Below, in pieces: positions 1 through 64,000 of a stretch of 64,000 bases of DNA. The stretch covers positions 868,001-932,000 of the forward strand of contig NZ_JHEL01000015.1 in NCBI RefSeq assembly GCF_000710345.2, read 5' to 3'. The position numbers were made by a program, and so were the translations under genes. Numbering within the stretch: position 1 is the stretch's first letter; every line of letters starts with the position of its first letter. This DNA is from Curtobacterium sp. S6 (GTDB lineage Bacteria > Actinomycetota > Actinomycetes > Actinomycetales > Micrococcaceae). Below the pieces are notes generated by a model, which saw only the letters and a program-made list of their open reading frames with translations, was not told where the DNA came from and did not search any database.

Positions 1-1
1 C

Positions 2-649
2 GGCGCCAACGTGGTCAAGGTCTTCTCGGGAGGCTGGTTGCCGCTGATCATCGCAGCCGCCTCGATCACCATCATGCTCACCTGGCGCAAGGGCTCGCGG
101 ATCATGTGGGGACGACGGGCCGATATGGAAGGGCCGATCAGAGATTTTGTGGACCGGGTCCGCCTTTCCCACATTCGCCGGGTGCCCGGCGTGGCGGTGT
201 ACCCGCACGGCAACCCGACCACGGCCCCTTTGGCGCTACGCAACAACATGGAGTTCAACCATGTGCTGCACGAGCACGCCGTGATCATCACCATGAAGAA
301 CGTCGGCGTCCCGCACGTGGATACCGAGGACCGGATCCGGGTCTCGGACCTCGGAGATCCGCGCGACGGCATCGTGCACATCCTGTGCCGCGTGGGCTTC
401 AACGACTCCCAGGACGTTCCCCAGGCGCTCCGCCTCGCCGCCGGCAGCTGCGACGAGCTGAGCTTCGATCCCGAGGAGGCCACCTACATGCTCTCGGTGT
501 TCCGCATCGAAAAGGGCGATGACCGGTGCATGCCGCGGTGGCGCAAGGGGCTCTTCCGTTTCCTCGAGAAGTTCTCGGCCAACAGGACCCACGCCCTGCA
601 TCTTCCGCCGGCGCGCACGACCGTCATGGGTGCTCAGGCGGAGCTTTAA
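2..649 (+). CDS. kup: Kup-family potassium uptake protein, C-terminal part (5' end outside window)
   Basis: Low-affinity K+/H+ symporter of the inner membrane, represented only by its last roughly 215 residues. The frame is open to the left edge, so the start lies upstream. The visible part begins in the last transmembrane helix (GGWLPLIIAAASITIMLTW) and continues into the long cytoplasmic tail typical of Kup, with its recurring VPGVAVYP and FNHVLHEHAVIITM segments. It ends at TAA. The stretch downstream to 711 is a short gap between convergent genes. Family identity is confident; substrate is taken from the family. Confidence 0.9.
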   Translation, partial: GANVVKVFSGGWLPLIIAAASITIMLTWRKGSRIMWGRRADMEGPIRDFVDRVRLSHIRRVPGVAVYPHGNPTTAPLALRNNMEFNHVLHEHAVIITMKNVGVPHVDTEDRIRVSDLGDPRDGIVHILCRVGFNDSQDVPQALRLAAGSCDELSFDPEEATYMLSVFRIEKGDDRCMPRWRKGLFRFLEKFSANRTHALHLPPARTTVMGAQAEL

Positions 650-711
650 CGCGAAGGCCTCCGGCCGTCGATCTCGCCAGATCGGCGGCCGGAAGCCTCG
701 TGGAATGCGTC

Positions 712-2082
712 CTATCCTTCCGGACGGGCCCTGTCCCTGAGGTACCGACGCGCGTGGGGAGCCTCGATGAGAATCATGATGACCCCGATGATCCACAGCG
801 GGAACTGAACCGCCATCGCGGCCTTGAACCCGCCCAGCGAATACGTATCCGGGGTGCCTGCTCCCATGAGGTCCAGCACCACGCCGACCATCAGGACCGT
901 GACGAGGGCCGCGGTGAACCCTCCCATGTTGGCGAGACCGGTCGCGACGCCGCGCTGTCGCCTGGGAGCGTGGGTTCTGACGACGTCGAACGCGATCATG
1001 GACAGCGGAATGCCGGCGCCCATGATGACGCCCACGATCATCGTCACCCACAGAGGCGCGGCCCCGGGCCACGCGATGAGGACGATCCACGAAGCGAACA
1101 TCGTGAGGACGCCGCCGAGGGCGAGGGTCACGCGGTGGTCCGAGTACTTCGAGATGATCGGCCCGAAGACGAGCGCGCCGACCATCGAGGCGACGATCGC
1201 CGCGTCGAGCACGAGGTGCGCCTGACCGTCGGTGTACCCGAGACCGCCCGTCAAGAACGGGGTGCCCCACAGCAGCAAAAAGCTGTCGGGCGCAAACATC
1301 GTCGAGAAGTGCACCCAGAACGCCAGGCGCACGCCGGGCCTCTTGACCAGAGACGCGATGGCCGGCATGACCCCGCTGGACCCCGGCCCGACCACCGGCA
1401 GGACCTCGGTGAGGATGATCGGTCCCGTGTCGGCGACCACGGGTGCCGGGGTCGTCGCGATCTCCTGGTTCTTGCCGGTGATCCGCTCCGCGATCGTCCC
1501 GGCGCCCGGCCCATCACGCATGATGAGCGCGACGAGAATCAGGATCACGACGCCGATCGCCGCGAGGCTCGCAAATCCCGTCAACCACCCGAAGGCCCCG
1601 ATGACCGCGGCCAGCGGTGCCACGGCCACGAGCTGACCGACCTGACCCGCCAGGCCGGTGATCTGGTTGACGACCGGGGATTGCTTCCGGGTGAACCACT
1701 CCGCGGCCAGGCGCACGACCGAGGTGAAGATGCAGGCGTCGCCGGCCCCCAGAAGAATGCGCGCGCCGATGGCCACCGGGATCAGGTCGGTCGTGGATAG
1801 GGCGAATTGCGCGACCGACATGAGCAGCAGACCGGTCGCGATGACCCAGGAGGTTCCGAAGCGGTCCAGGCTCACGCCGACGGGAATCTGGCACAGCGCA
1901 TAGACCACCAGTTGGAGGACCAGGAAGGAGGAGAGAACGGTCGCCTCCGCACCGAAGTGCTCCTGCGCGGTCGGGCCGAGCGCAGAGAAAGAACTTCGGT
2001 TGATGAGGGCCAGCAGGTACGCCGCAATTCCGACGCCCCATATGAGCCATTTGGTGTGAAATCTCCGGGTCATCATGCCCAT
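712..2082 (-). CDS. MFS transporter, substrate unknown
   Basis: Twelve-helix major facilitator superfamily permease of about 456 residues, convergent with the Kup gene. The first helix starts WLIWGVGIAAYLLALINRSSF; the loop after helix 2 carries the MFS-type segment GVSLDRFGTSWVIATG; a hydrophilic loop of about 60 residues rich in P, T and V separates the two six-helix halves. Several starts are possible: ATG at 2082 (GGGA about 7 bases upstream), two ATGs just downstream (2076 and 2073) and an upstream one at 2127 that would add 15 polar residues. The nearest relatives in memory are nitrate/cyanate-like or organic anion MFS proteins, but nothing here fixes the substrate. Confidence 0.8.
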   Translation of the reverse strand: MGMMTRRFHTKWLIWGVGIAAYLLALINRSSFSALGPTAQEHFGAEATVLSSFLVLQLVVYALCQIPVGVSLDRFGTSWVIATGLLLMSVAQFALSTTDLIPVAIGARILLGAGDACIFTSVVRLAAEWFTRKQSPVVNQITGLAGQVGQLVAVAPLAAVIGAFGWLTGFASLAAIGVVILILVALIMRDGPGAGTIAERITGKNQEIATTPAPVVADTGPIILTEVLPVVGPGSSGVMPAIASLVKRPGVRLAFWVHFSTMFAPDSFLLLWGTPFLTGGLGYTDGQAHLVLDAAIVASMVGALVFGPIISKYSDHRVTLALGGVLTMFASWIVLIAWPGAAPLWVTMIVGVIMGAGIPLSMIAFDVVRTHAPRRQRGVATGLANMGGFTAALVTVLMVGVVLDLMGAGTPDTYSLGGFKAAMAVQFPLWIIGVIMILIEAPHARRYLRDRARPEG

Positions 2083-2251
2083 GAGCGTATCCCGCGGCGA
2101 TACCCCGTCGTCCAGCTCGGTGAGCACATAAAGGCCCGAGACCGCGACGGCCCGGGCAACGCGCGGCTGCGCGGGCCTCCCCCGTCGCGAGAAGCGCGGC
2201 TATGCTGGGGCCATTCGGCCCAGCCCGTGGGCCCTCACCGAAGGATGCGCC

Positions 2252-3430
2252 ATGAGGTTAATCGACGACGCCGAGCGTCGGGCCCGGCTCGCTCGCCGGC
2301 ATGGCATCTCCCCCGACCATCGCCTTCCCACGGTCCTGGACGCGGCCCGGGCGGTGCTTGCCCTGCACGCGACGGAACCGGCGACGCCGCACCTGTCGCT
2401 CCACGCGCGCGTCGACGGGATCAACCGCCACGAGGTCGACGCGGCCCTCTACGAGGATCGATCCCTCATCCGGCAGCTCGCGATGCGTCGCACGCTCTTC
2501 GCGTTCCCTCGCGAGCACCTCCCGGCCGTCCTGGGCGCGCCATCCGCACGCGTTGCCGTCACGCAGTACAAGCGATTGCTCCGCGAGATTTCGGCGTCCG
2601 GGGTCAGCGAGGATCCGGAAGGGTGGCTGGAAACCGCCCGCCAGGCCATCTTGCGTTTCCTGGCCGGCGGTCGCGAGCACCAACAGTCCGAGCTACGCGA
2701 GTTGGTTCCCGAGGTCGTCGGTACCATGACGGTCAATGCCGGAACCAAATACGAAGCCGAGAGCCACATCGCCCCGCGGCTCGTGACGTGGATGGGGGCC
2801 GCGGGCGACATCGTGCGTGGGCACGGCGCCTCGCATTGGCGCATCAATCGGTTCGGTTGGGCCCGCATGGACGAATGGGTGGGACACGAGCCCGCCCGCC
2901 CCTCGGAACGGGAGTCCTACCGTGAGCTGGTGGCCGCATACCTGCGCGGCCACGGACCCGCCACCGAACAGGACCTCGCGTGGTGGTTCGGGTCCACCAA
3001 ATCGGCGATGCGAAAGGCCCTGTCCGACGTCGACGCGGTGGAGGTCCGGCTGGAACGCGAGGGCACCGGATGGGTGCTTCCCGATGACCTCGAGCCTCCC
3101 GAACCGGTCGACCCGTGGGCCGCGCTCCTGCCCGCGCTGGATCCGGCGGCGCTGGGTTGGAAGGACCGCGCGTTCTACCTCGACGCGGATTTCGCGTCCT
3201 CCATCTACGACTGGGCCGGAAACCCCGGCACGACCGCCTGGTGGGACGGCCGGATCGTGGGGTCCTACGTCCAGAACGAGAAGGGCACGGTCGAGCTCGT
3301 CCTGGGCCGCGATCCCGGAAGCACCGCTCGGCGCCACCTCGACCGGCAGGCTCGCCGTTTGGAGGAATGGCTCGATGGCGAGCGCGTCAAGGCGATCTAC
3401 AAGGCGCCCATCACCAAGGGCCGGTGGTGA
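2252..3430 (+). CDS. Winged-helix DNA-binding domain protein (YcaQ/DUF1006-like)
   Basis: A 392-residue member of the HTH_42 (formerly DUF1006) family. Related proteins include YcaQ-type DNA glycosylases that unhook interstrand crosslinks. The N-terminal part (ARAVLALHATEPATPHLSLHARV, then RTLFAFPREHLPAV) is the family hallmark; the C-terminal half holds winged-helix modules (GPATEQDLAWWFGSTKSAMRKAL) and ends in KAIYKAPITKGRW. The start is chosen from GAAGGATGCGCC just upstream of ATG. The gene stands alone, divergent from the MFS gene. Membership is clear; whether this branch is a glycosylase or only a DNA-binding relative cannot be decided from the sequence read by eye. Confidence 0.85.
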   Translation: MRLIDDAERRARLARRHGISPDHRLPTVLDAARAVLALHATEPATPHLSLHARVDGINRHEVDAALYEDRSLIRQLAMRRTLFAFPREHLPAVLGAPSARVAVTQYKRLLREISASGVSEDPEGWLETARQAILRFLAGGREHQQSELRELVPEVVGTMTVNAGTKYEAESHIAPRLVTWMGAAGDIVRGHGASHWRINRFGWARMDEWVGHEPARPSERESYRELVAAYLRGHGPATEQDLAWWFGSTKSAMRKALSDVDAVEVRLEREGTGWVLPDDLEPPEPVDPWAALLPALDPAALGWKDRAFYLDADFASSIYDWAGNPGTTAWWDGRIVGSYVQNEKGTVELVLGRDPGSTARRHLDRQARRLEEWLDGERVKAIYKAPITKGRW

Positions 3431-3449
3431 AACCGTCGAGTCGACGCGG

Positions 3450-3887
3450 TTAATCGTCAGATAGGGCTTGTGCCAACATCACGATGATCCCGCTCGGCCC
3501 GCGCAGGTACGCGAGCTTGTAGACGTCCTGGTAGTTAGCGACTCCACGCAAGGGATGGCAACCGTGGCGCGCCGCGATCCGCAGCGACTCGTCGATATCG
3601 TCCACGGAAAAGGCGACGCGGTGCATCCCAATCTCGTGCGGCAACGTCGGAGTGGTCGGCACGGCCTCGGGGTGGATGTATTCGAAGAGTTCCAGCCGGC
3701 CCTGGCCGTCGGGCGTGGTCAGTAGCGCGATCTTGGCGTGATTGCCATCCAGGCCCACCGCCGTATCTGCCCATTCGCCGCTGATCTCGTCCGTTCCCGC
3801 GACGCTCAGACCGAGGTCCGTGAAAAAGGCCACCGTCGCGTCGAGGTTCTCGACGGCGATGCCCACATTCTCCAGAGCGATGGGCAC
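3450..3887 (-). CDS. VOC-family protein, methylmalonyl-CoA epimerase-like
   Basis: A 145-residue glyoxalase/bleomycin-resistance fold protein. It opens with LENVGIAVENLDATVAFFTDLGLSV, the first beta-alpha-beta module with a VENLD turn, and the second module has GMHRVAFSVDDIDESLRIAARHG followed by YLRGPSGIIVMLAQ. It is the downstream gene of a pair with the PhnB-like gene, only three bases apart, so the two are very likely cotranscribed. The H and E positions expected for metal binding (GMHRVAF; LELFEY) are present. The substrate is unknown; names such as epimerase are family labels only. Confidence 0.8.
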   Translation of the reverse strand: MPIALENVGIAVENLDATVAFFTDLGLSVAGTDEISGEWADTAVGLDGNHAKIALLTTPDGQGRLELFEYIHPEAVPTTPTLPHEIGMHRVAFSVDDIDESLRIAARHGCHPLRGVANYQDVYKLAYLRGPSGIIVMLAQALSDD

Positions 3888-3890
3888 GGG

Positions 3891-4313
3891 TCATTCTCCA
3901 TCCGAGGAGAAGGACCACATGACGCCGTATCGGTCGAAGACCTGGCCGTACCAATCGCCCCAGGGAGCCTTGCCGAACGGCATATTGACGGTTCCGCCGG
4001 CCTCAACGAAGGCATCGATATATTTCCGCGATTCTTCGGGCGTGTCCGTGGTGTAGAGCAACGAATACGCGGTGCCGCGAATCGGGTACTCATTCTGGGC
4101 GTCCATGGAGTCGCCCGCCGCGATGCTGCCGTGGGGCAGGGTCAGGGTGGAGTGGGCGACGGATTCGGGATCGGGCGTGAAGGGCATTCCGTCCAGGTCG
4201 ACGTCGCCGTAGCGAAGAATCGAGAGCTCTCCGCCCAGGACCTCGTGCCAGTGAGTCATCGCTTCGGCGGTCTGGCCGGGGAGGGAAATGTAAGTTGCCA
4301 GTGAGGGGGCCAC
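3891..4313 (-). CDS. VOC-family PhnB-like protein
   Basis: A 140-residue protein of the PhnB/3-demethylubiquinone-9 methyltransferase-like VOC branch. Diagnostic segments are TYISLPGQTAEAMTHWHEVLGGE near the start, HSTLTLPHGSIAAGDS in the middle and the closing GDWYGQVFDRYGVMWSFS. I chose GTG at 4313 because AAGGAG sits seven bases upstream; the open frame further upstream has no such signal and reads as non-protein composition. It lies three bases before the next VOC gene. Members of this branch are mostly uncharacterised dioxygenase-fold proteins. Confidence 0.82.
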   Translation of the reverse strand: MAPSLATYISLPGQTAEAMTHWHEVLGGELSILRYGDVDLDGMPFTPDPESVAHSTLTLPHGSIAAGDSMDAQNEYPIRGTAYSLLYTTDTPEESRKYIDAFVEAGGTVNMPFGKAPWGDWYGQVFDRYGVMWSFSSDGE

Positions 4314-4414
4314 GGGATTCTCCTTGAGTGGTCGTGATTCGTATGCCCAATATGGCACGTGATCCATCTCACCGGAAGATGCGGGCGGGGAAAATCGGCC
4401 TGGTCGTCCCCTTT

Positions 4415-5311
4415 TCAGTCTTCGGCGACCTTCAGCCGGATCGTGGTATTCCACGGATCCTCGAAGGAGAGCGTCCGACCGTCGTGGCGTGACGAGATGC
4501 GGTGATCCGCGAGTCGTTCCCGGACGGCGGCCACCGCGTCGTCGTGGGGCACATCGATGTCGACCAGGCCCAGGCCCAACGAGGCCGCCCGAGCCGGCGC
4601 ACCCAGGCTGTTGAACGTATTGAGGGCCATGTGGTGGTGGTATCCCCCGGCGGAGACGAACAGGGCCGAGCGAATCTCGCCGGTCACCTCGAACCCCAGG
4701 ATCTCGGAGTAGAAGCGCCGCGCGGTCGGGATATCTCCGACCTGAAGGTGAACGTGGCCCAGGGTTCCCGCCGGAGCCGTGACGGATTCGTCGAAATGAC
4801 CTCGAAGATACGCGTTGGGGTCCAGGGGATCCGTGGCGAGCGCGTAGAGACCGTTCTCCTCGCGAATCCACGACTCGCGGGGTCGATCCGTGTAGAGCTC
4901 GACGCCGTTTCCCTCGGGGTCATCGAAGTAGAAGGCCTCGCTATAGAGGTGGTCGGCACTGCCCGTGAACGACCCGGGGAACCGCTGGGCGATGGACATG
5001 ACCGAGGCGGACAATTCCGCGGGGGTGTCGAACAGGATGGCCGTGTGGAAGAGACCGGCCTGGTTGCGGGCGGGCGCCGGAAGATCCCTGGTCTGTCGAA
5101 GGATCATGAGGGTTCGTCCGTGGAGCCCCAGGACGGCGGTGTTTCCGGTGTGATCGAGGACGTCGAGGAGAACCGCCTCGTGGTAAAAGCGGATCATCGC
5201 GTCGAGGTCGCCGACGAGCAATTCGACGGCGCCCATGCGGGTCTCGGGCGCCAACAACTGGTCCTGTGAACGCGGCCGTAGGGAATCCGGGTGGGGAGTC
5301 TGGTGAAACAT
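4415..5311 (-). CDS. VOC-family ring-cleavage dioxygenase-like protein (CatE-like)
   Basis: A 298-residue two-module VOC protein resembling CatE/MhqA-type catechol or hydroquinone dioxygenases. Module 1: MGAVELLVGDLDAMIRFYHEAV, ending FYFDDPEGNGVELYTDRP. Module 2: LGHVHLQVGDIPTARRFYSEILGFEV, with HHHMALNTF. The putative metal ligands (H of the first and second modules, E of GVELY) are visible. Start ATG at 5311 has AAAGGGA upstream; a longer frame exists but would run through the palindromic operator. It is divergent from a TetR gene across two operator-like palindromes, so repression by that TetR and induction by an aromatic or quinone compound is a reasonable inference. Confidence 0.82.
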   Translation of the reverse strand: MFHQTPHPDSLRPRSQDQLLAPETRMGAVELLVGDLDAMIRFYHEAVLLDVLDHTGNTAVLGLHGRTLMILRQTRDLPAPARNQAGLFHTAILFDTPAELSASVMSIAQRFPGSFTGSADHLYSEAFYFDDPEGNGVELYTDRPRESWIREENGLYALATDPLDPNAYLRGHFDESVTAPAGTLGHVHLQVGDIPTARRFYSEILGFEVTGEIRSALFVSAGGYHHHMALNTFNSLGAPARAASLGLGLVDIDVPHDDAVAAVRERLADHRISSRHDGRTLSFEDPWNTTIRLKVAED

Positions 5312-5348
5312 GGTGGTCCCTTTCTGTCGCCGACGCGGCGCACGCACG

Positions 5349-5370
5349 ATGTGGAGCAACCGCTCCACAT
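5349..5370. promoter_or_regulatory. Perfect palindrome, probable TetR operator 1
   Basis: Arms ATGTGGAGC and GCTCCACAT are exact inverse complements separated by AACC. The site sits in the divergent promoter region between the CatE-like gene and the TetR gene, 38 bases upstream of the CatE-like start. Size and symmetry fit TetR-family operators. Binding itself is inferred. Confidence 0.7.
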
Positions 5371-5389
5371 AGAGACCATAGCACCGAAA

Positions 5390-5405
5390 TGGAGCACCCG
5401 CTTCA
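5390..5405. promoter_or_regulatory. Imperfect second copy, probable TetR operator 2
   Basis: TGGAGC and GCTTCA flank ACCC, repeating the core of the site at 5349-5370 (TGGAGC, AACC, GCTCCA) with one mismatch in an arm. The centres of the two sites are about 38 bases apart, and this copy lies 19 bases before the TetR start codon, a position suited to autorepression. Confidence 0.55.
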
Positions 5406-5423
5406 CTTTGTTAGGGTGGACAC

Positions 5424-6092
5424 ATGACGACCTCGACGACCGGCGGCTCACGCCCACTCAGGGCCGACGCCGCGCGCAATCGGGAGGCCATCCTCTCCGC
5501 CGCCCGCACGGAGTTTGCCGAATCGGGAACCTCCGCCTCGATGAACCAGATCGCCCGCAGGGCCAACGTCGGCATCGCGACCCTCCTGCGGCGCTTCCCG
5601 ACGCGCGGGCAGTTGCTGGCCGCGGTCTTCGAGGAAAAGCTCGAGGCCTACGTCTCGGCGTTGGAGTCCGGGCTCGAGGACGCCGACGGGTGGCGCGGCT
5701 TCCGGACCTTTCTCGAGTTGGCCTTCGAGATGCAGGCTCGCGACTGCGCCTTCACCGATGTGTTGACCATGAGCGTTCCCGGAGTCCCGGAATTCACCGA
5801 AAAACAGCGGCGGGCCAGCAGGCTCCTGCCCGACCTGGTCGAGCGGGCCAGGGCCACCGGACGGTTGCGGGCGGACGTCACCCACCAGGACGTGGCCCTC
5901 TTACTCTGGTCGATCTCCGGGGTCGTTCAGGCGACCCGGCGCAGCGCACCGGAGGCGTGGCGGCGGGTGGCCGCGCTGTCCTTCGCCTCCCTCCAGACGG
6001 ATGCGGAGGAGCTACCACCTCCCCCGACCTCACAGCAGCTGTTCCGTTCCTTCGCGCAGGAACGTGTCGCGGGAGCGCGGTCCCGAGGATAG
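5424..6092 (+). CDS. TetR/AcrR-family transcriptional regulator
   Basis: A 222-residue one-component repressor. The N-terminal helix-turn-helix is clear: ILSAARTEFAESGTSASMNQIARRANVGIATLLRRFPTR spans about residues 25-63, and the remaining helices form the ligand/dimer domain. GGGTGG precedes the ATG. Divergent orientation to the CatE-like dioxygenase gene and the two shared-core palindromes between them point to control of that gene and of itself. The inducer is unknown; the neighbouring VOC genes suggest an aromatic or quinone-like ligand, which is inference only. Confidence 0.9.
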   Translation: MTTSTTGGSRPLRADAARNREAILSAARTEFAESGTSASMNQIARRANVGIATLLRRFPTRGQLLAAVFEEKLEAYVSALESGLEDADGWRGFRTFLELAFEMQARDCAFTDVLTMSVPGVPEFTEKQRRASRLLPDLVERARATGRLRADVTHQDVALLLWSISGVVQATRRSAPEAWRRVAALSFASLQTDAEELPPPPTSQQLFRSFAQERVAGARSRG

Positions 6093-6236
6093 GCGTCGCG
6101 GAGGTCGGTCCAGCGGCGTCGTGACCTCCCGTTCTCGCGCGGAAGAATCCGTGGCCTTGAGGGCCGAAATTCGGCAGAGTGGTCAGTACCCGATCCCCGA
6201 GGGCCTCGGAGATCAGCGCACGAAAGGAACCACAAC

Positions 6237-6875
6237 ATGACCGAAACCATCGCGGGAATCACCATTCCGGATAGTCACCTGGCCCGAGAGGCCACCGAGT
6301 TGGTGCGGGACGCCGCCTCGGATCTCATCTACGACCACTGCCGCCGGGTCTTCCTCTTCGGGTCCCTCCGAGGCCAGAAACAGGGCCTGGAGGCCGATCC
6401 GGAGCTGCTTTACGTGGGCGCCATGTTCCACGACCTCGGGCTGACGCAACGCTACCGCCGTGACGATCAGCGCTTTGAGATCGACGGCGCCGACGAGGCC
6501 CGCCGCTTCCTGAACGGCCACGGCATCTCCGCGGCGGACGCGGAGACCGTCTGGCAGTCCATCGCGTTGCACACCACCCCGGAGATTCCGTTGCACATGA
6601 GCTCCGTCGTCGCCTTGGTCACCCGTGGAGTGGAGCTGGACGTCCTGGGGATCGGGTACGACGCCGTGAGCCCGGAAGAACGCGAGGCCGTCGTCGCGGT
6701 CCACCCGCGTCCCAATTTCAAGGAGCAGATCCTTCAGGCCTTCACCGACGGGATCAAGCACCGGCCGGAGACCACCTTCGGAAACGTCAAGGCCGACGTG
6801 CTGGAGCATTTTGTCCCCGGGTTCGAGCGCGACGACTTCGTCGAGATCATCCGCGGCAACGATTGGCCGGAGTAA
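6237..6875 (+). CDS. HD-domain protein (putative metal-dependent hydrolase)
   Basis: A 212-residue HD-superfamily protein. The ordered metal-binding signature can be seen: H of YDHCRRVFLFG, the HD doublet in ELLYVGAMFHDLGL, and a later H in SIALHTTPEIPLH. These fit the cyanamide-hydratase-like and nucleotide phosphohydrolase branches of HD proteins; the substrate cannot be inferred. AAAGGA lies eight bases before the ATG. It follows the TetR gene on the same strand after 144 bases and is probably a separate transcription unit. Confidence 0.82.
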   Translation: MTETIAGITIPDSHLAREATELVRDAASDLIYDHCRRVFLFGSLRGQKQGLEADPELLYVGAMFHDLGLTQRYRRDDQRFEIDGADEARRFLNGHGISAADAETVWQSIALHTTPEIPLHMSSVVALVTRGVELDVLGIGYDAVSPEEREAVVAVHPRPNFKEQILQAFTDGIKHRPETTFGNVKADVLEHFVPGFERDDFVEIIRGNDWPE

Positions 6876-6934
6876 CCCGGGCCGTGGCGGCCCCGCGGTG
6901 ACGATCCGGGGTCCGGGGCGGGCATACTCGAGGT

Positions 6935-7375
6935 ATGGATGATCTGCACGTTTCGCCCGGCCCCGGCGCCCCGCGGGGATTGCTCATCCCCGCCCACGAG
7001 CTGGTCGAGCAGTTCTCTCATGCTTCCGGGCCGGGCGGTCAGGGCGTCAATACCGCCGACTCCCGCGTCCAACTGAGCCTTGACCTCGCCTCGACCAGCG
7101 CGCTGGATGAGACGCAACGCCGCCGGGTCATGGCCAACCTGTCGTCACGCCTGGCCGGCGGCCTGCTGATCATCGCCGCGGCGGAACATCGCTCCCAGTG
7201 GCGCAACCGGGCCGCCGCACGCGAGCGCCTCGCCGACCTTCTGCGTCGCGCGATCCAACCGGAGGCGCCACGGCGTGCCACCAAGCCCACCCGCGGTTCC
7301 CGGCGGCGCCGGCTCCAGGCCAAGAAGCGCCGGTCGGATGTGAAGCGGCAACGTCGCACGCCGCCCGCCGAGTGA
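6935..7375 (+). CDS. arfB: Alternative ribosome-rescue peptidyl-tRNA hydrolase ArfB (YaeJ)
   Basis: A 146-residue release-factor-like hydrolase that frees stalled ribosomes lacking a stop codon. The catalytic GGQ is in ASGPGGQGVNTADSRVQLSLDL (about residues 29-50), and the C-terminal tail is strongly basic (RRRRLQAKKRRSDVKRQRR), as needed to enter the empty mRNA channel. The length matches ArfB rather than RF1/RF2. A CATACT hexamer ends six bases before the ATG, and GAGGT abuts the start too closely for a normal ribosome site, so a leaderless or near-leaderless transcript is possible. Confidence 0.92.
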   Translation: MDDLHVSPGPGAPRGLLIPAHELVEQFSHASGPGGQGVNTADSRVQLSLDLASTSALDETQRRRVMANLSSRLAGGLLIIAAAEHRSQWRNRAAARERLADLLRRAIQPEAPRRATKPTRGSRRRRLQAKKRRSDVKRQRRTPPAE

Positions 7376-7410
7376 TTCGGTGGCCGGCCCGCCGCTGACG
7401 GCGAGGGCCC

Positions 7411-7752
7411 TCAGAACCCCTTGGCGTACCGACCTCCGGGGTCATGATTCAGCCCCGCGGCCTCGAGGATCTTATCTATGTTTTTGCGGTGACGGCCCAT
7501 ACCCGAAAGTTGCGTGGCCATGGAGTTCTCACTGCGAATGGTCATGGTCGTGAACGCCGGGCCTGGTTCGAGCGATATCGTGATCACCTCTCCCCAGGAG
7601 GCCGCGCTCCACCCTGTGTCATTTTTCAGAACATCCTGGGCGATGAACGTGCTGGCGCGTCCACCTAGGCGGTCCAGTGCCGGACCCACTCGGTTCCAGA
7701 CGTCCTGGGGAGGCATGTGCAAGGTGGTGACGTAGCTGAGGTGACGTGCCAT
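7411..7752 (-). CDS. Hypothetical protein, SRPBCC-like
   Basis: A 113-residue protein beginning MARHLSYVTTLHMPPQDVWNRVGPALDRLGG and ending in DPGGRYAKGF. The alternation of strands with a helix near each end and the phrase GPAFTTMTIRSENSMATQLSG suggest a small START/polyketide-cyclase-like fold, but I do not recognise a named family. The ATG at 7752 is preferred over upstream in-frame starts because homology-like composition begins there; no strong ribosome site is seen. It is convergent with arfB, with 35 bases between the stops. Confidence 0.55.
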   Translation of the reverse strand: MARHLSYVTTLHMPPQDVWNRVGPALDRLGGRASTFIAQDVLKNDTGWSAASWGEVITISLEPGPAFTTMTIRSENSMATQLSGMGRHRKNIDKILEAAGLNHDPGGRYAKGF

Positions 7753-8021
7753 GAGGAGTCTTGTCGGCCTTCCGTGGGGAAAATGAATTCTATGGTCCGG
7801 TCGCAACGAGATTCTTCCACCGATCCGCCGCCGAACCACATTCCCAAAAATCTTTGTTTAAATCGTGTCACGGATCGTCGCTCAGGGGCCGTTCGCGCTG
7901 AGAACAATATCCCGGGAAATGGGTTTTCGAGCTGTTGGCGGATCGGCTCGGTGCATAGGGTAAGGAATGGCAAAACCACCGGAGAAGACGGTTCTCCGGC
8001 CACGAATTTACGGAGGTCATC

Positions 8022-8897
8022 ATGTCCGAGACGGCATCGAATTCATCAACCGAGGATCGGCAACCGACCAGGGATCCGGCCGAGGATAACGCCTATTTCC
8101 CGTCCCCGTATTCTTTGGGCCAATACACGGCGCCGACCACGGATTTTGATGGCCTGAGCACCGATGCAACCTATCCGGGTGATCGCTGGAAAATTCTGGT
8201 CATCGCGACCGAGGAACGATACATGCCCATGCAGAACGGGACGTTCTTCTCGACCGGCAACCACCCCGTGGAAACCTTGCTTCCGCTTCACCACATGGCG
8301 AAGGCCGGTTACGGGATCGACGTCGCGACGATCGGCGGCGGCGTCGGCAAATTTGAATGGTGGGCCTACCCCGGCGAGGATCGGGCCGTGGGCGAGACGT
8401 GGGAGGCCACGCGCGAGAAATTCAAGGCACCCCACAAGCTGGCCGACGTCATCTCCGAGGGCCTGGACGACTACGCGGCGATCTTCATCCCCGGTGGACA
8501 CGGCGCGATGAATGGCATCCCTGAAAGCCGTGACGTCCGCGATGCCCTGGATTTCTTCATCGCGGAGAACCGGCTCATCATTACCCTCTGCCACGGTCCG
8601 GCCGCGCTCCTGACGCTGAGCCTCGACCGCGAGACCAATCCCCTGGCCGGGCGGGAGATCGTGGCCTTCCCCGACACCATCGATGCCGGCGCGAACGTCG
8701 AGATCGGCTACCTGCCCGGTACCATGCCGTGGGCGCTGGGCGAGGCCCTCACCCGGGATGGATTCGTGATCACCAACTCGCAGATGAGCGGGACCACGAC
8801 GCGTGACGGAAACCTGCTGACCGGCGATAGCCCACTGGCGGCCCATCAGCTGGGCAAGGATTCGGTCGCCGCGTTGTTGCAGGAATTCGGCGAGTAA
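8022..8897 (+). CDS. hchA: Protein/nucleic-acid deglycase HchA (Hsp31, DJ-1/PfpI superfamily)
   Basis: A 291-residue Hsp31-type protein that acts on methylglyoxal or glycated products and has holdase chaperone activity in the family. The nucleophile elbow is in LIITLCHGPAALLTLS (Cys about residue 190), with the acidic partner in AAIFIPGGHGAMNGIPE and a metal-binding type segment at HPVETLLPLHHM. Length and N-terminal linker match HchA rather than the shorter PfpI proteases. Start is set by GGAGGT four bases upstream. The 269 bases before it hold no gene. It shares a terminator with the LysR gene. Confidence 0.92.
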   Translation: MSETASNSSTEDRQPTRDPAEDNAYFPSPYSLGQYTAPTTDFDGLSTDATYPGDRWKILVIATEERYMPMQNGTFFSTGNHPVETLLPLHHMAKAGYGIDVATIGGGVGKFEWWAYPGEDRAVGETWEATREKFKAPHKLADVISEGLDDYAAIFIPGGHGAMNGIPESRDVRDALDFFIAENRLIITLCHGPAALLTLSLDRETNPLAGREIVAFPDTIDAGANVEIGYLPGTMPWALGEALTRDGFVITNSQMSGTTTRDGNLLTGDSPLAAHQLGKDSVAALLQEFGE

Positions 8898-8905
8898 AAC
8901 CGCAC

Positions 8906-8945
8906 CGCCGCCCCACCGTCGCGAAGCGGCGACGGTGAGGCGGCG
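8906..8945. terminator. Hairpin between convergent hchA and LysR genes
   Basis: Seventeen-base arms (8906-8922 and 8929-8945) pair except for two central positions, around loop GAAGCG. It lies just after the hchA stop and before the LysR stop, so it can serve both. No long T-run follows, which is common in high-GC genomes. Confidence 0.6.
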
Positions 8946-8985
8946 CGTCCGCCTGCGCCGTCGAGAACACGAGGCTGTTCGTTGG

Positions 8986-9933
8986 TCATGCCTCGTCGAG
9001 CAACGCGATGCCGAAACCGTCGACCACGGACCGCACCTCGTCGAGATAGCGTTGCGCCTGATCGGTGAGCGGCATCCCGGAATGGTCGATCCAGCCGATT
9101 TCGATGCGCTCGTCGACGTCGAGCGGTATCGCGATGATTTCTGGGTCAAGGTCGTCGCTGATGATGCCCGTGGAAATGGTGTATCCGTCGAGTCCGATCA
9201 TGAGATTGAAAATGGTCGCCCGGTCCGAGACCTGAATCTCCTGCGTGCTCGACAACGTGGAGAGAATCTCCTCGGCGAAATAGAACGAATTATTCGACCC
9301 TTGGTCAAAGGTCAGCCGCGGAAGGCCGGCCAGGTCGGTGAGGCATACGCGTTCCCGGGAAGCCAACGGATTTTTGCGCGAAATGAAGATATGCGGCGCC
9401 GCGTGAAAGAGGGGATGGAAGACCAGCCCCGAATCCCGCAACAGTTTATCGATGACTTTCCGGTTGAAATCGCTTCGATACAAAATTCCGAGTTCGCTGC
9501 GCAGCGTCCGGACGTCTTCGATGATGTCCCACGTTCGGGTCTCGCGGAGAGAAAACTCGTATTCGGCCGCGTCGCTGGCCTTAACCATCCGCACGAAGGC
9601 ATCCACGACGAATGAGTAGTGTTGCGCCGAAATTCCGAGGAGGCGCCGCGATGGCGGCCGGCCGAGGTAATTCTGCTCGAGGAGCTCCATCTGCTCGACG
9701 ACTTGCCGGGCGTACCCGAGGAACTCCACGCCGTCGACCGTGAGGGAAACCCCGCGGGGCGACCTGACAAGAAGCGCGCGCCCGGTCCTGGACTCGAGGT
9801 CCTTCATCGCCGCGGACAACGTTGGTTGCGAGACATACAGCAGGTCGGCGGCGGCGGTGATGGACCCTTCCGCCGCGACCTCGATGAAATAGTTCAGCTG
9901 CGACAGCGTGATGTTCTTCGAACCGGGAGACAT
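8986..9933 (-). CDS. LysR-family regulator, probable regulator of mesX-mesD
   Basis: A 315-residue LTTR. The N-terminal HTH reads LSQLNYFIEVAAEGSITAAADLLYVSQPTLSAAMKDLE (residues 9-46), followed by the substrate-binding domain. It is divergent from the DUF1852/methionine-synthase pair; such an arrangement is the classical LTTR layout, comparable to MetR beside metE. Palindromic ATAG/CTAT repeats lie directly at its start codon and in the shared intergenic region. A role in sensing homocysteine or methionine status is inferred from context only. Confidence 0.88.
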   Translation of the reverse strand: MSPGSKNITLSQLNYFIEVAAEGSITAAADLLYVSQPTLSAAMKDLESRTGRALLVRSPRGVSLTVDGVEFLGYARQVVEQMELLEQNYLGRPPSRRLLGISAQHYSFVVDAFVRMVKASDAAEYEFSLRETRTWDIIEDVRTLRSELGILYRSDFNRKVIDKLLRDSGLVFHPLFHAAPHIFISRKNPLASRERVCLTDLAGLPRLTFDQGSNNSFYFAEEILSTLSSTQEIQVSDRATIFNLMIGLDGYTISTGIISDDLDPEIIAIPLDVDERIEIGWIDHSGMPLTDQAQRYLDEVRSVVDGFGIALLDEA

Positions 9934-9958
9934 AGCCCCAGGCTATAGGAATCCATAG
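9932..9958. promoter_or_regulatory. Overlapping ATAG/CTAT inverted repeats, probable LysR binding region
   Basis: ATAGCC and GGCTAT flank three bases at 9932-9946, and CTAT at 9943-9946 pairs again with ATAG at 9955-9958, giving three half-sites in a row. The first overlaps the start codon of the LysR gene; the last lies 40 bases before the mesX start at 9998. The spacing resembles the recognition and activation sites of LysR regulators. Confidence 0.5.
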
Positions 9959-9997
9959 CTGACCCAAGTTACCCAATGACCGCCAGGTGCCTTCAGG

Positions 9998-11050
9998 ATG
10001 GATTCACAGACCTCCGCAAGGCCGAACCCGGCCGATCAGTCACCGAATTGGGCGCTTATGACAACCGAGTTCACGTTCACCATCACCACCACGCGATTCG
10101 ACGAGGATTACTCGCCGTCGGACAGTTCGCGGGCCACCACAAATTTCGCCAACCTCGCTCGGGGCGAGCGCCGTCAGCAGAATCTCCGCGAGACGTTGTC
10201 GATGATTAATCGGCGCTTCAACGAGCTGGCCCACTGGGATAATCCCGCCGGGGACCGCTACGTCGTGGATCTCGAGATCGTTTCCGGGGAATTGGAATTC
10301 ACCTCGGGCGGCAAGGAGCGCGAATTCCCGCTGCTCGAAGTCCTGGATATCCGGATCCTTGACCGCGTAACGGGTGAGCGGCACCCCGGGATCGTCGGAA
10401 ATAATTTCTCGTCGTACGTTCGAGATTTCGATTTCAGCGTGCGCCTCCCGGCGGCAAATCGCACCGCGACCGAGTTCACCGTACCCGAGGATTTCGGCGA
10501 CCTGCACGGCAAGCTGTTTCAGCACTTTCTGAATTCCCCGGCCTACCGCGAGCGCTTTCAGGCCTCCCCCGTGATCTGTATTAGCGTGTCGACGAGCAAG
10601 ACCTATCACCGCACCGGCAATCATCACCCGGTGCTCGGCGTCGAATACCGACAGGACGAGTATTCCCTGACCGACGAATACTTCGGAAAAATGGGGCTGC
10701 GGGTTCGCTACTTCATGCCTCCCGGCGCCGTCGCCCCGCTGGCTTTTTATTTCCGCGGCGATCTGCTCAACGATTACTCCAACCTGCAGCTGATCGGCAC
10801 CATCAGCACGATGGAAACCTTCCAAAGGATTTACCGCCCGGAGATCTACAACGCGAACGTGAGCGCCGGAGAAATCTACCGGCCCTCGCTGGAACAAGAC
10901 GATTTTTCCGAGACGCCGATTACGTACGATCGCGTCGAACGTAGCCAGCTCGCCACGAAACAAGGCAAGTTCACCGACGAATTCTTCGTCACCCCACACC
11001 GAGACGTTCTCGAGCGATGGGCCGCCAAATACCCCGTACCCGCTGCATGA
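9998..11050 (+). CDS. mesX: DUF1852 protein, MesX accessory factor of folate-independent methionine synthase
   Basis: A member of DUF1852 (PF08908), recognisable from FTFTITTTRFDEDYSPSDSSRATTNFANLARGE near the start and the later RYFMPPGAVAPLAFYF. Published work on core methionine synthases (Price and colleagues, 2021) showed that the MesD family needs a DUF1852 partner and oxygen but neither methyltetrahydrofolate nor cobalamin. Here it sits immediately upstream of, and overlaps by four bases, the ATG-started form of the MetE-core gene. ATG 9998 has AGGTG eight bases upstream; conserved sequence begins at a second ATG, 10058, so the true start could be either. The chemistry of the methyl donor is not known. 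Confidence 0.85.
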   Translation: MDSQTSARPNPADQSPNWALMTTEFTFTITTTRFDEDYSPSDSSRATTNFANLARGERRQQNLRETLSMINRRFNELAHWDNPAGDRYVVDLEIVSGELEFTSGGKEREFPLLEVLDIRILDRVTGERHPGIVGNNFSSYVRDFDFSVRLPAANRTATEFTVPEDFGDLHGKLFQHFLNSPAYRERFQASPVICISVSTSKTYHRTGNHHPVLGVEYRQDEYSLTDEYFGKMGLRVRYFMPPGAVAPLAFYFRGDLLNDYSNLQLIGTISTMETFQRIYRPEIYNANVSAGEIYRPSLEQDDFSETPITYDRVERSQLATKQGKFTDEFFVTPHRDVLERWAAKYPVPAA

Positions 11051-11067
11051 CCATCGGAGAAGAATTC

Positions 11068-12108
11068 TTGACTCAGACGCTTTTGCCCACGACCACCGTC
11101 GGTAGCCTGCCCAAGCCGTCCTGGCTCGCCCGTCCGGAAACCCTCTGGTCCCCCTGGGCGCTGGAGGGCGATGCCCTGGCCGAGGGCCAGCGGGATGGCC
11201 TGCGGATCGCGGTCCACGAGCAGGCGAGCCGCGGCATCGACATCGTCAGCGATGGCGAGCAGACCCGACAGCACTTCGTCACGACCTTCATCGAGCATCT
11301 CGAAGGGGTCGATTTCGACAAGCGTCAGACGGTTCGCATCCGCGACCGCTACGACGCCAGCGTGCCGACCGTGGTCGGCGAGGTCAGCCGCGATCATCCG
11401 GTCTTCGTCGACGACGCGAGGTTCCTCCGTAGGCAGACCGACCGGCCGATCAAGTGGGCGTTGCCCGGGCCGATGACCATGATCGACACCCTCTACGACG
11501 GCCACTACAAGAGCCGCGAGAAATTGGCCTGGGAATTCGCGAAGGTTCTCAACCAGGAAGCCAAGGATCTCGAGGCCGCGGGCGTGGACATCATCCAATT
11601 CGACGAGCCCGCATTCAACGTCTTTTTTGACGACATGAAGGACTGGGGAATTGCCACCCTCGAACGGGCCGCCGAGGGGCTTCGCGCCGAAACCGCCGTG
11701 CACATTTGCTACGGCTACGGGATCACGGCCAATAACGAGTGGAAAGCGACCCTCGGTTCTGAATGGCGGCAGTACGAGGAGTCCCTTCCGCTCCTACAAG
11801 CCTCGGCGATCGATATCGTCTCGCTGGAATGTCAGAATTCCCGTGTTCCGATGGAACTCATCGAGCTGATTCGCGGTAAAAAGGTCATGCTGGGTGCCAT
11901 CGACGTGGCCACCAAAAATATCGAGACGCCGGGGGAAGTCGCCGATACTCTCCGGAAGGCGCTTCGCTTTGTCGACGCGGACAAGCTCATCCCGAGCACC
12001 AACTGCGGCATGGCGCCGTTCCCGAGGGATATTGCCTTTGAAAAGCTGAGTGCGTTGAGCGCTGGTGCACGGATTGTTCGGGAGGAGCTTGAGGACGCGA
12101 GGGTCTGA
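11068..12108 (+). CDS. mesD: MesD-type core methionine synthase (MetE C-terminal domain only)
   Basis: A 346-residue stand-alone version of the catalytic half of cobalamin-independent methionine synthase; the folate-binding N-terminal half of MetE is absent. It begins TLLPTTTVGSLPKP and keeps the zinc ligands of MetE: His212 and Cys214 in VHICYGYG, Glu254 in VSLECQNSR and Cys313 in STNCGMAP. The homocysteine-binding segment IDIVSDGEQTR is present. TTG at 11068 has GGAGAAGAA just upstream; ATG at 11047, overlapping the mesX stop as ATGA, is the alternative. Neighbouring DUF1852 identifies the MesD family rather than an archaeal-type or B12-fed enzyme. Confidence 0.88.
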   Translation: MTQTLLPTTTVGSLPKPSWLARPETLWSPWALEGDALAEGQRDGLRIAVHEQASRGIDIVSDGEQTRQHFVTTFIEHLEGVDFDKRQTVRIRDRYDASVPTVVGEVSRDHPVFVDDARFLRRQTDRPIKWALPGPMTMIDTLYDGHYKSREKLAWEFAKVLNQEAKDLEAAGVDIIQFDEPAFNVFFDDMKDWGIATLERAAEGLRAETAVHICYGYGITANNEWKATLGSEWRQYEESLPLLQASAIDIVSLECQNSRVPMELIELIRGKKVMLGAIDVATKNIETPGEVADTLRKALRFVDADKLIPSTNCGMAPFPRDIAFEKLSALSAGARIVREELEDARV

Positions 12109-12183
12109 GCACCGTGGCGGCTTGTCGCGCCCTCGCCCGCGGAGCTCTGCCCCCCCCTGTTGAGGGATCGGCCCCGAAGAAGC

Positions 12184-12369
12184 TCACCGTGACATCGCAG
12201 AATTCTCATCGATGACCGGGCGGCTCCAGGCTCGGGCCGTCGACTCGACGCCGCCGGTCTTGTACGGCGACGCTTCACCGGTCGGCTCGTAGCCGAGCTT
12301 TCTCCAGAACTGCTCGGCTAGGTCAGCGTTGGTATCGACGATCGACAGCCACGGCACTTCCCCTTGCAC
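12184..12369 (-). pseudogene. GNAT acetyltransferase C-terminal remnant
   Basis: About 61 codons reading PWLSIVDTNADLAEQFWRKLGYEPTGEA and then a TARAWSRP ending. The FWRKLGY motif with a following PTGE is the usual last beta-alpha-beta unit of GNAT acetyltransferases. The acetyl-CoA-binding motif (Q/RxxGxG/A) that should precede it is missing; the sequence upstream is the YoeB toxin gene instead. I read it as a decayed fragment left by insertion of the toxin-antitoxin module, though a short expressed protein cannot be excluded. Confidence 0.5.
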
Positions 12370-12381
12370 AGGTTTAACTCG

Positions 12382-12636
12382 TCAGTAATGGTAGCGAACT
12401 TGCAAGACCACAAGATCATTCCCTATCACCACATAGACAAGTCGATGCTCGTCGGTGATGCGCCTGGACCAAGCACCTAGCGCTCCGTACTTCAGTGGTT
12501 CGGGCTTACCGATTCCCGCGAATGTCTCGCGGAGGCAAGCGTCGATGAGGGTGTTGATTCGCTTCAAGATCTTCCGGTCGGCAACTTGCCAATGTTTATA
12601 GTCTTCCCAAGCCGCCTCGTCCCAAACCAGCCGCAC
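12382..12636 (-). CDS. yoeB: YoeB-type mRNA interferase toxin
   Basis: An 84-residue Txe/YoeB toxin that cleaves mRNA in the ribosomal A site. It starts RLVWDEAAWEDYKHWQ, has RINTLIDACLRETFAGIGKPEPLKY in the centre and ends SRRITDEHRLVYVV then VLQVRYHY. The family's catalytic Glu, Arg and C-terminal His-Tyr are all present, so it looks active. GTG start follows directly on the antitoxin TGA with no gap, giving translational coupling. Confidence 0.92.
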   Translation of the reverse strand: MRLVWDEAAWEDYKHWQVADRKILKRINTLIDACLRETFAGIGKPEPLKYGALGAWSRRITDEHRLVYVVIGNDLVVLQVRYHY

Positions 12637-12897
12637 TCAAACATCCTCGTCAACTCGATCGAGTTCGTGAACCTGCGTATCCCCCGCTCGGGCGCGGTCG
12701 TAGGCGTCAAGCAACCGCCGAGCATTGGCCGGAGACCGGAATAGGTACGCTGTTTCCTTCCACGCGGCGTACTCATCGGCTGGCATAAGAACGGCGTTAC
12801 CGTTCCGGGAGACAATCTCGACTGCCTCACGGTCATCGTTGACTCGTTCTATGAGTGGGAACAGAGTCCTACGGGCTTCGCTTGCACTGATGGACAT
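12637..12897 (-). CDS. yefM: YefM/Phd-type antitoxin
   Basis: An 86-residue antitoxin. The N-terminal DNA-binding half reads MSISASEARRTLFPLIERVNDD and continues EIVSRNGNAVLMPADEYAAWKETAYL, the family signature; the C-terminal half (LLDAYDRARAGDTQVHELD) is the flexible part that would wrap the YoeB toxin. AGGAAG precedes the ATG. The operon is autoregulated in this family and a perfect palindrome lies 37 bases upstream. Confidence 0.92.
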   Translation of the reverse strand: MSISASEARRTLFPLIERVNDDREAVEIVSRNGNAVLMPADEYAAWKETAYLFRSPANARRLLDAYDRARAGDTQVHELDRVDEDV

Positions 12898-12933
12898 ATC
12901 GCGAGCTTCCTGGTCGAAATGAGTGGTACAAGA

Positions 12934-12947
12934 TTATGGTACCATAA
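12934..12947. promoter_or_regulatory. YefM-YoeB operator palindrome
   Basis: TTATGGTACCATAA is a perfect 14-base palindrome upstream of yefM. A second TGGTAC half-site lies at 12924-12929. On the minus strand CATAAT within it could be the -10 hexamer, so binding would block transcription. YefM proteins use long and short palindromes of this arrangement. Confidence 0.6.
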
Positions 12948-13142
12948 CTCTTCTATCTAAATTTTCTCGTAGCCAGCCCAATGGGGAGCTAGACGAACCT
13001 AGAATGCACCCTCCTTCCCATTGCCGGGATCGCGTTGAAACAATGTGGATTATGAGTAGAGGGACGCAATTCATCTCCATACCGGCGATGTGAAAGCTGC
13101 CGAACCGAAGACACCCCAAGAACCTCAAGATAGGACCACATC

Positions 13143-13922
13143 ATGACTCGCACCGCACTCGTCACCGGAGCGTCCTCCGGGATCGGCTTCCGTATCGCCC
13201 AACAGCTCGCCCACCGCGGGTACGACATTGTCGGCGTCGGCGCGAGCGAACGGATCCTCGAGCTGCCCGCGAAACTACCGCAGGCAACGGTGACTCCGGT
13301 CCGCGCCGACCTCACCGACCGTGCCCAGCTCGATGCCGCGTGGGAGGCATTCGAGAAGCTCGGAACAAGCCTCGACGCCGCCGTGCTCAACGCCGGCAAG
13401 AGCCTCGGCGGCGGCTTCGTCGACACTGACCTCGACGAGGAGCTGCACATGCTCGACCTCAACGTGACGAGCCAGGTGATCCTCGCCAAGCGCGTGGTCC
13501 GGCGGATGTCGCAGCAGAAGCAAGGGCGAATCTTGATCACCACGTCACTCTCGGCCACGACGCCGACCCCGTACGAATCGATCTACGGGCCGACCCGCGC
13601 CTTCATGTACAGCTTCGCCCAGGGCCTTCGCGAAGAAATGCGGGAATACGGTGTCTCGGTCACGGCCCTGCTCCCCGGCGCAACAGCTACCGAATTCCAC
13701 GACACCGCCGGAATGCAAGAGACCAAATTCGGCGACAATTCCTGGAAAAACGACCCCGAGCTCGTCGCTAAACTTGGCGTCGACGCCCTGTTCGCGGGTC
13801 GTGACCATGTCGTCGGTGGCGACCGAAACACGCGTTGGGCCGCCTTGCGCAATAAATTGACGCCGGAACGAATCAAGGCCCGGGATTTCGCGAGGGATTC
13901 CAAACCGGATGCCTCGAAATGA
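13143..13922 (+). CDS. Short-chain dehydrogenase/reductase
   Basis: A 259-residue classical SDR. The nucleotide-binding motif is TGASSGIGFRIAQQLA (TGxxxGxG), followed by LNAG at about residue 82. Catalytic Ser is in LITTSLSATTP, and YESIYGPTRAFMYSF carries the Tyr; the usual YxxxK lysine is replaced, since YGPTR has Arg at the Lys position. This substitution may weaken activity or mark a subfamily. No SD is strong, but AGATAGGA precedes ATG by some 10 bases. It lies in the accessory island beside a quinone-oxidoreductase gene; the substrate is unknown. Confidence 0.82.
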   Translation: MTRTALVTGASSGIGFRIAQQLAHRGYDIVGVGASERILELPAKLPQATVTPVRADLTDRAQLDAAWEAFEKLGTSLDAAVLNAGKSLGGGFVDTDLDEELHMLDLNVTSQVILAKRVVRRMSQQKQGRILITTSLSATTPTPYESIYGPTRAFMYSFAQGLREEMREYGVSVTALLPGATATEFHDTAGMQETKFGDNSWKNDPELVAKLGVDALFAGRDHVVGGDRNTRWAALRNKLTPERIKARDFARDSKPDASK

Positions 13923-13995
13923 GGATCCTTTGGGCTACGCTTTCGGCCTGACGTTTTGACTTGCACGGTTCACGGATGCCGTTCGTATTGCGGTA

Positions 13996-14958
13996 TTAGC
14001 TCTGGCGCGTGGTGCTCAGGACGATTTTGCCCGTGCTGTGACCGGACTCAACGGACCGATGCGCCGCGGCGGCTTCGGCAAGGTCGAAGACCTCGGAGAC
14101 GGTTGGTTCGATGATGCCCTGTGCGGCGAGCTCCACGACGCTTTCGAGCCAGTCGCGCTGCGTGTGAACGTGGGTCGCGGCGAAGCGGATACCCGCTTGT
14201 TCCGCTTGAGCGGCAAGGTCCTCGGATCCACCGCCGAGAGCGATGAGCGTTCCGCCTGCCCGGACCGACTGGAGTGCGCTCTCGCGTGAACCCGCGGCCA
14301 GGTTGAGCGCCACATCGACCGTGTCCGTCAGCGCCGCGACGGCCTCGTTATCCCGGTAATCGATGGTCTCGTCCGCACCGAGCCCTCGCAGCCACTCGTG
14401 CTTGCCCGTACTAGCGATCGCGGTGACATGCGCGCCGAGGTGGTGGGCGATCTGCACGGCGAGGTGCCCGACGCCTCCCCCGGCACCGGTGATGAGCACT
14501 CGTTGATCGGGACCAACCCGGGTCGTGTCGGTGAAGGCCTGCCACGCGGTCATGGCCGCCATGGGCAACCCACCCGCTTGCTCATTCGTCAGGTTGTCCG
14601 GGGTGGCGGTCACGTCCTCGGCGGGGACGATCACGTATTCGGCGTAGGCGCGACCTTCTTTCGGAAAGCAGGCCAGACCGAGCACACGCTGCCCGACCGT
14701 CAGACCGGTGACCGAGGAACCGATCGCCTCGACCGTGCCAGCGACGTCCCAACCGGGCGTGAAGGGCAGGGTGATGACACCGGCCGCGGCCATGCCGCCA
14801 CCTTCTCGGGTCATCACATCGATCGGGTTCACTCCCGCCGCCGCGACCGCGACGAGCACCTCGTCGGGCGCCAGGTCGGCGACGGTCGGTGTGTCGGCGT
14901 TCATCGGCTCGAGCACCTCGGGCCCCCCGAAGGCCTGCTGGACGATCTTGACGCTCAT
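13996..14958 (-). CDS. Zinc-independent MDR NADP-dependent oxidoreductase (quinone reductase-like)
   Basis: A 320-residue medium-chain dehydrogenase/reductase. It has the GroES-like N-terminal domain (VNPIDVMTREGG, PFTPGWDVAGTVEAIG) and the Rossmann motif VLITGAGGGVGHLAVQIA at about residues 150-170. The structural and catalytic zinc cysteines are absent, so it belongs to the quinone oxidoreductase/enoyl reductase group. CAGGAGCC is six bases before the ATG. It is convergent with the SDR, separated by 73 bases. It reduces an unknown quinone or enone. Confidence 0.87.
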   Translation of the reverse strand: MSVKIVQQAFGGPEVLEPMNADTPTVADLAPDEVLVAVAAAGVNPIDVMTREGGGMAAAGVITLPFTPGWDVAGTVEAIGSSVTGLTVGQRVLGLACFPKEGRAYAEYVIVPAEDVTATPDNLTNEQAGGLPMAAMTAWQAFTDTTRVGPDQRVLITGAGGGVGHLAVQIAHHLGAHVTAIASTGKHEWLRGLGADETIDYRDNEAVAALTDTVDVALNLAAGSRESALQSVRAGGTLIALGGGSEDLAAQAEQAGIRFAATHVHTQRDWLESVVELAAQGIIEPTVSEVFDLAEAAAAHRSVESGHSTGKIVLSTTRQS

Positions 14959-15145
14959 GGTGTGGCTCCTGAGTTTGCGCGGGTGAGGACATTGTCGGTC
15001 CTAGTCTCTCGCAAGGCGGCGGGGCTGGCCAGGGCGGGTCGATTCGTGGGGACGCTGGGTGTTGGCACGATCATCGAGGCTCACCGGCTGGTCATCACGG
15101 AGTTGCAACGCACGAGCCAAGCCAAGAGGTCACGTTCAGAGGAAC

Positions 15146-16204
15146 TTAGCCGTTCTCGTCCAGCACCCAGGCCTGCTTCAACGGGATGCGCGCACGAGTG
15201 GAAGCGGGAAGCTGGTCGTAGGTCTCGAACAGGCGAGAAAGCAGTTCCTCAGAGTCCCAGATCCGGAAGCTCGTGCGATCTCGCAAGAACTCCCGATCTG
15301 CCGCCCTGGTTACTCCACCCCACGCAACAAGAAGCCCCTGATCCGCGCGGTGTTGCGTCATCGCAGAATGCAGGCCCCGGACGACCTTGACGTCGACAGC
15401 AGATGGTTCACTCTTCACTTCGACGATCAGCGTCGGCGAGTCCAGTCCTAGTGGCCCTCGCCCCGCGAGTATGTCGACCCCACCGTCGGGACCTGGCGGG
15501 GAAACCTCACAATGAAAGCCGAGAGCCTCCAGAATGTCTGCTACGAGGTGGGTGAGTTTGTGACCGGCGAAATTCTCGACCAAATGTGTACGGATCCGGT
15601 CGCGGATGGCCTCAAGGGTAGGCACGGGGTCGGGATCGGTTACCTCGGCCATTTCCGTGCCGACCGTGTGGCTAGAAGTTTCCGGCTGGCTACCGGCGGG
15701 TGTGTTGTTGCCCGGGTCTGCGCCCTTCTCGTATAGGGCCAGAATTCGTTCTGCCGCGTTGTTCCTACTCGGATTGAAGACGGTCATGATGCCGTTGAGC
15801 GAGTAAAGCAGGTCGTCCTTGATGACGGACTTGGACACCGGCTCCGGGAGCCATTTCACGGGAAGTTGATGCCGCCGCCCCCGATCGGCCTCATCGGCCG
15901 CGTACCGATAATTGCCCGCGCACCGGCCGAGGTACACGTAACCGGGTCGGCGTTTGGAGGGCATGACGATGATGTCGCCACGTGCAATCGCGTTGCTAAA
16001 CGCCCAGACCTGACCAGTGGCGTTTGCTCGGCGACCTGACGAGTCATTCGGATACACCGCATCGATCATGGTTCGCACGTCCTCGCGGGACGTACACGCA
16101 GAAAGGTCTCCCACCTCCCACCCGATGGCGGCAGTGCCAGATTCAAGGTTGGCTTGTTCCTGCTCGCCGACACTGCCTGCGCGCACCACCCATGCTTTCA
16201 CCAT
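15146..16204 (-). CDS. Mrr-type restriction endonuclease with N-terminal EVE-like domain
   Basis: A 352-residue two-domain protein. The N-terminal 120 residues (KAWVVRAGSVGEQEQANLESGTAAIGW, then GQVWAFSNAIARGDIIVMPSK) resemble the PUA/EVE-like modified-base reader found on Mrr proteins. The C-terminal half has the Mrr catalytic PD-(D/E)xK core: GPDGGVDILAG (Asp near residue 243) and LIVEVKSE (Glu and Lys near 262-264), plus a helix around VVRGLHSAMTQHRADQGLLVAWGG. The layout predicts modification-dependent (type IV) restriction. No methylase is encoded nearby, which agrees with that reading. The modified base recognised cannot be read from sequence. Confidence 0.82.
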   Translation of the reverse strand: MVKAWVVRAGSVGEQEQANLESGTAAIGWEVGDLSACTSREDVRTMIDAVYPNDSSGRRANATGQVWAFSNAIARGDIIVMPSKRRPGYVYLGRCAGNYRYAADEADRGRRHQLPVKWLPEPVSKSVIKDDLLYSLNGIMTVFNPSRNNAAERILALYEKGADPGNNTPAGSQPETSSHTVGTEMAEVTDPDPVPTLEAIRDRIRTHLVENFAGHKLTHLVADILEALGFHCEVSPPGPDGGVDILAGRGPLGLDSPTLIVEVKSEPSAVDVKVVRGLHSAMTQHRADQGLLVAWGGVTRAADREFLRDRTSFRIWDSEELLSRLFETYDQLPASTRARIPLKQAWVLDENG

Positions 16205-16287
16205 GAACTTCTCCTCTGCTGTGACCCGTGGATCACATTTTCGCCGCTATTCGCCTCTTGAAAATCTCGGTCTTAGAGGCATCAAAG

Positions 16288-16419
16288 TCAAGGTCTGTCA
16301 AAGTTGCTACGCCGTGAGTATATGGTCAGGTGGACCGACCCCGTACGTGCAGCGATTACCTCGGCAACGCTCGTGTTTCCGGCACCGGGAGGCCCCGAGA
16401 GCACGGCGAGACGGCCGCT
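16288..16419 (-). pseudogene. P-loop ATPase/kinase N-terminal remnant
   Basis: Directly after higA, in another frame, the minus strand reads RLAVLSGPPGAGNTSVAEVIAA, then runs about 20 more codons to a TGA at 16288. GPPGAGNT is a Walker A motif with Lys changed to Asn. Nothing of the rest of such a protein follows, because the Mrr gene promoter begins there. It is best read as the 5' stub of a deleted ATP-binding gene that once followed higBA. Confidence 0.45.
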
Positions 16420-16721
16420 CAGGCGACCGCCAGCGGCGTAATCGAGGCGATCTGCTCTCCCACCAGGTCCTCCGCACGGTCCAGCTCGTAGTGGCTTTGC
16501 AGGTTGATCCAGAACTCCGCCGAGGTCCCGAAGAATTTCGCAAGCCGGAGCGCGGTGTCCGCCGTGATGCCTCGCTTGCCGTGCACGATCTCGTTGATCC
16601 GTCGGGGCGGAACCCCGATCGAGACCGCGAGCTTGTTCTGCGTGAGGCCGAAGCCCTCAATAAAGTCCTCCATGAGAACCTCACCCGGGTGGATCGGCTC
16701 AATCCTGTCAGTGTTAGTCAA
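16419..16721 (-). CDS. higA: HigA-type antitoxin (XRE family)
   Basis: A 100-residue antitoxin and autorepressor. The sequence IHPGEVLMEDFIEGFGLTQNKLAVSIGVPPRRINEIVHGKRGITADTALRLAKFFG is the standard HigA/VapI helix-turn-helix with the IHPGE opening, and AEFWINLQSHYEL follows. The start is TTG at 16721, inside the last codons of higB, with GAGGAGGTG about eight bases upstream; the two genes overlap by eight bases. It would neutralise HigB and bind the paired palindromes at 17001-17033. Confidence 0.92.
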   Translation of the reverse strand: MTNTDRIEPIHPGEVLMEDFIEGFGLTQNKLAVSIGVPPRRINEIVHGKRGITADTALRLAKFFGTSAEFWINLQSHYELDRAEDLVGEQIASITPLAVA

Positions 16722-16989
16722 CGATCTGCACCTCCTCCGGTCCGGCGTCGGTCCACACGAAGCAGATGCGGCATTGGTCGTTGATCCCGATGCTGTACCG
16801 ACCGACCCGATCGCCCTTGAGCGCTTCGAGCCGATTGCCGGGCGGGATGCGGAGGCCCTCAAGAGACTGCGCGGGCCCCACCTGACGTAGCTTGCGCAAC
16901 GCAACCCGATGGATCCTCGGATCGATCGCCCGCACGCGCTCACGGCGCCATAGCCGTTCGGTTTCTTTGGCGCCGAACGATCTGACCAT
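16714..16989 (-). CDS. higB: HigB-type toxin (RelE/ParE superfamily)
   Basis: A 91-residue ribosome-dependent mRNA interferase. It begins MVRSFGAKETERLWRRERV, has RLEALKGDRVGRYSIGINDQCRICFVW in the C-terminal half, where the basic strand and aromatic residue lie, and ends EEVQIVD. Gene order toxin then antitoxin is typical for hig and the reverse of most type II modules. The promoter region immediately upstream holds two operator palindromes. Confidence 0.92.
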   Translation of the reverse strand: MVRSFGAKETERLWRRERVRAIDPRIHRVALRKLRQVGPAQSLEGLRIPPGNRLEALKGDRVGRYSIGINDQCRICFVWTDAGPEEVQIVD

Positions 16990-17000
16990 GCAACCAGCGT

Positions 17001-17033
17001 ATAACGGGGACCGTTATTAACGCTAGGCGTTAA
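17001..17033. promoter_or_regulatory. Two adjoining perfect HigA operators
   Basis: Site 1 (17001-17017): arms ATAACGG and CCGTTAT around GGA. Site 2 (17017-17033): arms TTAACGC and GCGTTAA around TAG. Both are 17 bases, share base 17017, and have the common core TAACG/CGTTA. They begin 12 bases upstream of higB, the expected position for a HigB-HigA repressor complex. Confidence 0.75.
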
Positions 17034-17248
17034 ACCGGAACTCCACCGACCTCATGACATTACTACCGTGTGGGCGCTCTACGTTCCAAGGATTCGGCAC
17101 CACCAAGGCCATGCTAGTCGAGTGAACACAAGGCTCCCAGCGGAGCAACATGCCTAGAACCACCGGTCGTCAGAACTGGTAAACCGCGTGACCGTAGTAT
17201 ATTGGGAACCGCATCGTCAGCTCCCACCCCACACACCCAGGGAATGTC

Positions 17249-17398
17249 ATGAACAATTGTTCCTCTGTCGCCAGCGATTTGATCCAATTCATCGACAGCC
17301 ACACGATCGACTTGGTCACGTTGTTTATAGGCTCAATCGCCACTGCACTCATCTCCGCAGCGATGCAAAAATGGAGAACCAAGCATGCCCCTCGATAA
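17249..17398 (+). CDS. Small single-span membrane protein (49 aa), unknown
   Basis: A 49-residue protein, MNNCSSVASDLIQFIDSHTI at the N-terminus, then a hydrophobic span LVTLFIGSIATALISAA and a basic end KWRTKHAPR. AGGGA lies five bases before ATG. Its last 14 bases overlap the start of the next gene, so the pair is probably translationally coupled. Charge distribution suggests the C-terminus is in the cytoplasm. No family is recognised. It is too short for default gene callers and may be missed in annotations. Being followed by a polytopic membrane protein in an island of toxin and restriction genes, it could be a regulatory or holin-like partner, but that is speculation. Confidence 0.6.
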   Translation: MNNCSSVASDLIQFIDSHTIDLVTLFIGSIATALISAAMQKWRTKHAPR

Positions 17399-18167
17399 TC
17401 TGATTACTCTTTGTTTTGCACTAGCCGGCATCCTGCTTGGTGGAATAGTAGGCCCAGCCCTTTCCTGGTTTACCGAGGGTGCAGGCAAGGGACGGAGCCT
17501 TCAAGAGATCAGCTTCGCAGCAAAGTCTGGGACATACTTACGGAGGGCGCGCCAAGCCGTTTCAAGGAACTCCGCAACCAACGACGATTTATTTGCCTGG
17601 CTCGTTGGCGCCGTGATTATAATCTTCCTATACGTCAGATGGCGACCGTGGGTACTCGTCATACTCGCCGGAATTGGCATCTCAATTGGATTGACCGCCA
17701 CAGTTGTTGTTGTCATAGCGTGGCTGCGTCGCGTAATCGCGGGAACGCACGCCATTGCCACCTGCTTGATATTGCCATTTATCTATGGCGCAGCGGGTAT
17801 CGTAGTCGCGGCACTCCTCTGGAGGACCCCATTCGCACCAGATGGGGTCCGGCACGCATTGGCAGTATGCGATTTTAACGCTAGCGGCAATGGGACGAAT
17901 GGACTCCAGTATCTGGTCTACACCATCTTTGGTGGTGCACTCTATGTAATCTTGGCCCTCAGCACAGTCCGCTGGCAGATGGCGGCAGTGGCCGCCATTT
18001 ACGCCGCTGAGGACGTTCGCCCAGCGCGGTTCTGGCATTTCGCCGCTTGTCGCCTCAGCCTCCCTCTTGGGTGGGGCTGGGCTGTGTCGGGCATGGCTCT
18101 TACAGTGCTGACAATTCTATTCGCGGGCGGATGGCCCTACACGTGGATCAACCAACTTCAGGGATGA
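17385..18167 (+). CDS. Polytopic membrane protein, unknown
   Basis: A 260-residue protein with about six hydrophobic spans: residues near 6-26 (ITLCFALAGILLGGIVGPAL), 72-85, 87-112, 118-142, 175-195 and 230-250. A cytoplasmic loop of about 45 residues after the first span is basic (KSGTYLRRARQAVSRNS). GGAGA lies about eight bases upstream of ATG. The DNA is clearly AT-richer than the flanking housekeeping genes and uses more A/T third positions, suggesting transfer. No recognised domain; not an obvious transporter motif. Confidence 0.65.
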   Translation: MPLDNLITLCFALAGILLGGIVGPALSWFTEGAGKGRSLQEISFAAKSGTYLRRARQAVSRNSATNDDLFAWLVGAVIIIFLYVRWRPWVLVILAGIGISIGLTATVVVVIAWLRRVIAGTHAIATCLILPFIYGAAGIVVAALLWRTPFAPDGVRHALAVCDFNASGNGTNGLQYLVYTIFGGALYVILALSTVRWQMAAVAAIYAAEDVRPARFWHFAACRLSLPLGWGWAVSGMALTVLTILFAGGWPYTWINQLQG

Positions 18168-18307
18168 CAGGACTTTCATGCTAGACGGCGTCGACGCTCA
18201 CCAGGGGGCTCCATCTGCAATGTCACCTGTGCAACCACAGGCTAGTGAACGACCGTGCCTATTATGAACAGGTTCCAGCCCCTCGGAACAAAATAAATCG
18301 AACATTC

Positions 18308-19393
18308 CTATACATTGAATCTAAACTCCACCACGTCCCCGTCCTTCATCACATACTCCTTGCCTTCCATCCGCACCTTCCCCGCGGACTTGGCCTCGGC
18401 CATTGACCCCAGCGCATCGAGGTCCTCGAAGGAAACGATCTCCGCCTTAATGAACCCACGCTCAAAATCGGTGTGAATCACCCCGGCGGCCTGAGGCGCG
18501 GTATCGCCCTTGCTGATGGTCCACGCGCGCGATTCCTTCGGTCCTGCCGTCAGATACGTCTGCAGCCCCAGCGTCTGGAAGCCGGTCCGGGCGAGCTTGT
18601 CCAGGCCGGATTCGTCCTGGCCGGACATCTCGAGCATCTCGCGAGCCTCGTCCTCATCCAGCTCGACCATGTCGGCCTCGAGCTTGGCGTCCAGGAACAC
18701 GGCCTCGGCCGGTGCCACGAGGTCACGCAGTTCCTGCTGGCGTTCCTCCGACTGGAGCACGCCGTCGTCGCAGTTGAAGACGTAGATGAATGGCTTGGCG
18801 GTCAACAGGTTGAGTTCGCGCAGGTATTCGGTCTCGAGCTTGGCGCCCGGGGCGCCGCGGAAAATCGTGTCGCCGGCCTCGAGGATCTTCTGAGCCTCCT
18901 GGTAGGCGGCGAGCTGGGCGGGATCGCCCTTCTTGATCTTGACCTGCTTCTCGAGCCTCGGGATCGCGTTCTCCAGCGTCTGGAGGTCCGCGAGGATCAA
19001 CTCGGTGTTGATGGTCTCCATGTCGGAGGCCGGGTCGATCTTGCCGTCCACGTGGATCACGTCGGGGTCGTCAAAGGCGCGAACCACCTGGGCGATCGCG
19101 TGGGCCTCGCGGATGTTGGCGAGGAACTGGTTGCCCAGTCCCTCACCTTCCGAGGCGCCCTTGACGATGCCGGCGATGTCCACGAACGAGACCGTCGCGG
19201 GGAGGATCCGCTCCGACGAGTAGATCTCGGCGAGTCGGCTGAGACGCGGGTCGGGCAGGTTCACCACGCCAACGTTCGGCTCGATCGTCGCGAACGGGTA
19301 GTTCGCCGCGAGAACGGTGTTACGGGTCAGTGCGTTGAAGAGGGTCGACTTGCCCACATTGGGCAGCCCCACGATTCCGATAGTTAAAGCCAC
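18308..19393 (-). CDS. ychF: Redox-regulated ATPase YchF
   Basis: A 361-residue Obg-family P-loop protein that binds ATP and the ribosome. The G1 motif is [18 protein letters not shown] at residues 6-23, the G3 region is [24 protein letters not shown], and the C-terminal TGS-like domain ends [21 protein letters not shown] and [12 protein letters not shown]. Full length for the family. The start codon is GTG. It marks the return to conserved chromosome after the accessory island. Confidence 0.96.
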
Positions 19394-19412
19394 GTTGACT
19401 AACCTTACCGGC

Positions 19413-19871
19413 CTAGTCCTCGACCCGCATGCTGACCTGCGTTTCGTGTTCGACAGTTCGTGACACCGTGCAGTCCTTGGTCTTGGACAACTCGACCAGG
19501 CGGGGCACCAACGACGCGGCCTTCTCCCCCGCCTTGCCCTCGGGGAACTTCACCCGGAAGGAGAGCTCGACGTCGCCCAGACGGCTTCCGCCTTCCTCAT
19601 CCGTGTACTTGACGCCGCTCGAGCTGACCCGGAATTCCTCCGGCTCGACGCGACGGGAGGTCACGACGTCGACGTCGACCGCCGAGCACCCCGCGATCGC
19701 CGCCAGAAGAAGCTCAACGGGCGTCATGAGCCCCTCACCCTGGCCGAATTCCAGGGTCACGCCTTCGGCGTTCGTGGCCTGGTACCTCTTCTGGCCGAGG
19801 CGTTGCAGCTCGACGTGGCGATATCCGGGATCGTCCTGACGGGAGGTTGACTCGTTCATGTTCTCGCTCAT
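19413..19871 (-). CDS. OsmC-family protein
   Basis: A 152-residue OsmC/Ohr-fold protein. It has LLLAAIAGCSAVDVDVVTSRR with the first conserved Cys, and LSKTKDCTVSRTVEH with the second Cys, plus FGQGEGLMTPVELL before them. These two cysteines form the peroxidatic pair in hydroperoxide reductases of this family. ATG at 19871 has AGGA seven bases upstream; a more upstream ATG would add about 19 residues rich in M and G. It is divergent from the ABC exporter operon. Confidence 0.87.
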   Translation of the reverse strand: MSENMNESTSRQDDPGYRHVELQRLGQKRYQATNAEGVTLEFGQGEGLMTPVELLLAAIAGCSAVDVDVVTSRRVEPEEFRVSSSGVKYTDEEGGSRLGDVELSFRVKFPEGKAGEKAASLVPRLVELSKTKDCTVSRTVEHETQVSMRVED

Positions 19872-19970
19872 GTCTTCATCCTGCCCCATGCCCCACCCCT
19901 GACAAACGTCATGGCCCATTCGTGACATCCGCTATGCGCCAACACGGCGGTTTCCCGAGATGCTCGAAGC

Positions 19971-20885
19971 ATGAACGAGCCAGTCATCGAGGCGCAAGGC
20001 CTCACAAAGTCCTTCAAGACCGGATCCGGGACGCGCTTCAACGCCGTGGACGGGATCGAGACAACCATCAGGCGCGGAGAAATCATCGGCCTGCTGGGCC
20101 CCAACGGCGCCGGAAAATCCACGCTCATCGACATGGTCCTCGGGCTTACCTCTCCAGATGGAGGCTCGATCCGGGTCCTCGGCGGGGCCCCACGCGCGGC
20201 CATCGCCCGCGGCGGCATCGGGGCGGTCCTGCAAACCGGCGGCCTGCTCCCCCAGCTCACGGTCCGAGACACCCTCCGCATGATCGCGGCAACCCACCGC
20301 AACGCGATGCCGATCAGCGAAGTCCTCGAGCAGGCCGACCTGACGGAACTCGCGGATCGCAAGGTGGTCAAGTGCTCCGGCGGTGAACAGCAACGAGTCC
20401 GATTCGCCCTGGCGATCATGGCCTCGCCCGAACTGCTGATCCTGGACGAGCCCACCACGGGAATGGACGCCAACGCCCGCCACCGTTTCTGGGAGTCGAT
20501 GCGCGCACAGGCCCACGAGGGTCGAACGATCGTCTTCGCGACCCACTACATCGAGGAAGCCCAAAACTTCGCCGAACGCATCGTGATGGTCGGCAAGGGC
20601 CGCATCGTGGCCGACGGGCCGACCGAAGAGGTGCGCGCCCAGGCCTCCTCCCAGACGGTCAGCGCGGTGTTGCCGCCGAGCCTCGACCCGCGGTCCCTGC
20701 CCGGCGTGATCTCCGCGAAGACCAGCGGCGATCGAACCTCCATGACCACCACCGACTCGGACGCGCTCGCCCGATTGCTGCTCACGCAGACGGAAGCCTC
20801 GGACGTCCTGATCGCCAATGCGTCCCTGGAAGACGCCTTCATCGCCCTGACCTCAGATAACGACGACGCCGGCCAGGCGGCTTAG
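19971..20885 (+). CDS. ABC exporter ATP-binding protein
   Basis: A 304-residue DrrA/NatA-type ATPase. Walker A is GLLGPNGAGKSTLIDMVLG (residues about 40-58), the signature is KCSGGEQQRVRFALAIM, and Walker B is LLILDEPTTGMD with a following ATHYIEEAQ switch His. A C-terminal domain of about 90 residues (TVSAVLPPSLDPRSLP) matches the exporter group. First gene of an operon with the permease, kinase and regulator, the arrangement of peptide/lantibiotic-stress exporters (BceAB-like, LiaFGHRS- or DrrAB-like). Confidence 0.92.
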   Translation: MNEPVIEAQGLTKSFKTGSGTRFNAVDGIETTIRRGEIIGLLGPNGAGKSTLIDMVLGLTSPDGGSIRVLGGAPRAAIARGGIGAVLQTGGLLPQLTVRDTLRMIAATHRNAMPISEVLEQADLTELADRKVVKCSGGEQQRVRFALAIMASPELLILDEPTTGMDANARHRFWESMRAQAHEGRTIVFATHYIEEAQNFAERIVMVGKGRIVADGPTEEVRAQASSQTVSAVLPPSLDPRSLPGVISAKTSGDRTSMTTTDSDALARLLLTQTEASDVLIANASLEDAFIALTSDNDDAGQAA

Positions 20886-20912
20886 CCGCACGGCACGACC
20901 AAAGGATCCATC

Positions 20913-21677
20913 ATGAACTTCGCCCTCTACACAGTCATCGACCTGCGCCGGGTCCTCTCCGATCGCGCCGGACTCTTTTTCTCGATCGGTTTACCCGTCA
21001 TCTTCTACCTGCTCTTCGGAGCGATGCAGCAGTATTCCGATATGCCGCTCAACGACGGCAACGTGGCCGGCTACGTCATGATCGGAATGGCGGTCTACGG
21101 CGGCATCGTCGCCGCGTGCAACACGGTGGGCAACGTGGTGGTCGAACAAACCACCGGTTGGGGGCGACAACTGGCCCTGACCCCGTTGTCGTCCGCGACC
21201 ATGCTGGGTTCGAAAGCGATCATCATCTTGGTTCGTGCCGCCTTGCCGGTGGCCGCCGTCAACATCGCGGGCCTGTTCACCAACGCTGACATGCCCGCGG
21301 GCCAGTGGATAACCGCGGCGCTGCTGTCCGTGTTGGTCTCCTTGCCGTTCGGGTTTTACGGAATGCTCTTCGGCCTGATCTTCCGGTCGGATTCGGCGGT
21401 CTCGATCTCGAGCACCGGCCTGGTGATTCTGGCCTTCATCGGCAACGCCTTTTCTCCCTTGCCGGGGTTCCTCATGGGACTGGCACGCTTCACCCCGATG
21501 TACGGCCCGTCGGCCCTCGCACGATATCCTCTCAGTGAAGGCATCCAGTCGATCAGCGACGGGAGTGGTACGGTGACCGATCCCCTCTGGTACGCGGTCG
21601 TCAACATCATCGCGTGGACCCTCGTCTTCGCCGGGCTCTGCGCCCTCCTCGGCAAGCGCCACAAGGGACGTCAATGA
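20913..21677 (+). CDS. ABC-2 type permease
   Basis: A 254-residue integral membrane protein with six hydrophobic spans, starting TVIDLRRVLSDRAGLFFSIGLPVIFYLLFGAM and carrying the ABC-2 signature region GNAFSPLPGFLMGLARFTPMYGPSALAR. It partners the ATPase 27 bases upstream. Its TGA overlaps the ATG of the kinase gene as ATGA. Exported substrate unknown; candidates are antibiotics, peptides or lipids. Confidence 0.9.
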   Translation: MNFALYTVIDLRRVLSDRAGLFFSIGLPVIFYLLFGAMQQYSDMPLNDGNVAGYVMIGMAVYGGIVAACNTVGNVVVEQTTGWGRQLALTPLSSATMLGSKAIIILVRAALPVAAVNIAGLFTNADMPAGQWITAALLSVLVSLPFGFYGMLFGLIFRSDSAVSISSTGLVILAFIGNAFSPLPGFLMGLARFTPMYGPSALARYPLSEGIQSISDGSGTVTDPLWYAVVNIIAWTLVFAGLCALLGKRHKGRQ

Positions 21678-22807
21678 CTCGGCCGCCCAGGTTCCACGCC
21701 GGCCACGCGATCCAGGCCGGCGTGTGGCTCGTGTTCCTCGCCTTCCCGATCGGGTATCTGGTGAGCCAGGAAAGCTCCACGCTGTGGGTGCTCGAAGGGT
21801 TGGGCGTCATCCTCCTCTTCGCCGTGGTCTACGTGATCGGATTCGGATACACGGAGGCGGTGCCACACCGTCGGTGGCGCCCCTGGTTGCTCTACTGGTT
21901 CGTGAGCTTGGTGGCGATCGCGGTGTGGATATCGCTGTTCGTCGGCCACTGGGTCTTCAACCTCATGCCGTATTTCGTGGCGGCGACGATGTTCACCCTC
22001 CCCCTGGCCGTCGGGCTCTCGGTCTCGGCCGTCATCATGATCCTGACCTGTATCTCCTTGATCCATTTCTCGGAGAACGCCGTGTCCATGCTCTACTCGA
22101 CCTCCGGAACGTTGGTGGGCGCGGCGATCATCATCGTGATCGCCATCTTGGCGCGACGCGAAGAGTCCAAGCGCGACCTCGAAAACCGGCTGGCGGTGTC
22201 CGGCGAGCGCGAGCACGTGGCCCGAGACGTCCACGACCTGCTCGGGCATTCGCTGACCGTCATCAATCTCAAGGCCGAGGTCGCCGCGAAACTGTTGGAT
22301 TCGGATCCCGCACGGGCACGGGATGAGATCCTGGAGATTTCGCGGTTATCGCGCGTGGCCCTGGCCGATGTCCGATCCACCGTGACGCGTCTGCGCCGCC
22401 CCGATTTCGGCGGCGAGGTCGAGGCCGCCCAGCGAGCCTTGGACACCGCCGGCATCGCCGCGGACCTCCCCGACCCTCACACCGCGCGCCAGCTGCCCGG
22501 CGTGAACGCCCCGCTCTTTTCCTGGGCGTTGCGAGAGGCGGTGACCAATGTGGTTCGCCATTCCGGGGCCTCGATGTGCCGGGTCCTGGTCACCCCCGAA
22601 AAATTGCAGGTCGACGACGACGGCGCGGGTTTTCGTGGCACGGCCGGCAATGGTTTATCCGGTCTTCGCGAGCGGGTCGAAGAATCCGGCGGGTCGTTGG
22701 ACATCGGCCCTCTCTTTTCACAGCACACCTCGGAGGACCAACGCTCCCCCGGGACTCGGCTCTTGGTGACCATGAGCGGAGACCACCAGCCCCTGGAGAC
22801 ATCATGA
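21674..22807 (+). CDS. DesK-type sensor histidine kinase
   Basis: A 377-residue HisKA_3 kinase. Five hydrophobic spans fill about residues 15-165. The phosphorylation site is ARDVHDLLGHSLTVINLKAEVA (His near residue 188), and the ATPase domain has ALREAVTNVVRHSGAS, DDDGAGF and GNGLSGLRERVEESGGSL. The start is the ATG inside the permease stop. It lacks an obvious extracellular sensing domain, so it probably senses through its membrane region or the adjoining exporter. Its partner regulator overlaps its stop. Confidence 0.93.
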   Translation: MTRPPRFHAGHAIQAGVWLVFLAFPIGYLVSQESSTLWVLEGLGVILLFAVVYVIGFGYTEAVPHRRWRPWLLYWFVSLVAIAVWISLFVGHWVFNLMPYFVAATMFTLPLAVGLSVSAVIMILTCISLIHFSENAVSMLYSTSGTLVGAAIIIVIAILARREESKRDLENRLAVSGEREHVARDVHDLLGHSLTVINLKAEVAAKLLDSDPARARDEILEISRLSRVALADVRSTVTRLRRPDFGGEVEAAQRALDTAGIAADLPDPHTARQLPGVNAPLFSWALREAVTNVVRHSGASMCRVLVTPEKLQVDDDGAGFRGTAGNGLSGLRERVEESGGSLDIGPLFSQHTSEDQRSPGTRLLVTMSGDHQPLETS

Positions 22808-23415
22808 GTACCATCCGAGTTTTGATCGCCGACGACCAGCACCTGATCCGGGGCGCCCTGAGCGCATTGCTCAGCGCCGAGCCGGACATCGACGTCGTCG
22901 CCGAGGTCGGGCGCGGGGACGACGTGCTCGACGCGGTGCGTTCCCACGCCGTGGACGTCGCTCTCTTGGATATCGAGATGCCGGGGATGACGGGCATTGA
23001 GGCCGCCGAGACGCTCCGCGACCGCGGCATGGGGTGCGCGACGATCATCGTCACGACCTTCGGCCGCCCCGGATATCTCAAACGCGCGCTGGCCGCCGGG
23101 GTGCAAGGATTCGTCGTGAAGGACACCCCGCCCGGTCAGCTGGCGGAGGCCGTTCGACGCGTGCGGTCGGGGCTCAAGGTCATCGACCCGTCGTTGGCCG
23201 AGGAATCCCTCTTCAGCCAGGACAATCCCCTGACGGAGCGAGAGATCGACGTGTGCCGCGCCTCGATCGAGGGGCCGAGCGTCAAGGCCATCGCCGCGCA
23301 TCTGCATCTCTCCTCGGGAACCGTGCGCAATCATTTATCCTCGGTGATTCGAAAGACGGACGCCGGCAACAGGTACGAGGCGGTCCGGCGCGCCCAGGAC
23401 AACGGGTGGCTCTGA
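22804..23415 (+). CDS. NarL/DesR-type response regulator
   Basis: A 203-residue two-domain regulator. The receiver begins RVLIADDQHLIRGALSALLSA and the phosphoacceptor Asp is in VALLDIEMPGMTG (about residue 53); Thr of IIVTTFG and Lys of GFVVKDTP complete the site. The LuxR-type HTH is LTEREIDVCRASIEGPSVKAIAAHLHLSSGTVRNHLSSVI. ATG overlaps the kinase TGA. It very probably controls the exporter operon. Confidence 0.95.
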   Translation: MSTIRVLIADDQHLIRGALSALLSAEPDIDVVAEVGRGDDVLDAVRSHAVDVALLDIEMPGMTGIEAAETLRDRGMGCATIIVTTFGRPGYLKRALAAGVQGFVVKDTPPGQLAEAVRRVRSGLKVIDPSLAEESLFSQDNPLTEREIDVCRASIEGPSVKAIAAHLHLSSGTVRNHLSSVIRKTDAGNRYEAVRRAQDNGWL

Positions 23416-23470
23416 GCCACGCACCGGGTGCGTGCTTAAATTGTCAGTCGCTGCTGGCACAGTAGAGGCC

Positions 23471-24742
23471 ATGACTACTCTTCCCCTCGTGTTGATCGCG
23501 CTCCTGGCCTTGGTGGTTGGCGCCCTCGCCGGCTATTTGGTGGGCCAGCACCGGCGTCAGGCGTCACCGGATCTCGAACAGGAGAATTCCCGGCTATTAG
23601 CCGAACTTGCCGCCGCCCAGGAAGGCAAGCAGCTCCTCGCCGAGCGCGTCGAAGCGCTCGAATCCCGTGCCCGAACCGACCAGGACGTCCTGCGGGCCCT
23701 GGCCCCGGTCAAGTCCCAACTCGCGACCGTCGAGCAACAGGTCCGGGTCATGGAAAGAGAGCGTGCCGATCAGTTCGGTTCGGTTCGGGAAGCGCTCGAG
23801 GTTGCTCAGCGCGGCCAGGACGACCTTCGTGAGTCCACGCACCATCTCTCCAGCGCCCTGCGCGCCACGTCCGCACGGGGCTCGTGGGGCGAGACCCAGC
23901 TTCGGCGCGTCGTCGAGGCCGCGGGCATGACGCCGCACGTCACGTACTCGGAGCAGGTCAGTTCGGAGGCACCCGACGCCTCGGGAAATATCCGCCGCGT
24001 CCGCCCCGACATGGTGGTATCCCTGCCGGCCGGCAAAGAGATCGTGCTGGATTCCAAGGCTCCGCTGGATGCTTACCTCGAGTCCCAGGAGGCCGTCGAG
24101 GAACCGGAGAAAGCGGCGTGGGAAGCCAAACATGCCAAGTCAGTGCGGGCCCACGTCGACGCTCTGGCGGCCAAGAGGTACTGGGATTCCCGCGAGGTTT
24201 CCCCCGAGATCGTGCTGTGTTTCCTCCCGATGGAGTCGGCCCTTTCCGCCGCGCTCCGGGCAGACGCCGGCCTGTTGGATTACGCCTCCGGCAAGGGCGT
24301 CGCCCTTGTCTCTCCCATCTCGCTCTTGGCATCCCTCAAAGCCGTCGCGCTCTCGTGGCGCCAAGAGGCCGTATCTCAGAACGCGCGGGATCTCCTCCAA
24401 CTGTCCCGTCAGCTGTACGAGCGGCTCGCCACCGTCGGCGGCCACCTCGGGGCGATGGGCCGGTCGCTGACCAAGAGCGTCGAGGCATACAACTCGATGT
24501 TGGGTTCTTTGGAGTCGCGGGTTCTGGTCACGGCACGCCGCCTCAACGACATGGACGCCACGCAGCCCATGGACGAGCGGCTATCCGTGCGACCTGTCGA
24601 TGCGGCCGCCAAGCCGCTGACGGCGCCCGAATTTTACGACGAGGAACCGCCCCTCACCGCCGGAGGCTCAGAAGACGTGACGGTTCTCCCCACGAGACCC
24701 CCCAAGAACGTGGACGATCACCAAAATCACCGCGAGGCCTAG
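23471..24742 (+). CDS. rmuC: DNA recombination protein RmuC
   Basis: A 423-residue RmuC homologue. It starts with a membrane anchor (LPLVLIALLALVVGALAGYLVG), then a coiled coil of about 100 residues rich in E, Q and R, and then the RmuC nuclease-like domain, recognised from RGSWGETQLRRVVEAAGM and the later IVLDSKAPLDAYLE and ILCFLPMESA. The family limits inversions at short repeats. ATG at 23471 starts the membrane anchor; a frame extending 13 codons upstream lacks a signal. Its 3' end overlaps the next gene by 75 bases on the opposite strand. Confidence 0.93.
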   Translation: MTTLPLVLIALLALVVGALAGYLVGQHRRQASPDLEQENSRLLAELAAAQEGKQLLAERVEALESRARTDQDVLRALAPVKSQLATVEQQVRVMERERADQFGSVREALEVAQRGQDDLRESTHHLSSALRATSARGSWGETQLRRVVEAAGMTPHVTYSEQVSSEAPDASGNIRRVRPDMVVSLPAGKEIVLDSKAPLDAYLESQEAVEEPEKAAWEAKHAKSVRAHVDALAAKRYWDSREVSPEIVLCFLPMESALSAALRADAGLLDYASGKGVALVSPISLLASLKAVALSWRQEAVSQNARDLLQLSRQLYERLATVGGHLGAMGRSLTKSVEAYNSMLGSLESRVLVTARRLNDMDATQPMDERLSVRPVDAAAKPLTAPEFYDEEPPLTAGGSEDVTVLPTRPPKNVDDHQNHREA

Positions 24743-25600
24743 GCCCACTCCGAGGGAGGTGAGCGTCCACGCCTGGATATTCGAGGTCAGGGCCTTCCCG
24801 AGGTGTTGGGCGATCAGCCCTCCGGTGTCCCCCACGGAGCCCATGGCCGCATTGAACCGGCTACCGAGAACGCTCATCCCGACCCAGGTCACCAACGCGG
24901 CCGCCGCCGAGATCAGTGCCACCATCAGCAACTTCCCGCGGGGAGCGATCACGGCCGCCGCGAGCGCCGCGATTGCGGTCGCCGTGCCGAGGACCGGCGT
25001 CATCGCGGACAGCGTCTGGCCACGGTGCAAGACCTCCGCCGTGGGGCCCTCGGTCTGACCCGCCGGAGCGGACTCCAAGGCAATGCGGTGGTCGCCCTGG
25101 TCGAGGCCCAGATTGACGTGCACGAGCCCGTGGACTCGGTCGTTGATCTCCGAGTAGAACGGGCTCGCGTCCAGGACCAAGGTCGACGAGGGCGAAGGGC
25201 CGAAGTTCGCATCGTGGGTCGCTGAGGCCGTGTCCTTCCACACCGACTGGAAATCGGAGGAATTCACGGTCGCGTCCACGGCCGAACGAATGACGCGCTT
25301 GGCGGTGTCCCGAAGCGCATTTTTCGCCCCGGAGAGAATTCCGCCCTGCGAGCCGTCCCCCAGATAGTGAGTGACGGCCTCAGAGGCCATGATGTCGTCC
25401 GTGACGTGATCGGTCAGTTGGTCCCGGAAATTTTCCTCCTGGGCCACCGCGCCGGCCTTGTCGACAAAATTGTTCGAGTCCACGACGGTCGCGCCGAACC
25501 ATGCCAGCGCGACGGTCAACGCCGCCAGAAGGACGGCGGCGAGAGCAAGAATCCCCGAGAGAACCCAGCGAAGGGGATGAGGGCGAGCGGAAGTCGGCAT
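24668..25600 (-). CDS. Membrane protein with N-terminal anchor and C-terminal helices, unknown
   Basis: A 310-residue protein. A first span (WVLSGILALAAVLLAALTVALAWFGATVV) is followed by about 150 extracytoplasmic residues (NNFVDKAGAVAQEENFRDQLTDHVTDDI) and then three hydrophobic stretches toward the end. The extracellular part resembles actinobacterial proteins annotated only as hypothetical. ATG 25600 is chosen because the hydrophobic start follows directly. The last 75 bases overlap rmuC tail to tail. Confidence 0.7.
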   Translation of the reverse strand: MPTSARPHPLRWVLSGILALAAVLLAALTVALAWFGATVVDSNNFVDKAGAVAQEENFRDQLTDHVTDDIMASEAVTHYLGDGSQGGILSGAKNALRDTAKRVIRSAVDATVNSSDFQSVWKDTASATHDANFGPSPSSTLVLDASPFYSEINDRVHGLVHVNLGLDQGDHRIALESAPAGQTEGPTAEVLHRGQTLSAMTPVLGTATAIAALAAAVIAPRGKLLMVALISAAAALVTWVGMSVLGSRFNAAMGSVGDTGGLIAQHLGKALTSNIQAWTLTSLGVGLGLAVILVIVHVLGGSRGENRHVF

Positions 25601-25861
25601 ACCGCAACCATAATTGGTCCAGCCCCGCCTTCCCATCATCCCCGGGAACCGCGCAATTTGTGCGGAGCCTCCGCGCTCGCCGGAGGAACCTGCGCCTGGA
25701 TACGATGAGATGGTTGCAATCACCTCAGGTCGAACGTATGTTCGATGGTGGCTGTGGGAAACAACCCCCACGGCGACCCTTCGGGCCCGGGTGTACACAA
25801 CTGACCGGCACCACACGACGACGCGCCATCCCATCTCAGGCGGACACGGTAGGCATAAGAC

Positions 25862-27190
25862 ATGACCAACTCATCAGCCCCGGACCCACAACGGTCCACC
25901 TCGCCGAGGCTCACGGACGGCGACGTCGCCTCCTCCGACGAGCGGCCCCTGGCAACCTTGGCCAGGGACACCACTGCGGATAACCCGTGGCCCCTCCACC
26001 TGCTCTCCCAGAAGCTGCATCAGTACATCGCCCGATGCGATCCGATGTGGGTCGAGGGACAGATCATCGAGCTCAAGAAGCGTGCCCGCGTCACCTATAT
26101 CACCCTGAGAGATCTCGAAGAGGAGATCTCGGTCCCTGTGAGCCTCTTCCCCCGGGAGACGGCCATGATCGACGGCGAACTCGCACACGGCATGCGGGTG
26201 GTCGTCCGGCTCAAGCCCGACTTCTGGACCAAAACCGGGCGCTTGTCCATGCTCGGCAGCGGCATACGGCAGGTCGGATTGGGAGACATGCTGGAGCGGA
26301 TCGAGCGTTTGCGTCGAAGCCTCCAGGCCGAGGGGCTCTTCGACCCGGCGCATAAGGCCCCGCTACCGGTGCTGCCCCAGCGCATCGGCCTGATCACCGG
26401 CCGCGATTCCGACGCCGAGAAAGACGTCATTCGTAACGCCCGGCTCCGCTGGCCCGGGGCCAACTTCGAGGTCCGCGAGGTCGCGGTGCAAGGGGTTCAC
26501 GCGCTCAGTCAGGTCACCGCGGCGCTGCACGAACTGGACGAGGATCCGGCCGTGGACGTCATCGTCATCGCGCGCGGCGGCGGGGCGCTGGAGGACCTCC
26601 TGCCCTTCAGCGAGGAAGCGATGATCCGAGCCGTCTACCAGGCGCAGACCCCCGTGGTCTCGGCCATCGGCCACGAGGCCGACCAGCCTCTCCTCGACTA
26701 CGTGGCTGACTGGCGGGCCTCTACCCCAACCGATGCCGGCAAGACCGTCGTCCCCGACGTCGAAGAAGAACGCCTGAGGATCGCCCAGGCCCGTGCCGCG
26801 ACCGAGAGAACCATCCGCACGTACCTCGACCGCGAGGCGCAAGCTTTGGCTCAATTCCGGTCCCGTCCCGTACTGGCCCACCCCGAAACCATACTCATGG
26901 CCAGGGAAGAAGAAACCGACTCAGCCCGGCAACGGGCCTTCCGTGCCGTCACCGTATCCCTCGATCGACATCGTGAATCCGTGGCGCACCTCCGTTCCCG
27001 CGTGCGTTCCCTATCTCCCCAGAAAACCTTGGATCGAGGCTATGCCGTGGTCCAAGACGCAAACGCCGGGACCGTGGTTCGCGATGCCGACGCCCTCTCC
27101 CCCGGCGGCCCGATCCGAATCCGGGTGGCGTCGGGCGGATTCGACGCCACGGTGGACTCCCTCCACACCGACGACCCGCGCGATCAGTAA
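25862..27190 (+). CDS. xseA: Exodeoxyribonuclease VII large subunit
   Basis: A 442-residue XseA, the catalytic subunit of the bidirectional single-strand exonuclease. The OB-fold appears as PMWVEGQIIELKKRARVTYITLRD; the core has LPVLPQRIGLITGRDSDAEKDV, the DVIVIARGGGALEDLLPFSEE block, and SAIGHEADQPLLDYVADWRASTPTDAGK, all catalytic-domain hallmarks. The C-terminal helical part carries the ALDRGYAVVQD-like segment TLDRGYAVVQDANAG. The 262 bases upstream contain a TACGAT hexamer at 25701 that could be a -10 element. Confidence 0.96.
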   Translation: MTNSSAPDPQRSTSPRLTDGDVASSDERPLATLARDTTADNPWPLHLLSQKLHQYIARCDPMWVEGQIIELKKRARVTYITLRDLEEEISVPVSLFPRETAMIDGELAHGMRVVVRLKPDFWTKTGRLSMLGSGIRQVGLGDMLERIERLRRSLQAEGLFDPAHKAPLPVLPQRIGLITGRDSDAEKDVIRNARLRWPGANFEVREVAVQGVHALSQVTAALHELDEDPAVDVIVIARGGGALEDLLPFSEEAMIRAVYQAQTPVVSAIGHEADQPLLDYVADWRASTPTDAGKTVVPDVEEERLRIAQARAATERTIRTYLDREAQALAQFRSRPVLAHPETILMAREEETDSARQRAFRAVTVSLDRHRESVAHLRSRVRSLSPQKTLDRGYAVVQDANAGTVVRDADALSPGGPIRIRVASGGFDATVDSLHTDDPRDQ

Positions 27191-27234
27191 ACCGCGCCCC
27201 GATTCCTGACACACCACGAAAGGCATTTCGACCC

Positions 27235-27486
27235 ATGAACGACACCGAAAACACCCCGACGCCCGTCGAGGACCTGAGCTACGAACAGGCCCGTGAAGAA
27301 CTCATGAGCATCGTCTCGAGGCTCGAATCGGGCACCTCAAGCCTGGAAGATTCCCTCTCACTCTGGGAGCGGGGCGAGGCCCTGGCCCAGCGCTGCGAAG
27401 AATGGCTGGACGGTGCAAAAAACCGCCTGGACGCGGCGAAGGAACGCCGCGCACAGGCGGATTCGGGATCAGGTCCGGCCTCGTAG
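27235..27486 (+). CDS. xseB: Exodeoxyribonuclease VII small subunit
   Basis: An 83-residue XseB. The signature LSYEQAREELMSIVSRLESGTSSLEDSLSLWERGEALAQRCEEWL covers most of the protein. It lies 44 bases after xseA, with ACGAAAGGC upstream of ATG. A hairpin begins at its stop codon. Confidence 0.95.
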   Translation: MNDTENTPTPVEDLSYEQAREELMSIVSRLESGTSSLEDSLSLWERGEALAQRCEEWLDGAKNRLDAAKERRAQADSGSGPAS

Positions 27487-27514
27487 CCCGAGCCGGGAAA
27501 GATCCGGCTCGGGC
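27486..27514. terminator. Shared terminator of xseAB and the aminotransferase gene
   Basis: Arms GCCCGAGCCGG (27486-27496) and CCGGCTCGGGC (27504-27514) are exact complements around GAAAGAT. It lies between the xseB stop and the aminotransferase stop (27525), so it can end transcription from both sides. Confidence 0.7.
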
Positions 27515-27524
27515 CGATCCGGGA

Positions 27525-28745
27525 TCAGCTCTGGCGGTACCCGCTGAGGAATTCGCCGATGCGGTCGATCGCCGTATCGAGCGTCTGCACATCCGGCAAC
27601 GTCACCAGACGGAAGTGATCCGGAGCCTCCCAATTGAATGCGGTTCCGTGGCTGACCAAAATCTTTTGTTCCTTGAGCAGATCCAGGGCGAACTTTTCGT
27701 CGTCCACGATCCCGAACTTCTCGGCATCTAGCTTCGGGAAGAGATACAGCGCCCCCTGTGCCTGCTGACACGTCACGCCGTCGATGCTATTGAGCTTGCG
27801 ATGCGCGAGGTCGCGCTGCTCCTTGAGACGTCCCCCGGGCAGGATGAGGTCGTTGATGGACTGATATCCGCCCAGGGCGGTCTGGATCGCGTGCTGCGCG
27901 GGAACGTTCGCGCACATACGCATATTCGCCAAGAGTTTGATCCCCTCGACATAGTCGCTGGCCTTCCACATCGGCCCCGTGATGGCCAACCAACCGGCGC
28001 GATACCCCGCCACCCGGTATGCCTTGGACAGGCCCGAATAGGTCAGGCACAGGACGTCTTCCCCGGCCAGGGTCGCCGTGTTGATCATGGTGGTGTCGTC
28101 GTAGGTGATCTTCTCGTAGATCTCGTCCGAAAACAGGATCAGCTCGTGCTCCCGCGCGAGATCCACGATCTGCTGAAGGGTTTCCTGCGAATACACCGCG
28201 CCCGTCGGGTTATTCGGGTTGATGATCACGATGCCCTTGGTATTCGGGGTGATCTTCGAGGCAATGTCCTCGACGTCCGGGTTCCACCCGTCTTCCTCCG
28301 CGCAGCGATAGTGAACGGGCGTTCCGCCCGAGAGCGCCACCGAGGCGGTCCACAGCGGGTAATCCGGGGACGGGACCAGAATTTCGTCGCCAGGATTGCA
28401 CAGGGCCTGCAACGAGAGCGTGATCATTTCCGAGACGCCGTTGCCGATATAGACGTCGTCCGTTGCAAGATTCCGGATGCCGCGCGTCTGGTAATACTGG
28501 ACCACCGCGGTCCTCGCCGAATAGATTCCGCGAGAATCCGAATATCCCTGCGCCTCCGGGAGGTGACGGATCATATCCATCATGACCGCATCCGGGGCCT
28601 CGAAGCCAAAGGGCGCGGGATTTCCGATATTGAGGCGGAGAATTCGATGCCCCTGCGCCTCCATCTTTTCGGCCTCTTCGAGTACCGGACCACGGATGTC
28701 GTAGAGGACGTTGTTCAGCTTTTGCGACTGCCGGAATTGTGCCAT
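27525..28745 (-). CDS. Pyridoxal-phosphate aminotransferase, AlaA-like
   Basis: A 406-residue class I aminotransferase, closest to glutamate-pyruvate transaminases of the AlaA group. It opens QSQKLNNVLYDIRGPVLEEAEKMEAQGHRILRLNIGNPAPFGF, typical of that group. The PLP lysine is in CLTYSGLSKAYRVAGYRAGW, with GIVIINPNNPTGAVYS and ELILFSDEIYEKITYD before it. Full length. It probably links pyruvate/glutamate and alanine. Confidence 0.93.
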   Translation of the reverse strand: MAQFRQSQKLNNVLYDIRGPVLEEAEKMEAQGHRILRLNIGNPAPFGFEAPDAVMMDMIRHLPEAQGYSDSRGIYSARTAVVQYYQTRGIRNLATDDVYIGNGVSEMITLSLQALCNPGDEILVPSPDYPLWTASVALSGGTPVHYRCAEEDGWNPDVEDIASKITPNTKGIVIINPNNPTGAVYSQETLQQIVDLAREHELILFSDEIYEKITYDDTTMINTATLAGEDVLCLTYSGLSKAYRVAGYRAGWLAITGPMWKASDYVEGIKLLANMRMCANVPAQHAIQTALGGYQSINDLILPGGRLKEQRDLAHRKLNSIDGVTCQQAQGALYLFPKLDAEKFGIVDDEKFALDLLKEQKILVSHGTAFNWEAPDHFRLVTLPDVQTLDTAIDRIGEFLSGYRQS

Positions 28746-28829
28746 GACGGCCAGATTACTCTCCGTCGGCGAGTGTGCCGATCTGTGTCATCCGTCCACC
28801 GGAATCATGTCGCGACGCGACGTCCCTCG

Positions 28830-29861
28830 TCAGCCGTCGTTTTCCTTGAGCCAGAAATTCGCGGCATCCTCGGCGGATATCGGCTGATCTCCCGTGGTCA
28901 ACCTGTCCAGGAAAATCAGGTCGGCGGTCGCGAGTTTTCCCGACAGCGAGTTAATGGCATCCCGGGCCGAGTCCGGCAACTCATCCTTTCGAACCACGGG
29001 AATCACCTGCTGGGCCACGAAGTTCGCCTTGGGATCCTCGAGCACCAGGTAGTTGTTGTCGGGAATCGCCGCCGAGGCCGAGAAAATATCGGCGACGTCG
29101 ACCTGGCCGCTGGCCAGCTGGTTGGCCAGGTCTTCCTGGTTATCCACCTCGACGAACTTCTTCGGCGAGCAACCGTACAGATCTCTCAGGCCCTTCTCCC
29201 CGTAGGTCTTCGAGGGGAAGTCCTTGGGCACACCAAAGGTCAGCTCCTGACATTTCTCGGCCACATCGGAAATCGTCGACAGCTTGAATTTAGCGGCCGT
29301 GATGCGGTTGACCACGAGGGCATCCTTATTCTCCGCCGACGAAGCGTTGAGGGTTCCGACCCCATCGGGAAGGACCTTGGGAAGCGTCGCCGTAATATCG
29401 CTGCTGGACATTCCATGAACGTTGAAGTCCGCGGTGGGGGTCGGCGACGGGGTCACGGAAGCGCTCGCCCGCGGGTCGATGCCGCTGCTCTCGGTGGGAG
29501 ACGGCGTCGCGGACGCCTGCGGGTTGTCCTTGCCCCCGTGCGTCAACCCGAGGAGCAGATTGCCGGAATAGTCCGGCACAACATCCGGCGAAGAGTCTCC
29601 GCCGACCTTCATGTCCTCTACGTACTGTTCGCGGCTCGTCGCCGAGTCGATGACCTCGGTCTTGTAGCCCGCGTCGCGGAGTGCGCCGGCATAGAGATAG
29701 GCGAGGGTCTCGCTCTCGTGCGTGAGCCCCTTACCAATCCGGATCGGGCGATGTTCCGAGGCCGAAGGATCCGAGGTGCTGCCCTCGCCACCCGAACAGC
29801 CGGTCAACACGACCGTCAGGGCCGCCAGGACGGCGACGACCGCAACGAACCAACGCTTCAC
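28830..29861 (-). CDS. Osmoprotectant-type ABC substrate-binding lipoprotein
   Basis: A 343-residue OpuCC/ProX-like protein. The signal peptide ends in a lipobox (VVLTGCSGG, Cys about 20), so it is anchored outside the membrane. The binding fold starts RIGKGLTHESETLAYLYAGALRDAGYKTEVI, and VVPDYSGNLLL and the second lobe with VADIFSASAAIPDNN fit glycine-betaine/carnitine/choline binders. An insertion of about 35 residues rich in A, P, S and T interrupts the domain. GTG at 29861 has GAGGAG seven bases upstream. No permease or ATPase gene adjoins it, so partners must be elsewhere. Confidence 0.85.
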   Translation of the reverse strand: MKRWFVAVVAVLAALTVVLTGCSGGEGSTSDPSASEHRPIRIGKGLTHESETLAYLYAGALRDAGYKTEVIDSATSREQYVEDMKVGGDSSPDVVPDYSGNLLLGLTHGGKDNPQASATPSPTESSGIDPRASASVTPSPTPTADFNVHGMSSSDITATLPKVLPDGVGTLNASSAENKDALVVNRITAAKFKLSTISDVAEKCQELTFGVPKDFPSKTYGEKGLRDLYGCSPKKFVEVDNQEDLANQLASGQVDVADIFSASAAIPDNNYLVLEDPKANFVAQQVIPVVRKDELPDSARDAINSLSGKLATADLIFLDRLTTGDQPISAEDAANFWLKENDG

Positions 29862-29913
29862 AAAAACACTCCTCGGGTGTTCACGGCAGGACGGGTCTGG
29901 CGTCGCCCGAAAC

Positions 29914-30345
29914 CTAATACGGCAATCCATAGTATTTCGCGGCGACCTCCACGAGTGAGACCTTGCGGATCTTCGGCAGGTCTTCGAGTGGAATCCAGGC
30001 GACGTCGTCCGTGGATCCGCCGACGTCGGTCACCTCGGCACGCCCGGACGTAATAAACGCCCGGTACAGCAGACGCAGGCTGTGGAAGGGCTTGTCGCGG
30101 CCGTCGTCGTAGTACTTGCTGTCTACGGCGATAATGCCGTCGACCCTCACCCGGTAACCGCTCTCCTCGTAGGCCTCGCGGACGACGGCTTCTTCGGCCG
30201 TCTCGCCGATTTCCAGCCCGCCGCCGGGGAGGGTCCACCCCGCGCGTTCGGGGTGACGCTCACCGGTCCAGTGCGTCAGCAGAATCTTGCCTTGTTCGAT
30301 GATCACCGCGTAGGCGGCGGGTCGTGTGTCCATCTGGAGAGCCAT
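29914..30345 (-). CDS. Nudix hydrolase
   Basis: A 143-residue Nudix protein. The Nudix box is GGLEIGETAEEAVVREAYEESGY (GxxxxxExxxxxxxREUxEExGU) at about residues 43-64, with TLPGGGLE before it. Substrate unknown; size and the preceding YAVIIEQGKILLTHW suggest a generic nucleotide or coenzyme pyrophosphatase. It lies 52 bases before the lipoprotein gene on the same strand and may be cotranscribed with it. Confidence 0.93.
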   Translation of the reverse strand: MALQMDTRPAAYAVIIEQGKILLTHWTGERHPERAGWTLPGGGLEIGETAEEAVVREAYEESGYRVRVDGIIAVDSKYYDDGRDKPFHSLRLLYRAFITSGRAEVTDVGGSTDDVAWIPLEDLPKIRKVSLVEVAAKYYGLPY

Positions 30346-30441
30346 AGGGTCAATCCTAGTGGCGTGCCCGACCTTCCGCGTTCAGCGAGCGGTAAGCCCA
30401 CTATTAGTCACGACCCAACCCATCGTCTTAAAGTTGAACTC

Positions 30442-31461
30442 ATGAATATCACCGCCGAGAACTCAGGCAGTCTCTTGACGGACGTCTCCAGTCTGGACTT
30501 CTGGCTCTCCCACCCATTGCGCATTGTGCTGATCTTCATCATCGCGATCGGCCTCAACATCCTGGCCAAATCCCTGATCAACAAGGTCACCGCGGGCATC
30601 GCCCGGGGCACACGGGCCAGGGTCGTGAGCAAGAAGAACTCCCCCAATGACCACGATGAGTGGGTCGAAGACGCCGCCACCGCACGCAAACGACAAGCCC
30701 AACGAGCCCAAACCGTGGGGTCGGTGCTCCGGTCGGTCGTCACGATCGTCATCTGGACCATCGCGATCCTCATGATCATTTCGGAGCTGGGCTTCAATAT
30801 CGCCCCCGTGATCGCCAGCGCCGGGATCGCCGGTGTCGCGCTGTCCTTCGGCGCGCAGTCCTTGGTCAAGGACTACCTGGCGGGCATCTCGATCGTCGCC
30901 GAGGATCAGCTCGGGATCGGCGACGTCGTGGACCTGGGCGAAGCCAGCGGGACCGTGGAGTCCGTGGGCCTGCGCGTGACGCAGGTTCGCGACGTCGAGG
31001 GCACCCTCTGGCATGTTCGCAACGGAGAAATCCTGCGCGTCGGCAATAAGTCGCAGGGTTGGGCCCGAACGATCGTGGACGTCCCGGTGCCCTACAACTC
31101 GAATATCGAAGAGGTCACGGACCTCCTCCTCCACGCGGCCCGACGCGTCAAGAAGGAAACGGAGATCGGGCGCTCGATCCGCGGAAAGCCCGAGGTGTGG
31201 GGCATCGAGGAGATGACCGGCGAGTATCTCACCCTGCGGATCGCCGTGCGCACCGCGCCGCTACAGCAATGGGACGTTGCCCGAATCCTGCGCATCTACG
31301 TCAAGGAAGCCCTCGACCACGACGGCCTGCGCATTCCGCTGATGAACCAGTCCGTGATCCACGGGACGCAGAGCATGCCGATCGTGTCGGCAAAAACTAC
31401 CGCTTCTTCCCCCGAGTCGGGGCACGGCGGCTCTTCGTCGCACGGTTCTTCGGCGACGTAG
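30442..31461 (+). CDS. Small-conductance mechanosensitive channel (MscS family)
   Basis: A 339-residue MscS. Three transmembrane helices are present: residues about 25-45 (IVLIFIIAIGLNILAKSL), 88-110 (VVTIVIWTIAILMIISE), and the pore helix IAPVIASAGIAGVALSFGAQSLVKDYLAGI with the GxxGxAxxFGAQ pattern. The beta domain follows (DQLGIGDVVDLGEASGTVESVGLRVTQVRDVEGTLWHVRNGEI). ATG 30442 begins the natural N-terminus. The last 65 bases overlap the opposite-strand gene. It protects against hypo-osmotic shock. Confidence 0.95.
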   Translation: MNITAENSGSLLTDVSSLDFWLSHPLRIVLIFIIAIGLNILAKSLINKVTAGIARGTRARVVSKKNSPNDHDEWVEDAATARKRQAQRAQTVGSVLRSVVTIVIWTIAILMIISELGFNIAPVIASAGIAGVALSFGAQSLVKDYLAGISIVAEDQLGIGDVVDLGEASGTVESVGLRVTQVRDVEGTLWHVRNGEILRVGNKSQGWARTIVDVPVPYNSNIEEVTDLLLHAARRVKKETEIGRSIRGKPEVWGIEEMTGEYLTLRIAVRTAPLQQWDVARILRIYVKEALDHDGLRIPLMNQSVIHGTQSMPIVSAKTTASSPESGHGGSSSHGSSAT

Positions 31462-32296
31462 CCTTACCCCTGTTCGACGCCGACGACGCCCGGCCCGGTT
31501 GACCGCGAACCGGCGCCGGGCGTCGTGCGTTCGAAGCCTTTTCCGTCGGTTCCCGATGCGCCGTGGCGCTCCGAGAGCTCGACGATTTACGCCCCCGGGC
31601 GACGCCCACGAATTCCTGGAGAATGGCTTCGTCTTCCTCCGCGCGATCCGGTTCTCGGGGCCAAACCAGAGCCACGGTCCGCGCCGCGAATCCCTGAACT
31701 GGGCGATACGTGAGATCTTTACGATGGTGATGGCGCGCGATCGACATCGGGACGATTAGCAGGCCGAGGCCGGCCGCCACGAGCTCCACGGCATCCGCGG
31801 TGTCCCGCATCTGCGGCAACGGCCTCGACGACTCCGCGCGCGTGGCGTGACTGACCGTTGCCCATTCCGGAATCGACTCGGGCTCCTGCAGCATGAATTC
31901 GCCGGCCAATTCCTCTAACGGCACCTCGTCGAAGAGCGTCAACACGTGATCGATCGGCAGGATGACGACCATGTGCTCCTCGTACAGGCTCACCGAATGA
32001 AACCGGTCGCGATCCAAGAGATCGGGCTCGTGGTCGGGCCGCGCCAAGACCATATGCGCTCGTTCTTGCGCCAAAGCCTCGAGTCCGGCATCCGATTCGA
32101 GCGGAAAGCGAGATAAGGGAGTGGTCCGGGAGAAACGTTCGTCCCAACGGTCAAACCACTTCCCCGGCATGACACCGGGAACGAATCCCACCGTCAGCCC
32201 TTCTACCGGACGCCCCACGGGCTCGGGATCGTTGGGGGCCGTGCCGTCGGGCTCTCCGGCTGGGGTGCCGGTTTCTGGTGTCGGAGTCATGCTCAC
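31397..32296 (-). CDS. LysR substrate-binding-domain protein lacking a DNA-binding domain
   Basis: A 299-residue protein. Residues about 33-225 match the LysR effector-binding fold: GLTVGFVPGVMPGKWFDRWDERF, a second part LAGEFMLQEPESIPEW and the VELVAAGLGLLIVPMSIARHH hinge. There is no N-terminal HTH; instead a proline/threonine-rich 30-residue start. The last 75 residues are very basic (for instance RGKATSPKNRATKSRRAPTRGKKR, given here in part), resembling nucleic-acid-binding tails. It may act as a co-regulator or DNA-bridging protein. It overlaps mscS by 65 bases tail to tail. Confidence 0.7.
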   Translation of the reverse strand: MSMTPTPETGTPAGEPDGTAPNDPEPVGRPVEGLTVGFVPGVMPGKWFDRWDERFSRTTPLSRFPLESDAGLEALAQERAHMVLARPDHEPDLLDRDRFHSVSLYEEHMVVILPIDHVLTLFDEVPLEELAGEFMLQEPESIPEWATVSHATRAESSRPLPQMRDTADAVELVAAGLGLLIVPMSIARHHHRKDLTYRPVQGFAARTVALVWPREPDRAEEDEAILQEFVGVARGRKSSSSRSATAHREPTEKASNARRPAPVRGQPGRASSASNRGKATSPKNRATKSRRAPTRGKKR

Positions 32297-32334
32297 AACT
32301 TATCAGCGCGCCACCGCCCGGTCGTCCCGTCGAT

Positions 32335-32363
32335 TTGTCGACTCGGGGCGTCGGGAGTACGCT
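32335..32363 (+). promoter_or_regulatory. tRNA-Ala promoter
   Basis: TTGTCG (32335-32340) and TACGCT (32358-32363) are separated by 17 bases and lie 13 bases upstream of the tRNA. This fits a vegetative sigma factor promoter. Confidence 0.6.
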
Positions 32364-32376
32364 AGAGGGGTTGCAC

Positions 32377-32449
32377 GGGGCTATAGCTCAGTTGGTAGAG
32401 CGTTTCGTTCGCAATGAAAAGGTCAGGGGTTCGATTCCCCTTAGCTCCA
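32377..32449 (+). tRNA. tRNA-Ala, anticodon CGC
   Basis: A 73-base cloverleaf. Acceptor arms GGGGCTA and TAGCTCC, D-arm GCTCAGTTGGTAGAGC, anticodon arm with TTTCG and TGAAA around TTCGCAA (anticodon CGC, reading GCG), variable loop AGGTC, T-arm AGGGG TTCGATT CCCCT. The G-U closing pair of the anticodon stem is acceptable. CCA is not encoded. Confidence 0.96.
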
Positions 32450-32456
32450 CGTGTGA

Positions 32457-32488
32457 GGGACCCGGTCGCAAGACCGGGTCCCTTTTTT
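32457..32488. terminator. Strong intrinsic terminator after tRNA-Ala
   Basis: GGGACCCGGTC and GACCGGGTCCC pair perfectly around GCAA and are followed by six Ts. It is the best intrinsic terminator in the window and also lies at the 3' side of the convergent VTT gene. Confidence 0.92.
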
Positions 32489-32492
32489 CGTA

Positions 32493-32993
32493 TCAGAGCT
32501 GTTCCGGCGGGACGCTTTGGGTAGGGGTGGTCTTGGCCTCGCGAGCCCGCCACGGCCAGAATTTCACGGTGACGACGGCCAAGGCCACGACGCAGATCGC
32601 GATCGCTGCGAGCCACGGCCGCTGGAGCCACGCCCACAGCACGGCCATTCCCACGGTTCCGTAGATGCTCCCCCAGATCAGCGTCCCCACGAGCATCGCC
32701 GGAACCCACCGGGCGAGGGGCATTCGGGTAAAGCCGGTGACCACGATGACCGCCGTCTGAAAGCCGACGGTCACAAAGCATGCCGGGACCGCCAGGACGC
32801 CCCAACGGTTCACGAATGATTGTGCGTGCCGGTAGATCGCAGAGTCGAAGGCCGCGTTCAGTTTCGAGGCCCGTCGCCCACCCGCCGCCGCGGCACGGCC
32901 GAGGCCGTACACCACGGAGGTCCTGATGATTCCGACGGCCCAAAAGAAGAGGATCGCCATCCCCAGATCCAGGTTTTCGATCCACTCGCGCAT
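32493..32993 (-). CDS. Small VTT/DedA-like membrane protein
   Basis: A 166-residue protein with four or five hydrophobic spans. VNRWGVLAVPACFVTVGFQTAVIVVTGFTRMPLARWVPAMLVGTLIWGSIY resembles the SNARE-associated/VTT region of DedA proteins, including the R/G motifs of the re-entrant loop, but the protein is shorter than typical DedA. Function not known; related proteins act as lipid scramblases or in membrane stress. Its stop lies four bases beyond the T-run of the tRNA terminator. Confidence 0.7.
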   Translation of the reverse strand: MREWIENLDLGMAILFFWAVGIIRTSVVYGLGRAAAAGGRRASKLNAAFDSAIYRHAQSFVNRWGVLAVPACFVTVGFQTAVIVVTGFTRMPLARWVPAMLVGTLIWGSIYGTVGMAVLWAWLQRPWLAAIAICVVALAVVTVKFWPWRAREAKTTPTQSVPPEQL

Positions 32994-33312
32994 ATCTCGA
33001 CCTTACCCAATGAGGCCAGCAGAACCTTATCTAGGGCAGACAGCCACATGATCTCCATCACAAATATCGTCGGCAATTGACGACCGAGACTCCCAAAAAC
33101 CCCGGAATATCAGCGCATTTTCCCGTTTCTGACATAGTGTCATCAAGTGACACAAGGCAAACCTAAGTTGAGACTAGCCAGGCTCATCAACATTAGGTAA
33201 GGTTTTTATTACCAAATAGCCGGGAGGCAGGCCTGGGACGGTCCATGTGAATGGGCTCAGTGCGGTCGGCGCCTCCGAAGAGTGAAGACCTTCTTCCTGT
33301 GTGTGATGCAAA
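32994..33312. other. Intergenic region without a gene, with repeat motifs and a possible small RNA
   Basis: No convincing coding frame. From left to right it has an AT-rich part with TGACA/TGTCA repeats (33131-33155), the inverse pair ACCTAA (33162-33167) and TTAGGT (33194-33199), and a G-rich stretch that could fold, since GGAGGC near 33223 can pair with GCCTCC near 33270. A strong hairpin follows at 33313. A noncoding RNA on the plus strand is possible, but I cannot name a known family or a good promoter. Confidence 0.35.
33131..33155. repeat. Triple TGACA/TGTCA repeat, possible operator
   Basis: TGACA and TGTCA flank TAG at 33131-33143, and GTGTCA pairs with TGACAC across TCAAG at 33139-33155, so three half-sites overlap. 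It is about 140 bases upstream of the VTT gene start on its promoter side and may be a regulator site. Confidence 0.4.
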
Positions 33313-33344
33313 GGATGGCCCCGGGGTTTACCCCGGGGCCATCC
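33313..33344. terminator. Perfect hairpin, terminator for the CYTH/CHAD gene
   Basis: GGATGGCCCCGGGG (33313-33326) and its exact complement (33331-33344) enclose TTTA. It lies 30 bases past the CYTH/CHAD stop on the minus strand, with TTTG following in that direction; in the plus direction CCTTTAA follows. It could also end a plus-strand transcript. Confidence 0.7.
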
Positions 33345-33374
33345 GCCTTTAACACCGGTCGCGAACGCCCGCTG

Positions 33375-34940
33375 TCAGTTCTCGTCCATCTCGTGGACAA
33401 GATTCAAGCTATCGGCCAGCGACGCCTCCAGGCTTACGCTGAGCTCTCCCGCGAGCAGCCCGATGCCGTAACGGTCCAGATCCCGCCGCTGGAAGACCCG
33501 GGCGGCGTGGTCGAGCCACCGGCCGGCGGCCTCCAGATCCATCGTGCGGCCCAGGTGCGACTGCAAGGTCTTGGCCTCGCGCCGGTCCGCCTTGACGTCG
33601 TGACGCCGCTTCTTCGGCACGGCCGACTCGGCATCCAGGGTGTCGATCGCGTACCGCAGCGACTTCGCGGCCTTGCGAACGTCGTGGATTCCCTCGAGGG
33701 CTTCCTCCACGAGCGGATCCTCCAGGCCCTCCGCTTTGCCCTCGCGATGCGACAGGCGTTTGGCGAGGGTGCTGAGAATCGCTTTCGCAACCTTCTTGCC
33801 GGACCACTCCGCGGCTTTCTCGGCCATCACGGGTTGCCGGGCGAAAGCGCGGAGCTCGCCGAGCAATTCCAGGTGCTCTGTCGTGCGGAGGCGCGTGATC
33901 GATGCCCGGACGGCGGCCTGTTCGTCCTCCGCCAGGAGATCCGAGACGTGCCCCTGAGCCACCTGGGTCAGGCGTTCCCATCCGTGACCTTCGGTCAGGA
34001 CCTCACGGACCACTTCCAGGTCCCGGGCCTCCCCCAGGACCGCGCCGGAGGCCTTGAGCTCCTCGTTCAGCCGCTTCTCGATCTCCGGGTCGATCACGCC
34101 GCGTAGCCCGCGCAATACGCTACGCAACCCACGGATGCGGATCCGGAGCTGATGGATCGAGTCGTCGACGCCCGCGTGGACCCCGAGGTCCAACGCGGGG
34201 ATGTCGTCGAGGTACTCGTGCAGGGCCGCGGAGATCACCTTCTGAGCCCCCGTCAGCTTCGGTGAATCCTTCTTCGCTTCGGGCGCCTCAGGCCGCTGTA
34301 TTTCGGCGGCCTCGTCGAAGTCACGATCCTGGCCCAGGGCGCGGCCGATTTTGGCGAACGACGTCGAGGGGTGGGCGCCGGCTCGGTGAAGGACCTTTTC
34401 GAGCTTGGTGAAGATCTTGTTCTGGGCCTTCTCCCCCAGCGATTCATCGAGGATCTCGACCTCCCACTCGCGCCAGGTCCGTTCGGTCCCCGTCGCGTGA
34501 TCGGTCGAATGGACAGTGTCATCGCAGAGCTCTGCGACTTCGGTTCCGTCCTCATCACGGATGATCGTGCGGATGCGGTGAGTGGCCAGGTGGGCGACGG
34601 GCTGCAGCTCCTCACCGAGGGTGATGCCCGCAAGAAGGTTCTTCATCGAGGCGGGCATCGCGTCCGAGGACTTCAGCAGATCCGCGTGCACCTCGTGGCG
34701 AGCCTCGCCGAGGACGAATTTCACGTGCCAGCCCTCGTCGTGGCCCCCACGACGACGCCGGAGCACCACGCGGTGCCGGGCCAGGTCACGGCCGGCGGTG
34801 TCGAAGTAGGTCGCGTCCAGGTGCTGATCCTGAGGCTGGTCGTCCGGGAACAGGTTTTTCAGCGCGCCGAGGTCGATATTCACCTCGTCCTCGGCAGGAG
34901 CCTCATATTTGCGTTCGATTTCTTGATGGGTGTTGCTCAT
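33375..34940 (-). CDS. CYTH and CHAD domain protein
   Basis: A 521-residue protein with two phosphate-chemistry domains. The CYTH domain covers about residues 1-210: EIERKYEAP (the ExExK signature), ATYFDTAGRDLARHRVVLRRRRGG and HVKFVLGEARHEV. The CHAD domain follows from about 250, with paired helices bearing His such as DDSIHQLRIRIRGLRSVL and GIHDVRKAAKSLRYAIDTL. CYTH acts on triphosphates, CHAD binds polyphosphate. ATG 34940 begins the CYTH domain; a longer frame adds 36 residues without resemblance. Single-gene unit. Confidence 0.93.
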   Translation of the reverse strand: MSNTHQEIERKYEAPAEDEVNIDLGALKNLFPDDQPQDQHLDATYFDTAGRDLARHRVVLRRRRGGHDEGWHVKFVLGEARHEVHADLLKSSDAMPASMKNLLAGITLGEELQPVAHLATHRIRTIIRDEDGTEVAELCDDTVHSTDHATGTERTWREWEVEILDESLGEKAQNKIFTKLEKVLHRAGAHPSTSFAKIGRALGQDRDFDEAAEIQRPEAPEAKKDSPKLTGAQKVISAALHEYLDDIPALDLGVHAGVDDSIHQLRIRIRGLRSVLRGLRGVIDPEIEKRLNEELKASGAVLGEARDLEVVREVLTEGHGWERLTQVAQGHVSDLLAEDEQAAVRASITRLRTTEHLELLGELRAFARQPVMAEKAAEWSGKKVAKAILSTLAKRLSHREGKAEGLEDPLVEEALEGIHDVRKAAKSLRYAIDTLDAESAVPKKRRHDVKADRREAKTLQSHLGRTMDLEAAGRWLDHAARVFQRRDLDRYGIGLLAGELSVSLEASLADSLNLVHEMDEN

Positions 34941-35014
34941 GGTGGTTACGCCTCTTTCCGCCACCGTGTCATCGGTGACGCCGTGGTTCGGGTCCGTCAA
35001 CAACCCTATACATA

Positions 35015-35048
35015 ATGCAACCCGCCGGATGTCTCCGACGGGTTGCAT
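35015..35048. terminator. Hairpin downstream of sepX/glpR
   Basis: ATGCAACCCG...CGGA and TCCG...CGGGTTGCAT form 15-base arms around TGTC with one mismatched pair. It is 27 bases past the sepX stop on the minus strand. Confidence 0.65.
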
Positions 35049-35075
35049 GGGATCGCTCTGAGGATTGGGGTCTGC

Positions 35076-36206
35076 CTAGGCCCGACGGCGCGACAGGACG
35101 TCGTCGAGGTTGAGCCGCGAATCGTTGGTGCCCTTGGAGGCCGCCTCGGTCAGCGTGGAGGACGTGGACTTCGGCGCCTGGGGAACCTCGACGGGTTCGG
35201 GCGCGGAGCGATGGACCTCCGGTGCGTCGATGTAGGTGGGACGGGGCACCTCGACCGGAGACCACTCGCTCGTGGCCGGGGTGAAGGCCACCGGCTTACC
35301 CGCGGCGACGCGGCGAGCCTGTTCGCGGAGGGTCTCGATATCCAGACCGGGTTCCTGGACGAAGGGTACGTCTTGGGAATGGTCGTATTCTTCCGCCTCA
35401 AGGCTGGTCCCCGCGGCCTGGGCCGAGGGAGCGGCATCGAACGATGCCTGGCCGGCGGGAGCCTGGAAGGCCTTGATTTCCTCGTGAGACGCTGCGCCCG
35501 CTTGGGCATCGAAGACGTCCCGGCGGCCCTTGATGACGAGTCCTTCCGAGGACTCGGTTGCTACGGGGAGATCCCGTTCTTCGGATTCCTCGGCCCACTC
35601 GGAGGCGCGATCCTCCTCCACACGCCTCGCTGCTGGGCGGCGAGCCTGTTGGCGATCGGCGAGCGCCAAATACCGAAGACCCGCGAAGGCGCCGACGCCC
35701 ACCACCAGGAGGAACACCGGAAGCGTCCACGAAATGGCCGTCAGTGGGGCCAGGACCACGGTCACGAGACCGCACAGAATGGCCGCGACGCCGATGAGGG
35801 CCGTGCACGTACGCCCCCAACGAATGCGGGGGGCGGCATTGCGCCCGGCGGGCGCGATGGCCGCGTCACGGCGCTGGGACGGTCGCGGCACGCGAACGCC
35901 CTCCTGCATTGTCTCGTCAGCGGCAACCACGGATTCTCTCGCCATGGCGTCGCGCCGGGATTCGGCACCGTCTGAGCCTGCGCTATGGGGGCTCGGGGAC
36001 TGGTTACTGTACATGTCATTCCTTTGACGCAGTAGCACGTGGTCCCGGGGGAAGGCGGGGTCGGTTTTTTCCATGATATCGGTGGCGCTGACTTGCGCGA
36101 CGACGAAGGGACGACGACGTCGATCGATGACGCGCACCGACCAAAAGACGACTACGAAAACAACGACCAGCAGGAGGCTGGAGGCTGAAACCCATGAAAA
36201 AGACAC
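35076..36206 (-). CDS. sepX: Divisome protein SepX/GlpR-like
   Basis: A 376-residue membrane protein. It has an N-terminal span (SSLLLVVVFVVVFWSV), then a polar linker of about 100 residues, two further spans (TALIGVAAILCGLVTVVLAPL and WTLPVFLLVVGVGAFAGLRYL), and a long acidic cytoplasmic tail with SEWSPVEVPRPTYIDAPEV near the end. Its place next to galU, with fthC and fmdB beyond, matches the actinobacterial neighbourhood of SepX of Streptomyces and GlpR (Rv0996) of Mycobacterium. Family call rests on synteny plus topology and the W-PVPVP-PTY motif. Confidence 0.75.
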   Translation of the reverse strand: MSFSWVSASSLLLVVVFVVVFWSVRVIDRRRRPFVVAQVSATDIMEKTDPAFPRDHVLLRQRNDMYSNQSPSPHSAGSDGAESRRDAMARESVVAADETMQEGVRVPRPSQRRDAAIAPAGRNAAPRIRWGRTCTALIGVAAILCGLVTVVLAPLTAISWTLPVFLLVVGVGAFAGLRYLALADRQQARRPAARRVEEDRASEWAEESEERDLPVATESSEGLVIKGRRDVFDAQAGAASHEEIKAFQAPAGQASFDAAPSAQAAGTSLEAEEYDHSQDVPFVQEPGLDIETLREQARRVAAGKPVAFTPATSEWSPVEVPRPTYIDAPEVHRSAPEPVEVPQAPKSTSSTLTEAASKGTNDSRLNLDDVLSRRRA

Positions 36207-36302
36207 GATTGTAGTTTAGCCGGGCCGAGCGGTGGTTCGCGGTTCCCGGAGGGTGTGTCACGCCCCTCATTATTTGCCCGCGGACGTTACGTCCCGCAGA
36301 CG

Positions 36303-36340
36303 CGCGAGGCGGGACGTCCTCACGAACGTCCCGCCTCGCG
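36303..36340. terminator. galU terminator hairpin
   Basis: CGCGAGGCGGGACGT (36303-36317) and its exact complement (36326-36340) enclose CCTCACGA. It lies 24 bases past the galU stop on the minus strand. Confidence 0.75.
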
Positions 36341-36363
36341 GGGATGGTGTGGTCCGAACCGAA

Positions 36364-37278
36364 TCAGCCCTCGGGAAGGGTCTGGACGAATTCCTTGAGC
36401 CAGCTCCGCAGACCGGGGCCGAGATCGTCGCGCTCGGCCGCCAAGATCACGTTGGCCTTGAGATAGGACAGTTTGTCGCCCGTGTCGAAACGTCGGCCGT
36501 TGAAGACGACGCCGTACACGCCTTCGCCTTCACCGCTTCCCTGGCCCAGGGTCTCCAAGGCGTCGGTCAGCTGGATCTCGTCACCGCGTCCGGGAGGGGT
36601 GTTCTCCAGGACGTCGAAGACGTGCGGATGCAAGACGTAGCGGCCGATGATGGCCAAATTCGAGGGGGCCTCTTCCGGCTTCGGCTTCTCGACCATGCCG
36701 GTGACCTTGACGTACTCTTCCCCTTCGACGGCCTCGACGGCAGCGCAACCGTAGGCGCTGATCTGTTCTTGGGGAACCTCCATCAGGGCCACGACGCTGC
36801 CGCCCGTCGCCTCCTGCGCGGTGATCATCCGCTCGAGGAGGTCTTCCTTTTCGTCGATGAGGTCATCGCCGAGGAGCACGGCAAACGGGTTGTCGCCCAC
36901 ATGGGTCTTGGCTCGCAATACCGCGTGACCGAGCCCCTTGGGATCGCCCTGGCGAAGGTAATGCAATTCGCCGAGAGCCGTGGCTTGTTGCACCGACTCG
37001 AGCAGGGCATCCTTGCCCTGTTCCTTGAGCGATGCCTCAAGATCGGGGATACGGTCGAAATGGTCCTCGAGGGCTCGCTTTGAACGGCCCGTAATCATGA
37101 GAATGTCATCAAGACCAGCGGACACGGCTTCCTGAACCACGTACTGAATGGCCGGGCGGTCAACCACCGGCAACATTTCCTTGGGGCTCGCCTTGGTCGC
37201 GGGAAGGAACCGAGTACCCAAGCCTGCGGCCGGAATGACGGCCTTGGTGACGGGTTTTTGTGAATCATTTGCGGTCAT
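36364..37278 (-). CDS. galU: UTP-glucose-1-phosphate uridylyltransferase
   Basis: A 304-residue GalU that makes UDP-glucose for cell-wall and capsular polysaccharides. The nucleotide-binding signature is AVIPAAGLGTRFLPATKASPKEMLPVVDRP (residues about 14-43), with FAVLLGDDLIDEKEDLL later and GYVEKPKPEEAPSN-like VTGMVEKPKPEEAPSN. Full length. It is divergent from fthC and upstream of sepX on the same strand. Confidence 0.96.
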   Translation of the reverse strand: MTANDSQKPVTKAVIPAAGLGTRFLPATKASPKEMLPVVDRPAIQYVVQEAVSAGLDDILMITGRSKRALEDHFDRIPDLEASLKEQGKDALLESVQQATALGELHYLRQGDPKGLGHAVLRAKTHVGDNPFAVLLGDDLIDEKEDLLERMITAQEATGGSVVALMEVPQEQISAYGCAAVEAVEGEEYVKVTGMVEKPKPEEAPSNLAIIGRYVLHPHVFDVLENTPPGRGDEIQLTDALETLGQGSGEGEGVYGVVFNGRRFDTGDKLSYLKANVILAAERDDLGPGLRSWLKEFVQTLPEG

Positions 37279-37452
37279 ACAATTCAGAATAGCGGAGACC
37301 CCCAGAAAATCGTGGTGTTTTCCCCCTTTTTGGGGTCAATACACCGTTCAGACATAGCCCGCCCTTGGCCACCAGCATTTTTTGCGAGAGGTCGCGAGGC
37401 GGGGCCCAACCCGACGGCCCCGAGCCGTCGATCCGCTCAGGAAAGGCTTGCC

Positions 37453-38076
37453 GTGGACTCTGACCAGACCCTCGCAGCTAAAGCTCGACTCCGGCGCGAG
37501 ATGCTCGAGCGTCGCGCCGCCCGCCTACGCGCCGACCCGACCGGCAGGAAGCGCCGGTTCCTGGCCGCCGCATGGCGTGATGCGCTATTGCGCGCGACCG
37601 AAACTCATGTTCCCGTCGGCGAAACCGTCGCGGCTTTCCTCCCCACGGAAGCCGAGCCGCCCCTGCGCGAGGCATTGCGGGCCATCCACGAGTCCGGGCG
37701 TTCGGTCATCGTCCCGGTCTCCCTCCCCTTCCGGGTCTTGGAATGGGCCGAGTGGACGCCCGAGGCGGCCACCGAGACGAGTTCGTTCGGGATCGAAGAA
37801 CCCACCGGAGACCGACTCGGCGCTCAGGCCTTCTCGGAGTCCGCGCTCCGGTTGGTCCCCGCCCTCGCGGTGGACGAGCACGGCACGCGCCTGGGCTACG
37901 GGGGCGGATATTACGACGCCGCCCTCGCCGCGGCCGGACGAGGGCCCGCGGCGGGTGCCGACGTCGCGGTGTGCTTCTCGGACGAGGTCCTCCCGGCCGG
38001 CGCCGTCCCCGCGGAGCCGCACGACGCTCGTCTCCCGCGAGTCTGCACCGAGCACGGGTTAACGACCCTTCGGTGA
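37453..38076 (+). CDS. fthC: 5-formyltetrahydrofolate cyclo-ligase
   Basis: A 207-residue enzyme (5,10-methenyltetrahydrofolate synthetase) that salvages 5-formyl-THF. The ATP/folate signature GYGGGYYDAALAAA is at about residues 147-160, preceded by LVPALAVDEHGTRLG; the N-terminal helix is KARLRREMLERRAA. GTG 37453 has AGGAAAGG upstream; a frame with about 47 more codons before it looks non-coding. First gene of fthC-fmdB-SAF. Confidence 0.93.
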   Translation: MDSDQTLAAKARLRREMLERRAARLRADPTGRKRRFLAAAWRDALLRATETHVPVGETVAAFLPTEAEPPLREALRAIHESGRSVIVPVSLPFRVLEWAEWTPEAATETSSFGIEEPTGDRLGAQAFSESALRLVPALAVDEHGTRLGYGGGYYDAALAAAGRGPAAGADVAVCFSDEVLPAGAVPAEPHDARLPRVCTEHGLTTLR

Positions 38077-38134
38077 GGGGTCGTACTATAAGGGGGCTAC
38101 ACACCCCACCCGTCCACACCCGAGGAGATTCTTC

Positions 38135-38377
38135 ATGCCGGTCTACGCGTATGTGTGCAAGAACTGCCAGCACGCGTTCGATATTCGCCAGACCTTTCAG
38201 GATGACGCGCTGACCGAATGCCCCGAGTGCCACCAAGGCTCCCTGCGGAAGAAGTTCAACACCGTGGGCGTAAGCTTCAAGGGGTCCGGCTTCTACAGCA
38301 CCGATTCGAAGTCGAGCGGGGCCTCAAGCAGCGGCTCTTCCACGGAATCGACATCCACGACGTCCACCTCGGAGTAG
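38135..38377 (+). CDS. FmdB-family zinc ribbon protein
   Basis: An 80-residue protein. Two CxxC pairs, VCKNCQHAFDI and CPECHQGSLRKKFN, make the zinc ribbon; the rest is a Ser/Thr tail typical of actinobacterial FmdB. GAGGAGATT precedes ATG. Regulatory role only presumed from the family; the mycobacterial homologue occurs in the same neighbourhood. Confidence 0.9.
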   Translation: MPVYAYVCKNCQHAFDIRQTFQDDALTECPECHQGSLRKKFNTVGVSFKGSGFYSTDSKSSGASSSGSSTESTSTTSTSE

Positions 38378-38493
38378 ACGCTTCATCCACAGTGCCCTTC
38401 TTTTCGTGAGCTGACGCAGGGACCGTCCCCACACGGCGGCCGGAGCGCCGGGGCTTGCCACCGCGAGCGAGCACCCGGTGCCAAGCTCGGTGC

Positions 38494-39171
38494 ATGCGGA
38501 CTCAGACTTCTCGCCGGCGAATACAACGAAGCACGGCCATCCCCCTAGCCGTGAGGTGGCGGCACCACGTCAGCCGACGATTGCGCACCGTGGGGCTCTT
38601 GCTGATCATCGGTGCTTCGTTGAGCAATATGCTGTGGTCCGACTCGGGCACCGCCGGCTCCGCCCACGTGGTGTTGGCCGCGCGTGATTTACCCCTCGGG
38701 CATCGCCTGGCGGCCTCGGACCTTCGGGTGGTCGAGGCGACCGGGCCTGTGGCCGAGTACCTTCCGCGCGATCCTCCCGGGCCAGATGACCTGGATGGGG
38801 AGACGCTCGCCGTCCCCGTGAACCGAGACCAACCGATCTTTCGTTCATTGCTCGTGTCCCCCGCGTTGACCGAGCACCTTCCGGATGGGCTCGTCGCGGT
38901 GGCCGTTCGGATCCACGACCCGGATTCCCTGGTTCTGCTCGGCCCGGGCGCCCCCGTACGGCTCGTGACGCACGATGGTCAGGGAAATGCTCGGAGCATG
39001 GATGCGGTCTTGCTCTGGGCCCCACGATTCTCGGATACCGGCGCCTCACGGTCCCCTACGGAGAGCGGCAAGAACGTGATTTTCGTGGGGACCGACACCG
39101 AAACGGCGGCGGCGCTGGGCAGTGTCGCGGAGGAAGCGATAGTCCTGGCGCGCTCCGCGGCGCCCCGGTAG
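38494..39171 (+). CDS. SAF-domain protein (CpaB/RcpC-like)
   Basis: A 225-residue protein with an N-terminal span after a basic stretch (TVGLLLIIGASLSNMLW) and a SAF domain, VVLAARDLPLGHRLAASDLRVVEATG, followed by the second half with LAVPVNRDQPIFRSLL. Flp pilus CpaB proteins have this design, though no other pilus gene is near. The ATG is at 38494; a TTG 13 codons earlier is also open. Confidence 0.8.
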   Translation: MRTQTSRRRIQRSTAIPLAVRWRHHVSRRLRTVGLLLIIGASLSNMLWSDSGTAGSAHVVLAARDLPLGHRLAASDLRVVEATGPVAEYLPRDPPGPDDLDGETLAVPVNRDQPIFRSLLVSPALTEHLPDGLVAVAVRIHDPDSLVLLGPGAPVRLVTHDGQGNARSMDAVLLWAPRFSDTGASRSPTESGKNVIFVGTDTETAAALGSVAEEAIVLARSAAPR

Positions 39172-39266
39172 GTCTCGGTCCCGGCGCGCGATCCACCGGA
39201 TCGCGTCTCACGCCGCATCCCGGTGACGGCTCGGCGGGCTCCGGGGTGCGGCGGGCCCGGCGCAGA

Positions 39267-39611
39267 TTACCCCCAGTGAGGCGGGCGTTGCTCCAAGAGC
39301 CACCGGCCCATCTCGTCACGGCTTGCCCCGGGTGAGGTCTTCCCCGCGGCGTCGCTCGAACCTGCCGGGCCGGGGACAGGCCCGAACCCGGCAAGGCGTT
39401 CCGGTTCACCCTGGCTCGTGCTGGTTCCGCCGCTAGCCCGACGAGGACCCCGATGCCGGTAGCGACGACGTCCGGCGTCGTCGGTCTCCGGCCGCCCGGT
39501 CGGCTCCCGGTCGGCCGCGCCGCCCCGCCCGGTCGGCTCCCCCGCCGGGGTCGAGGTCCGACCGGCGTCCAGGGGCCCGTCCGGAGCGTTCACGAGCTCG
39601 GTGTCCTTCAC
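39267..39611 (-). CDS. Small disordered protein coupled to helicase-like gene
   Basis: A 114-residue protein dominated by G, R, P, T, S and E. Only the C-terminus looks structured: SRDEMGRWLLEQRPPHWG. That ending recurs in my memory of short proteins downstream of similar helicase-like genes in related actinobacteria. GTG at 39611 overlaps the stop of the large gene as GTGA, so translation is probably coupled. No function known. Confidence 0.6.
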   Translation of the reverse strand: MKDTELVNAPDGPLDAGRTSTPAGEPTGRGGAADREPTGRPETDDAGRRRYRHRGPRRASGGTSTSQGEPERLAGFGPVPGPAGSSDAAGKTSPGASRDEMGRWLLEQRPPHWG

Positions 39612-42600
39612 GACGGCCGCTCATCCTCCGACGGGATGTCCAGACCCAAATAGCCGAGGATCCGGTTGGCGACGGCCTGCGGATCGGTGAAGACGTCGAC
39701 CGTCCACAGCGAGGCCTGATTCCACCCGGTGCGCTCCAAACGCTCCGGGCGAAGTCGCGAGCGCTCCCGCACCGACGAGGCGGCGTACCGCGCGGTCCCG
39801 TCGGTCGAGATCCCCACGGGAAGCCTCAGCCCGCCGATCGCCGGCCCTTCCTTGGGACCCGCGGTCCGCGCCCGGGGGCTCGGCACGGCACCGGCCGAGA
39901 GGGACTCCGTCTTCGCCGTGGCGATGCCGTCGACCTCCTGCCCCGGTGTCAGGGTGACGTCCGCACCGGAGCGACGCAGGCGATGGGCGAGGTCGGCCAA
40001 GAGCCAATCGGCCTTGTATTCGTCTTCTTGCACGTCACGCACGGAGAGGAACTCGCTGCCGGCGTGCTCCGGAGCCAGGATCGCCGAGACACGCTCGTCA
40101 CCCTCGGTGGCCTGGTGCGCCGCGTCGTATTCCTCGAGGAAGGCCACGAAATCCTTCATGCCTTCAGCCAAGGCGGATTCCTTCAGGCTCTCGAGGCTCA
40201 GCGAGCTCACGATCCTGGTCTGGAACCGTGCGGTCGACATGGCCTTGACGAACCGCTGACGCCCGTGGGGCTCGGCCAGCTGGCCGAAGTGAGACGCCTG
40301 GGCCCCGGCCGCCGGGGCGACACCCAGGCTGAAGATCACGCGATCCCGGGTGAGCCCCTGTGCGCGGGCCACGTCCAAGATGCGGAAGGGCTCCAGGCCG
40401 GGGTCAAAGAACTCACGGAGCTCCGGATGGCTTTCCAGGCCGAGGCGAACCCCCTCGGCGATCCGGGCCGCGTGCCGTGAGCCCGCGGTGAGGACCGCGA
40501 GGGACTGCCGCGGGTTGCGGGCCGCGTGATCGAAGACCATCTCGACGACGGCCTTGACCTCCGCCTTGGGAGACTCGACTATAGGCGCTCCGACGTGATC
40601 GTCCGGTTGCGGGTCACGCAGATAATCCACGACGACGGACCGCTGCGAGGTGACCGCCTCCTCCCCGAACGGCATGGTCTCCAATTCGCCGCCGTAGAAG
40701 GCCTTATTCAGGTAGGAAACCAAGGTTTGGTCCCGGGCTTCGTGGATTCTGCCGAGAGAGGTTCCCGGAATCATCTGGGAGAGCACATCGAGGACCGACT
40801 CCACCGCATCGTCGGACGGGGCGTGATCGCCACCGGTCGTGGGCGAGACGATGAACGGTTGCGGGTATCCGGCGTGCTGGTCGCCGAAGGCGATGACCTG
40901 ATCGGTTCGGGCCAACGCGGACAGACACGTACCGAACGGCGTGGATTCCGAGTCCAGGATGACCACGGCATCGACCCGGGCCGAAGCCGGCAGGGCTCGT
41001 CCCACACCGAACGGGCTCGACAACCACAACGGCCGAAGCCCCGCGACCATATCGGGTGCGCGATCGAAGTAACCCCACAGGCCGATCGGTGCGCCCTTGA
41101 GGATCTGGCGAAGTTCCCTCGCCTGGACGGGCTTCAGCTGAACCCGTCGATTCCAGCCGCGCGCCGCGGCGTATCGGACTCGAGCCGGGCCCGAGGCGAT
41201 GTGGGCGGCGTCCGAGCGCCGGAAGGTGGACTCCCACTGCGCCAGCGACTTCCCGCTCACCAGGTTGACCTCCGGCCGATCGAGCATGATCTCGAAGGCC
41301 GACTGCCACCACGCGAGGTCGAGCTCCGCGCCGACCTGGCGCGTGGGGACGTGACGTTCCTCGAGGTCGGCCAAGAGCTCTTCGAGGCCTTTGCTCCGCA
41401 GGATGTGAAGAAGCTGTTCCCGTTCCGGCAGGGTGTCCAGCAGGAAGCGATCATTGGCCATCGCCTCGAAGGTCTCCAACAGCTCGGAGATCGAAATGGT
41501 GAAGTAGTCCTTGCGGGACGGGCTCTCCTCCATGACGATGGCGAGGTCCGCGACGCCGTCGGCCAACCGCCCATAAGCGCTTGTCATCTCCGCCAGTTGC
41601 CCGGGTAGCTGGACCGTGCGGCCCTCGTGGGCCCACTCCTGCCACTGTTCACGCTGCGCCTGAACGGTGATGAGCGCCTGGTGGAGATCGTCGATGTGCA
41701 CTTGCGGCGCAATGTACTCCTTGGCGGCCCGACGTAACCGGGACCGCTGCAAAGCGGACATCTCGATGCCTCGCTCCCGGCGCCACGTCGCCGAGGCCGT
41801 CGCCGCGATCAGATCGGTCACGGGGCGTTCGAAGATGTCTCGATTAAAGCGCCGCAACGAACCGCGGATCCCATCGAGCAGATTCAGTTGCTTCTTCCAC
41901 CCGCCCAGGCTGTTCTCTGGCCTCAGACCGATGGATTCGAAAGTTTCGCTGATCTCGGAGCGCAAGGACCGCGTCTGTTGTAGCAGGTCCCGCACGAGGG
42001 CCCGCGCCTGTTTGGTCTCTTCCGTATTGACCAAGCGCGCGCCGTACCAGGGAGCGGTGCGCGTCGTGGGGTTGAAGGCCCTGAGTTCCGAGACCCTCTC
42101 CAACTGGGCCACGGTTTCGTCCCGGTCCACCGTCGCGTCCATCACGGCGCGCTTGAAGCGGACCCGGGTCGAGGGCGCGTGGTCCCGCGAGGTCAGTTCC
42201 GCGAGCGTCTGCATGGCCTGAAGGGGCGAGACGCCCCAGCGCTCGTCGCGCCACCGCAGGGAATCGACGTGCTGGATGAGTTTGCGGCGGCTGTCGACGA
42301 GGTCCTCGTGAAGCCCGCCCAAGCGAGGCTCCACGGCACGTTCGTAGCGCACGATGGCATCGATGAAGTCCCTCGTCAGGCCGTCGGCGGAATGTTCCTC
42401 GCCGACCTCCAGGGTCAGGTCCTCGAGACCGAGTTCCGCGAGCCGACGACGCACGTTGGCGAGCGTCTCCCGGCGTTCGGCGAGGACCATGACCGATTTT
42501 CCGTCGGCCAACAGCCCGGCCACCACGTTCAGCGCCGCGCGGAGGTGCTGGGTGCCCGCCGGCGCCGTCACGGTCATCGACTCTCCCGCGCGAGCGCGTT

Positions 42601-43921
42601 GCACGATGTCGGAAACGCGCTCGTCGGCGTCGTACACGAGGACTTCGTCGGCGGGATCCACGTCGTTCGGGTGTTTCGGCGTGGAGGTGAACTCGCGCCG
42701 GGTCCGCGGGCGGTGAACCTGCGCCCGATTAAGATTCGATGCCTCCCGCAGCAGACCCGACTCCGCCCTGGTCGGAAGATCGCCGACGGTGTCCGACAGG
42801 TCCGCAAAGGTCGAGATCACGGTGCGGGACTCGATGTGCATCCCGGGCACGTCCATGCAGGTCGAACGCATCGCTTCGAGGACGGCTTCCGGGGTGAGCC
42901 TCGAACCGGAGGTCGCCTTTCGATGAACGCCCTCGGCGTAGAGGTCAATTCCGAAGTCACGACGAAGCTGACGAACCATGGCCGGGTTCAACCGTGCCGG
43001 TCCGTTGATGCGCAGTTCGAAGTCGTCCCCGTCCGGATGGGGATTGATGACAACCGGAGCGAGCAGGACCGGCGCGATATGCCGGCGTTCCCCCCGGGCC
43101 CCGTCGGGCACGCGCGACGGGTGACGCGACGCGAACCACGAGGCCGTTCCGGCGGCGAGGAAGCCTGCGTCGAGGCCATGGTCCGCGTCGAGTTCAAAGA
43201 TTTTGGCCCGGATGGCTCGCGCGGCACGGACGCCGTTGGTGAAGGCGCCCCGGTCCCGCAGGATCGTCGAGAGGCGGGTCTTGCGACCGGCCAGCAACTG
43301 GGCGTAGCCGGAGGGATTCGAGGAGGTGAGGTCAATGTGGACGTTGTCGACCATATTGAAATCGAGCAGAGCGTCGGGCCCGGTGTACACGTCGACCTGG
43401 TGAAGCCAACGTTCCAGGAGAAGCTCGTCGTCGGCGTCCGCGGTGGCGGCCTGTTCGTCTTCGGCCTCGTCCGAGGCGGTGTCCCCGGAGGGCCGGGCGG
43501 CCGCGCGAGACCCTTCGTGGGGTTCCTCGGCTCCGGTCTCGGCGGGCTCTGGCTCGGGTTTGGACGCAGACTCCTGGGCCTCGGCCGGAGAGGGGTCCTC
43601 CGTTTCGGGGTCGGGTACGACGCTCAGTGCCGAGACCGATGCCAACGATTCGGGTCGCGCGGATTCGACATCCGCCTGGCCGACCGCGGCGATCCGAACG
43701 TCGTGGTCGGTCGAGCGTTCCGACCCCGTGGAGACCGCCTCATCGGCATCCCCGCTCGCATCGGAGGGTGTGCCCTGGGGTCGGGGCTCGACCGGGGAAC
43801 CGCCCGACGTCGCCTCGGGCGCCGGTTGGGCGGCCCAAGGTGCCGAGGCCTTCGAGGAACTCGACGCCGAATTCCTCGACGGGTCCTTCTCGTGCTGATC
43901 GGCGGAATCTGGCTTCGTCAC
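39608..43921 (-). CDS. Large helicase-like protein (SF1/DUF4011-related) with degraded ATPase motifs
   Basis: A 1437-residue protein. The first 165 residues are acidic, low-complexity and probably disordered. Next comes a folded part (LLDFNMVDNVHIDLTSSN, RRHIAPVLLAPVVINP) as in DUF4011-type helicase fusions. At about residue 450 the Walker A position reads TVTAPAGTQHLRAALNVVAG, lacking the GK[S/T]; at about 985 the Walker B region reads VVILDSESTPFGTCLSALARTDQVIAFGD in place of DEA(S/Q). The C-terminal domain ends GWNQASLWTVDVFTDPQAVANRILGYLGLD. It should bind DNA or proteins but not hydrolyse ATP well. Start ATG is at 43921. Confidence 0.8.
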   Translation of the reverse strand: MTKPDSADQHEKDPSRNSASSSSKASAPWAAQPAPEATSGGSPVEPRPQGTPSDASGDADEAVSTGSERSTDHDVRIAAVGQADVESARPESLASVSALSVVPDPETEDPSPAEAQESASKPEPEPAETGAEEPHEGSRAAARPSGDTASDEAEDEQAATADADDELLLERWLHQVDVYTGPDALLDFNMVDNVHIDLTSSNPSGYAQLLAGRKTRLSTILRDRGAFTNGVRAARAIRAKIFELDADHGLDAGFLAAGTASWFASRHPSRVPDGARGERRHIAPVLLAPVVINPHPDGDDFELRINGPARLNPAMVRQLRRDFGIDLYAEGVHRKATSGSRLTPEAVLEAMRSTCMDVPGMHIESRTVISTFADLSDTVGDLPTRAESGLLREASNLNRAQVHRPRTRREFTSTPKHPNDVDPADEVLVYDADERVSDIVQRARAGESMTVTAPAGTQHLRAALNVVAGLLADGKSVMVLAERRETLANVRRRLAELGLEDLTLEVGEEHSADGLTRDFIDAIVRYERAVEPRLGGLHEDLVDSRRKLIQHVDSLRWRDERWGVSPLQAMQTLAELTSRDHAPSTRVRFKRAVMDATVDRDETVAQLERVSELRAFNPTTRTAPWYGARLVNTEETKQARALVRDLLQQTRSLRSEISETFESIGLRPENSLGGWKKQLNLLDGIRGSLRRFNRDIFERPVTDLIAATASATWRRERGIEMSALQRSRLRRAAKEYIAPQVHIDDLHQALITVQAQREQWQEWAHEGRTVQLPGQLAEMTSAYGRLADGVADLAIVMEESPSRKDYFTISISELLETFEAMANDRFLLDTLPEREQLLHILRSKGLEELLADLEERHVPTRQVGAELDLAWWQSAFEIMLDRPEVNLVSGKSLAQWESTFRRSDAAHIASGPARVRYAAARGWNRRVQLKPVQARELRQILKGAPIGLWGYFDRAPDMVAGLRPLWLSSPFGVGRALPASARVDAVVILDSESTPFGTCLSALARTDQVIAFGDQHAGYPQPFIVSPTTGGDHAPSDDAVESVLDVLSQMIPGTSLGRIHEARDQTLVSYLNKAFYGGELETMPFGEEAVTSQRSVVVDYLRDPQPDDHVGAPIVESPKAEVKAVVEMVFDHAARNPRQSLAVLTAGSRHAARIAEGVRLGLESHPELREFFDPGLEPFRILDVARAQGLTRDRVIFSLGVAPAAGAQASHFGQLAEPHGRQRFVKAMSTARFQTRIVSSLSLESLKESALAEGMKDFVAFLEEYDAAHQATEGDERVSAILAPEHAGSEFLSVRDVQEDEYKADWLLADLAHRLRRSGADVTLTPGQEVDGIATAKTESLSAGAVPSPRARTAGPKEGPAIGGLRLPVGISTDGTARYAASSVRERSRLRPERLERTGWNQASLWTVDVFTDPQAVANRILGYLGLDIPSEDERPS

Positions 43922-44053
43922 GTTGTCTCTGCTTCCGTGTGGTCGGAGGGTGTTCGCGCATCGTCTGGGCGACGGTTATCCGGCGCACCACATCTATAGT
44001 AAGAGGTCTCTTCCGTCGATGTCGCACCTGCGGGCTTTTCCACCGTTAAACGG

Positions 44054-44094
44054 AATCGTGGCCCGACGCGCTGTCAACGTGTCGGGCCACGATT
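44054..44094. terminator. guaA terminator hairpin
   Basis: AATCGTGGCCCGAC (44054-44067) and GTCGGGCCACGATT (44081-44094) are exact complements around 13 bases. It lies 38 bases past the guaA stop on the minus strand. Confidence 0.75.
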
Positions 44095-44131
44095 CACTTC
44101 CGGACGCCGCCGGGGCGGACGACCGAGGGGA

Positions 44132-45730
44132 CTACTCCCATTCGATGGTTCCCGGGGGCTTCGAGGTCACGTCGAGGACCACTCGGTTGACCTCCTCAAC
44201 CTCGTTGGTGATGCGATTCGAGATTCGCGCGAGCAGGTCGTAGGGAAGCCGCGACCAATCGGCCGTCATGGCGTCCTCGGAGGAGACCGGACGCAACACG
44301 ATCGGGTGGCCGTAGGTGCGCCCATCGCCCTGGACGCCCACGGAACGTACCTGCGAGAGCAGGACGACCGGCATCTGCCAGACTTCCTCGTCGAGTCCGG
44401 CGCGCGTCAGCTCCGCGCGTGCGATGGCGTCGGCGGCGCGCAGAACCGTCAGGTTCTCCCTCGTCACCTCGCCGATCACGCGAATGCCCAGGCCCGGTCC
44501 CGGGAAGGGCTGCCTCGCGACGATCTTCTCGGGGACCCCGAGCTGACGACCGATCGCGCGCACCTCGTCCTTGAACAGGGTCCGCAGTGGCTCCACGAGA
44601 TCGAAGGCCAGGTCCTCGGGCAATCCCCCGACGTTGTGGTGTGACTTAATATTCGCCGCGCCTTCGCCCCCGCCGGACTCCACGACGTCCGGGTACAGGG
44701 TTCCCTGAACCAAGAACTTGATGTCTTCTCCGCTTCCGCCGGCCTCAGCAACGAGCTTGCGCTGCGCGGCCTCGAAGGAACGAATGAATTCGCGACCGAT
44801 CGCCTTGCGCTTGGTCTCGGGGTCGCTGACCCCTTCCAGGGCGCTCAGGAAGCGATCGGATTCATCGATCGTGACGACCTTGATGCCCATGGTCTCGGCG
44901 TAGTCTTCTTCAACCTGTTGCCGCTCCCCTTCGCGGAGGAGCCCGTGGTCGATGAAGAAACAGGTCAGCTGGTCGCCCACGGCGCGGTGGACCAGCGCCG
45001 CGGCCACCGAGCTGTCGACGCCGCCCGACAGCGCGCAGATGACCTTCGCGTCACCCACCTGCTGGCGGATCTTCTGGACCTGTTCCTCGATGACGTTGCC
45101 CGTGGTCCAGGTGGGGGTCAACCCGGCCACGTTGAACAGGAAGTTCTCGAGAATCTGCTGGCCGTAGTCGGAGTGCTTGACCTCGGGATGCCATTGCACC
45201 CCGCCGAGCTTGCGGGACTCGTTGACGAAGGCCGCCACCGGCGCGCCTTCCGTGCTTGCCAGGACCTCGAACCCGTTCGGGGCCTCCGTGACGGAATCGC
45301 CGTGGCTCATCCACACGTTCTGCGCCACCGGGGTGCCGCCGAGGAAGGACACCCCGCCGCCGGTCAACGTGGCGTCCGTGGCGCCGTATTCGCGCAGGCC
45401 GGTCTTGGCGACCTTACCCCCGAGGGTCTGCGCCATCACCTGGAATCCGTAGCAGATCCCGAACACGGGGACTCCGGAGTCGTACAGGTCAGGGTGCCCC
45501 GCCGGGGCACCGTCGGCGTAAACGCTCGAGGGGCCCCCGGAGAGAACGATCGCGGCCGGATTCTTGGCGAGAATGTCCCGGGCGGACATCGTGTGCGGCA
45601 CGATCTCCGAGTAGATGTTCGCGTCACGAACGCGTCGCGCGATCAGCTGGGCGTATTGCGCGCCGTAGTCAACGACCAGGACGGGGCGGTCTTCCAGCTC
45701 GGTCGACGCCGAGTTTTCGGATGGGGTCAC
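44132..45730 (-). CDS. guaA: GMP synthase (glutamine-hydrolysing)
   Basis: A 532-residue GuaA converting XMP to GMP. Class I amidotransferase: [19 protein letters not shown], the nucleophile in [18 protein letters not shown] and [15 protein letters not shown]. The ATP pyrophosphatase loop is [17 protein letters not shown], and [16 protein letters not shown] and the C-terminal dimer domain ending [13 protein letters not shown] complete it. Forms the guanine pathway with guaB nearby. Confidence 0.97.
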
Positions 45731-45831
45731 TGCCTTACCTTCGGGGTTGGGGTGGATGCGTGCACGAAGCCTCGGGCTCTCCCGTGCTCCTCGGACCTCA
45801 GTCTAGGACACCGGGAGTCTCCGGGCCCGAG

Positions 45832-46395
45832 CTAGTACCTCTTGGTGGATTTGGGGTTCGCGGCGACCTGCGCCACGGTCTCGCGATGGATCTTGCGCTC
45901 GACGATGAATGACAGGAACGGCACGACGCCGCCCAGTGCCATCACGATCAGCTGCGGCAATGGCCACCGCATGAGCAGCCACAGGCGGAAGCACGCGAGC
46001 AGGTAAATCACGTAGAACCAACCGTGGACGATCAGCACGCCGGTCGAGATGTTCAACCCGCCGGTGAGGTTGCCGGTGTGTCGATTGAGCCAGCCGAGCG
46101 CCACGTTCTCACCCGTCGCGGCGTTGGTCGCGCCGGCCATCAGGTCGTAGCCGAACGCGTATCGGGTGATCATCTCGATCACGAGCAACAGCAGGAACGT
46201 ACCCGAGATCCAGGCGCAGTACTTGTAGAGCGACAGGGCGCCCCGGATCTGGGCCTGCGTGCCGCCGAATTTGCGCCGCGTGACCCGGGGCTTCCCGGAT
46301 GCTGCCGGGCTCGCATCGCTCGGCAACGTCACCTTTTTGCCGTCGGTTCTCTCGACGGGTCGGGGGCTGTTCTCGGGTGTGGGTTTATCGGTCAC
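45832..46395 (-). CDS. DUF3817 membrane protein
   Basis: A 187-residue protein. The first 60 residues are polar; three hydrophobic spans follow: ISGTFLLLLVIEMITRYAFG, GLNISTGVLIVHGWFYVIYLLACF and LPQLIVMALGGVVPFLSFIVERK. The last motif is typical of DUF3817. GTG at 46395 has GAGGTAA upstream and overlaps the stop of the SURF1 gene by eleven bases. Pairing with SURF1 suggests a link with cytochrome oxidase assembly or the membrane, inference only. Confidence 0.82.
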   Translation of the reverse strand: MTDKPTPENSPRPVERTDGKKVTLPSDASPAASGKPRVTRRKFGGTQAQIRGALSLYKYCAWISGTFLLLLVIEMITRYAFGYDLMAGATNAATGENVALGWLNRHTGNLTGGLNISTGVLIVHGWFYVIYLLACFRLWLLMRWPLPQLIVMALGGVVPFLSFIVERKIHRETVAQVAANPKSTKRY

Positions 46396-47377
46396 CGTGG
46401 TTACCTCGTTGCTGGTTGTGGGCCGATTCCGGCGTCGGTTCCGTCGTCTCCGTCGCATCGGATTCGTCGAAGTAGTAGTACTGCTCGTGCTCGGAATCGT
46501 AGTAATAGTGGCGGCCCGTGTCCTCTTCCAAGAACACGTTCTGGCTGCCTTCGGGGGCGAATTCGTAGTACTTCTCGGGGTGCGTCATGCGCTCGTGTTC
46601 ATCGCTCAGGAGCCGCCACCAGAGGAAGACCGCGAAGATCGCGAAGACCACCCACTCGATGGCGTAGAAGATATTGAGCCAGTTCACGGAGTGATCGACG
46701 ACCTGTTCGGTGTGGATCTTGTGCATGCCGGCTTGGGGATCCGTGAGGCTCGCGTCCGGCCGGACGCGCCCGTCCTGGGTGAGGGGCGTCGGCTGCCCCT
46801 CGGGGGTCTCCGAGGTCGCGGTGATCGTTCCGGCGTAGAGCGGCGCGTCCCAGATATTCGTCAGCTGCGCCGTCGCCGCCGAACCGAGAATCTGTTGCGA
46901 GCCGGCCTTCCGCGTGGTCACCGGGCCTTCGTTGGCCACCAGGCGCCCGGTCACGGTGACCGTCCAGGTCGGCTCCGCGCCCAAGCTCGTGGGATCCGAG
47001 TTGGTCGTGAAGCCGCGGGCGACGGCGACCGAATACTTCTCCGAGCCCTGGCCGGCGGTCTGGTCGGTCTGCAACTGGCTCACGACCCAGTAGCCCTTGG
47101 TCCCGTCGTTGACGCGGTTCTCGACCAAGCGACTCGAGTGCTCGACGTAATGCCCCGTGACGGAAACCATGGAATCCGCCTGGCTCGCGAGCACGGGCGA
47201 CAGCGGCTTGGCGACCTTGTCGAGGGGCTGAACGGTCTCCTTGGCGGGATCCGCATTGATCTGGTGCGAATCGGCCGACCCCAGTTGCCACTGGCTCAGA
47301 AGCATGAAGCCCGTGGCCAGGGCCAGCGCGAGCACCAGTGCCCCCAGCCACCGGGGGGTGAAGGCTAATTTGAGCAC
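46385..47377 (-). CDS. SURF1-family cytochrome oxidase assembly protein
   Basis: A 330-residue SURF1 (Shy1) protein. Two spans flank the soluble domain: residues about 10-29 (LGALVLALALATGFMLLS) and about 240-262 (WLNIFYAIEWVVFAIFAVFLWW). The family motifs VSVTGHY, LVENRVNDGTKGYWVVSQL and SVAVARGF are present. After the second span a tail of about 65 residues is unusually rich in Tyr, Glu and Asp. Supports haem a insertion into cytochrome c oxidase in the family. Confidence 0.9.
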   Translation of the reverse strand: MLKLAFTPRWLGALVLALALATGFMLLSQWQLGSADSHQINADPAKETVQPLDKVAKPLSPVLASQADSMVSVTGHYVEHSSRLVENRVNDGTKGYWVVSQLQTDQTAGQGSEKYSVAVARGFTTNSDPTSLGAEPTWTVTVTGRLVANEGPVTTRKAGSQQILGSAATAQLTNIWDAPLYAGTITATSETPEGQPTPLTQDGRVRPDASLTDPQAGMHKIHTEQVVDHSVNWLNIFYAIEWVVFAIFAVFLWWRLLSDEHERMTHPEKYYEFAPEGSQNVFLEEDTGRHYYYDSEHEQYYYFDESDATETTEPTPESAHNQQRGNHGDR

Positions 47378-47424
47378 GTCGTCCAGTCTATCGGTTGAAC
47401 CTGGGGCTTCCCCAAGTCGTCAAG

Positions 47425-47455
47425 GGACCGGCCCGCGGGTGCCGCGGGCCGGTCC
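47425..47455. terminator. guaB3 terminator hairpin
   Basis: GGACCGGCCCGCGG (47425-47438) and its exact complement (47442-47455) enclose GTG. It lies ten bases past the guaB3 stop on the minus strand. Confidence 0.75.
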
Positions 47456-47464
47456 TCGCGGTCA

Positions 47465-48598
47465 TCAGAATTGCGGGCGGCCGGCCAGCAGAACGTCGGA
47501 GCGTTGGAACTCCTTGAGGGTCGAGTAACCGGTCGTGGCCATGGCCCGCCGCAACGCTCCCATGAGATTCGAGGTTCCGTCCACGTGGTGCGACGGTCCG
47601 TACAAGACCTCTTCCAGCGAACCGACCTGGTTCATGGGCGTCCGGGTTCCGCGCGGGAACTCGTGGTGATGGGCCTCGGGACCCCAGTGATAACCGCGCC
47701 CGGGGGCCTCGGTCGCACGGGCCAACGGCGCTCCCACCATGACGGCGTCGGCGCCCATGGCCATGGCCTTGACCATGTCGCCGGAGAGGCCCAGGCCGCC
47801 GTCGGCGATCACGTGAACGTAGCGCCCGCCGGACTCGTCGAGGTAGTCGCCGCGCGCCGCCGCGACGTCGGAGATCGCCGACGCCATCGCCGCGTGGATC
47901 CCCAGGGCACGACGCGTCGTGGTGGTCGCTCCTCCCCCGAAGCCCACGAGCACGCCGGCGGCGCCGGTCCGCATCAGGTGCAGGGCGGGGGTGTATCCGG
48001 CCGCCCCACCGACGATCACGGGAACATCGAGCTCGTAGATGAACTTCTTCAGGTCCAGGGGCTCCTGATTCTGCGAGACGTGCTCGGCGGAGACCGTGGA
48101 CCCGCGGATGATGAACAGATCGGTTCCGGCGTTGACCACGGTCTTGTAGAACTCTTGGGTCCGCTGCGGGGTCAGCGCGCCCGCGACCACGACGCCGGCC
48201 TCGCGGATCTCCGCGAGACGCTCGGTGATCAGTTCGGCCTTGATCGGCTCGGCGTAGATCTCCTGCATGCGACGCGTCACGTATGACATGTCGTCCCGGG
48301 GCAGGAGCGAGATTTCCTCGAAGTAGGGCTGCGGATCTTCGTAGCGCGTCCAGAGTCCTTCAAGATTGAGCACGCCAAGACCGCCCAGCTTGCCCAGAGC
48401 GATCGCGGTCTGCGGTGACATCACGGAGTCCATGGGTGCCGCGAGAATCGGGGTCTCGAAGGTGAACGCGTCGATCTGCCACTGGGTGGAAACATCCCGG
48501 GGATCGCGCGTGCGCCGCGCGGGAACCAGGGCGATGTCGTCGAGCGAATAGGATCTGCGGGCGTTCTTGGAGCGCCCGATCTGGATGTCGTTGGACAC
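47465..48598 (-). CDS. guaB3: GuaB3-family IMP dehydrogenase-related protein
   Basis: A 377-residue TIM-barrel protein. YSLDDIALVPARRTRDPRDVS and TPILAAPMDSVMSPQTAIALGKLGGLGVLNLEGLWTRYEDP are IMPDH-like, while the CBS pair of true GuaB is absent. The flap/loop region GLGLSGDMVKAMAMGADAVMVGAPLARATEAPGRGYHWG and HEFPRGTRT are characteristic of the GuaB3 group. GTG 48598 has AAGGA upstream; an ATG six codons earlier is also open. Its biochemical role is not settled. Confidence 0.9.
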   Translation of the reverse strand: MSNDIQIGRSKNARRSYSLDDIALVPARRTRDPRDVSTQWQIDAFTFETPILAAPMDSVMSPQTAIALGKLGGLGVLNLEGLWTRYEDPQPYFEEISLLPRDDMSYVTRRMQEIYAEPIKAELITERLAEIREAGVVVAGALTPQRTQEFYKTVVNAGTDLFIIRGSTVSAEHVSQNQEPLDLKKFIYELDVPVIVGGAAGYTPALHLMRTGAAGVLVGFGGGATTTTRRALGIHAAMASAISDVAAARGDYLDESGGRYVHVIADGGLGLSGDMVKAMAMGADAVMVGAPLARATEAPGRGYHWGPEAHHHEFPRGTRTPMNQVGSLEEVLYGPSHHVDGTSNLMGALRRAMATTGYSTLKEFQRSDVLLAGRPQF

Positions 48599-48637
48599 GG
48601 TTTTCCTTCTGCGCATCGGCTTCCCGACGCGGCGGAT

Positions 48638-50300
<1,663 letters not shown>

Positions 50301-50311
50301 ATGACGCCCAC

Positions 50312-52432
50312 CTACTTCGGTGCCGACAACCCCTTGTCGGAGGTGCTCAGCGCGTCGCCGAGGCGCTGGTCCATGAACTTCTTCATCGACCGGATGTACG
50401 TGGCCGTCAGGTGGCCGCTGTCCACGTACGTGTAAATGTTGCCGATGGCGGGGGGACACATTCCGTCGGGGCAGATGAGATCGTCCATGTCCACGGCCCC
50501 GTATCCGGGGATCTCCTGCTCCCACGGGAGCGTCGGGTCCGGCGTATTCCCCGTGACGTGGGGGAAGGTGCACTCCTCGAAGCTCTTGTCCTCCTCGCAG
50601 TCGGCCTGCGACTCGGAGAAGCGCGCGTTATCGCGAATGCCGATCACGCCGATCCCCTCGCTCGTCCACTTTCGGACCTGATCCTCGGAGCCGGCTCGGA
50701 TGTCCTCGCCCGACCCGTCATAGGCCGTGAAGGTGGACTGGATGATCAGGTTATCGGGATGCCAGTCCTGAATCGCGGCCTCGGCCTTGGGGATCCACTC
50801 CTGGCAATACGGGACGTCATGGTTATCCTCGACGCTCGTGAAGAAGCATCCGGGCTCCCGGATGAACACCAGATCCCAGTTGCGGTCCTTGGCCTGAGCC
50901 TCCATCGCGGTCATCCACTGTTCGGTGTGGCTGTTGCCGACGGCGACCACGTGCTTGGACGGATGATCGTTCTCGACGACGTGGTAACACGCCTCGCCGT
51001 CCAGCCCGTGCAGGTCCTTGCCGAAGTCGTCCTCTTTCGAGCACTCTTCGCCCATGCCGTTGAACTGCGCGAAGTCCTCGCTGCGCTTGAGCGCCGTGGG
51101 GAGCAGACCGGGGTGTTCCTCTCCGCGATACGTGTACTCGGGATCCAGGATCTCGGCGCCGGGGTTGTTCTTATCCGCCTTGGCCTCAATGTTGTGGGTG
51201 ACCAGGGCGATGCGGCCCTGCCACGCGATCACGGTTCCGGCTCCCAGCACGATGCAGGCGGCGATCACCACGAGGGCTCGCCAGCGTTTGGCCTCGGACC
51301 ACTTCCAGGTGCGCACCGGCGTATCCACGAGCCTCGTCAGCAGATATGCGGCCACGATCGAGACGGCCAGGATCACCAGGCCCGAGAAGAGACCGGCCTT
51401 CTCGCGCTCGGTGTAGGAGAGGTAAAAGACCAGCAACGGCCAGTGCACGAGATACAGGCCGTAGGAGTTCGACCCCAGCCACACGAGCGGCTTCCATTTC
51501 AGGATGCGGTCGGCGCCCCACCATGTGGTGGACTCACCGCAGATGATGATGAACGCCGCGGCGAGGGTCGGCCACAGGGCGATGTACCCCGGGAACTGCC
51601 CCTGAACGTCGAGCAGTGCGCCGCAGAGCAAGATGGCGAGCAGGCCCACCCAGGTCAAGACGGCGCTGATCCCCTTGGGAACCTTGATCCAGGGCAGAAC
51701 GATCGCGATCAGGGAGCCGAGGGCGAATTCCCACAGGCGCGCGAAGGTGTTGAAGTACGCGGCGGTCTGGTTGGACTCGGTGTAGTACACCGAAAACGCA
51801 AAGGAGCCGACGAAGACGATCGCGAAGATCACGGCCAGGGTGACCCGGGCCTTCGACCGGAACTTGATGACCAAGAAGCTGCCGAGCGCAAAGAGCAGCG
51901 GCCACATGAGGAATATCTGTCCCTGAATCGACAGGGACCAGAAGTGCCGGAACGGGGACGCCGCCCCGGAGTCGGCCGCGTAGTAGTCGACCGCGTTGAA
52001 GATCGAGAACCAGTTCTCGTAGTAGAAGATGACCGAGTAGGCCTCGTGCATGATCGAGGACCACTGGGCCGGCGAGAGCATGAACCTCGTGGTCACCAAG
52101 CTGGCCGCGACGATGATGGCGACCAGGGGCATGATGCGCTTGAACACGTGGACCCAATAGGTGCTCAGCTGCGTCCACCCGATGCTGACCCCGCGCTCGA
52201 TCTTTCCCGTAAAGGACAGCGTCATGAGGAACGCCGAGATCATCAGGAACACATCGACGCCGCCGGAGACCCGGCCGAACCAGATGTGATAGATCGCGAC
52301 GAGGAGCACGGCAAAGGCGCGAAGTCCTTGAATTTCCGGTCGGAACGCGCGCTTTCGACGGGGTTGCGCCTCGGGTGCGGAGGCGCCATTCGACGGTGCG
52401 GGGGTTGTGCCGTCGCCTTGAGATTGTGTCAT
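50312..52432 (-). CDS. Membrane acyltransferase 3-SGNH hydrolase fusion (OafA-like), copy 1
   Basis: A 706-residue protein that most likely O-acylates a surface glycan or peptidoglycan. The AT3 domain with about ten to eleven spans fills residues 30-390, opening FRPEIQGLRAFAVLLVAIYHIWFGRVSGGVDVFLMISAFLM with the catalytic-type His in YHIWF. A periplasmic SGNH domain follows: VVAVGNSHTEQWMTA gives the Ser block and YVDSGHLTATYIRS the Asp-His pair. The terminus reads QRLGDALSTSDKGLSAPK. A paralogue lies 368 bases upstream. Confidence 0.9.
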   Translation of the reverse strand: MTQSQGDGTTPAPSNGASAPEAQPRRKRAFRPEIQGLRAFAVLLVAIYHIWFGRVSGGVDVFLMISAFLMTLSFTGKIERGVSIGWTQLSTYWVHVFKRIMPLVAIIVAASLVTTRFMLSPAQWSSIMHEAYSVIFYYENWFSIFNAVDYYAADSGAASPFRHFWSLSIQGQIFLMWPLLFALGSFLVIKFRSKARVTLAVIFAIVFVGSFAFSVYYTESNQTAAYFNTFARLWEFALGSLIAIVLPWIKVPKGISAVLTWVGLLAILLCGALLDVQGQFPGYIALWPTLAAAFIIICGESTTWWGADRILKWKPLVWLGSNSYGLYLVHWPLLVFYLSYTEREKAGLFSGLVILAVSIVAAYLLTRLVDTPVRTWKWSEAKRWRALVVIAACIVLGAGTVIAWQGRIALVTHNIEAKADKNNPGAEILDPEYTYRGEEHPGLLPTALKRSEDFAQFNGMGEECSKEDDFGKDLHGLDGEACYHVVENDHPSKHVVAVGNSHTEQWMTAMEAQAKDRNWDLVFIREPGCFFTSVEDNHDVPYCQEWIPKAEAAIQDWHPDNLIIQSTFTAYDGSGEDIRAGSEDQVRKWTSEGIGVIGIRDNARFSESQADCEEDKSFEECTFPHVTGNTPDPTLPWEQEIPGYGAVDMDDLICPDGMCPPAIGNIYTYVDSGHLTATYIRSMKKFMDQRLGDALSTSDKGLSAPK

Positions 52433-52800
52433 GCAACTTCCTGTGTTTGCCTCTGCCGAGCAGCCTCACAGCGCCGGCGGTCGTCCTGGGCAACCAGTTC
52501 GGTCGGCGCCCGCCCCGCAATCCACGGGTCGTCGGGGGCCGGCCTCTGCACGGGTGGCCACGCGCTCCATGGCGCGCGGCAAGGACTTCGCTACATGCTA
52601 TGCGCCTCGGCCACGATTTTCAGAACCTCGGCATCCAAGGTTCGGAGGAATCCTACCCCGCGGTTGACGACGCCCATTCTGCCCTCCCGGCATCTGACGG
52701 CTCCTCGGGCGGCATGCCGGGCGACAAGGGGGCATAGGCTTCCCCGCGGTCGAATCCTCCGTGACAATAATTACCTTCGTCTCGGGCCTCGCGCGGCGAT
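52433..52800. other. Intergenic region between the two acyltransferase genes
   Basis: No protein-like frame, repeat, tRNA or clear promoter was seen; the open frames here look random. It is long enough to hold a promoter for copy 1 and a leader. Confidence 0.5.
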
Positions 52801-54885
52801 TCATGCCCTGGCGGCCCGGGCCTGGTCGATGGCCCGGTCCAGCCGTTCTTCGAAGACGTGCTGGGTGGTCGCCACGAAGGTAGCCGTGAGGTGGTTGTCG
52901 TCCACGTAGGTGTAGACGTTGCCGACCGACGGGCTGCACACACCGTGCGGGCAGATGAGATCATTCATGTCCATCGTCCCGAATCCCGGATGGCTCGGCC
53001 CGACCCACTCTTCCAGGGGATTGGTCCCGGCACGGATCGGATTCGGGAAATCGCAGGCGGACCCGAGCCGTTCACACTTCTCGTGAGACTCCTCGAAACG
53101 CGGGTTATCCCGGAACGCCACGACGTCGGTCCCCTCCTGGGCCACCCTGGCCAGGAAATCTTCGGTGCCGGGCCTGATGTACTCCCCCTCGGCACGATCA
53201 CGCGTGTAGGTCGAGGCCGTCCCCTGCGTGAAGAGCAGATCCGGCCGTCGATCGAGAACGAGCTGCTGGGCCTGCGGGGCCCACTCCTGACAGGTTTCAT
53301 CGAAGGAATTATCTTCCGGCGTGGTCAGGAAGCACCCGTGCTTGATGACGATGATCAGGTCCCAACCACGCCGTTCGGCGGTCGTCGACAGGGCCGTCAG
53401 CCACTGCTCGGTGTGGCTGTTGCCTACCGCCATGACCGTGGCCGATGGTTGATCGTTGCGCACCGGGTGGAAACAGGTGCCGTCCTCCAGACCGTCCGTC
53501 TCGATGCCTTCCGACTCGCACGAGGCCTCGCCCGAATACAGGTCCTCGACGCGTTGCGTCGGGTACGGCAGCTCTTTGGCGCTCGGGCCCTGGCCCGGTG
53601 GCGAGGCGGCGGCACCCGCGGCGACCGCCTGGGCTCCTGGATTCTTCTGGGCGGCGTTCTGGACCACGTAAGGCCCGGTCATGTACGAGATGTACTGATT
53701 CCAGCCGACGACGGTGGCCGGAACCACCGCGATCATGGCCGCGCACCAGGCCAGGCCGCGTCGTCGGGTGGCGTTGGGCCAGGCCCACCTTCTCAGCGGG
53801 GTCTCCACCGCGGCCGTCAACACCGCGGCGGCCAGGATGGACACGCCCAGCAGCCCGAGCCCGGCCCACGGCGTGGCCTTTTCCCCTCCACGAAAGACCA
53901 GGTAGAACACCAGCAGCGGCCAGTGCACCAGATACAGCGCGTAGGAACGTCCGCCCAGCCAGACCAGCGGCCTCAGCGAGAGTAACCGCTCGACGCCCCA
54001 TCGCGTCGGTCGTTGGCCGGACACGATCACGCAGCTCGCGGCGACCGTCGGCCACAGCGCTCCCCACCCGGGGAAAGCGCCCTCGACGTCCAGAACGAAG
54101 CCGCAGGCCACGATGGCACCCAGCCCGAGCCAGCCCATGACCGTGCGAAGCCACTCGGGCAATCTCAGTGCCGGTGCGGCAAAGGCCACCAACGTCCCCA
54201 GGGCGAATTCCCAGGCGCGCGCCCACGTGTTGAAATAGGCGCCCTCCTGGTCGGCCGCCGTGTACAGCACGGAAAAGACGAACGAGGCGCCACCAATGAT
54301 CCCGAACCACGCGCTCAGCGTCGACCGAACCGGCAGACGACGACGGCCGATCACCCACCCGGCGACCGCGAAGAGGATAGGCCACAGGATGAAGATCTGC
54401 CCCTGAACCGACAGGGACCAGAAGTGCCGCAGCGGCGAGGCCAGCGACGTGTCCGTCGCGTAGTAGTCCACATCCGTCGCGGCGGAGAACCAGTTGTTCC
54501 AGTACAGGACGACCGAAACGGCCTCGGACATCATCTCGTGCCAGCGGGACGGCGGATACCACAGGCGCGTCGCGAGCAGCACGCCAAGAACGGTCAGGAC
54601 GCAGAGCGGAACGATCCGCTGAAAGACCCGGACCCAGTGGCCGATCAGCACGCGGAGGGTCAAAGCTTCGCCCGACTCGATCCGGCGCGCGAAGCTGCCC
54701 GCCATGAGAAAGGCGGAAACCATCAAGAAGACGTCGACTCCCCCGGAGACCCGGCCGAACCAAAAGTGGTAACTCGCGACCAAGAGGACCGCGACGGCGC
54801 GAAGCCCCTGGATATCGGGCCGGAATCGTCGTGCCGCCCCGGGGACGGCGTGGCGCGACCCGCGTCGTGTCGCCGATGTGTTCAT
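52801..54885 (-). CDS. Membrane acyltransferase 3-SGNH hydrolase fusion (OafA-like), copy 2
   Basis: A 694-residue paralogue of the neighbouring gene: FRPDIQGLRAVAVLLVASYHFWFGRVSGGVDVFLMVSAFLM at the start, the same span layout, and the SGNH blocks VMAVGNSHTEQWLTA and YVDDNHLTATFVATT at the end. It differs by an Ala/Pro-rich linker before the SGNH domain (AVAAGAAASPPGQGPS). ATG 54885 is chosen: a frame extending 31 codons upstream has no ribosome site. It likely acylates a different position or sugar from copy 1. Confidence 0.9.
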   Translation of the reverse strand: MNTSATRRGSRHAVPGAARRFRPDIQGLRAVAVLLVASYHFWFGRVSGGVDVFLMVSAFLMAGSFARRIESGEALTLRVLIGHWVRVFQRIVPLCVLTVLGVLLATRLWYPPSRWHEMMSEAVSVVLYWNNWFSAATDVDYYATDTSLASPLRHFWSLSVQGQIFILWPILFAVAGWVIGRRRLPVRSTLSAWFGIIGGASFVFSVLYTAADQEGAYFNTWARAWEFALGTLVAFAAPALRLPEWLRTVMGWLGLGAIVACGFVLDVEGAFPGWGALWPTVAASCVIVSGQRPTRWGVERLLSLRPLVWLGGRSYALYLVHWPLLVFYLVFRGGEKATPWAGLGLLGVSILAAAVLTAAVETPLRRWAWPNATRRRGLAWCAAMIAVVPATVVGWNQYISYMTGPYVVQNAAQKNPGAQAVAAGAAASPPGQGPSAKELPYPTQRVEDLYSGEASCESEGIETDGLEDGTCFHPVRNDQPSATVMAVGNSHTEQWLTALSTTAERRGWDLIIVIKHGCFLTTPEDNSFDETCQEWAPQAQQLVLDRRPDLLFTQGTASTYTRDRAEGEYIRPGTEDFLARVAQEGTDVVAFRDNPRFEESHEKCERLGSACDFPNPIRAGTNPLEEWVGPSHPGFGTMDMNDLICPHGVCSPSVGNVYTYVDDNHLTATFVATTQHVFEERLDRAIDQARAARA

Positions 54886-55030
54886 GAAATTCTCACCGCG
54901 CGGTGTGGCGCGCTTTCGTCTCCGATGGTCGGGGCCTGGGCCCGGCTTCGCTCTTCTTGACCATCTAAGGTACGTCACCCGCGGCTCTCAGGCATCCTTT
55001 CGCGGGTAAACGTCACGTGCACACAGCACA

Positions 55031-55062
55031 ACGTCCCCGCCACCAAACGGTGACGGGGACGT
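55031..55062. terminator. groEL terminator hairpin
   Basis: ACGTCCCCGCCACC and GGTGACGGGGACGT pair around AAAC with one mismatched position. It lies 24 bases past the groEL stop on the minus strand. Confidence 0.75.
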
Positions 55063-55085
55063 GGTGATACGGGGAATCGGATCGA

Positions 55086-56675
<1,590 letters not shown>

Positions 56676-56723
56676 CTACATGACTCCTTACGGATCTACT
56701 TGACGATGCGGACGCGTCGAGAC

Positions 56724-57020
56724 TTACTTCTCGACGACGGCCAGCACGTCGCGCGCGGACAGCACGAGGAATTCCTGGCCCGAGTACTTGACCTCGGTTC
56801 CGCCGTACTTCGAGTAGATGACGACGTCGCCTTCCTGGACGTCCACGGGAACGCGGTTGCCCTTGTCGTCGACGCGGCCGGGACCGACAGCTACGACCTT
56901 GCCCTCCTGGGGCTTCTCCTTGGCGGTATCCGGGATCACGAGGCCGGATGCGGTAGTCTGCTCTGCCTCGACGGGCTGAACGACGATGCGGTCTTCGAGG
57001 GGCTTGATGGAGACGGACAT
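56724..57020 (-). CDS. groES: Co-chaperonin GroES
   Basis: A 98-residue Hsp10 lid protein: [45 protein letters not shown] with the mobile loop and the terminal [19 protein letters not shown] 57020 is used; a frame nine codons longer is open. First gene of the groES-groEL operon, with CIRCE upstream. Confidence 0.98.
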
Positions 57021-57114
57021 AGTGACCTTCTTCCTTGGATGGATCAATACAATGGCGTGAGCCGTGTGGGGCGTGCCAACCGTCGTCGCGGTGCCGATTG
57101 AGCGCCAGGCCCAG

Positions 57115-57141
57115 TTAGCACCCTAAGTCCCAGAGTGCTAG
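57115..57141. promoter_or_regulatory. CIRCE element (HrcA operator)
   Basis: On the minus strand CTAGCACTC, nine bases, then GGGTGCTAA. The consensus is TTAGCACTC-N9-GAGTGCTAA, so each arm has one mismatch. It lies 95 bases upstream of groES, at the promoter start site, and predicts repression by HrcA encoded elsewhere. Confidence 0.9.
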
Positions 57142-57146
57142 ACACG

Positions 57147-57176
57147 ACTCTATTCCCGGGTTTAGCAGAGGGTCAA
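57147..57176 (-). promoter_or_regulatory. groESL promoter
   Basis: On the minus strand TTGACC (57171-57176) and TAGAGT (57147-57152) are 18 bases apart. Transcription would start at about 57140, at the edge of the CIRCE. Confidence 0.65.
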
Positions 57177-57241
57177 GGCGAGTGCCAGGTTTCGCGGACA
57201 GCTGTAATGCGACGTCTCCCGCTGGCCTGCGACGACCCCGA

Positions 57242-57247
57242 TACAGT
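57242..57247 (+). promoter_or_regulatory. -10 element for leaderless methyltransferase transcript
   Basis: TACAGT (TAnnnT) ends six bases before the GTG start. This spacing puts the transcription start on the start codon itself, the layout of leaderless actinobacterial mRNAs. No ribosome site is present. Confidence 0.5.
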
Positions 57248-57253
57248 GGGCCC

Positions 57254-58501
57254 GTGTCCGAATTCTTCTCCCCCGCAGAACTCGAGGTCCTCGAGAGCAT
57301 CGATTACCGCGAATCCGAGGTCCTCAAGATCTCCACCGATCTGAGGCGCCGCGGTCTGGCCCCCGAACGGGTCTCCGCGATCCTGACCCAAGCGAAACTA
57401 CGCCACGAGGCGATCGCGAAGTGGGGACCCGACGCCGGCCGCTCGCTCTTGACCCGGGCCGGGCTGGAACAGTCCACCCGCCGCGGCGTGGCCGACCGGC
57501 ACGCGCACCGTTTTGCCGATGCCGGAATACGCACCGTCGCCGACCTGGGCTGCGGCCTCGGGGCCGACTCCGCGGCCTTACTACGGGCGGGCATGACGGT
57601 GCTCTCCGTCGAGATCGACCCGGAGACCGCCGCGGCCGCCCGCCACAACCTCTCCCGTTTTCCCGGCTCCGAGATCCGACAGGGCGACGTGATGGAGCTG
57701 GATCCTCGTACCCTCAGAACGCAGGCGGGGCATCCCGTCGAGGCGCTGTGGCTCGACCCGGCCCGCAGAGAGACCACCGGCGGCACCACGTCACGGCTCT
57801 TCGACCCCGAGGCTTTTGCGCCCCCGTTCTCCGCCATCACCCGGTGGGCGGCAACCGGCATGCCCATCGGCGTCAAGATGGGTCCCGGGATGGATCGGTC
57901 CGCGATTCCCGACGGCGCGGAGGCCGAGTGGGTCAGCTGCGGGGGCGACGTCGTGGAGCTCGTGCTGTGGTTCAACGCCTTGGCTCGGCCCACCGTTCGC
58001 CGGGCGGCGACGTTGCTGTCCGCCGACCCCCTGGACCCGGAACCGGTCGCCGCCCTGGACGCGGAAACGGACTTCGACACCGAACCGCCCGAGCCCGCCG
58101 GCCCGCCGTTGCGCTACCTCTACGAGCCCGATGGCGCGGTGATTCGCGCCGAGCTCGTGAACCGCCTGGTCACGGCCTCCGGAGGCCATATGTTGGATCC
58201 ACGAATCGCCTACGTCACCTCGGATCACCGCGTGGACCTGCTCTGGGCCACCGGTTGGGAGATCGAGGAGAGGCTTCCGATGGGCGTCAAACAGCTCAAG
58301 AAATGGGTGCGCCAGCGAGGAATCACGCGACTGACCATCAAGAAGCGCGGGGTCGACGTCGTCCCCGAGGCCCTCCGGGCGCAACTGCTCGCCGGCACCA
58401 AGAGGTCCGCCAAGGGCCCGGAAGCGACCCTTATCCTGACCCGGTGGGAAACCCCCGACGGAGAGCAACGCGCGGCCTTTTCGGTGCGACGAATCGCGTG
58501 A
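57254..58501 (+). CDS. THUMP-like class I SAM-dependent methyltransferase
   Basis: A 415-residue protein. The Rossmann methyltransferase motif is VADLGCGLGADSAALLRAGMTVLSVEIDPETAAAARHNL (residues about 94-132), with ALWLDPARRE as the catalytic-type DPAR motif. The C-terminal part reads KQLKKWVRQRGITRLTIKKRGVDVVPEALRAQL, typical of the THUMP-like domain. GTG 57254 is the likely start; an open frame 24 codons longer is not supported. Substrate (RNA or other) unknown. Confidence 0.85.
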   Translation: MSEFFSPAELEVLESIDYRESEVLKISTDLRRRGLAPERVSAILTQAKLRHEAIAKWGPDAGRSLLTRAGLEQSTRRGVADRHAHRFADAGIRTVADLGCGLGADSAALLRAGMTVLSVEIDPETAAAARHNLSRFPGSEIRQGDVMELDPRTLRTQAGHPVEALWLDPARRETTGGTTSRLFDPEAFAPPFSAITRWAATGMPIGVKMGPGMDRSAIPDGAEAEWVSCGGDVVELVLWFNALARPTVRRAATLLSADPLDPEPVAALDAETDFDTEPPEPAGPPLRYLYEPDGAVIRAELVNRLVTASGGHMLDPRIAYVTSDHRVDLLWATGWEIEERLPMGVKQLKKWVRQRGITRLTIKKRGVDVVPEALRAQLLAGTKRSAKGPEATLILTRWETPDGEQRAAFSVRRIA

Positions 58502-58624
58502 CCGTGCCGCCGCGGCCGAGCTCATGGCCGCGGGAAAGAGCCCCGCGTGTCGTCCCCCGCTTCAGGTCTCGTACCAGCAGGTTTGCACCGCTAAGATGAA
58601 TTGACTCTAGCCGCAAGGACTCCC

Positions 58625-59800
58625 ATGATCCCCTTTTCCTCTTCCCCACAGTCGAGCCTCGGCATCGAGTGGGAGATTGCCCTCGCCGACCGCGAATCGG
58701 GCGACCTCGTCTCCGCCGCGGCCGAGCTCATGGCCGCCGTCGAGGCCTCGCACGGAGAGTTCCTTGAACCCGAGGGATTTTCGCCGCAGGTGACCGGCGA
58801 ATTTCTGGCGAACACCGTGGAGGCCGTGACCGGCGTCTGCGCGACCGTCTCCGAGGCCACCGACCAACTCACGAGAATCGCCGAGGTGCTCCAGCGCTGC
58901 GCCGATCCCCTGGGCGTCGATCTCTACTCTGCCGGGACCCACCCCTACGCGAGGTGGACCGAGCAGCCCGTCACGGCGAAGGATCGGTACGAAAAGGTCC
59001 TGGAGAGGACCCAGTACTGGGGACGACAAATGCTCGTCTACGGTGTCCACGTCCACGTGGGGCTCGACTCGCGGGATAAGGCCCTCCCCGTGGTGCGTCG
59101 GCTCGTGAGGTACTACCCGCATCTTCTCGCGCTCTCCGCGAGTTCCCCGTATTGGGAGGGCGTGGACACCGGATACGCCTCCCAACGGGCCATGATCTTC
59201 CAGCAACTACCCGCCAGCGGCATTCCCTACCAGTTCACGCAGTGGGCCGAATACTCCGACTACATCGAGGGGCTTATCGCTTCCGAGACGATCGAGGAAG
59301 AGTCCGAGAACCGCTGGGATATCCGGCCTGTGGCCCGATACGGGACCGTCGAGATGCGGGTGTGCGATGGATTGGCCACCGTCCAGGAGATCGGCGCGAT
59401 CGCGGCCCTGACGCAGTGCATCGTCGAAGAGGCCTCCCGCACGATCAACAATGGCGGCACCGTCGACGGCCTGCCCCGTTGGTACGCCGAGGAAAATAAA
59501 TGGCGCGCCGCCAGGTACGGCTTGGACGCCCGGGTAATCGTCGCCGCCGACGGTTCGGTTCGGCCGGTGGCCCAGGAGCTCGAGGAGCTCGTCGACCGGT
59601 TGGAACCGATTTCCCGCGACCTCGACTGCGAGGCCGAACTCGCCCACGTACGCCAGATCATCCGCGGCGGGCCCGGCTACATTCGGCAGCGCCGCACGTT
59701 CGAGGAATCCGACGGAAGCCTCCGCGAGGTCGTTCGAACGATCGTCGGCGCGACCCGAGAAGGGCTTTCCACACCCGGGGAGTCCGCGGCGGCTCGCTGA
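58625..59800 (+). CDS. Carboxylate-amine ligase, YbdK/GCS2 family
   Basis: A 391-residue glutamate-cysteine-ligase-type enzyme. The family opening SLGIEWEIALADRESGDLV is followed by DLYSAGTHPYARWTEQPV, QMLVYGVHVHVGLDSRDKALPVVRRLVRYYPHLLALSASSPYWEGVDTGYASQRA and VEMRVCDGLATVQE, as in YbdK. ATG 58625 has AAGGA six bases upstream; an earlier ATG adds eight codons. It may make a gamma-glutamyl compound, although actinobacteria use mycothiol rather than glutathione; the true amine is unknown. Confidence 0.88.
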   Translation: MIPFSSSPQSSLGIEWEIALADRESGDLVSAAAELMAAVEASHGEFLEPEGFSPQVTGEFLANTVEAVTGVCATVSEATDQLTRIAEVLQRCADPLGVDLYSAGTHPYARWTEQPVTAKDRYEKVLERTQYWGRQMLVYGVHVHVGLDSRDKALPVVRRLVRYYPHLLALSASSPYWEGVDTGYASQRAMIFQQLPASGIPYQFTQWAEYSDYIEGLIASETIEEESENRWDIRPVARYGTVEMRVCDGLATVQEIGAIAALTQCIVEEASRTINNGGTVDGLPRWYAEENKWRAARYGLDARVIVAADGSVRPVAQELEELVDRLEPISRDLDCEAELAHVRQIIRGGPGYIRQRRTFEESDGSLREVVRTIVGATREGLSTPGESAAAR

Positions 59801-59815
59801 TCGCCGGAGGTCGGC

Positions 59816-60940
59816 CTAAGCCGGTGCGCCCTGAACGGAGACGGTCGTGACGGGCAGCGACGGGTCCACGGCGAAGCCGAGCCCGGTCGGCTCGACACCG
59901 CTCATCACCAGGCGCGCGCCCAGCGCCGCGACCATGGCACCGTTATCGGTGCACAGCGAGAATTTCGGAACCACCAGCCGTATCCCGTGCTCCGCGCAGC
60001 GTTGGGCCGTCAGGGCGCGAAGCCGAGAGTTGGCCGCCACGCCACCGCCCAGCAGCAACGTCTCGATGCCGTGTTCGTCGCACGCCAGCATCGCCTTGGC
60101 CGTGATGACCTCGGCGACCGCTTCCTGGAAGGAAGCCGCGACGTCGGCGACGGGGACTTCGCCGCCGTCGGCCTCGATACCTTCGACGACCCGTGCGACC
60201 GCGGTCTTGAGGCCCGAGAACGAGAAATCGTAGCGATGCGGGCCCGGCTCCTCGGCGGTCCCCATGTATTTGCGCGCCGTCAGCCCGCGAGGCAGACGGA
60301 ATGCGGTGGGGTCTCCCGAGGCCGCGGCCCGATCGATCGCGGGGCCGCCCGGATAGTCCAGGCCCAGGATGCGAGCGACTTTGTCGTAGGCCTCCCCCGC
60401 CGCGTCGTCGAGGGTCGCCCCGAGCAGAACCACGTCCGAGGTGATGTCGTTGACCTTGAGTATTTCGGTATGACCGCCCGAGACCAGCAGGGCCCCGAGT
60501 CCCGAGGGAAGGGCATCGGGTTCGGCCTCCGCGGACACCTCGACCCCGTCCAGGAGACCGACGCCCACGTGCGAGACGAGGTGATTGACGGCGTACAGCG
60601 GCTTGCCGGTGGCCACGGCGAGGGCCTTGGCCGCGCTCACGCCGACCATCAGGGCGCCCGCGAGGCCGGGACCGCTCGTCACGGCGATCGCGTCGATGTC
60701 CTCCAGCGTCACGCCGGCTTCCGCGAGCGCGGCGGTGAGGGCGGGGATCATCGCCTCGAGGTGGGCCCGCGAGGCGATTTCGGGGATCACGCCGCCGAAT
60801 CGAACGTGTTCGTCCATGGAGGAAGAGACCGTATTGGTCAACAGGGTGTCGCCGGCGACGATGCCGATGCCGGTCTCGTCGCAGGATGACTCGATTCCCA
60901 GCACGAGCGGCCCCTGAGACGTGGATTCAGCGGTGGTCAT
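59816..60940 (-). CDS. tsaD: tRNA N6-threonylcarbamoyladenosine transferase TsaD
   Basis: A 374-residue ASKHA protein of the t6A pathway. [16 protein letters not shown], the metal-binding His pair in [65 protein letters not shown] and [13 protein letters not shown] are all intact. Last gene of the operon, it overlaps rimI by 14 bases. Confidence 0.97.
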
Positions 60941-61502
60941 CGGTGGTCTCCTTCGTGATGCTTTCGTGGGGGCCGTGCAATTCGAGACTCATGATGATGG
61001 CGTCATGGCCCCCGGCGTAGTAGCCGCGGCGTCGATGGATCGAGGCGTATCCCATGGAGGCGTACAGACCGTGGGCCCTCATATTGTCCGCCCGCACCTC
61101 CAGCATCATGGTCTCGGCACCCGCCCGCATGGCCTGTCGCTGCAGACGGTTCATGAGCCAGCGACCGATCCCCCGGCCTTCGTGGCGGGGCGCGACCGCG
61201 ATCGTCTGGACGTCACCGGTCTCCGCGACGGCCATCATGCCCGCGTAGGCCACGACGGCGCCGTCGCACTCGACGACCGTGTAGCGGCGAGTTGGATGGC
61301 AGATCTCGGCCAGGAACATGTCGACCGGCCAGGCGTCCTCCGGGAAGAGCCGAATTTCCAGCTCGTGGACCGCCTCGACGTCGGCGAGGGTCATCGCGCG
61401 GGCCTGATATCCCTCGGGCAGGGTCGAGGCGTCGATCGGTTCCTCGCCGGTCTCGAGTTCTTGCGGCCGCGTGGGACGGGGGCCAATGCTCGGTTGCGTC
61501 AT
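60927..61502 (-). CDS. rimI: Ribosomal-protein-alanine N-acetyltransferase RimI-like
   Basis: A 191-residue GNAT. The acetyl-CoA site is [23 protein letters not shown] (RxGRGIG), followed by [33 protein letters not shown] 35-residue N-terminal extension precedes the fold. ATG 61502 overlaps the tsaB stop as ATGA. Typical partner of tsaB and tsaD in bacteria; substrate could be S18 or other N-termini. Confidence 0.93.
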
Positions 61503-62224
61503 CGGGTGGCACGCTTCCGCTCCGAGGGCACGCGGGCGTCGGATTCGCGCAGGTAGAGCGGGCTCGTCGACGCGGCGGTCGCGCCGAGTCCCTGACGCAG
61601 GGCGGAACGAATCAGCCATTCCGCCCAGGGCTCGTCGTCCTGGTGGTCCGGCAGGGGCGACAGGGCATCGGAATACAGCCGTGCCCCGCGGCCGGCGGTC
61701 GGGATCTCGGGATCGAGGCTCGTGGCCGGCCCGACCTGGGGCTGGCCGAGGCGCCGGTAACCGGCCTCGGCCTCGGAGCTCCGGTCGAATACTTCGTAGA
61801 GGGCGGAATAGACCTCGCGTCGGCGGGCGTCCGTGGCGACCCGGAACGTTCGATGCCCCTCCCGGTGGGCATCCATCCAGGAGTCCTCGGCGACCGCGTC
61901 GAGGCTCATGACGCCCCGGAGAGGCACGCCCCAGGCCCACGCCATGGTGCGCGCCGTGGCGATTCCGGCGCGGAGGCCGGTGAACGGTCCGGGGCCGACT
62001 CCCGTGAGGATCATCCCGAGGTCACGGCCCGCGATGCCCGCCTCGTCGAGGATTCGTCGAATGCCGGGGGCCATCGCTTCGGCGTGGGATCGCGTGTCCT
62101 CGGTGTGAAAACTTCCCAGGACCTCGACCGGACCGGCATAGCCGCCGCCTTCCGCCGCGGCGTCGTCGACGCGCATCAAGGCGCCGCTGGCAATGGACGA
62201 TGTATCGCAACCGAGAATGAACAC
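61499..62224 (-). CDS. tsaB: TsaB, t6A biosynthesis dimerization protein
   Basis: A 241-residue inactive TsaD paralogue needed for t6A. FILGCDTSSIASGALMRV opens it; HAEAMAPGIRRIL and ILTGVGPGPFTGLRAGIATARTMAWAWGVPLRGVMSLDAVA are family signatures. Start GTG. Gene order tsaE-tsaB-rimI-tsaD is standard. Confidence 0.95.
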   Translation of the reverse strand: MFILGCDTSSIASGALMRVDDAAAEGGGYAGPVEVLGSFHTEDTRSHAEAMAPGIRRILDEAGIAGRDLGMILTGVGPGPFTGLRAGIATARTMAWAWGVPLRGVMSLDAVAEDSWMDAHREGHRTFRVATDARRREVYSALYEVFDRSSEAEAGYRRLGQPQVGPATSLDPEIPTAGRGARLYSDALSPLPDHQDDEPWAEWLIRSALRQGLGATAASTSPLYLRESDARVPSERKRATR

Positions 62225-62249
62225 GGCCCACAGTCTACCGTCAGCCGAC

Positions 62250-62834
62250 TCAGCCCATGGCCGCGTTGCGCACTTTGCCGTGCAGGTCGGCCACCTCGCG
62301 CTCGCCCCACCTCGGGCCCACGAACCTCATGGTCAGACGGCGCGGCTCGGTGTCTTCCTCCTCGCCGCTCACGGGAACCGCTTCCTGGCCGAGGGATCGT
62401 TCCAGATCGATCTCGACCCGAGATTCGTGAAGATGCTCCACGAGCCCGGCGCCCCACTCGACCACGGTCACGGATCGGTCCATCGAATATTCGAGGTCGA
62501 GGTCGTCGACCTCTTCCGGGCTGTTCAGCCGGTACGCGTCCACGTGCACCAGGTCCGGGCCGCCGGGCCGGGATCCGTCCGGATCGTTCGGATGGATGCG
62601 GGAGAGCACGAACGTCGGGGAGATCACGCCACCCCGCACCCCGAGGCCGTCCCCGAGCGCCCTGGTCATGGTCGTCTTTCCCGCGCCGAGCTCCCCCGTG
62701 AGGATGACCAGATCTCCGGCGCGCAGATTCCCTGCGAGCGCGTGCGCCACGCGCGCGGTGGCCTCCCGGCTATCCAGGATCAGCTCGAGCGAGCGCGGGA
62801 TCGCGCCGTCGGTCTCCGACAAGGGCTGGGTCAT
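62250..62834 (-). CDS. tsaE: TsaE, t6A biosynthesis ATPase
   Basis: A 194-residue ATPase. Walker A is VILTGELGAGKTTMTRALGDGLGV; SPTFVLSRIHPN and LVHVDAYRL, and VTVVEWGAGLVEHL, complete the family pattern. ATG 62834 overlaps the alr stop as ATGA; a 30-codon longer frame is antisense noise. Confidence 0.96.
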   Translation of the reverse strand: MTQPLSETDGAIPRSLELILDSREATARVAHALAGNLRAGDLVILTGELGAGKTTMTRALGDGLGVRGGVISPTFVLSRIHPNDPDGSRPGGPDLVHVDAYRLNSPEEVDDLDLEYSMDRSVTVVEWGAGLVEHLHESRVEIDLERSLGQEAVPVSGEEEDTEPRRLTMRFVGPRWGEREVADLHGKVRNAAMG

Positions 62835-64000
62835 GATCGCGACTCCTTGAGGTAGACGCGGTCGAGCCGAGGCGACATCCGCGTGACGATCTCGTAGTTG
62901 ATGGTCCCGGCGGCGTGCGCCCACTCGTTGACCGACGGGTTCTCGCCGGAACCGAAGAGGACAACCGGTGCGTGGAGATATCCCAGCTCGGGGTCCGAGA
63001 GCCCCGGACGTCCCAGGTCGACGACCATCTGGTCCATCGCGATCCGGCCGACCTCGGCGTAGGTCGCGGAGGCGTCCCCCGTGGGATAGATGCGAACAGG
63101 GCCGCCGGTCGCGACGCGGGGAACGCCGTCGGCGTACCCGACGGGGACGAGCGCCAAAGTGGTCGCGCGCTCGGTGCGGTAGCGGAGGCCGTAGGAAACC
63201 CCCTGACCGGCCGGGACCTCCTTGACGGAGCTGACGAAGGTCTGGACGGTCATGGCCGGTCGCAGCCCCCAGTCCTCCGGCGTCGTGTCTTCAAGCGGCG
63301 AGAGCCCGTAGAGGCCCAAACCCACGCGAACGGCGTCGCGAGTGATTCGGTTTCCGTGGCTGTCCGCGTATCGGGACGCGGTGAGCATTCCGGGGGTATT
63401 GGCGATGTGCACCGTCTCGGGGCGCAGGCCAGCGTCGCGGGCAATCCGCTCGGCGGCGTCCAAGTGGTCCAGCTGTTCGAGGGTCTGCGGTCGTTCGGGC
63501 TCGTCCGCGACCGCCAGGTGAGAGAAGATGCCGACGACGCGGATCAGCCCCTGGGCCTCCAGCTCGACGGCGCGACCGACCATCGTCGGCCATTGGGCGA
63601 CGGTGCACCCGTTGCGTCCGAGTCCCGTGTCGATCTTGAGGTGCACCTTGGCCGGGATGCCGGTCCGGGCCGCGGCCTCCGCCGCCGCCTCGAGGTCCCA
63701 GCCGGAGACGCCGATCTCGATGTCGGCCTCGAGCGCGGCGTCGAAATCGGTCGTGCCCGTGTGCAACCAGGCGAGCATCCTCCCGTCGACGCCGGCGGCC
63801 CGCAGTTCAAGGGCTTCCCGGATATGGGCCAGGCCGAGCGCCTGGGCGCCGGCCTCAAGAACCGTCCTGGCCACCGGCTCCGCGCCGTGCCCGTAGGCAT
63901 CCGCCTTGACGACCGCGATCAGTCCCGCATCGCCGATGAGCTCTTGAATCCGCCGAACATTCGAGGCGATCGCGTCCAGATCCACGAGCGCCGCGCGTTC
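62831..64000 (-). CDS. alr: Alanine racemase, partial (5' end outside window)
   Basis: Most of Alr, which makes D-alanine for peptidoglycan. The frame is open to the right edge and reads ALVDLDAIASNVRRIQELIGDAGLIAVVKADAYGHGAEPVART, with the PLP lysine in VVKADAYGHG. KIDTGLGRNGCTVAQWP and, later, GQGVSYGLRYRTERATTLALVPVGYADGVPR (the catalytic Tyr region) are intact. First gene of the operon seen here. Confidence 0.95.
   Translation of the reverse strand, partial: ERAALVDLDAIASNVRRIQELIGDAGLIAVVKADAYGHGAEPVARTVLEAGAQALGLAHIREALELRAAGVDGRMLAWLHTGTTDFDAALEADIEIGVSGWDLEAAAEAAARTGIPAKVHLKIDTGLGRNGCTVAQWPTMVGRAVELEAQGLIRVVGIFSHLAVADEPERPQTLEQLDHLDAAERIARDAGLRPETVHIANTPGMLTASRYADSHGNRITRDAVRVGLGLYGLSPLEDTTPEDWGLRPAMTVQTFVSSVKEVPAGQGVSYGLRYRTERATTLALVPVGYADGVPRVATGGPVRIYPTGDASATYAEVGRIAMDQMVVDLGRPGLSDPELGYLHAPVVLFGSGENPSVNEWAHAAGTINYEIVTRMSPRLDRVYLKESRS

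Follow-up and report, generated by a model that had tools for sequence, protein, structure and literature searches.

A MesX-MesD methionine synthase locus with a divergent LysR-type regulator in Curtobacterium sp. S6

The closest described counterparts of the locus reported here are the MesD-MesX pairs of Acinetobacter baylyi and S. koreensis, in which the same two families are adjacent and the same zinc and homocysteine residues are found as in our window, i.e., the whole 64-kb stretch of Curtobacterium sp. S6 DNA that was analysed (PMC7857596). It has been established that in those other species MesX and O2 are required and MetF is dispensable, and that the Sphingomonas koreensis MesD-MesX pair rescues E. 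coli (PMC7857596). The MesD of the window has its catalytic domain and zinc site in common with MetE, the cobalamin-independent methionine synthase, but it lacks the folate-binding half and is ~24-27% identical to the MetE of congeners. The crystal structure of a Shewanella MesD, obtained without the partner, is also available (PDB 3RPD); this protein matches the window MesD with 595 bits over residues 5-348, MesD-specific insertion and Tyr included, and the structure is silent on MesX or control.

Relatives of the locus use other types of control: in one, a SAM riboswitch accompanies metY-metB, and in the other MetR is combined with an FMN reductase gene. The riboswitch type (metY-metB-mesX-mesD; L168, L174, L178 and L187) carries the same enzyme pair and occurs in the same bacterial family as the window, but it has the riboswitch and homocysteine-synthesis genes upstream and is devoid of a window-type LysR gene and of the triple operator described below. 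In the MetR-controlled loci of Pseudomonadota (e.g., L037), a LysR-family gene diverges from the mesX-mesD operon, as it does in the window; the L037 operon is led by an FMN reductase gene, however, and that of the window is not. These types of control are not fully exclusive, since metB/metY are also nearby in five LysR-type family loci. Regarding the regulators themselves, the window protein and the L037 MetR-like protein are 28% identical over 186 residues, the best 25 of the 49 family matches of the window protein include no MetR model, and the L037 protein is itself under the MetR cut-off (225 vs 382). According to a passage of PMC12892962, both DUF1852 and a gene for a flavin reductase go down in response to B12 in A. 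baumannii. Unlike the window, with its divergent LysR gene and operator, the main text of PMC7857596 on MesD-MesX does not mention LysR; among the matches listed by a literature search whose scope left out most subscription papers and preprints, there was nothing on a LysR regulator of mesX and nothing on MesX biochemistry.

Within positions 8986-12108 of the window, lysR, mesX and mesD are all open frames, arranged as follows:

8986..9933, minus strand: LysR-type regulator gene, 315 aa; PF00126 (HTH_1) 69 bits and PF03466 (LysR_substrate) 35 bits
9932..9958, plus strand: putative operator with half-sites ATAG 9932-9935, CTAT 9943-9946 and ATAG 9955-9958; exact, once in the window
9968..9979, plus strand: second conserved element, consensus GTTACCTGATAT, from an alignment of 12 hand-picked upstream regions
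10058..11050, plus strand: mesX (DUF1852), 330 aa; PF08908 563 bits; the frame opens at 9998
11068..12108, plus strand: mesD (core methionine synthase), TTG start, 346 aa; NF006589 647 bits

The element at 9968..9979 is probably part of the mesX promoter. Translation of mesX probably starts at ATG 10058 rather than at 9998; in the aligned sequences this column holds Met in 120/144, Thr in 5 and a gap in 19. The TTG of mesD at 11068 is preceded by GGAG (11056-11059). This GGAG is shared in position by 42 of the 60 closest loci, but by just 56/143 overall. An alternative start, ATG 11047, overlaps the mesX stop. The zinc ligands are H212, C214, E254 and C313 when counted from the TTG, and H219, C221, E261 and C320 from ATG 11047. 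Named and family loci overlap in some strains, so that distinct sequences amount to 131/144 for MesX, 130/144 for MesD and 76/90 for LysR.

A previous sequence-only reading described a MetE-type catalytic domain that lacked the folate half, kept all four zinc ligands and followed a DUF1852 gene, and profile searches and sequence alignment agree with these points. Meth_synt_2 (PF01717, 131 bits) is the sole domain of the protein and the folate-binding half is absent, the gene lies directly downstream of the PF08908 gene, and full MetE models score far under their own cut-offs (TIGR01371, 107 vs 930). A profile placing the protein outside MesD would have spoken against the reading, but the outcome is in its favour: the protein falls within NF006589, the folate-independent methionine synthases, with a score well over the cut-off of 392. 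In the 353-aa numbering, H219, C221, E261, C320, S20, E71, D186 and Y224 are invariant across the 144 compared sequences, and these residues cover zinc and homocysteine binding, including the Tyr of the MesD insertion. The assignment of the window protein to the MesD core methionine synthases is thus supported by its sequence. The genome search for metE and metH suggested at the time has now been run: in this 99.96% complete genome, searches for the MetE folate domain (PF08267), MetH, PF02574 and MetF/MTHFR gave no match, whereas the control searches did. Because of these absences, the organism is predicted to have no methionine synthase other than MesX-MesD. In a table of metF, metE and metH covering 46 of the 60 MesX-bearing family genomes (14 left out), a full metF is found in 9/46, always together with metE or metH, and the remaining 37 have neither, these being raw counts that ignore kinship. 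The pair would therefore be the only methionine synthase in those 37 genomes as well, six of which contain a weak partial MTHFR-like match.

The regulator has the features by which LysR-type systems are recognised, i.e., an N-terminal HTH followed by a LysR substrate domain, a divergent gene, and a dyad site in between. The spaced triple ATAG-N7-CTAT-N8-ATAG occurs once in the window even if two mismatches are allowed, and the real one is exact; under that loose matching, shuffled sequences gave an expectation of 0.30, with at least one match in 26/100 shuffles. Among the 60 MesX-bearing family genomes (a count in which L008 and L010 were each represented by a longer stretch of the genome concerned), the divergent LysR gene is present in 41, and the operator is found in 41/41 of these and in 0/19 of the others. 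The three half-sites are confirmed, and the putative additional layer of control read from the single locus is supported by this perfect co-occurrence. Conservation extends across genera, many actinobacteria sharing the site: among the best 80 of 594 named loci, a LysR homologue more than 60% identical is found in 47, being divergent in 46, and the operator in 45 of the 47. One carrier of this locus and its operator is Paenarthrobacter aurescens TC1 (L062). In nine hand-picked genomes the core operator site is single and located at mesX (9/9). A wider LysR regulon was also sought with the exact core pattern and set aside, as these nine genomes held no second site; the reversed control pattern gave 12 matches in them, and because its base context differs the off-target absence is left unscored. 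In addition, LysR distances follow those of MesX and MesD (r 0.92-0.93). It is therefore a supported conclusion from sequence comparison, and one new here, that the LysR gene belongs to the mesXD module.

The LysR gene might instead be a passive neighbour, with the half-sites belonging to something else, as might be argued from the 18/60 family loci that carry mesXD without such a LysR gene; the strict partition of the operator between genomes with and without the divergent gene, together with the parallel distances, makes this very improbable. A role of the MesD-like protein other than methionine synthesis is a slimmer prospect still. PF01717 relatives with different or unassigned roles do exist, one of them a weak paralogue in this genome, but such a role is at odds with the NF006589 score and the invariant functional residues, with the fact that relatives join mesXD to metY-metB operons and to SAM riboswitches, and with the aforementioned ability of the S. 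koreensis pair to rescue E. coli.

The partner protein, MesX, is harder to place. Its predicted model (pLDDT 91) has no match at E ≤0.001 in Foldseek searches against PDB and BFVD, which does not prove a new fold, and the best VIA-align results are acetyltransferase-like chains at noise level (Z 4.1, rmsd 4.8 over 120 residues). A profile built from 69 MesX sequences gave one match among PDB sequences, at E 0.12, and a Pfam scan of the same 69 identified MesX in all of them and seven other families at E 0.049 or worse. Across 144 sequences, ten residues show a conservation of 99% or more, namely H150, H190, E94, E196, D123, D125, D206, E262, D291 and E294. A cysteine methyl carrier was discarded, in that the single conserved Cys, C174, is Ala in 2/144 (L077 and L167), weak evidence that seemingly comes from one strain twice.

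FMN reductases normally serve flavin-dependent oxygenases, and the reductases found adjacent to mesX belong to two unrelated families that are both FMN reductases: the L037 protein passes the MsuE model, and that of L107 is nearest to RutF yet below the RutF cut-off. Among the best 80 of 594 named loci, a reductase gene lies beside mesX in 27/33 of the other types vs 1/47 of the LysR type, the latter figure using loci with mostly 6 kb flanks and the absence in L004-L033 resting on ~4 kb each. While a putative flavin reductase is near the pairs of A. baylyi and S. koreensis (PMC7857596), none was found in 46 of these 47 LysR-type loci. The window locus has no FMN reductase partner gene either, which lowers the case for membership of its type in the FMNH2-dependent two-component oxygenases, but not the idea that MesX itself acts in this manner. 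The expectation that the locus would be well suited to a search for the methyl donor is in consequence only weakly borne out.

This distribution bears on how MesX might work. A metal-dependent, non-flavin oxygenase, in which histidines and carboxylates hold iron and the sole task of neighbouring reductases is to maintain the iron, or some other partner, in its reduced state, would suit the ten conserved His/Asp/Glu residues and would explain how LysR-type loci manage without a reductase gene; the normal role of FMN reductases, to which both adjacent families belong, as partners of flavin-dependent oxygenases speaks against it, and we regard it as a serious but unlikely option. MesX could also use flavin to take a one-carbon unit from methylene-folate and deliver it to MesD, bypassing MetF, for which the flavin-dependent folate methyltransferases of the ThyX/TrmFO type offer a model. 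Such a route accounts for the flavin reductases and also for why metF has been lost, but it leaves the O2 need unexplained, and Pfam gives MesX as the only strong match of the protein. Price et al. likewise argue against methylene-folate on the ground of the O2 need (PMC7857596), and we consider this route improbable.

As for its origin, the window locus clusters with Brevibacterium (support 0.987), and this grouping suggests that it was acquired by transfer between genera. Among 34 congeners without MesX, metF-metE is kept in 21, and deletion remnants are seen in some others. A metFE remnant was also sought in the genome of S6 itself and rejected, as neither the purA region, situated close to the end of a contig, nor the contig ends have a metF or metE match besides PF01717 relatives. 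The purA regions of five further metE-less congeners (L137, L138 and L140-L142) were likewise free of matches to aldo-keto reductase, MFS or metFE genes, and the old metFE site is therefore not seen there.

Family membership, residues, absence of alternatives, LysR-operator linkage and metF co-loss are computed here, and the explanation that best fits them overall, which we hold to be quite probable, is a mobile, self-contained MesX-MesD methionine synthase module under a dedicated LysR switch. MesD would bind homocysteine as a zinc thiolate, which would then be methylated with a methyl group supplied by its O2-consuming partner MesX, without methyl-folate or B12. The MesX reaction would most likely be FMNH2-dependent and act on a common metabolite; given the near absence of reductase genes from LysR-type loci (one in 47, among the best 80 of 594), their reduced flavin would come from elsewhere. 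The divergent LysR protein, as a dedicated local switch, would bind the triple ATAG/CTAT array, may limit its own expression, since one half-site (ATAG 9932-9935) covers the LysR start codon, and would turn mesXD on when methionine is short. Horizontal gain of the module may have followed the loss of metF-metE. The fuller version of this proposal is put forward tentatively, and we give it somewhat less than even chances: MesX may be a new-fold FMNH2/O2 enzyme that makes the methyl donor of MesD from a common metabolite, run by actinobacteria with a dedicated LysR switch and no partner reductase gene, and moved between genera, restoring methionine synthesis after metF-metE loss.

Through its methyl source, the MesX-MesD route bears on core metabolism (PMC7857596), and strains in which the pair is predicted to be the only synthase are natural settings for tracing the methyl donor. 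According to a passage of PMC13059711, MesD-reliant strains appear to escape the poisoning of MetH by nitrous oxide. The operator, in turn, could serve in a reporter that reveals which signal the cell couples to the MesX-MesD route. If the proposal holds true, MesX would furnish the methyl group of methionine by a path separate from both methyl-folate and methyl-cobamides.

The sequence-only reading was right to recognise a MesX-MesD locus with its own LysR gene, the profile searches assigning the three genes as follows:

8986-9933, minus strand: LysR-type regulator gene (Pfam HTH_1 and LysR_substrate)
start most likely ATG 10058, divergent from the LysR gene: mesX (Pfam MesX, PF08908, 563 bits)
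start most likely TTG 11068, divergent from the LysR gene: mesD (Pfam Meth_synt_2, 131 bits)

The placement of the MetE-core protein within the MesD family also held, with 647 bits against NF006589 (NCBIfam; cut-off 392) and scores far under the cut-offs of the NCBIfam MetE models. Of the solved structures, the Shewanella MesD 3RPD matches it best (595 bits), and the zinc and homocysteine residues named in the available part of Price et al. (PMC7857596) are present and identical across 144 of 144 MesD sequences (130 distinct). The MesX start is predicted from the alignment, since Met occupies the ATG 10058 column in 120 of 144 MesX sequences. The likely MesD start has a GGAG 5′ of it, found at the equivalent place in 42 of the 60 closest loci (56 of 143 overall), and counting from this TTG reproduces exactly the residue numbers proposed earlier. 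Around the module lie a glyoxalase III gene, hchA, adjoining the LysR gene (8022-8897, plus strand; NF003168, 398.5 bits, cut-off 365), a YoeB toxin and Phd/YefM antitoxin pair just downstream of mesD and converging on it (12382-12897, minus strand; PF06769, 125 bits, and PF02604, 62 bits), and a protein with an Mrr-type restriction endonuclease domain (15146-16204, minus strand; PF04471, 79 bits).

The main text of Price et al. (PMC7857596), in its available part, makes no mention of a LysR regulator. Among the best 80 of 594 MesX-bearing loci, 47 carry a LysR gene more than 60% identical to that of the window, divergent in 46, and the triple operator ATAG-N7-CTAT-N8-ATAG is present in 45 of these 47. 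The other 33 lack it, and the 2.02 million strand-bases searched contain a single additional copy, in the relative's locus L041. Two LysR-type loci lack the exact triple: in L069 the third half-site is degenerate, and in L087 the LysR gene is co-directional. Within the bacterial family, the divergent LysR gene is present in 41 of the 60 MesX-bearing genomes, and the triple occurs in precisely the same 41; none of the remaining 19 has it (18 lack such a LysR gene, one has it co-directional). The motif CTATA-N6-CATAG occurs exactly once, at mesX, in nine of nine chosen LysR-type genomes. Over 90 loci the LysR, MesX and MesD distances correlate at r 0.92-0.93, and mean identity is highest for LysR (0.84, versus 0.74 for MesX and 0.82 for MesD). 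Since the LysR start codon shares bases with the first half-site and a second conserved element follows downstream of the array, LysR autorepression together with mesX activation is likely; we infer both the direction and the signal of control.

Other arrangements surround mesX where this regulator is absent. Of the 19 family loci without a divergent LysR gene, ten show metY and metB matches within the stretch retrieved, and L191 a metY match without metB; in L168, L174, L178 and L187 metY-metB lies directly 5′ of mesX on the same strand. The arrangement is not exclusive, as five LysR-type family loci also have these genes nearby. Scores of the metB-like genes (605-609 bits) exceed the cystathionine gamma-synthase cut-off of 513, and the metY-like genes fall slightly under theirs. 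A SAM riboswitch scores above the gathering threshold in four of 17 loci (L168, L184, L190, L191) and just under it (E ≤ 1.8e-5) in L174, L178, L180, L187 and L188; the fetched locus L181 has none, and the LysR-type L162 has one above threshold. Near mesXD, L184:5208-5693 holds SAM and SAM-IV riboswitches on opposite strands with 260 bases between them, and L185:6175-6286 a TPP riboswitch.

The 33 loci lacking the window-type LysR among the best 80 of 594 are, judging by record titles, mostly from Pseudomonadota. A MetR-like gene more than 60% identical to that of one of them, L037, is found in 21, and an FMN reductase gene of SfnF/MsuE type in 19 or of PF01613 type in eight, never both, with six having neither. 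The L037 reductase passes the MsuE model (250 bits, cut-off 212.5); the L107 enzyme comes closest to RutF, under its cut-off (215.5 versus 254.75). In these loci, the swapping of two unrelated FMN reductases beside mesX is the strongest evidence for use of reduced flavin by MesX. A putative flavin reductase often nearby was noted in the available part of Price et al. (PMC7857596), and B12 has been reported to lower expression of the DUF1852 gene (log2 -8.3) and of a flavin reductase gene (-2.5) in A. baumannii (PMC12892962, seen in part). Against reduced flavin, only one of the 47 LysR-type loci has a reductase gene. Both a flavin and a metal mechanism are possible for MesX. Its AlphaFold2 model is good (pLDDT 90.9, pTM 0.90, 69 sequences), with no match among PDB and BFVD structures at E ≤ 0.001 and a VIA-align Z of 4.1 at most; profile searches found no clear match to solved structures or other families. 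Conservation reaches at least 99% of 144 MesX sequences at two histidines and at many carboxylates, arginines and tyrosines; Cys 174 is kept in 142. In Variovorax and Roseateles (L101:7102-8193, L102:6960-8066) a normal MesX, 67% identical, stands beside a divergent MesD (53-54% identical, versus 71-84% for most other loci) in which the zinc ligands are retained. A proteobacterial-looking mesX-mesD-reductase locus in L115, a record titled Bacillus subtilis, probably reflects contamination or a wrong name.

The earlier suggestion to look for metE and metH elsewhere was followed in the host genome (2.75 Mb, 12 contigs, 99.96% complete), where profile searches gave no match to the MetE folate domain, the MetH activation domain, PF02574 or MTHFR; each search gave matches in 7 to 11 of 14 control genomes. 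PF01717 matched MesD and one weak 397-aa paralogue far under all methionine synthase cut-offs, and similar weak matches occur in many congeners. MesX-MesD is therefore predicted to be the sole methionine synthase route. The paralogue (L003:1477-2670 in the host's own genome; contig C9 near 260953-262095) neighbours an open frame resembling, by eye, an amino-acid permease.

None of 34 congeners, whose place in the sample we infer, was among the MesX matches in the 395-genome family search. Full metF occurs in 21, the same 21 having full metE, and none has a MetH match. The other 13, ten of them at least 99% complete, have neither gene in full and are probably methionine auxotrophs. Four of the 13 retain short pieces of metF or metE, with differing end points, flanked by an aldo-keto reductase gene and an MFS gene; in a fifth the same flanking genes enclose a clean gap (operon decay at one place in L132, L133, L134, L135 and L139). 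The host likewise lacks metFE but carries the module, whose GC is 0.601, compared with a mean of 0.648 for the window; 12 of 244 sliding windows go as low. The locus groups with Brevibacterium sandarakinum (support 0.987), to whose MesX that of the host is 83% identical, versus 57-75% within the family. The simplest explanation is a rescue through horizontal transfer, although the former metFE site was not recovered from the host genome.

MesX occurs in one of 296 genomes of the phylum sample, that of the host, and in 60 of 395 in the family. Among 46 of these 60, tabulated with the 34 congeners, nine have full MTHFR (E below 1e-50), six the full MetE folate domain (E below 1e-80) and six a MetH match; by raw counts, with relatedness ignored, the nine coincide exactly with the genomes that have MetE or MetH. 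The remaining 37 have no full match to any of the three, six showing a weak partial MTHFR-like match (E 1e-15 to 1e-6). The enzyme system itself has been known since 2021. What is new is a dedicated LysR-operator module in actinobacteria, the exchange of this module with SAM-riboswitch or MetR/reductase forms, and a clean co-loss of metF. The last extends the observation, in the available part of PMC7857596, that MetF seems to be missing from 69% of the 85 proteomes having MesD alone.
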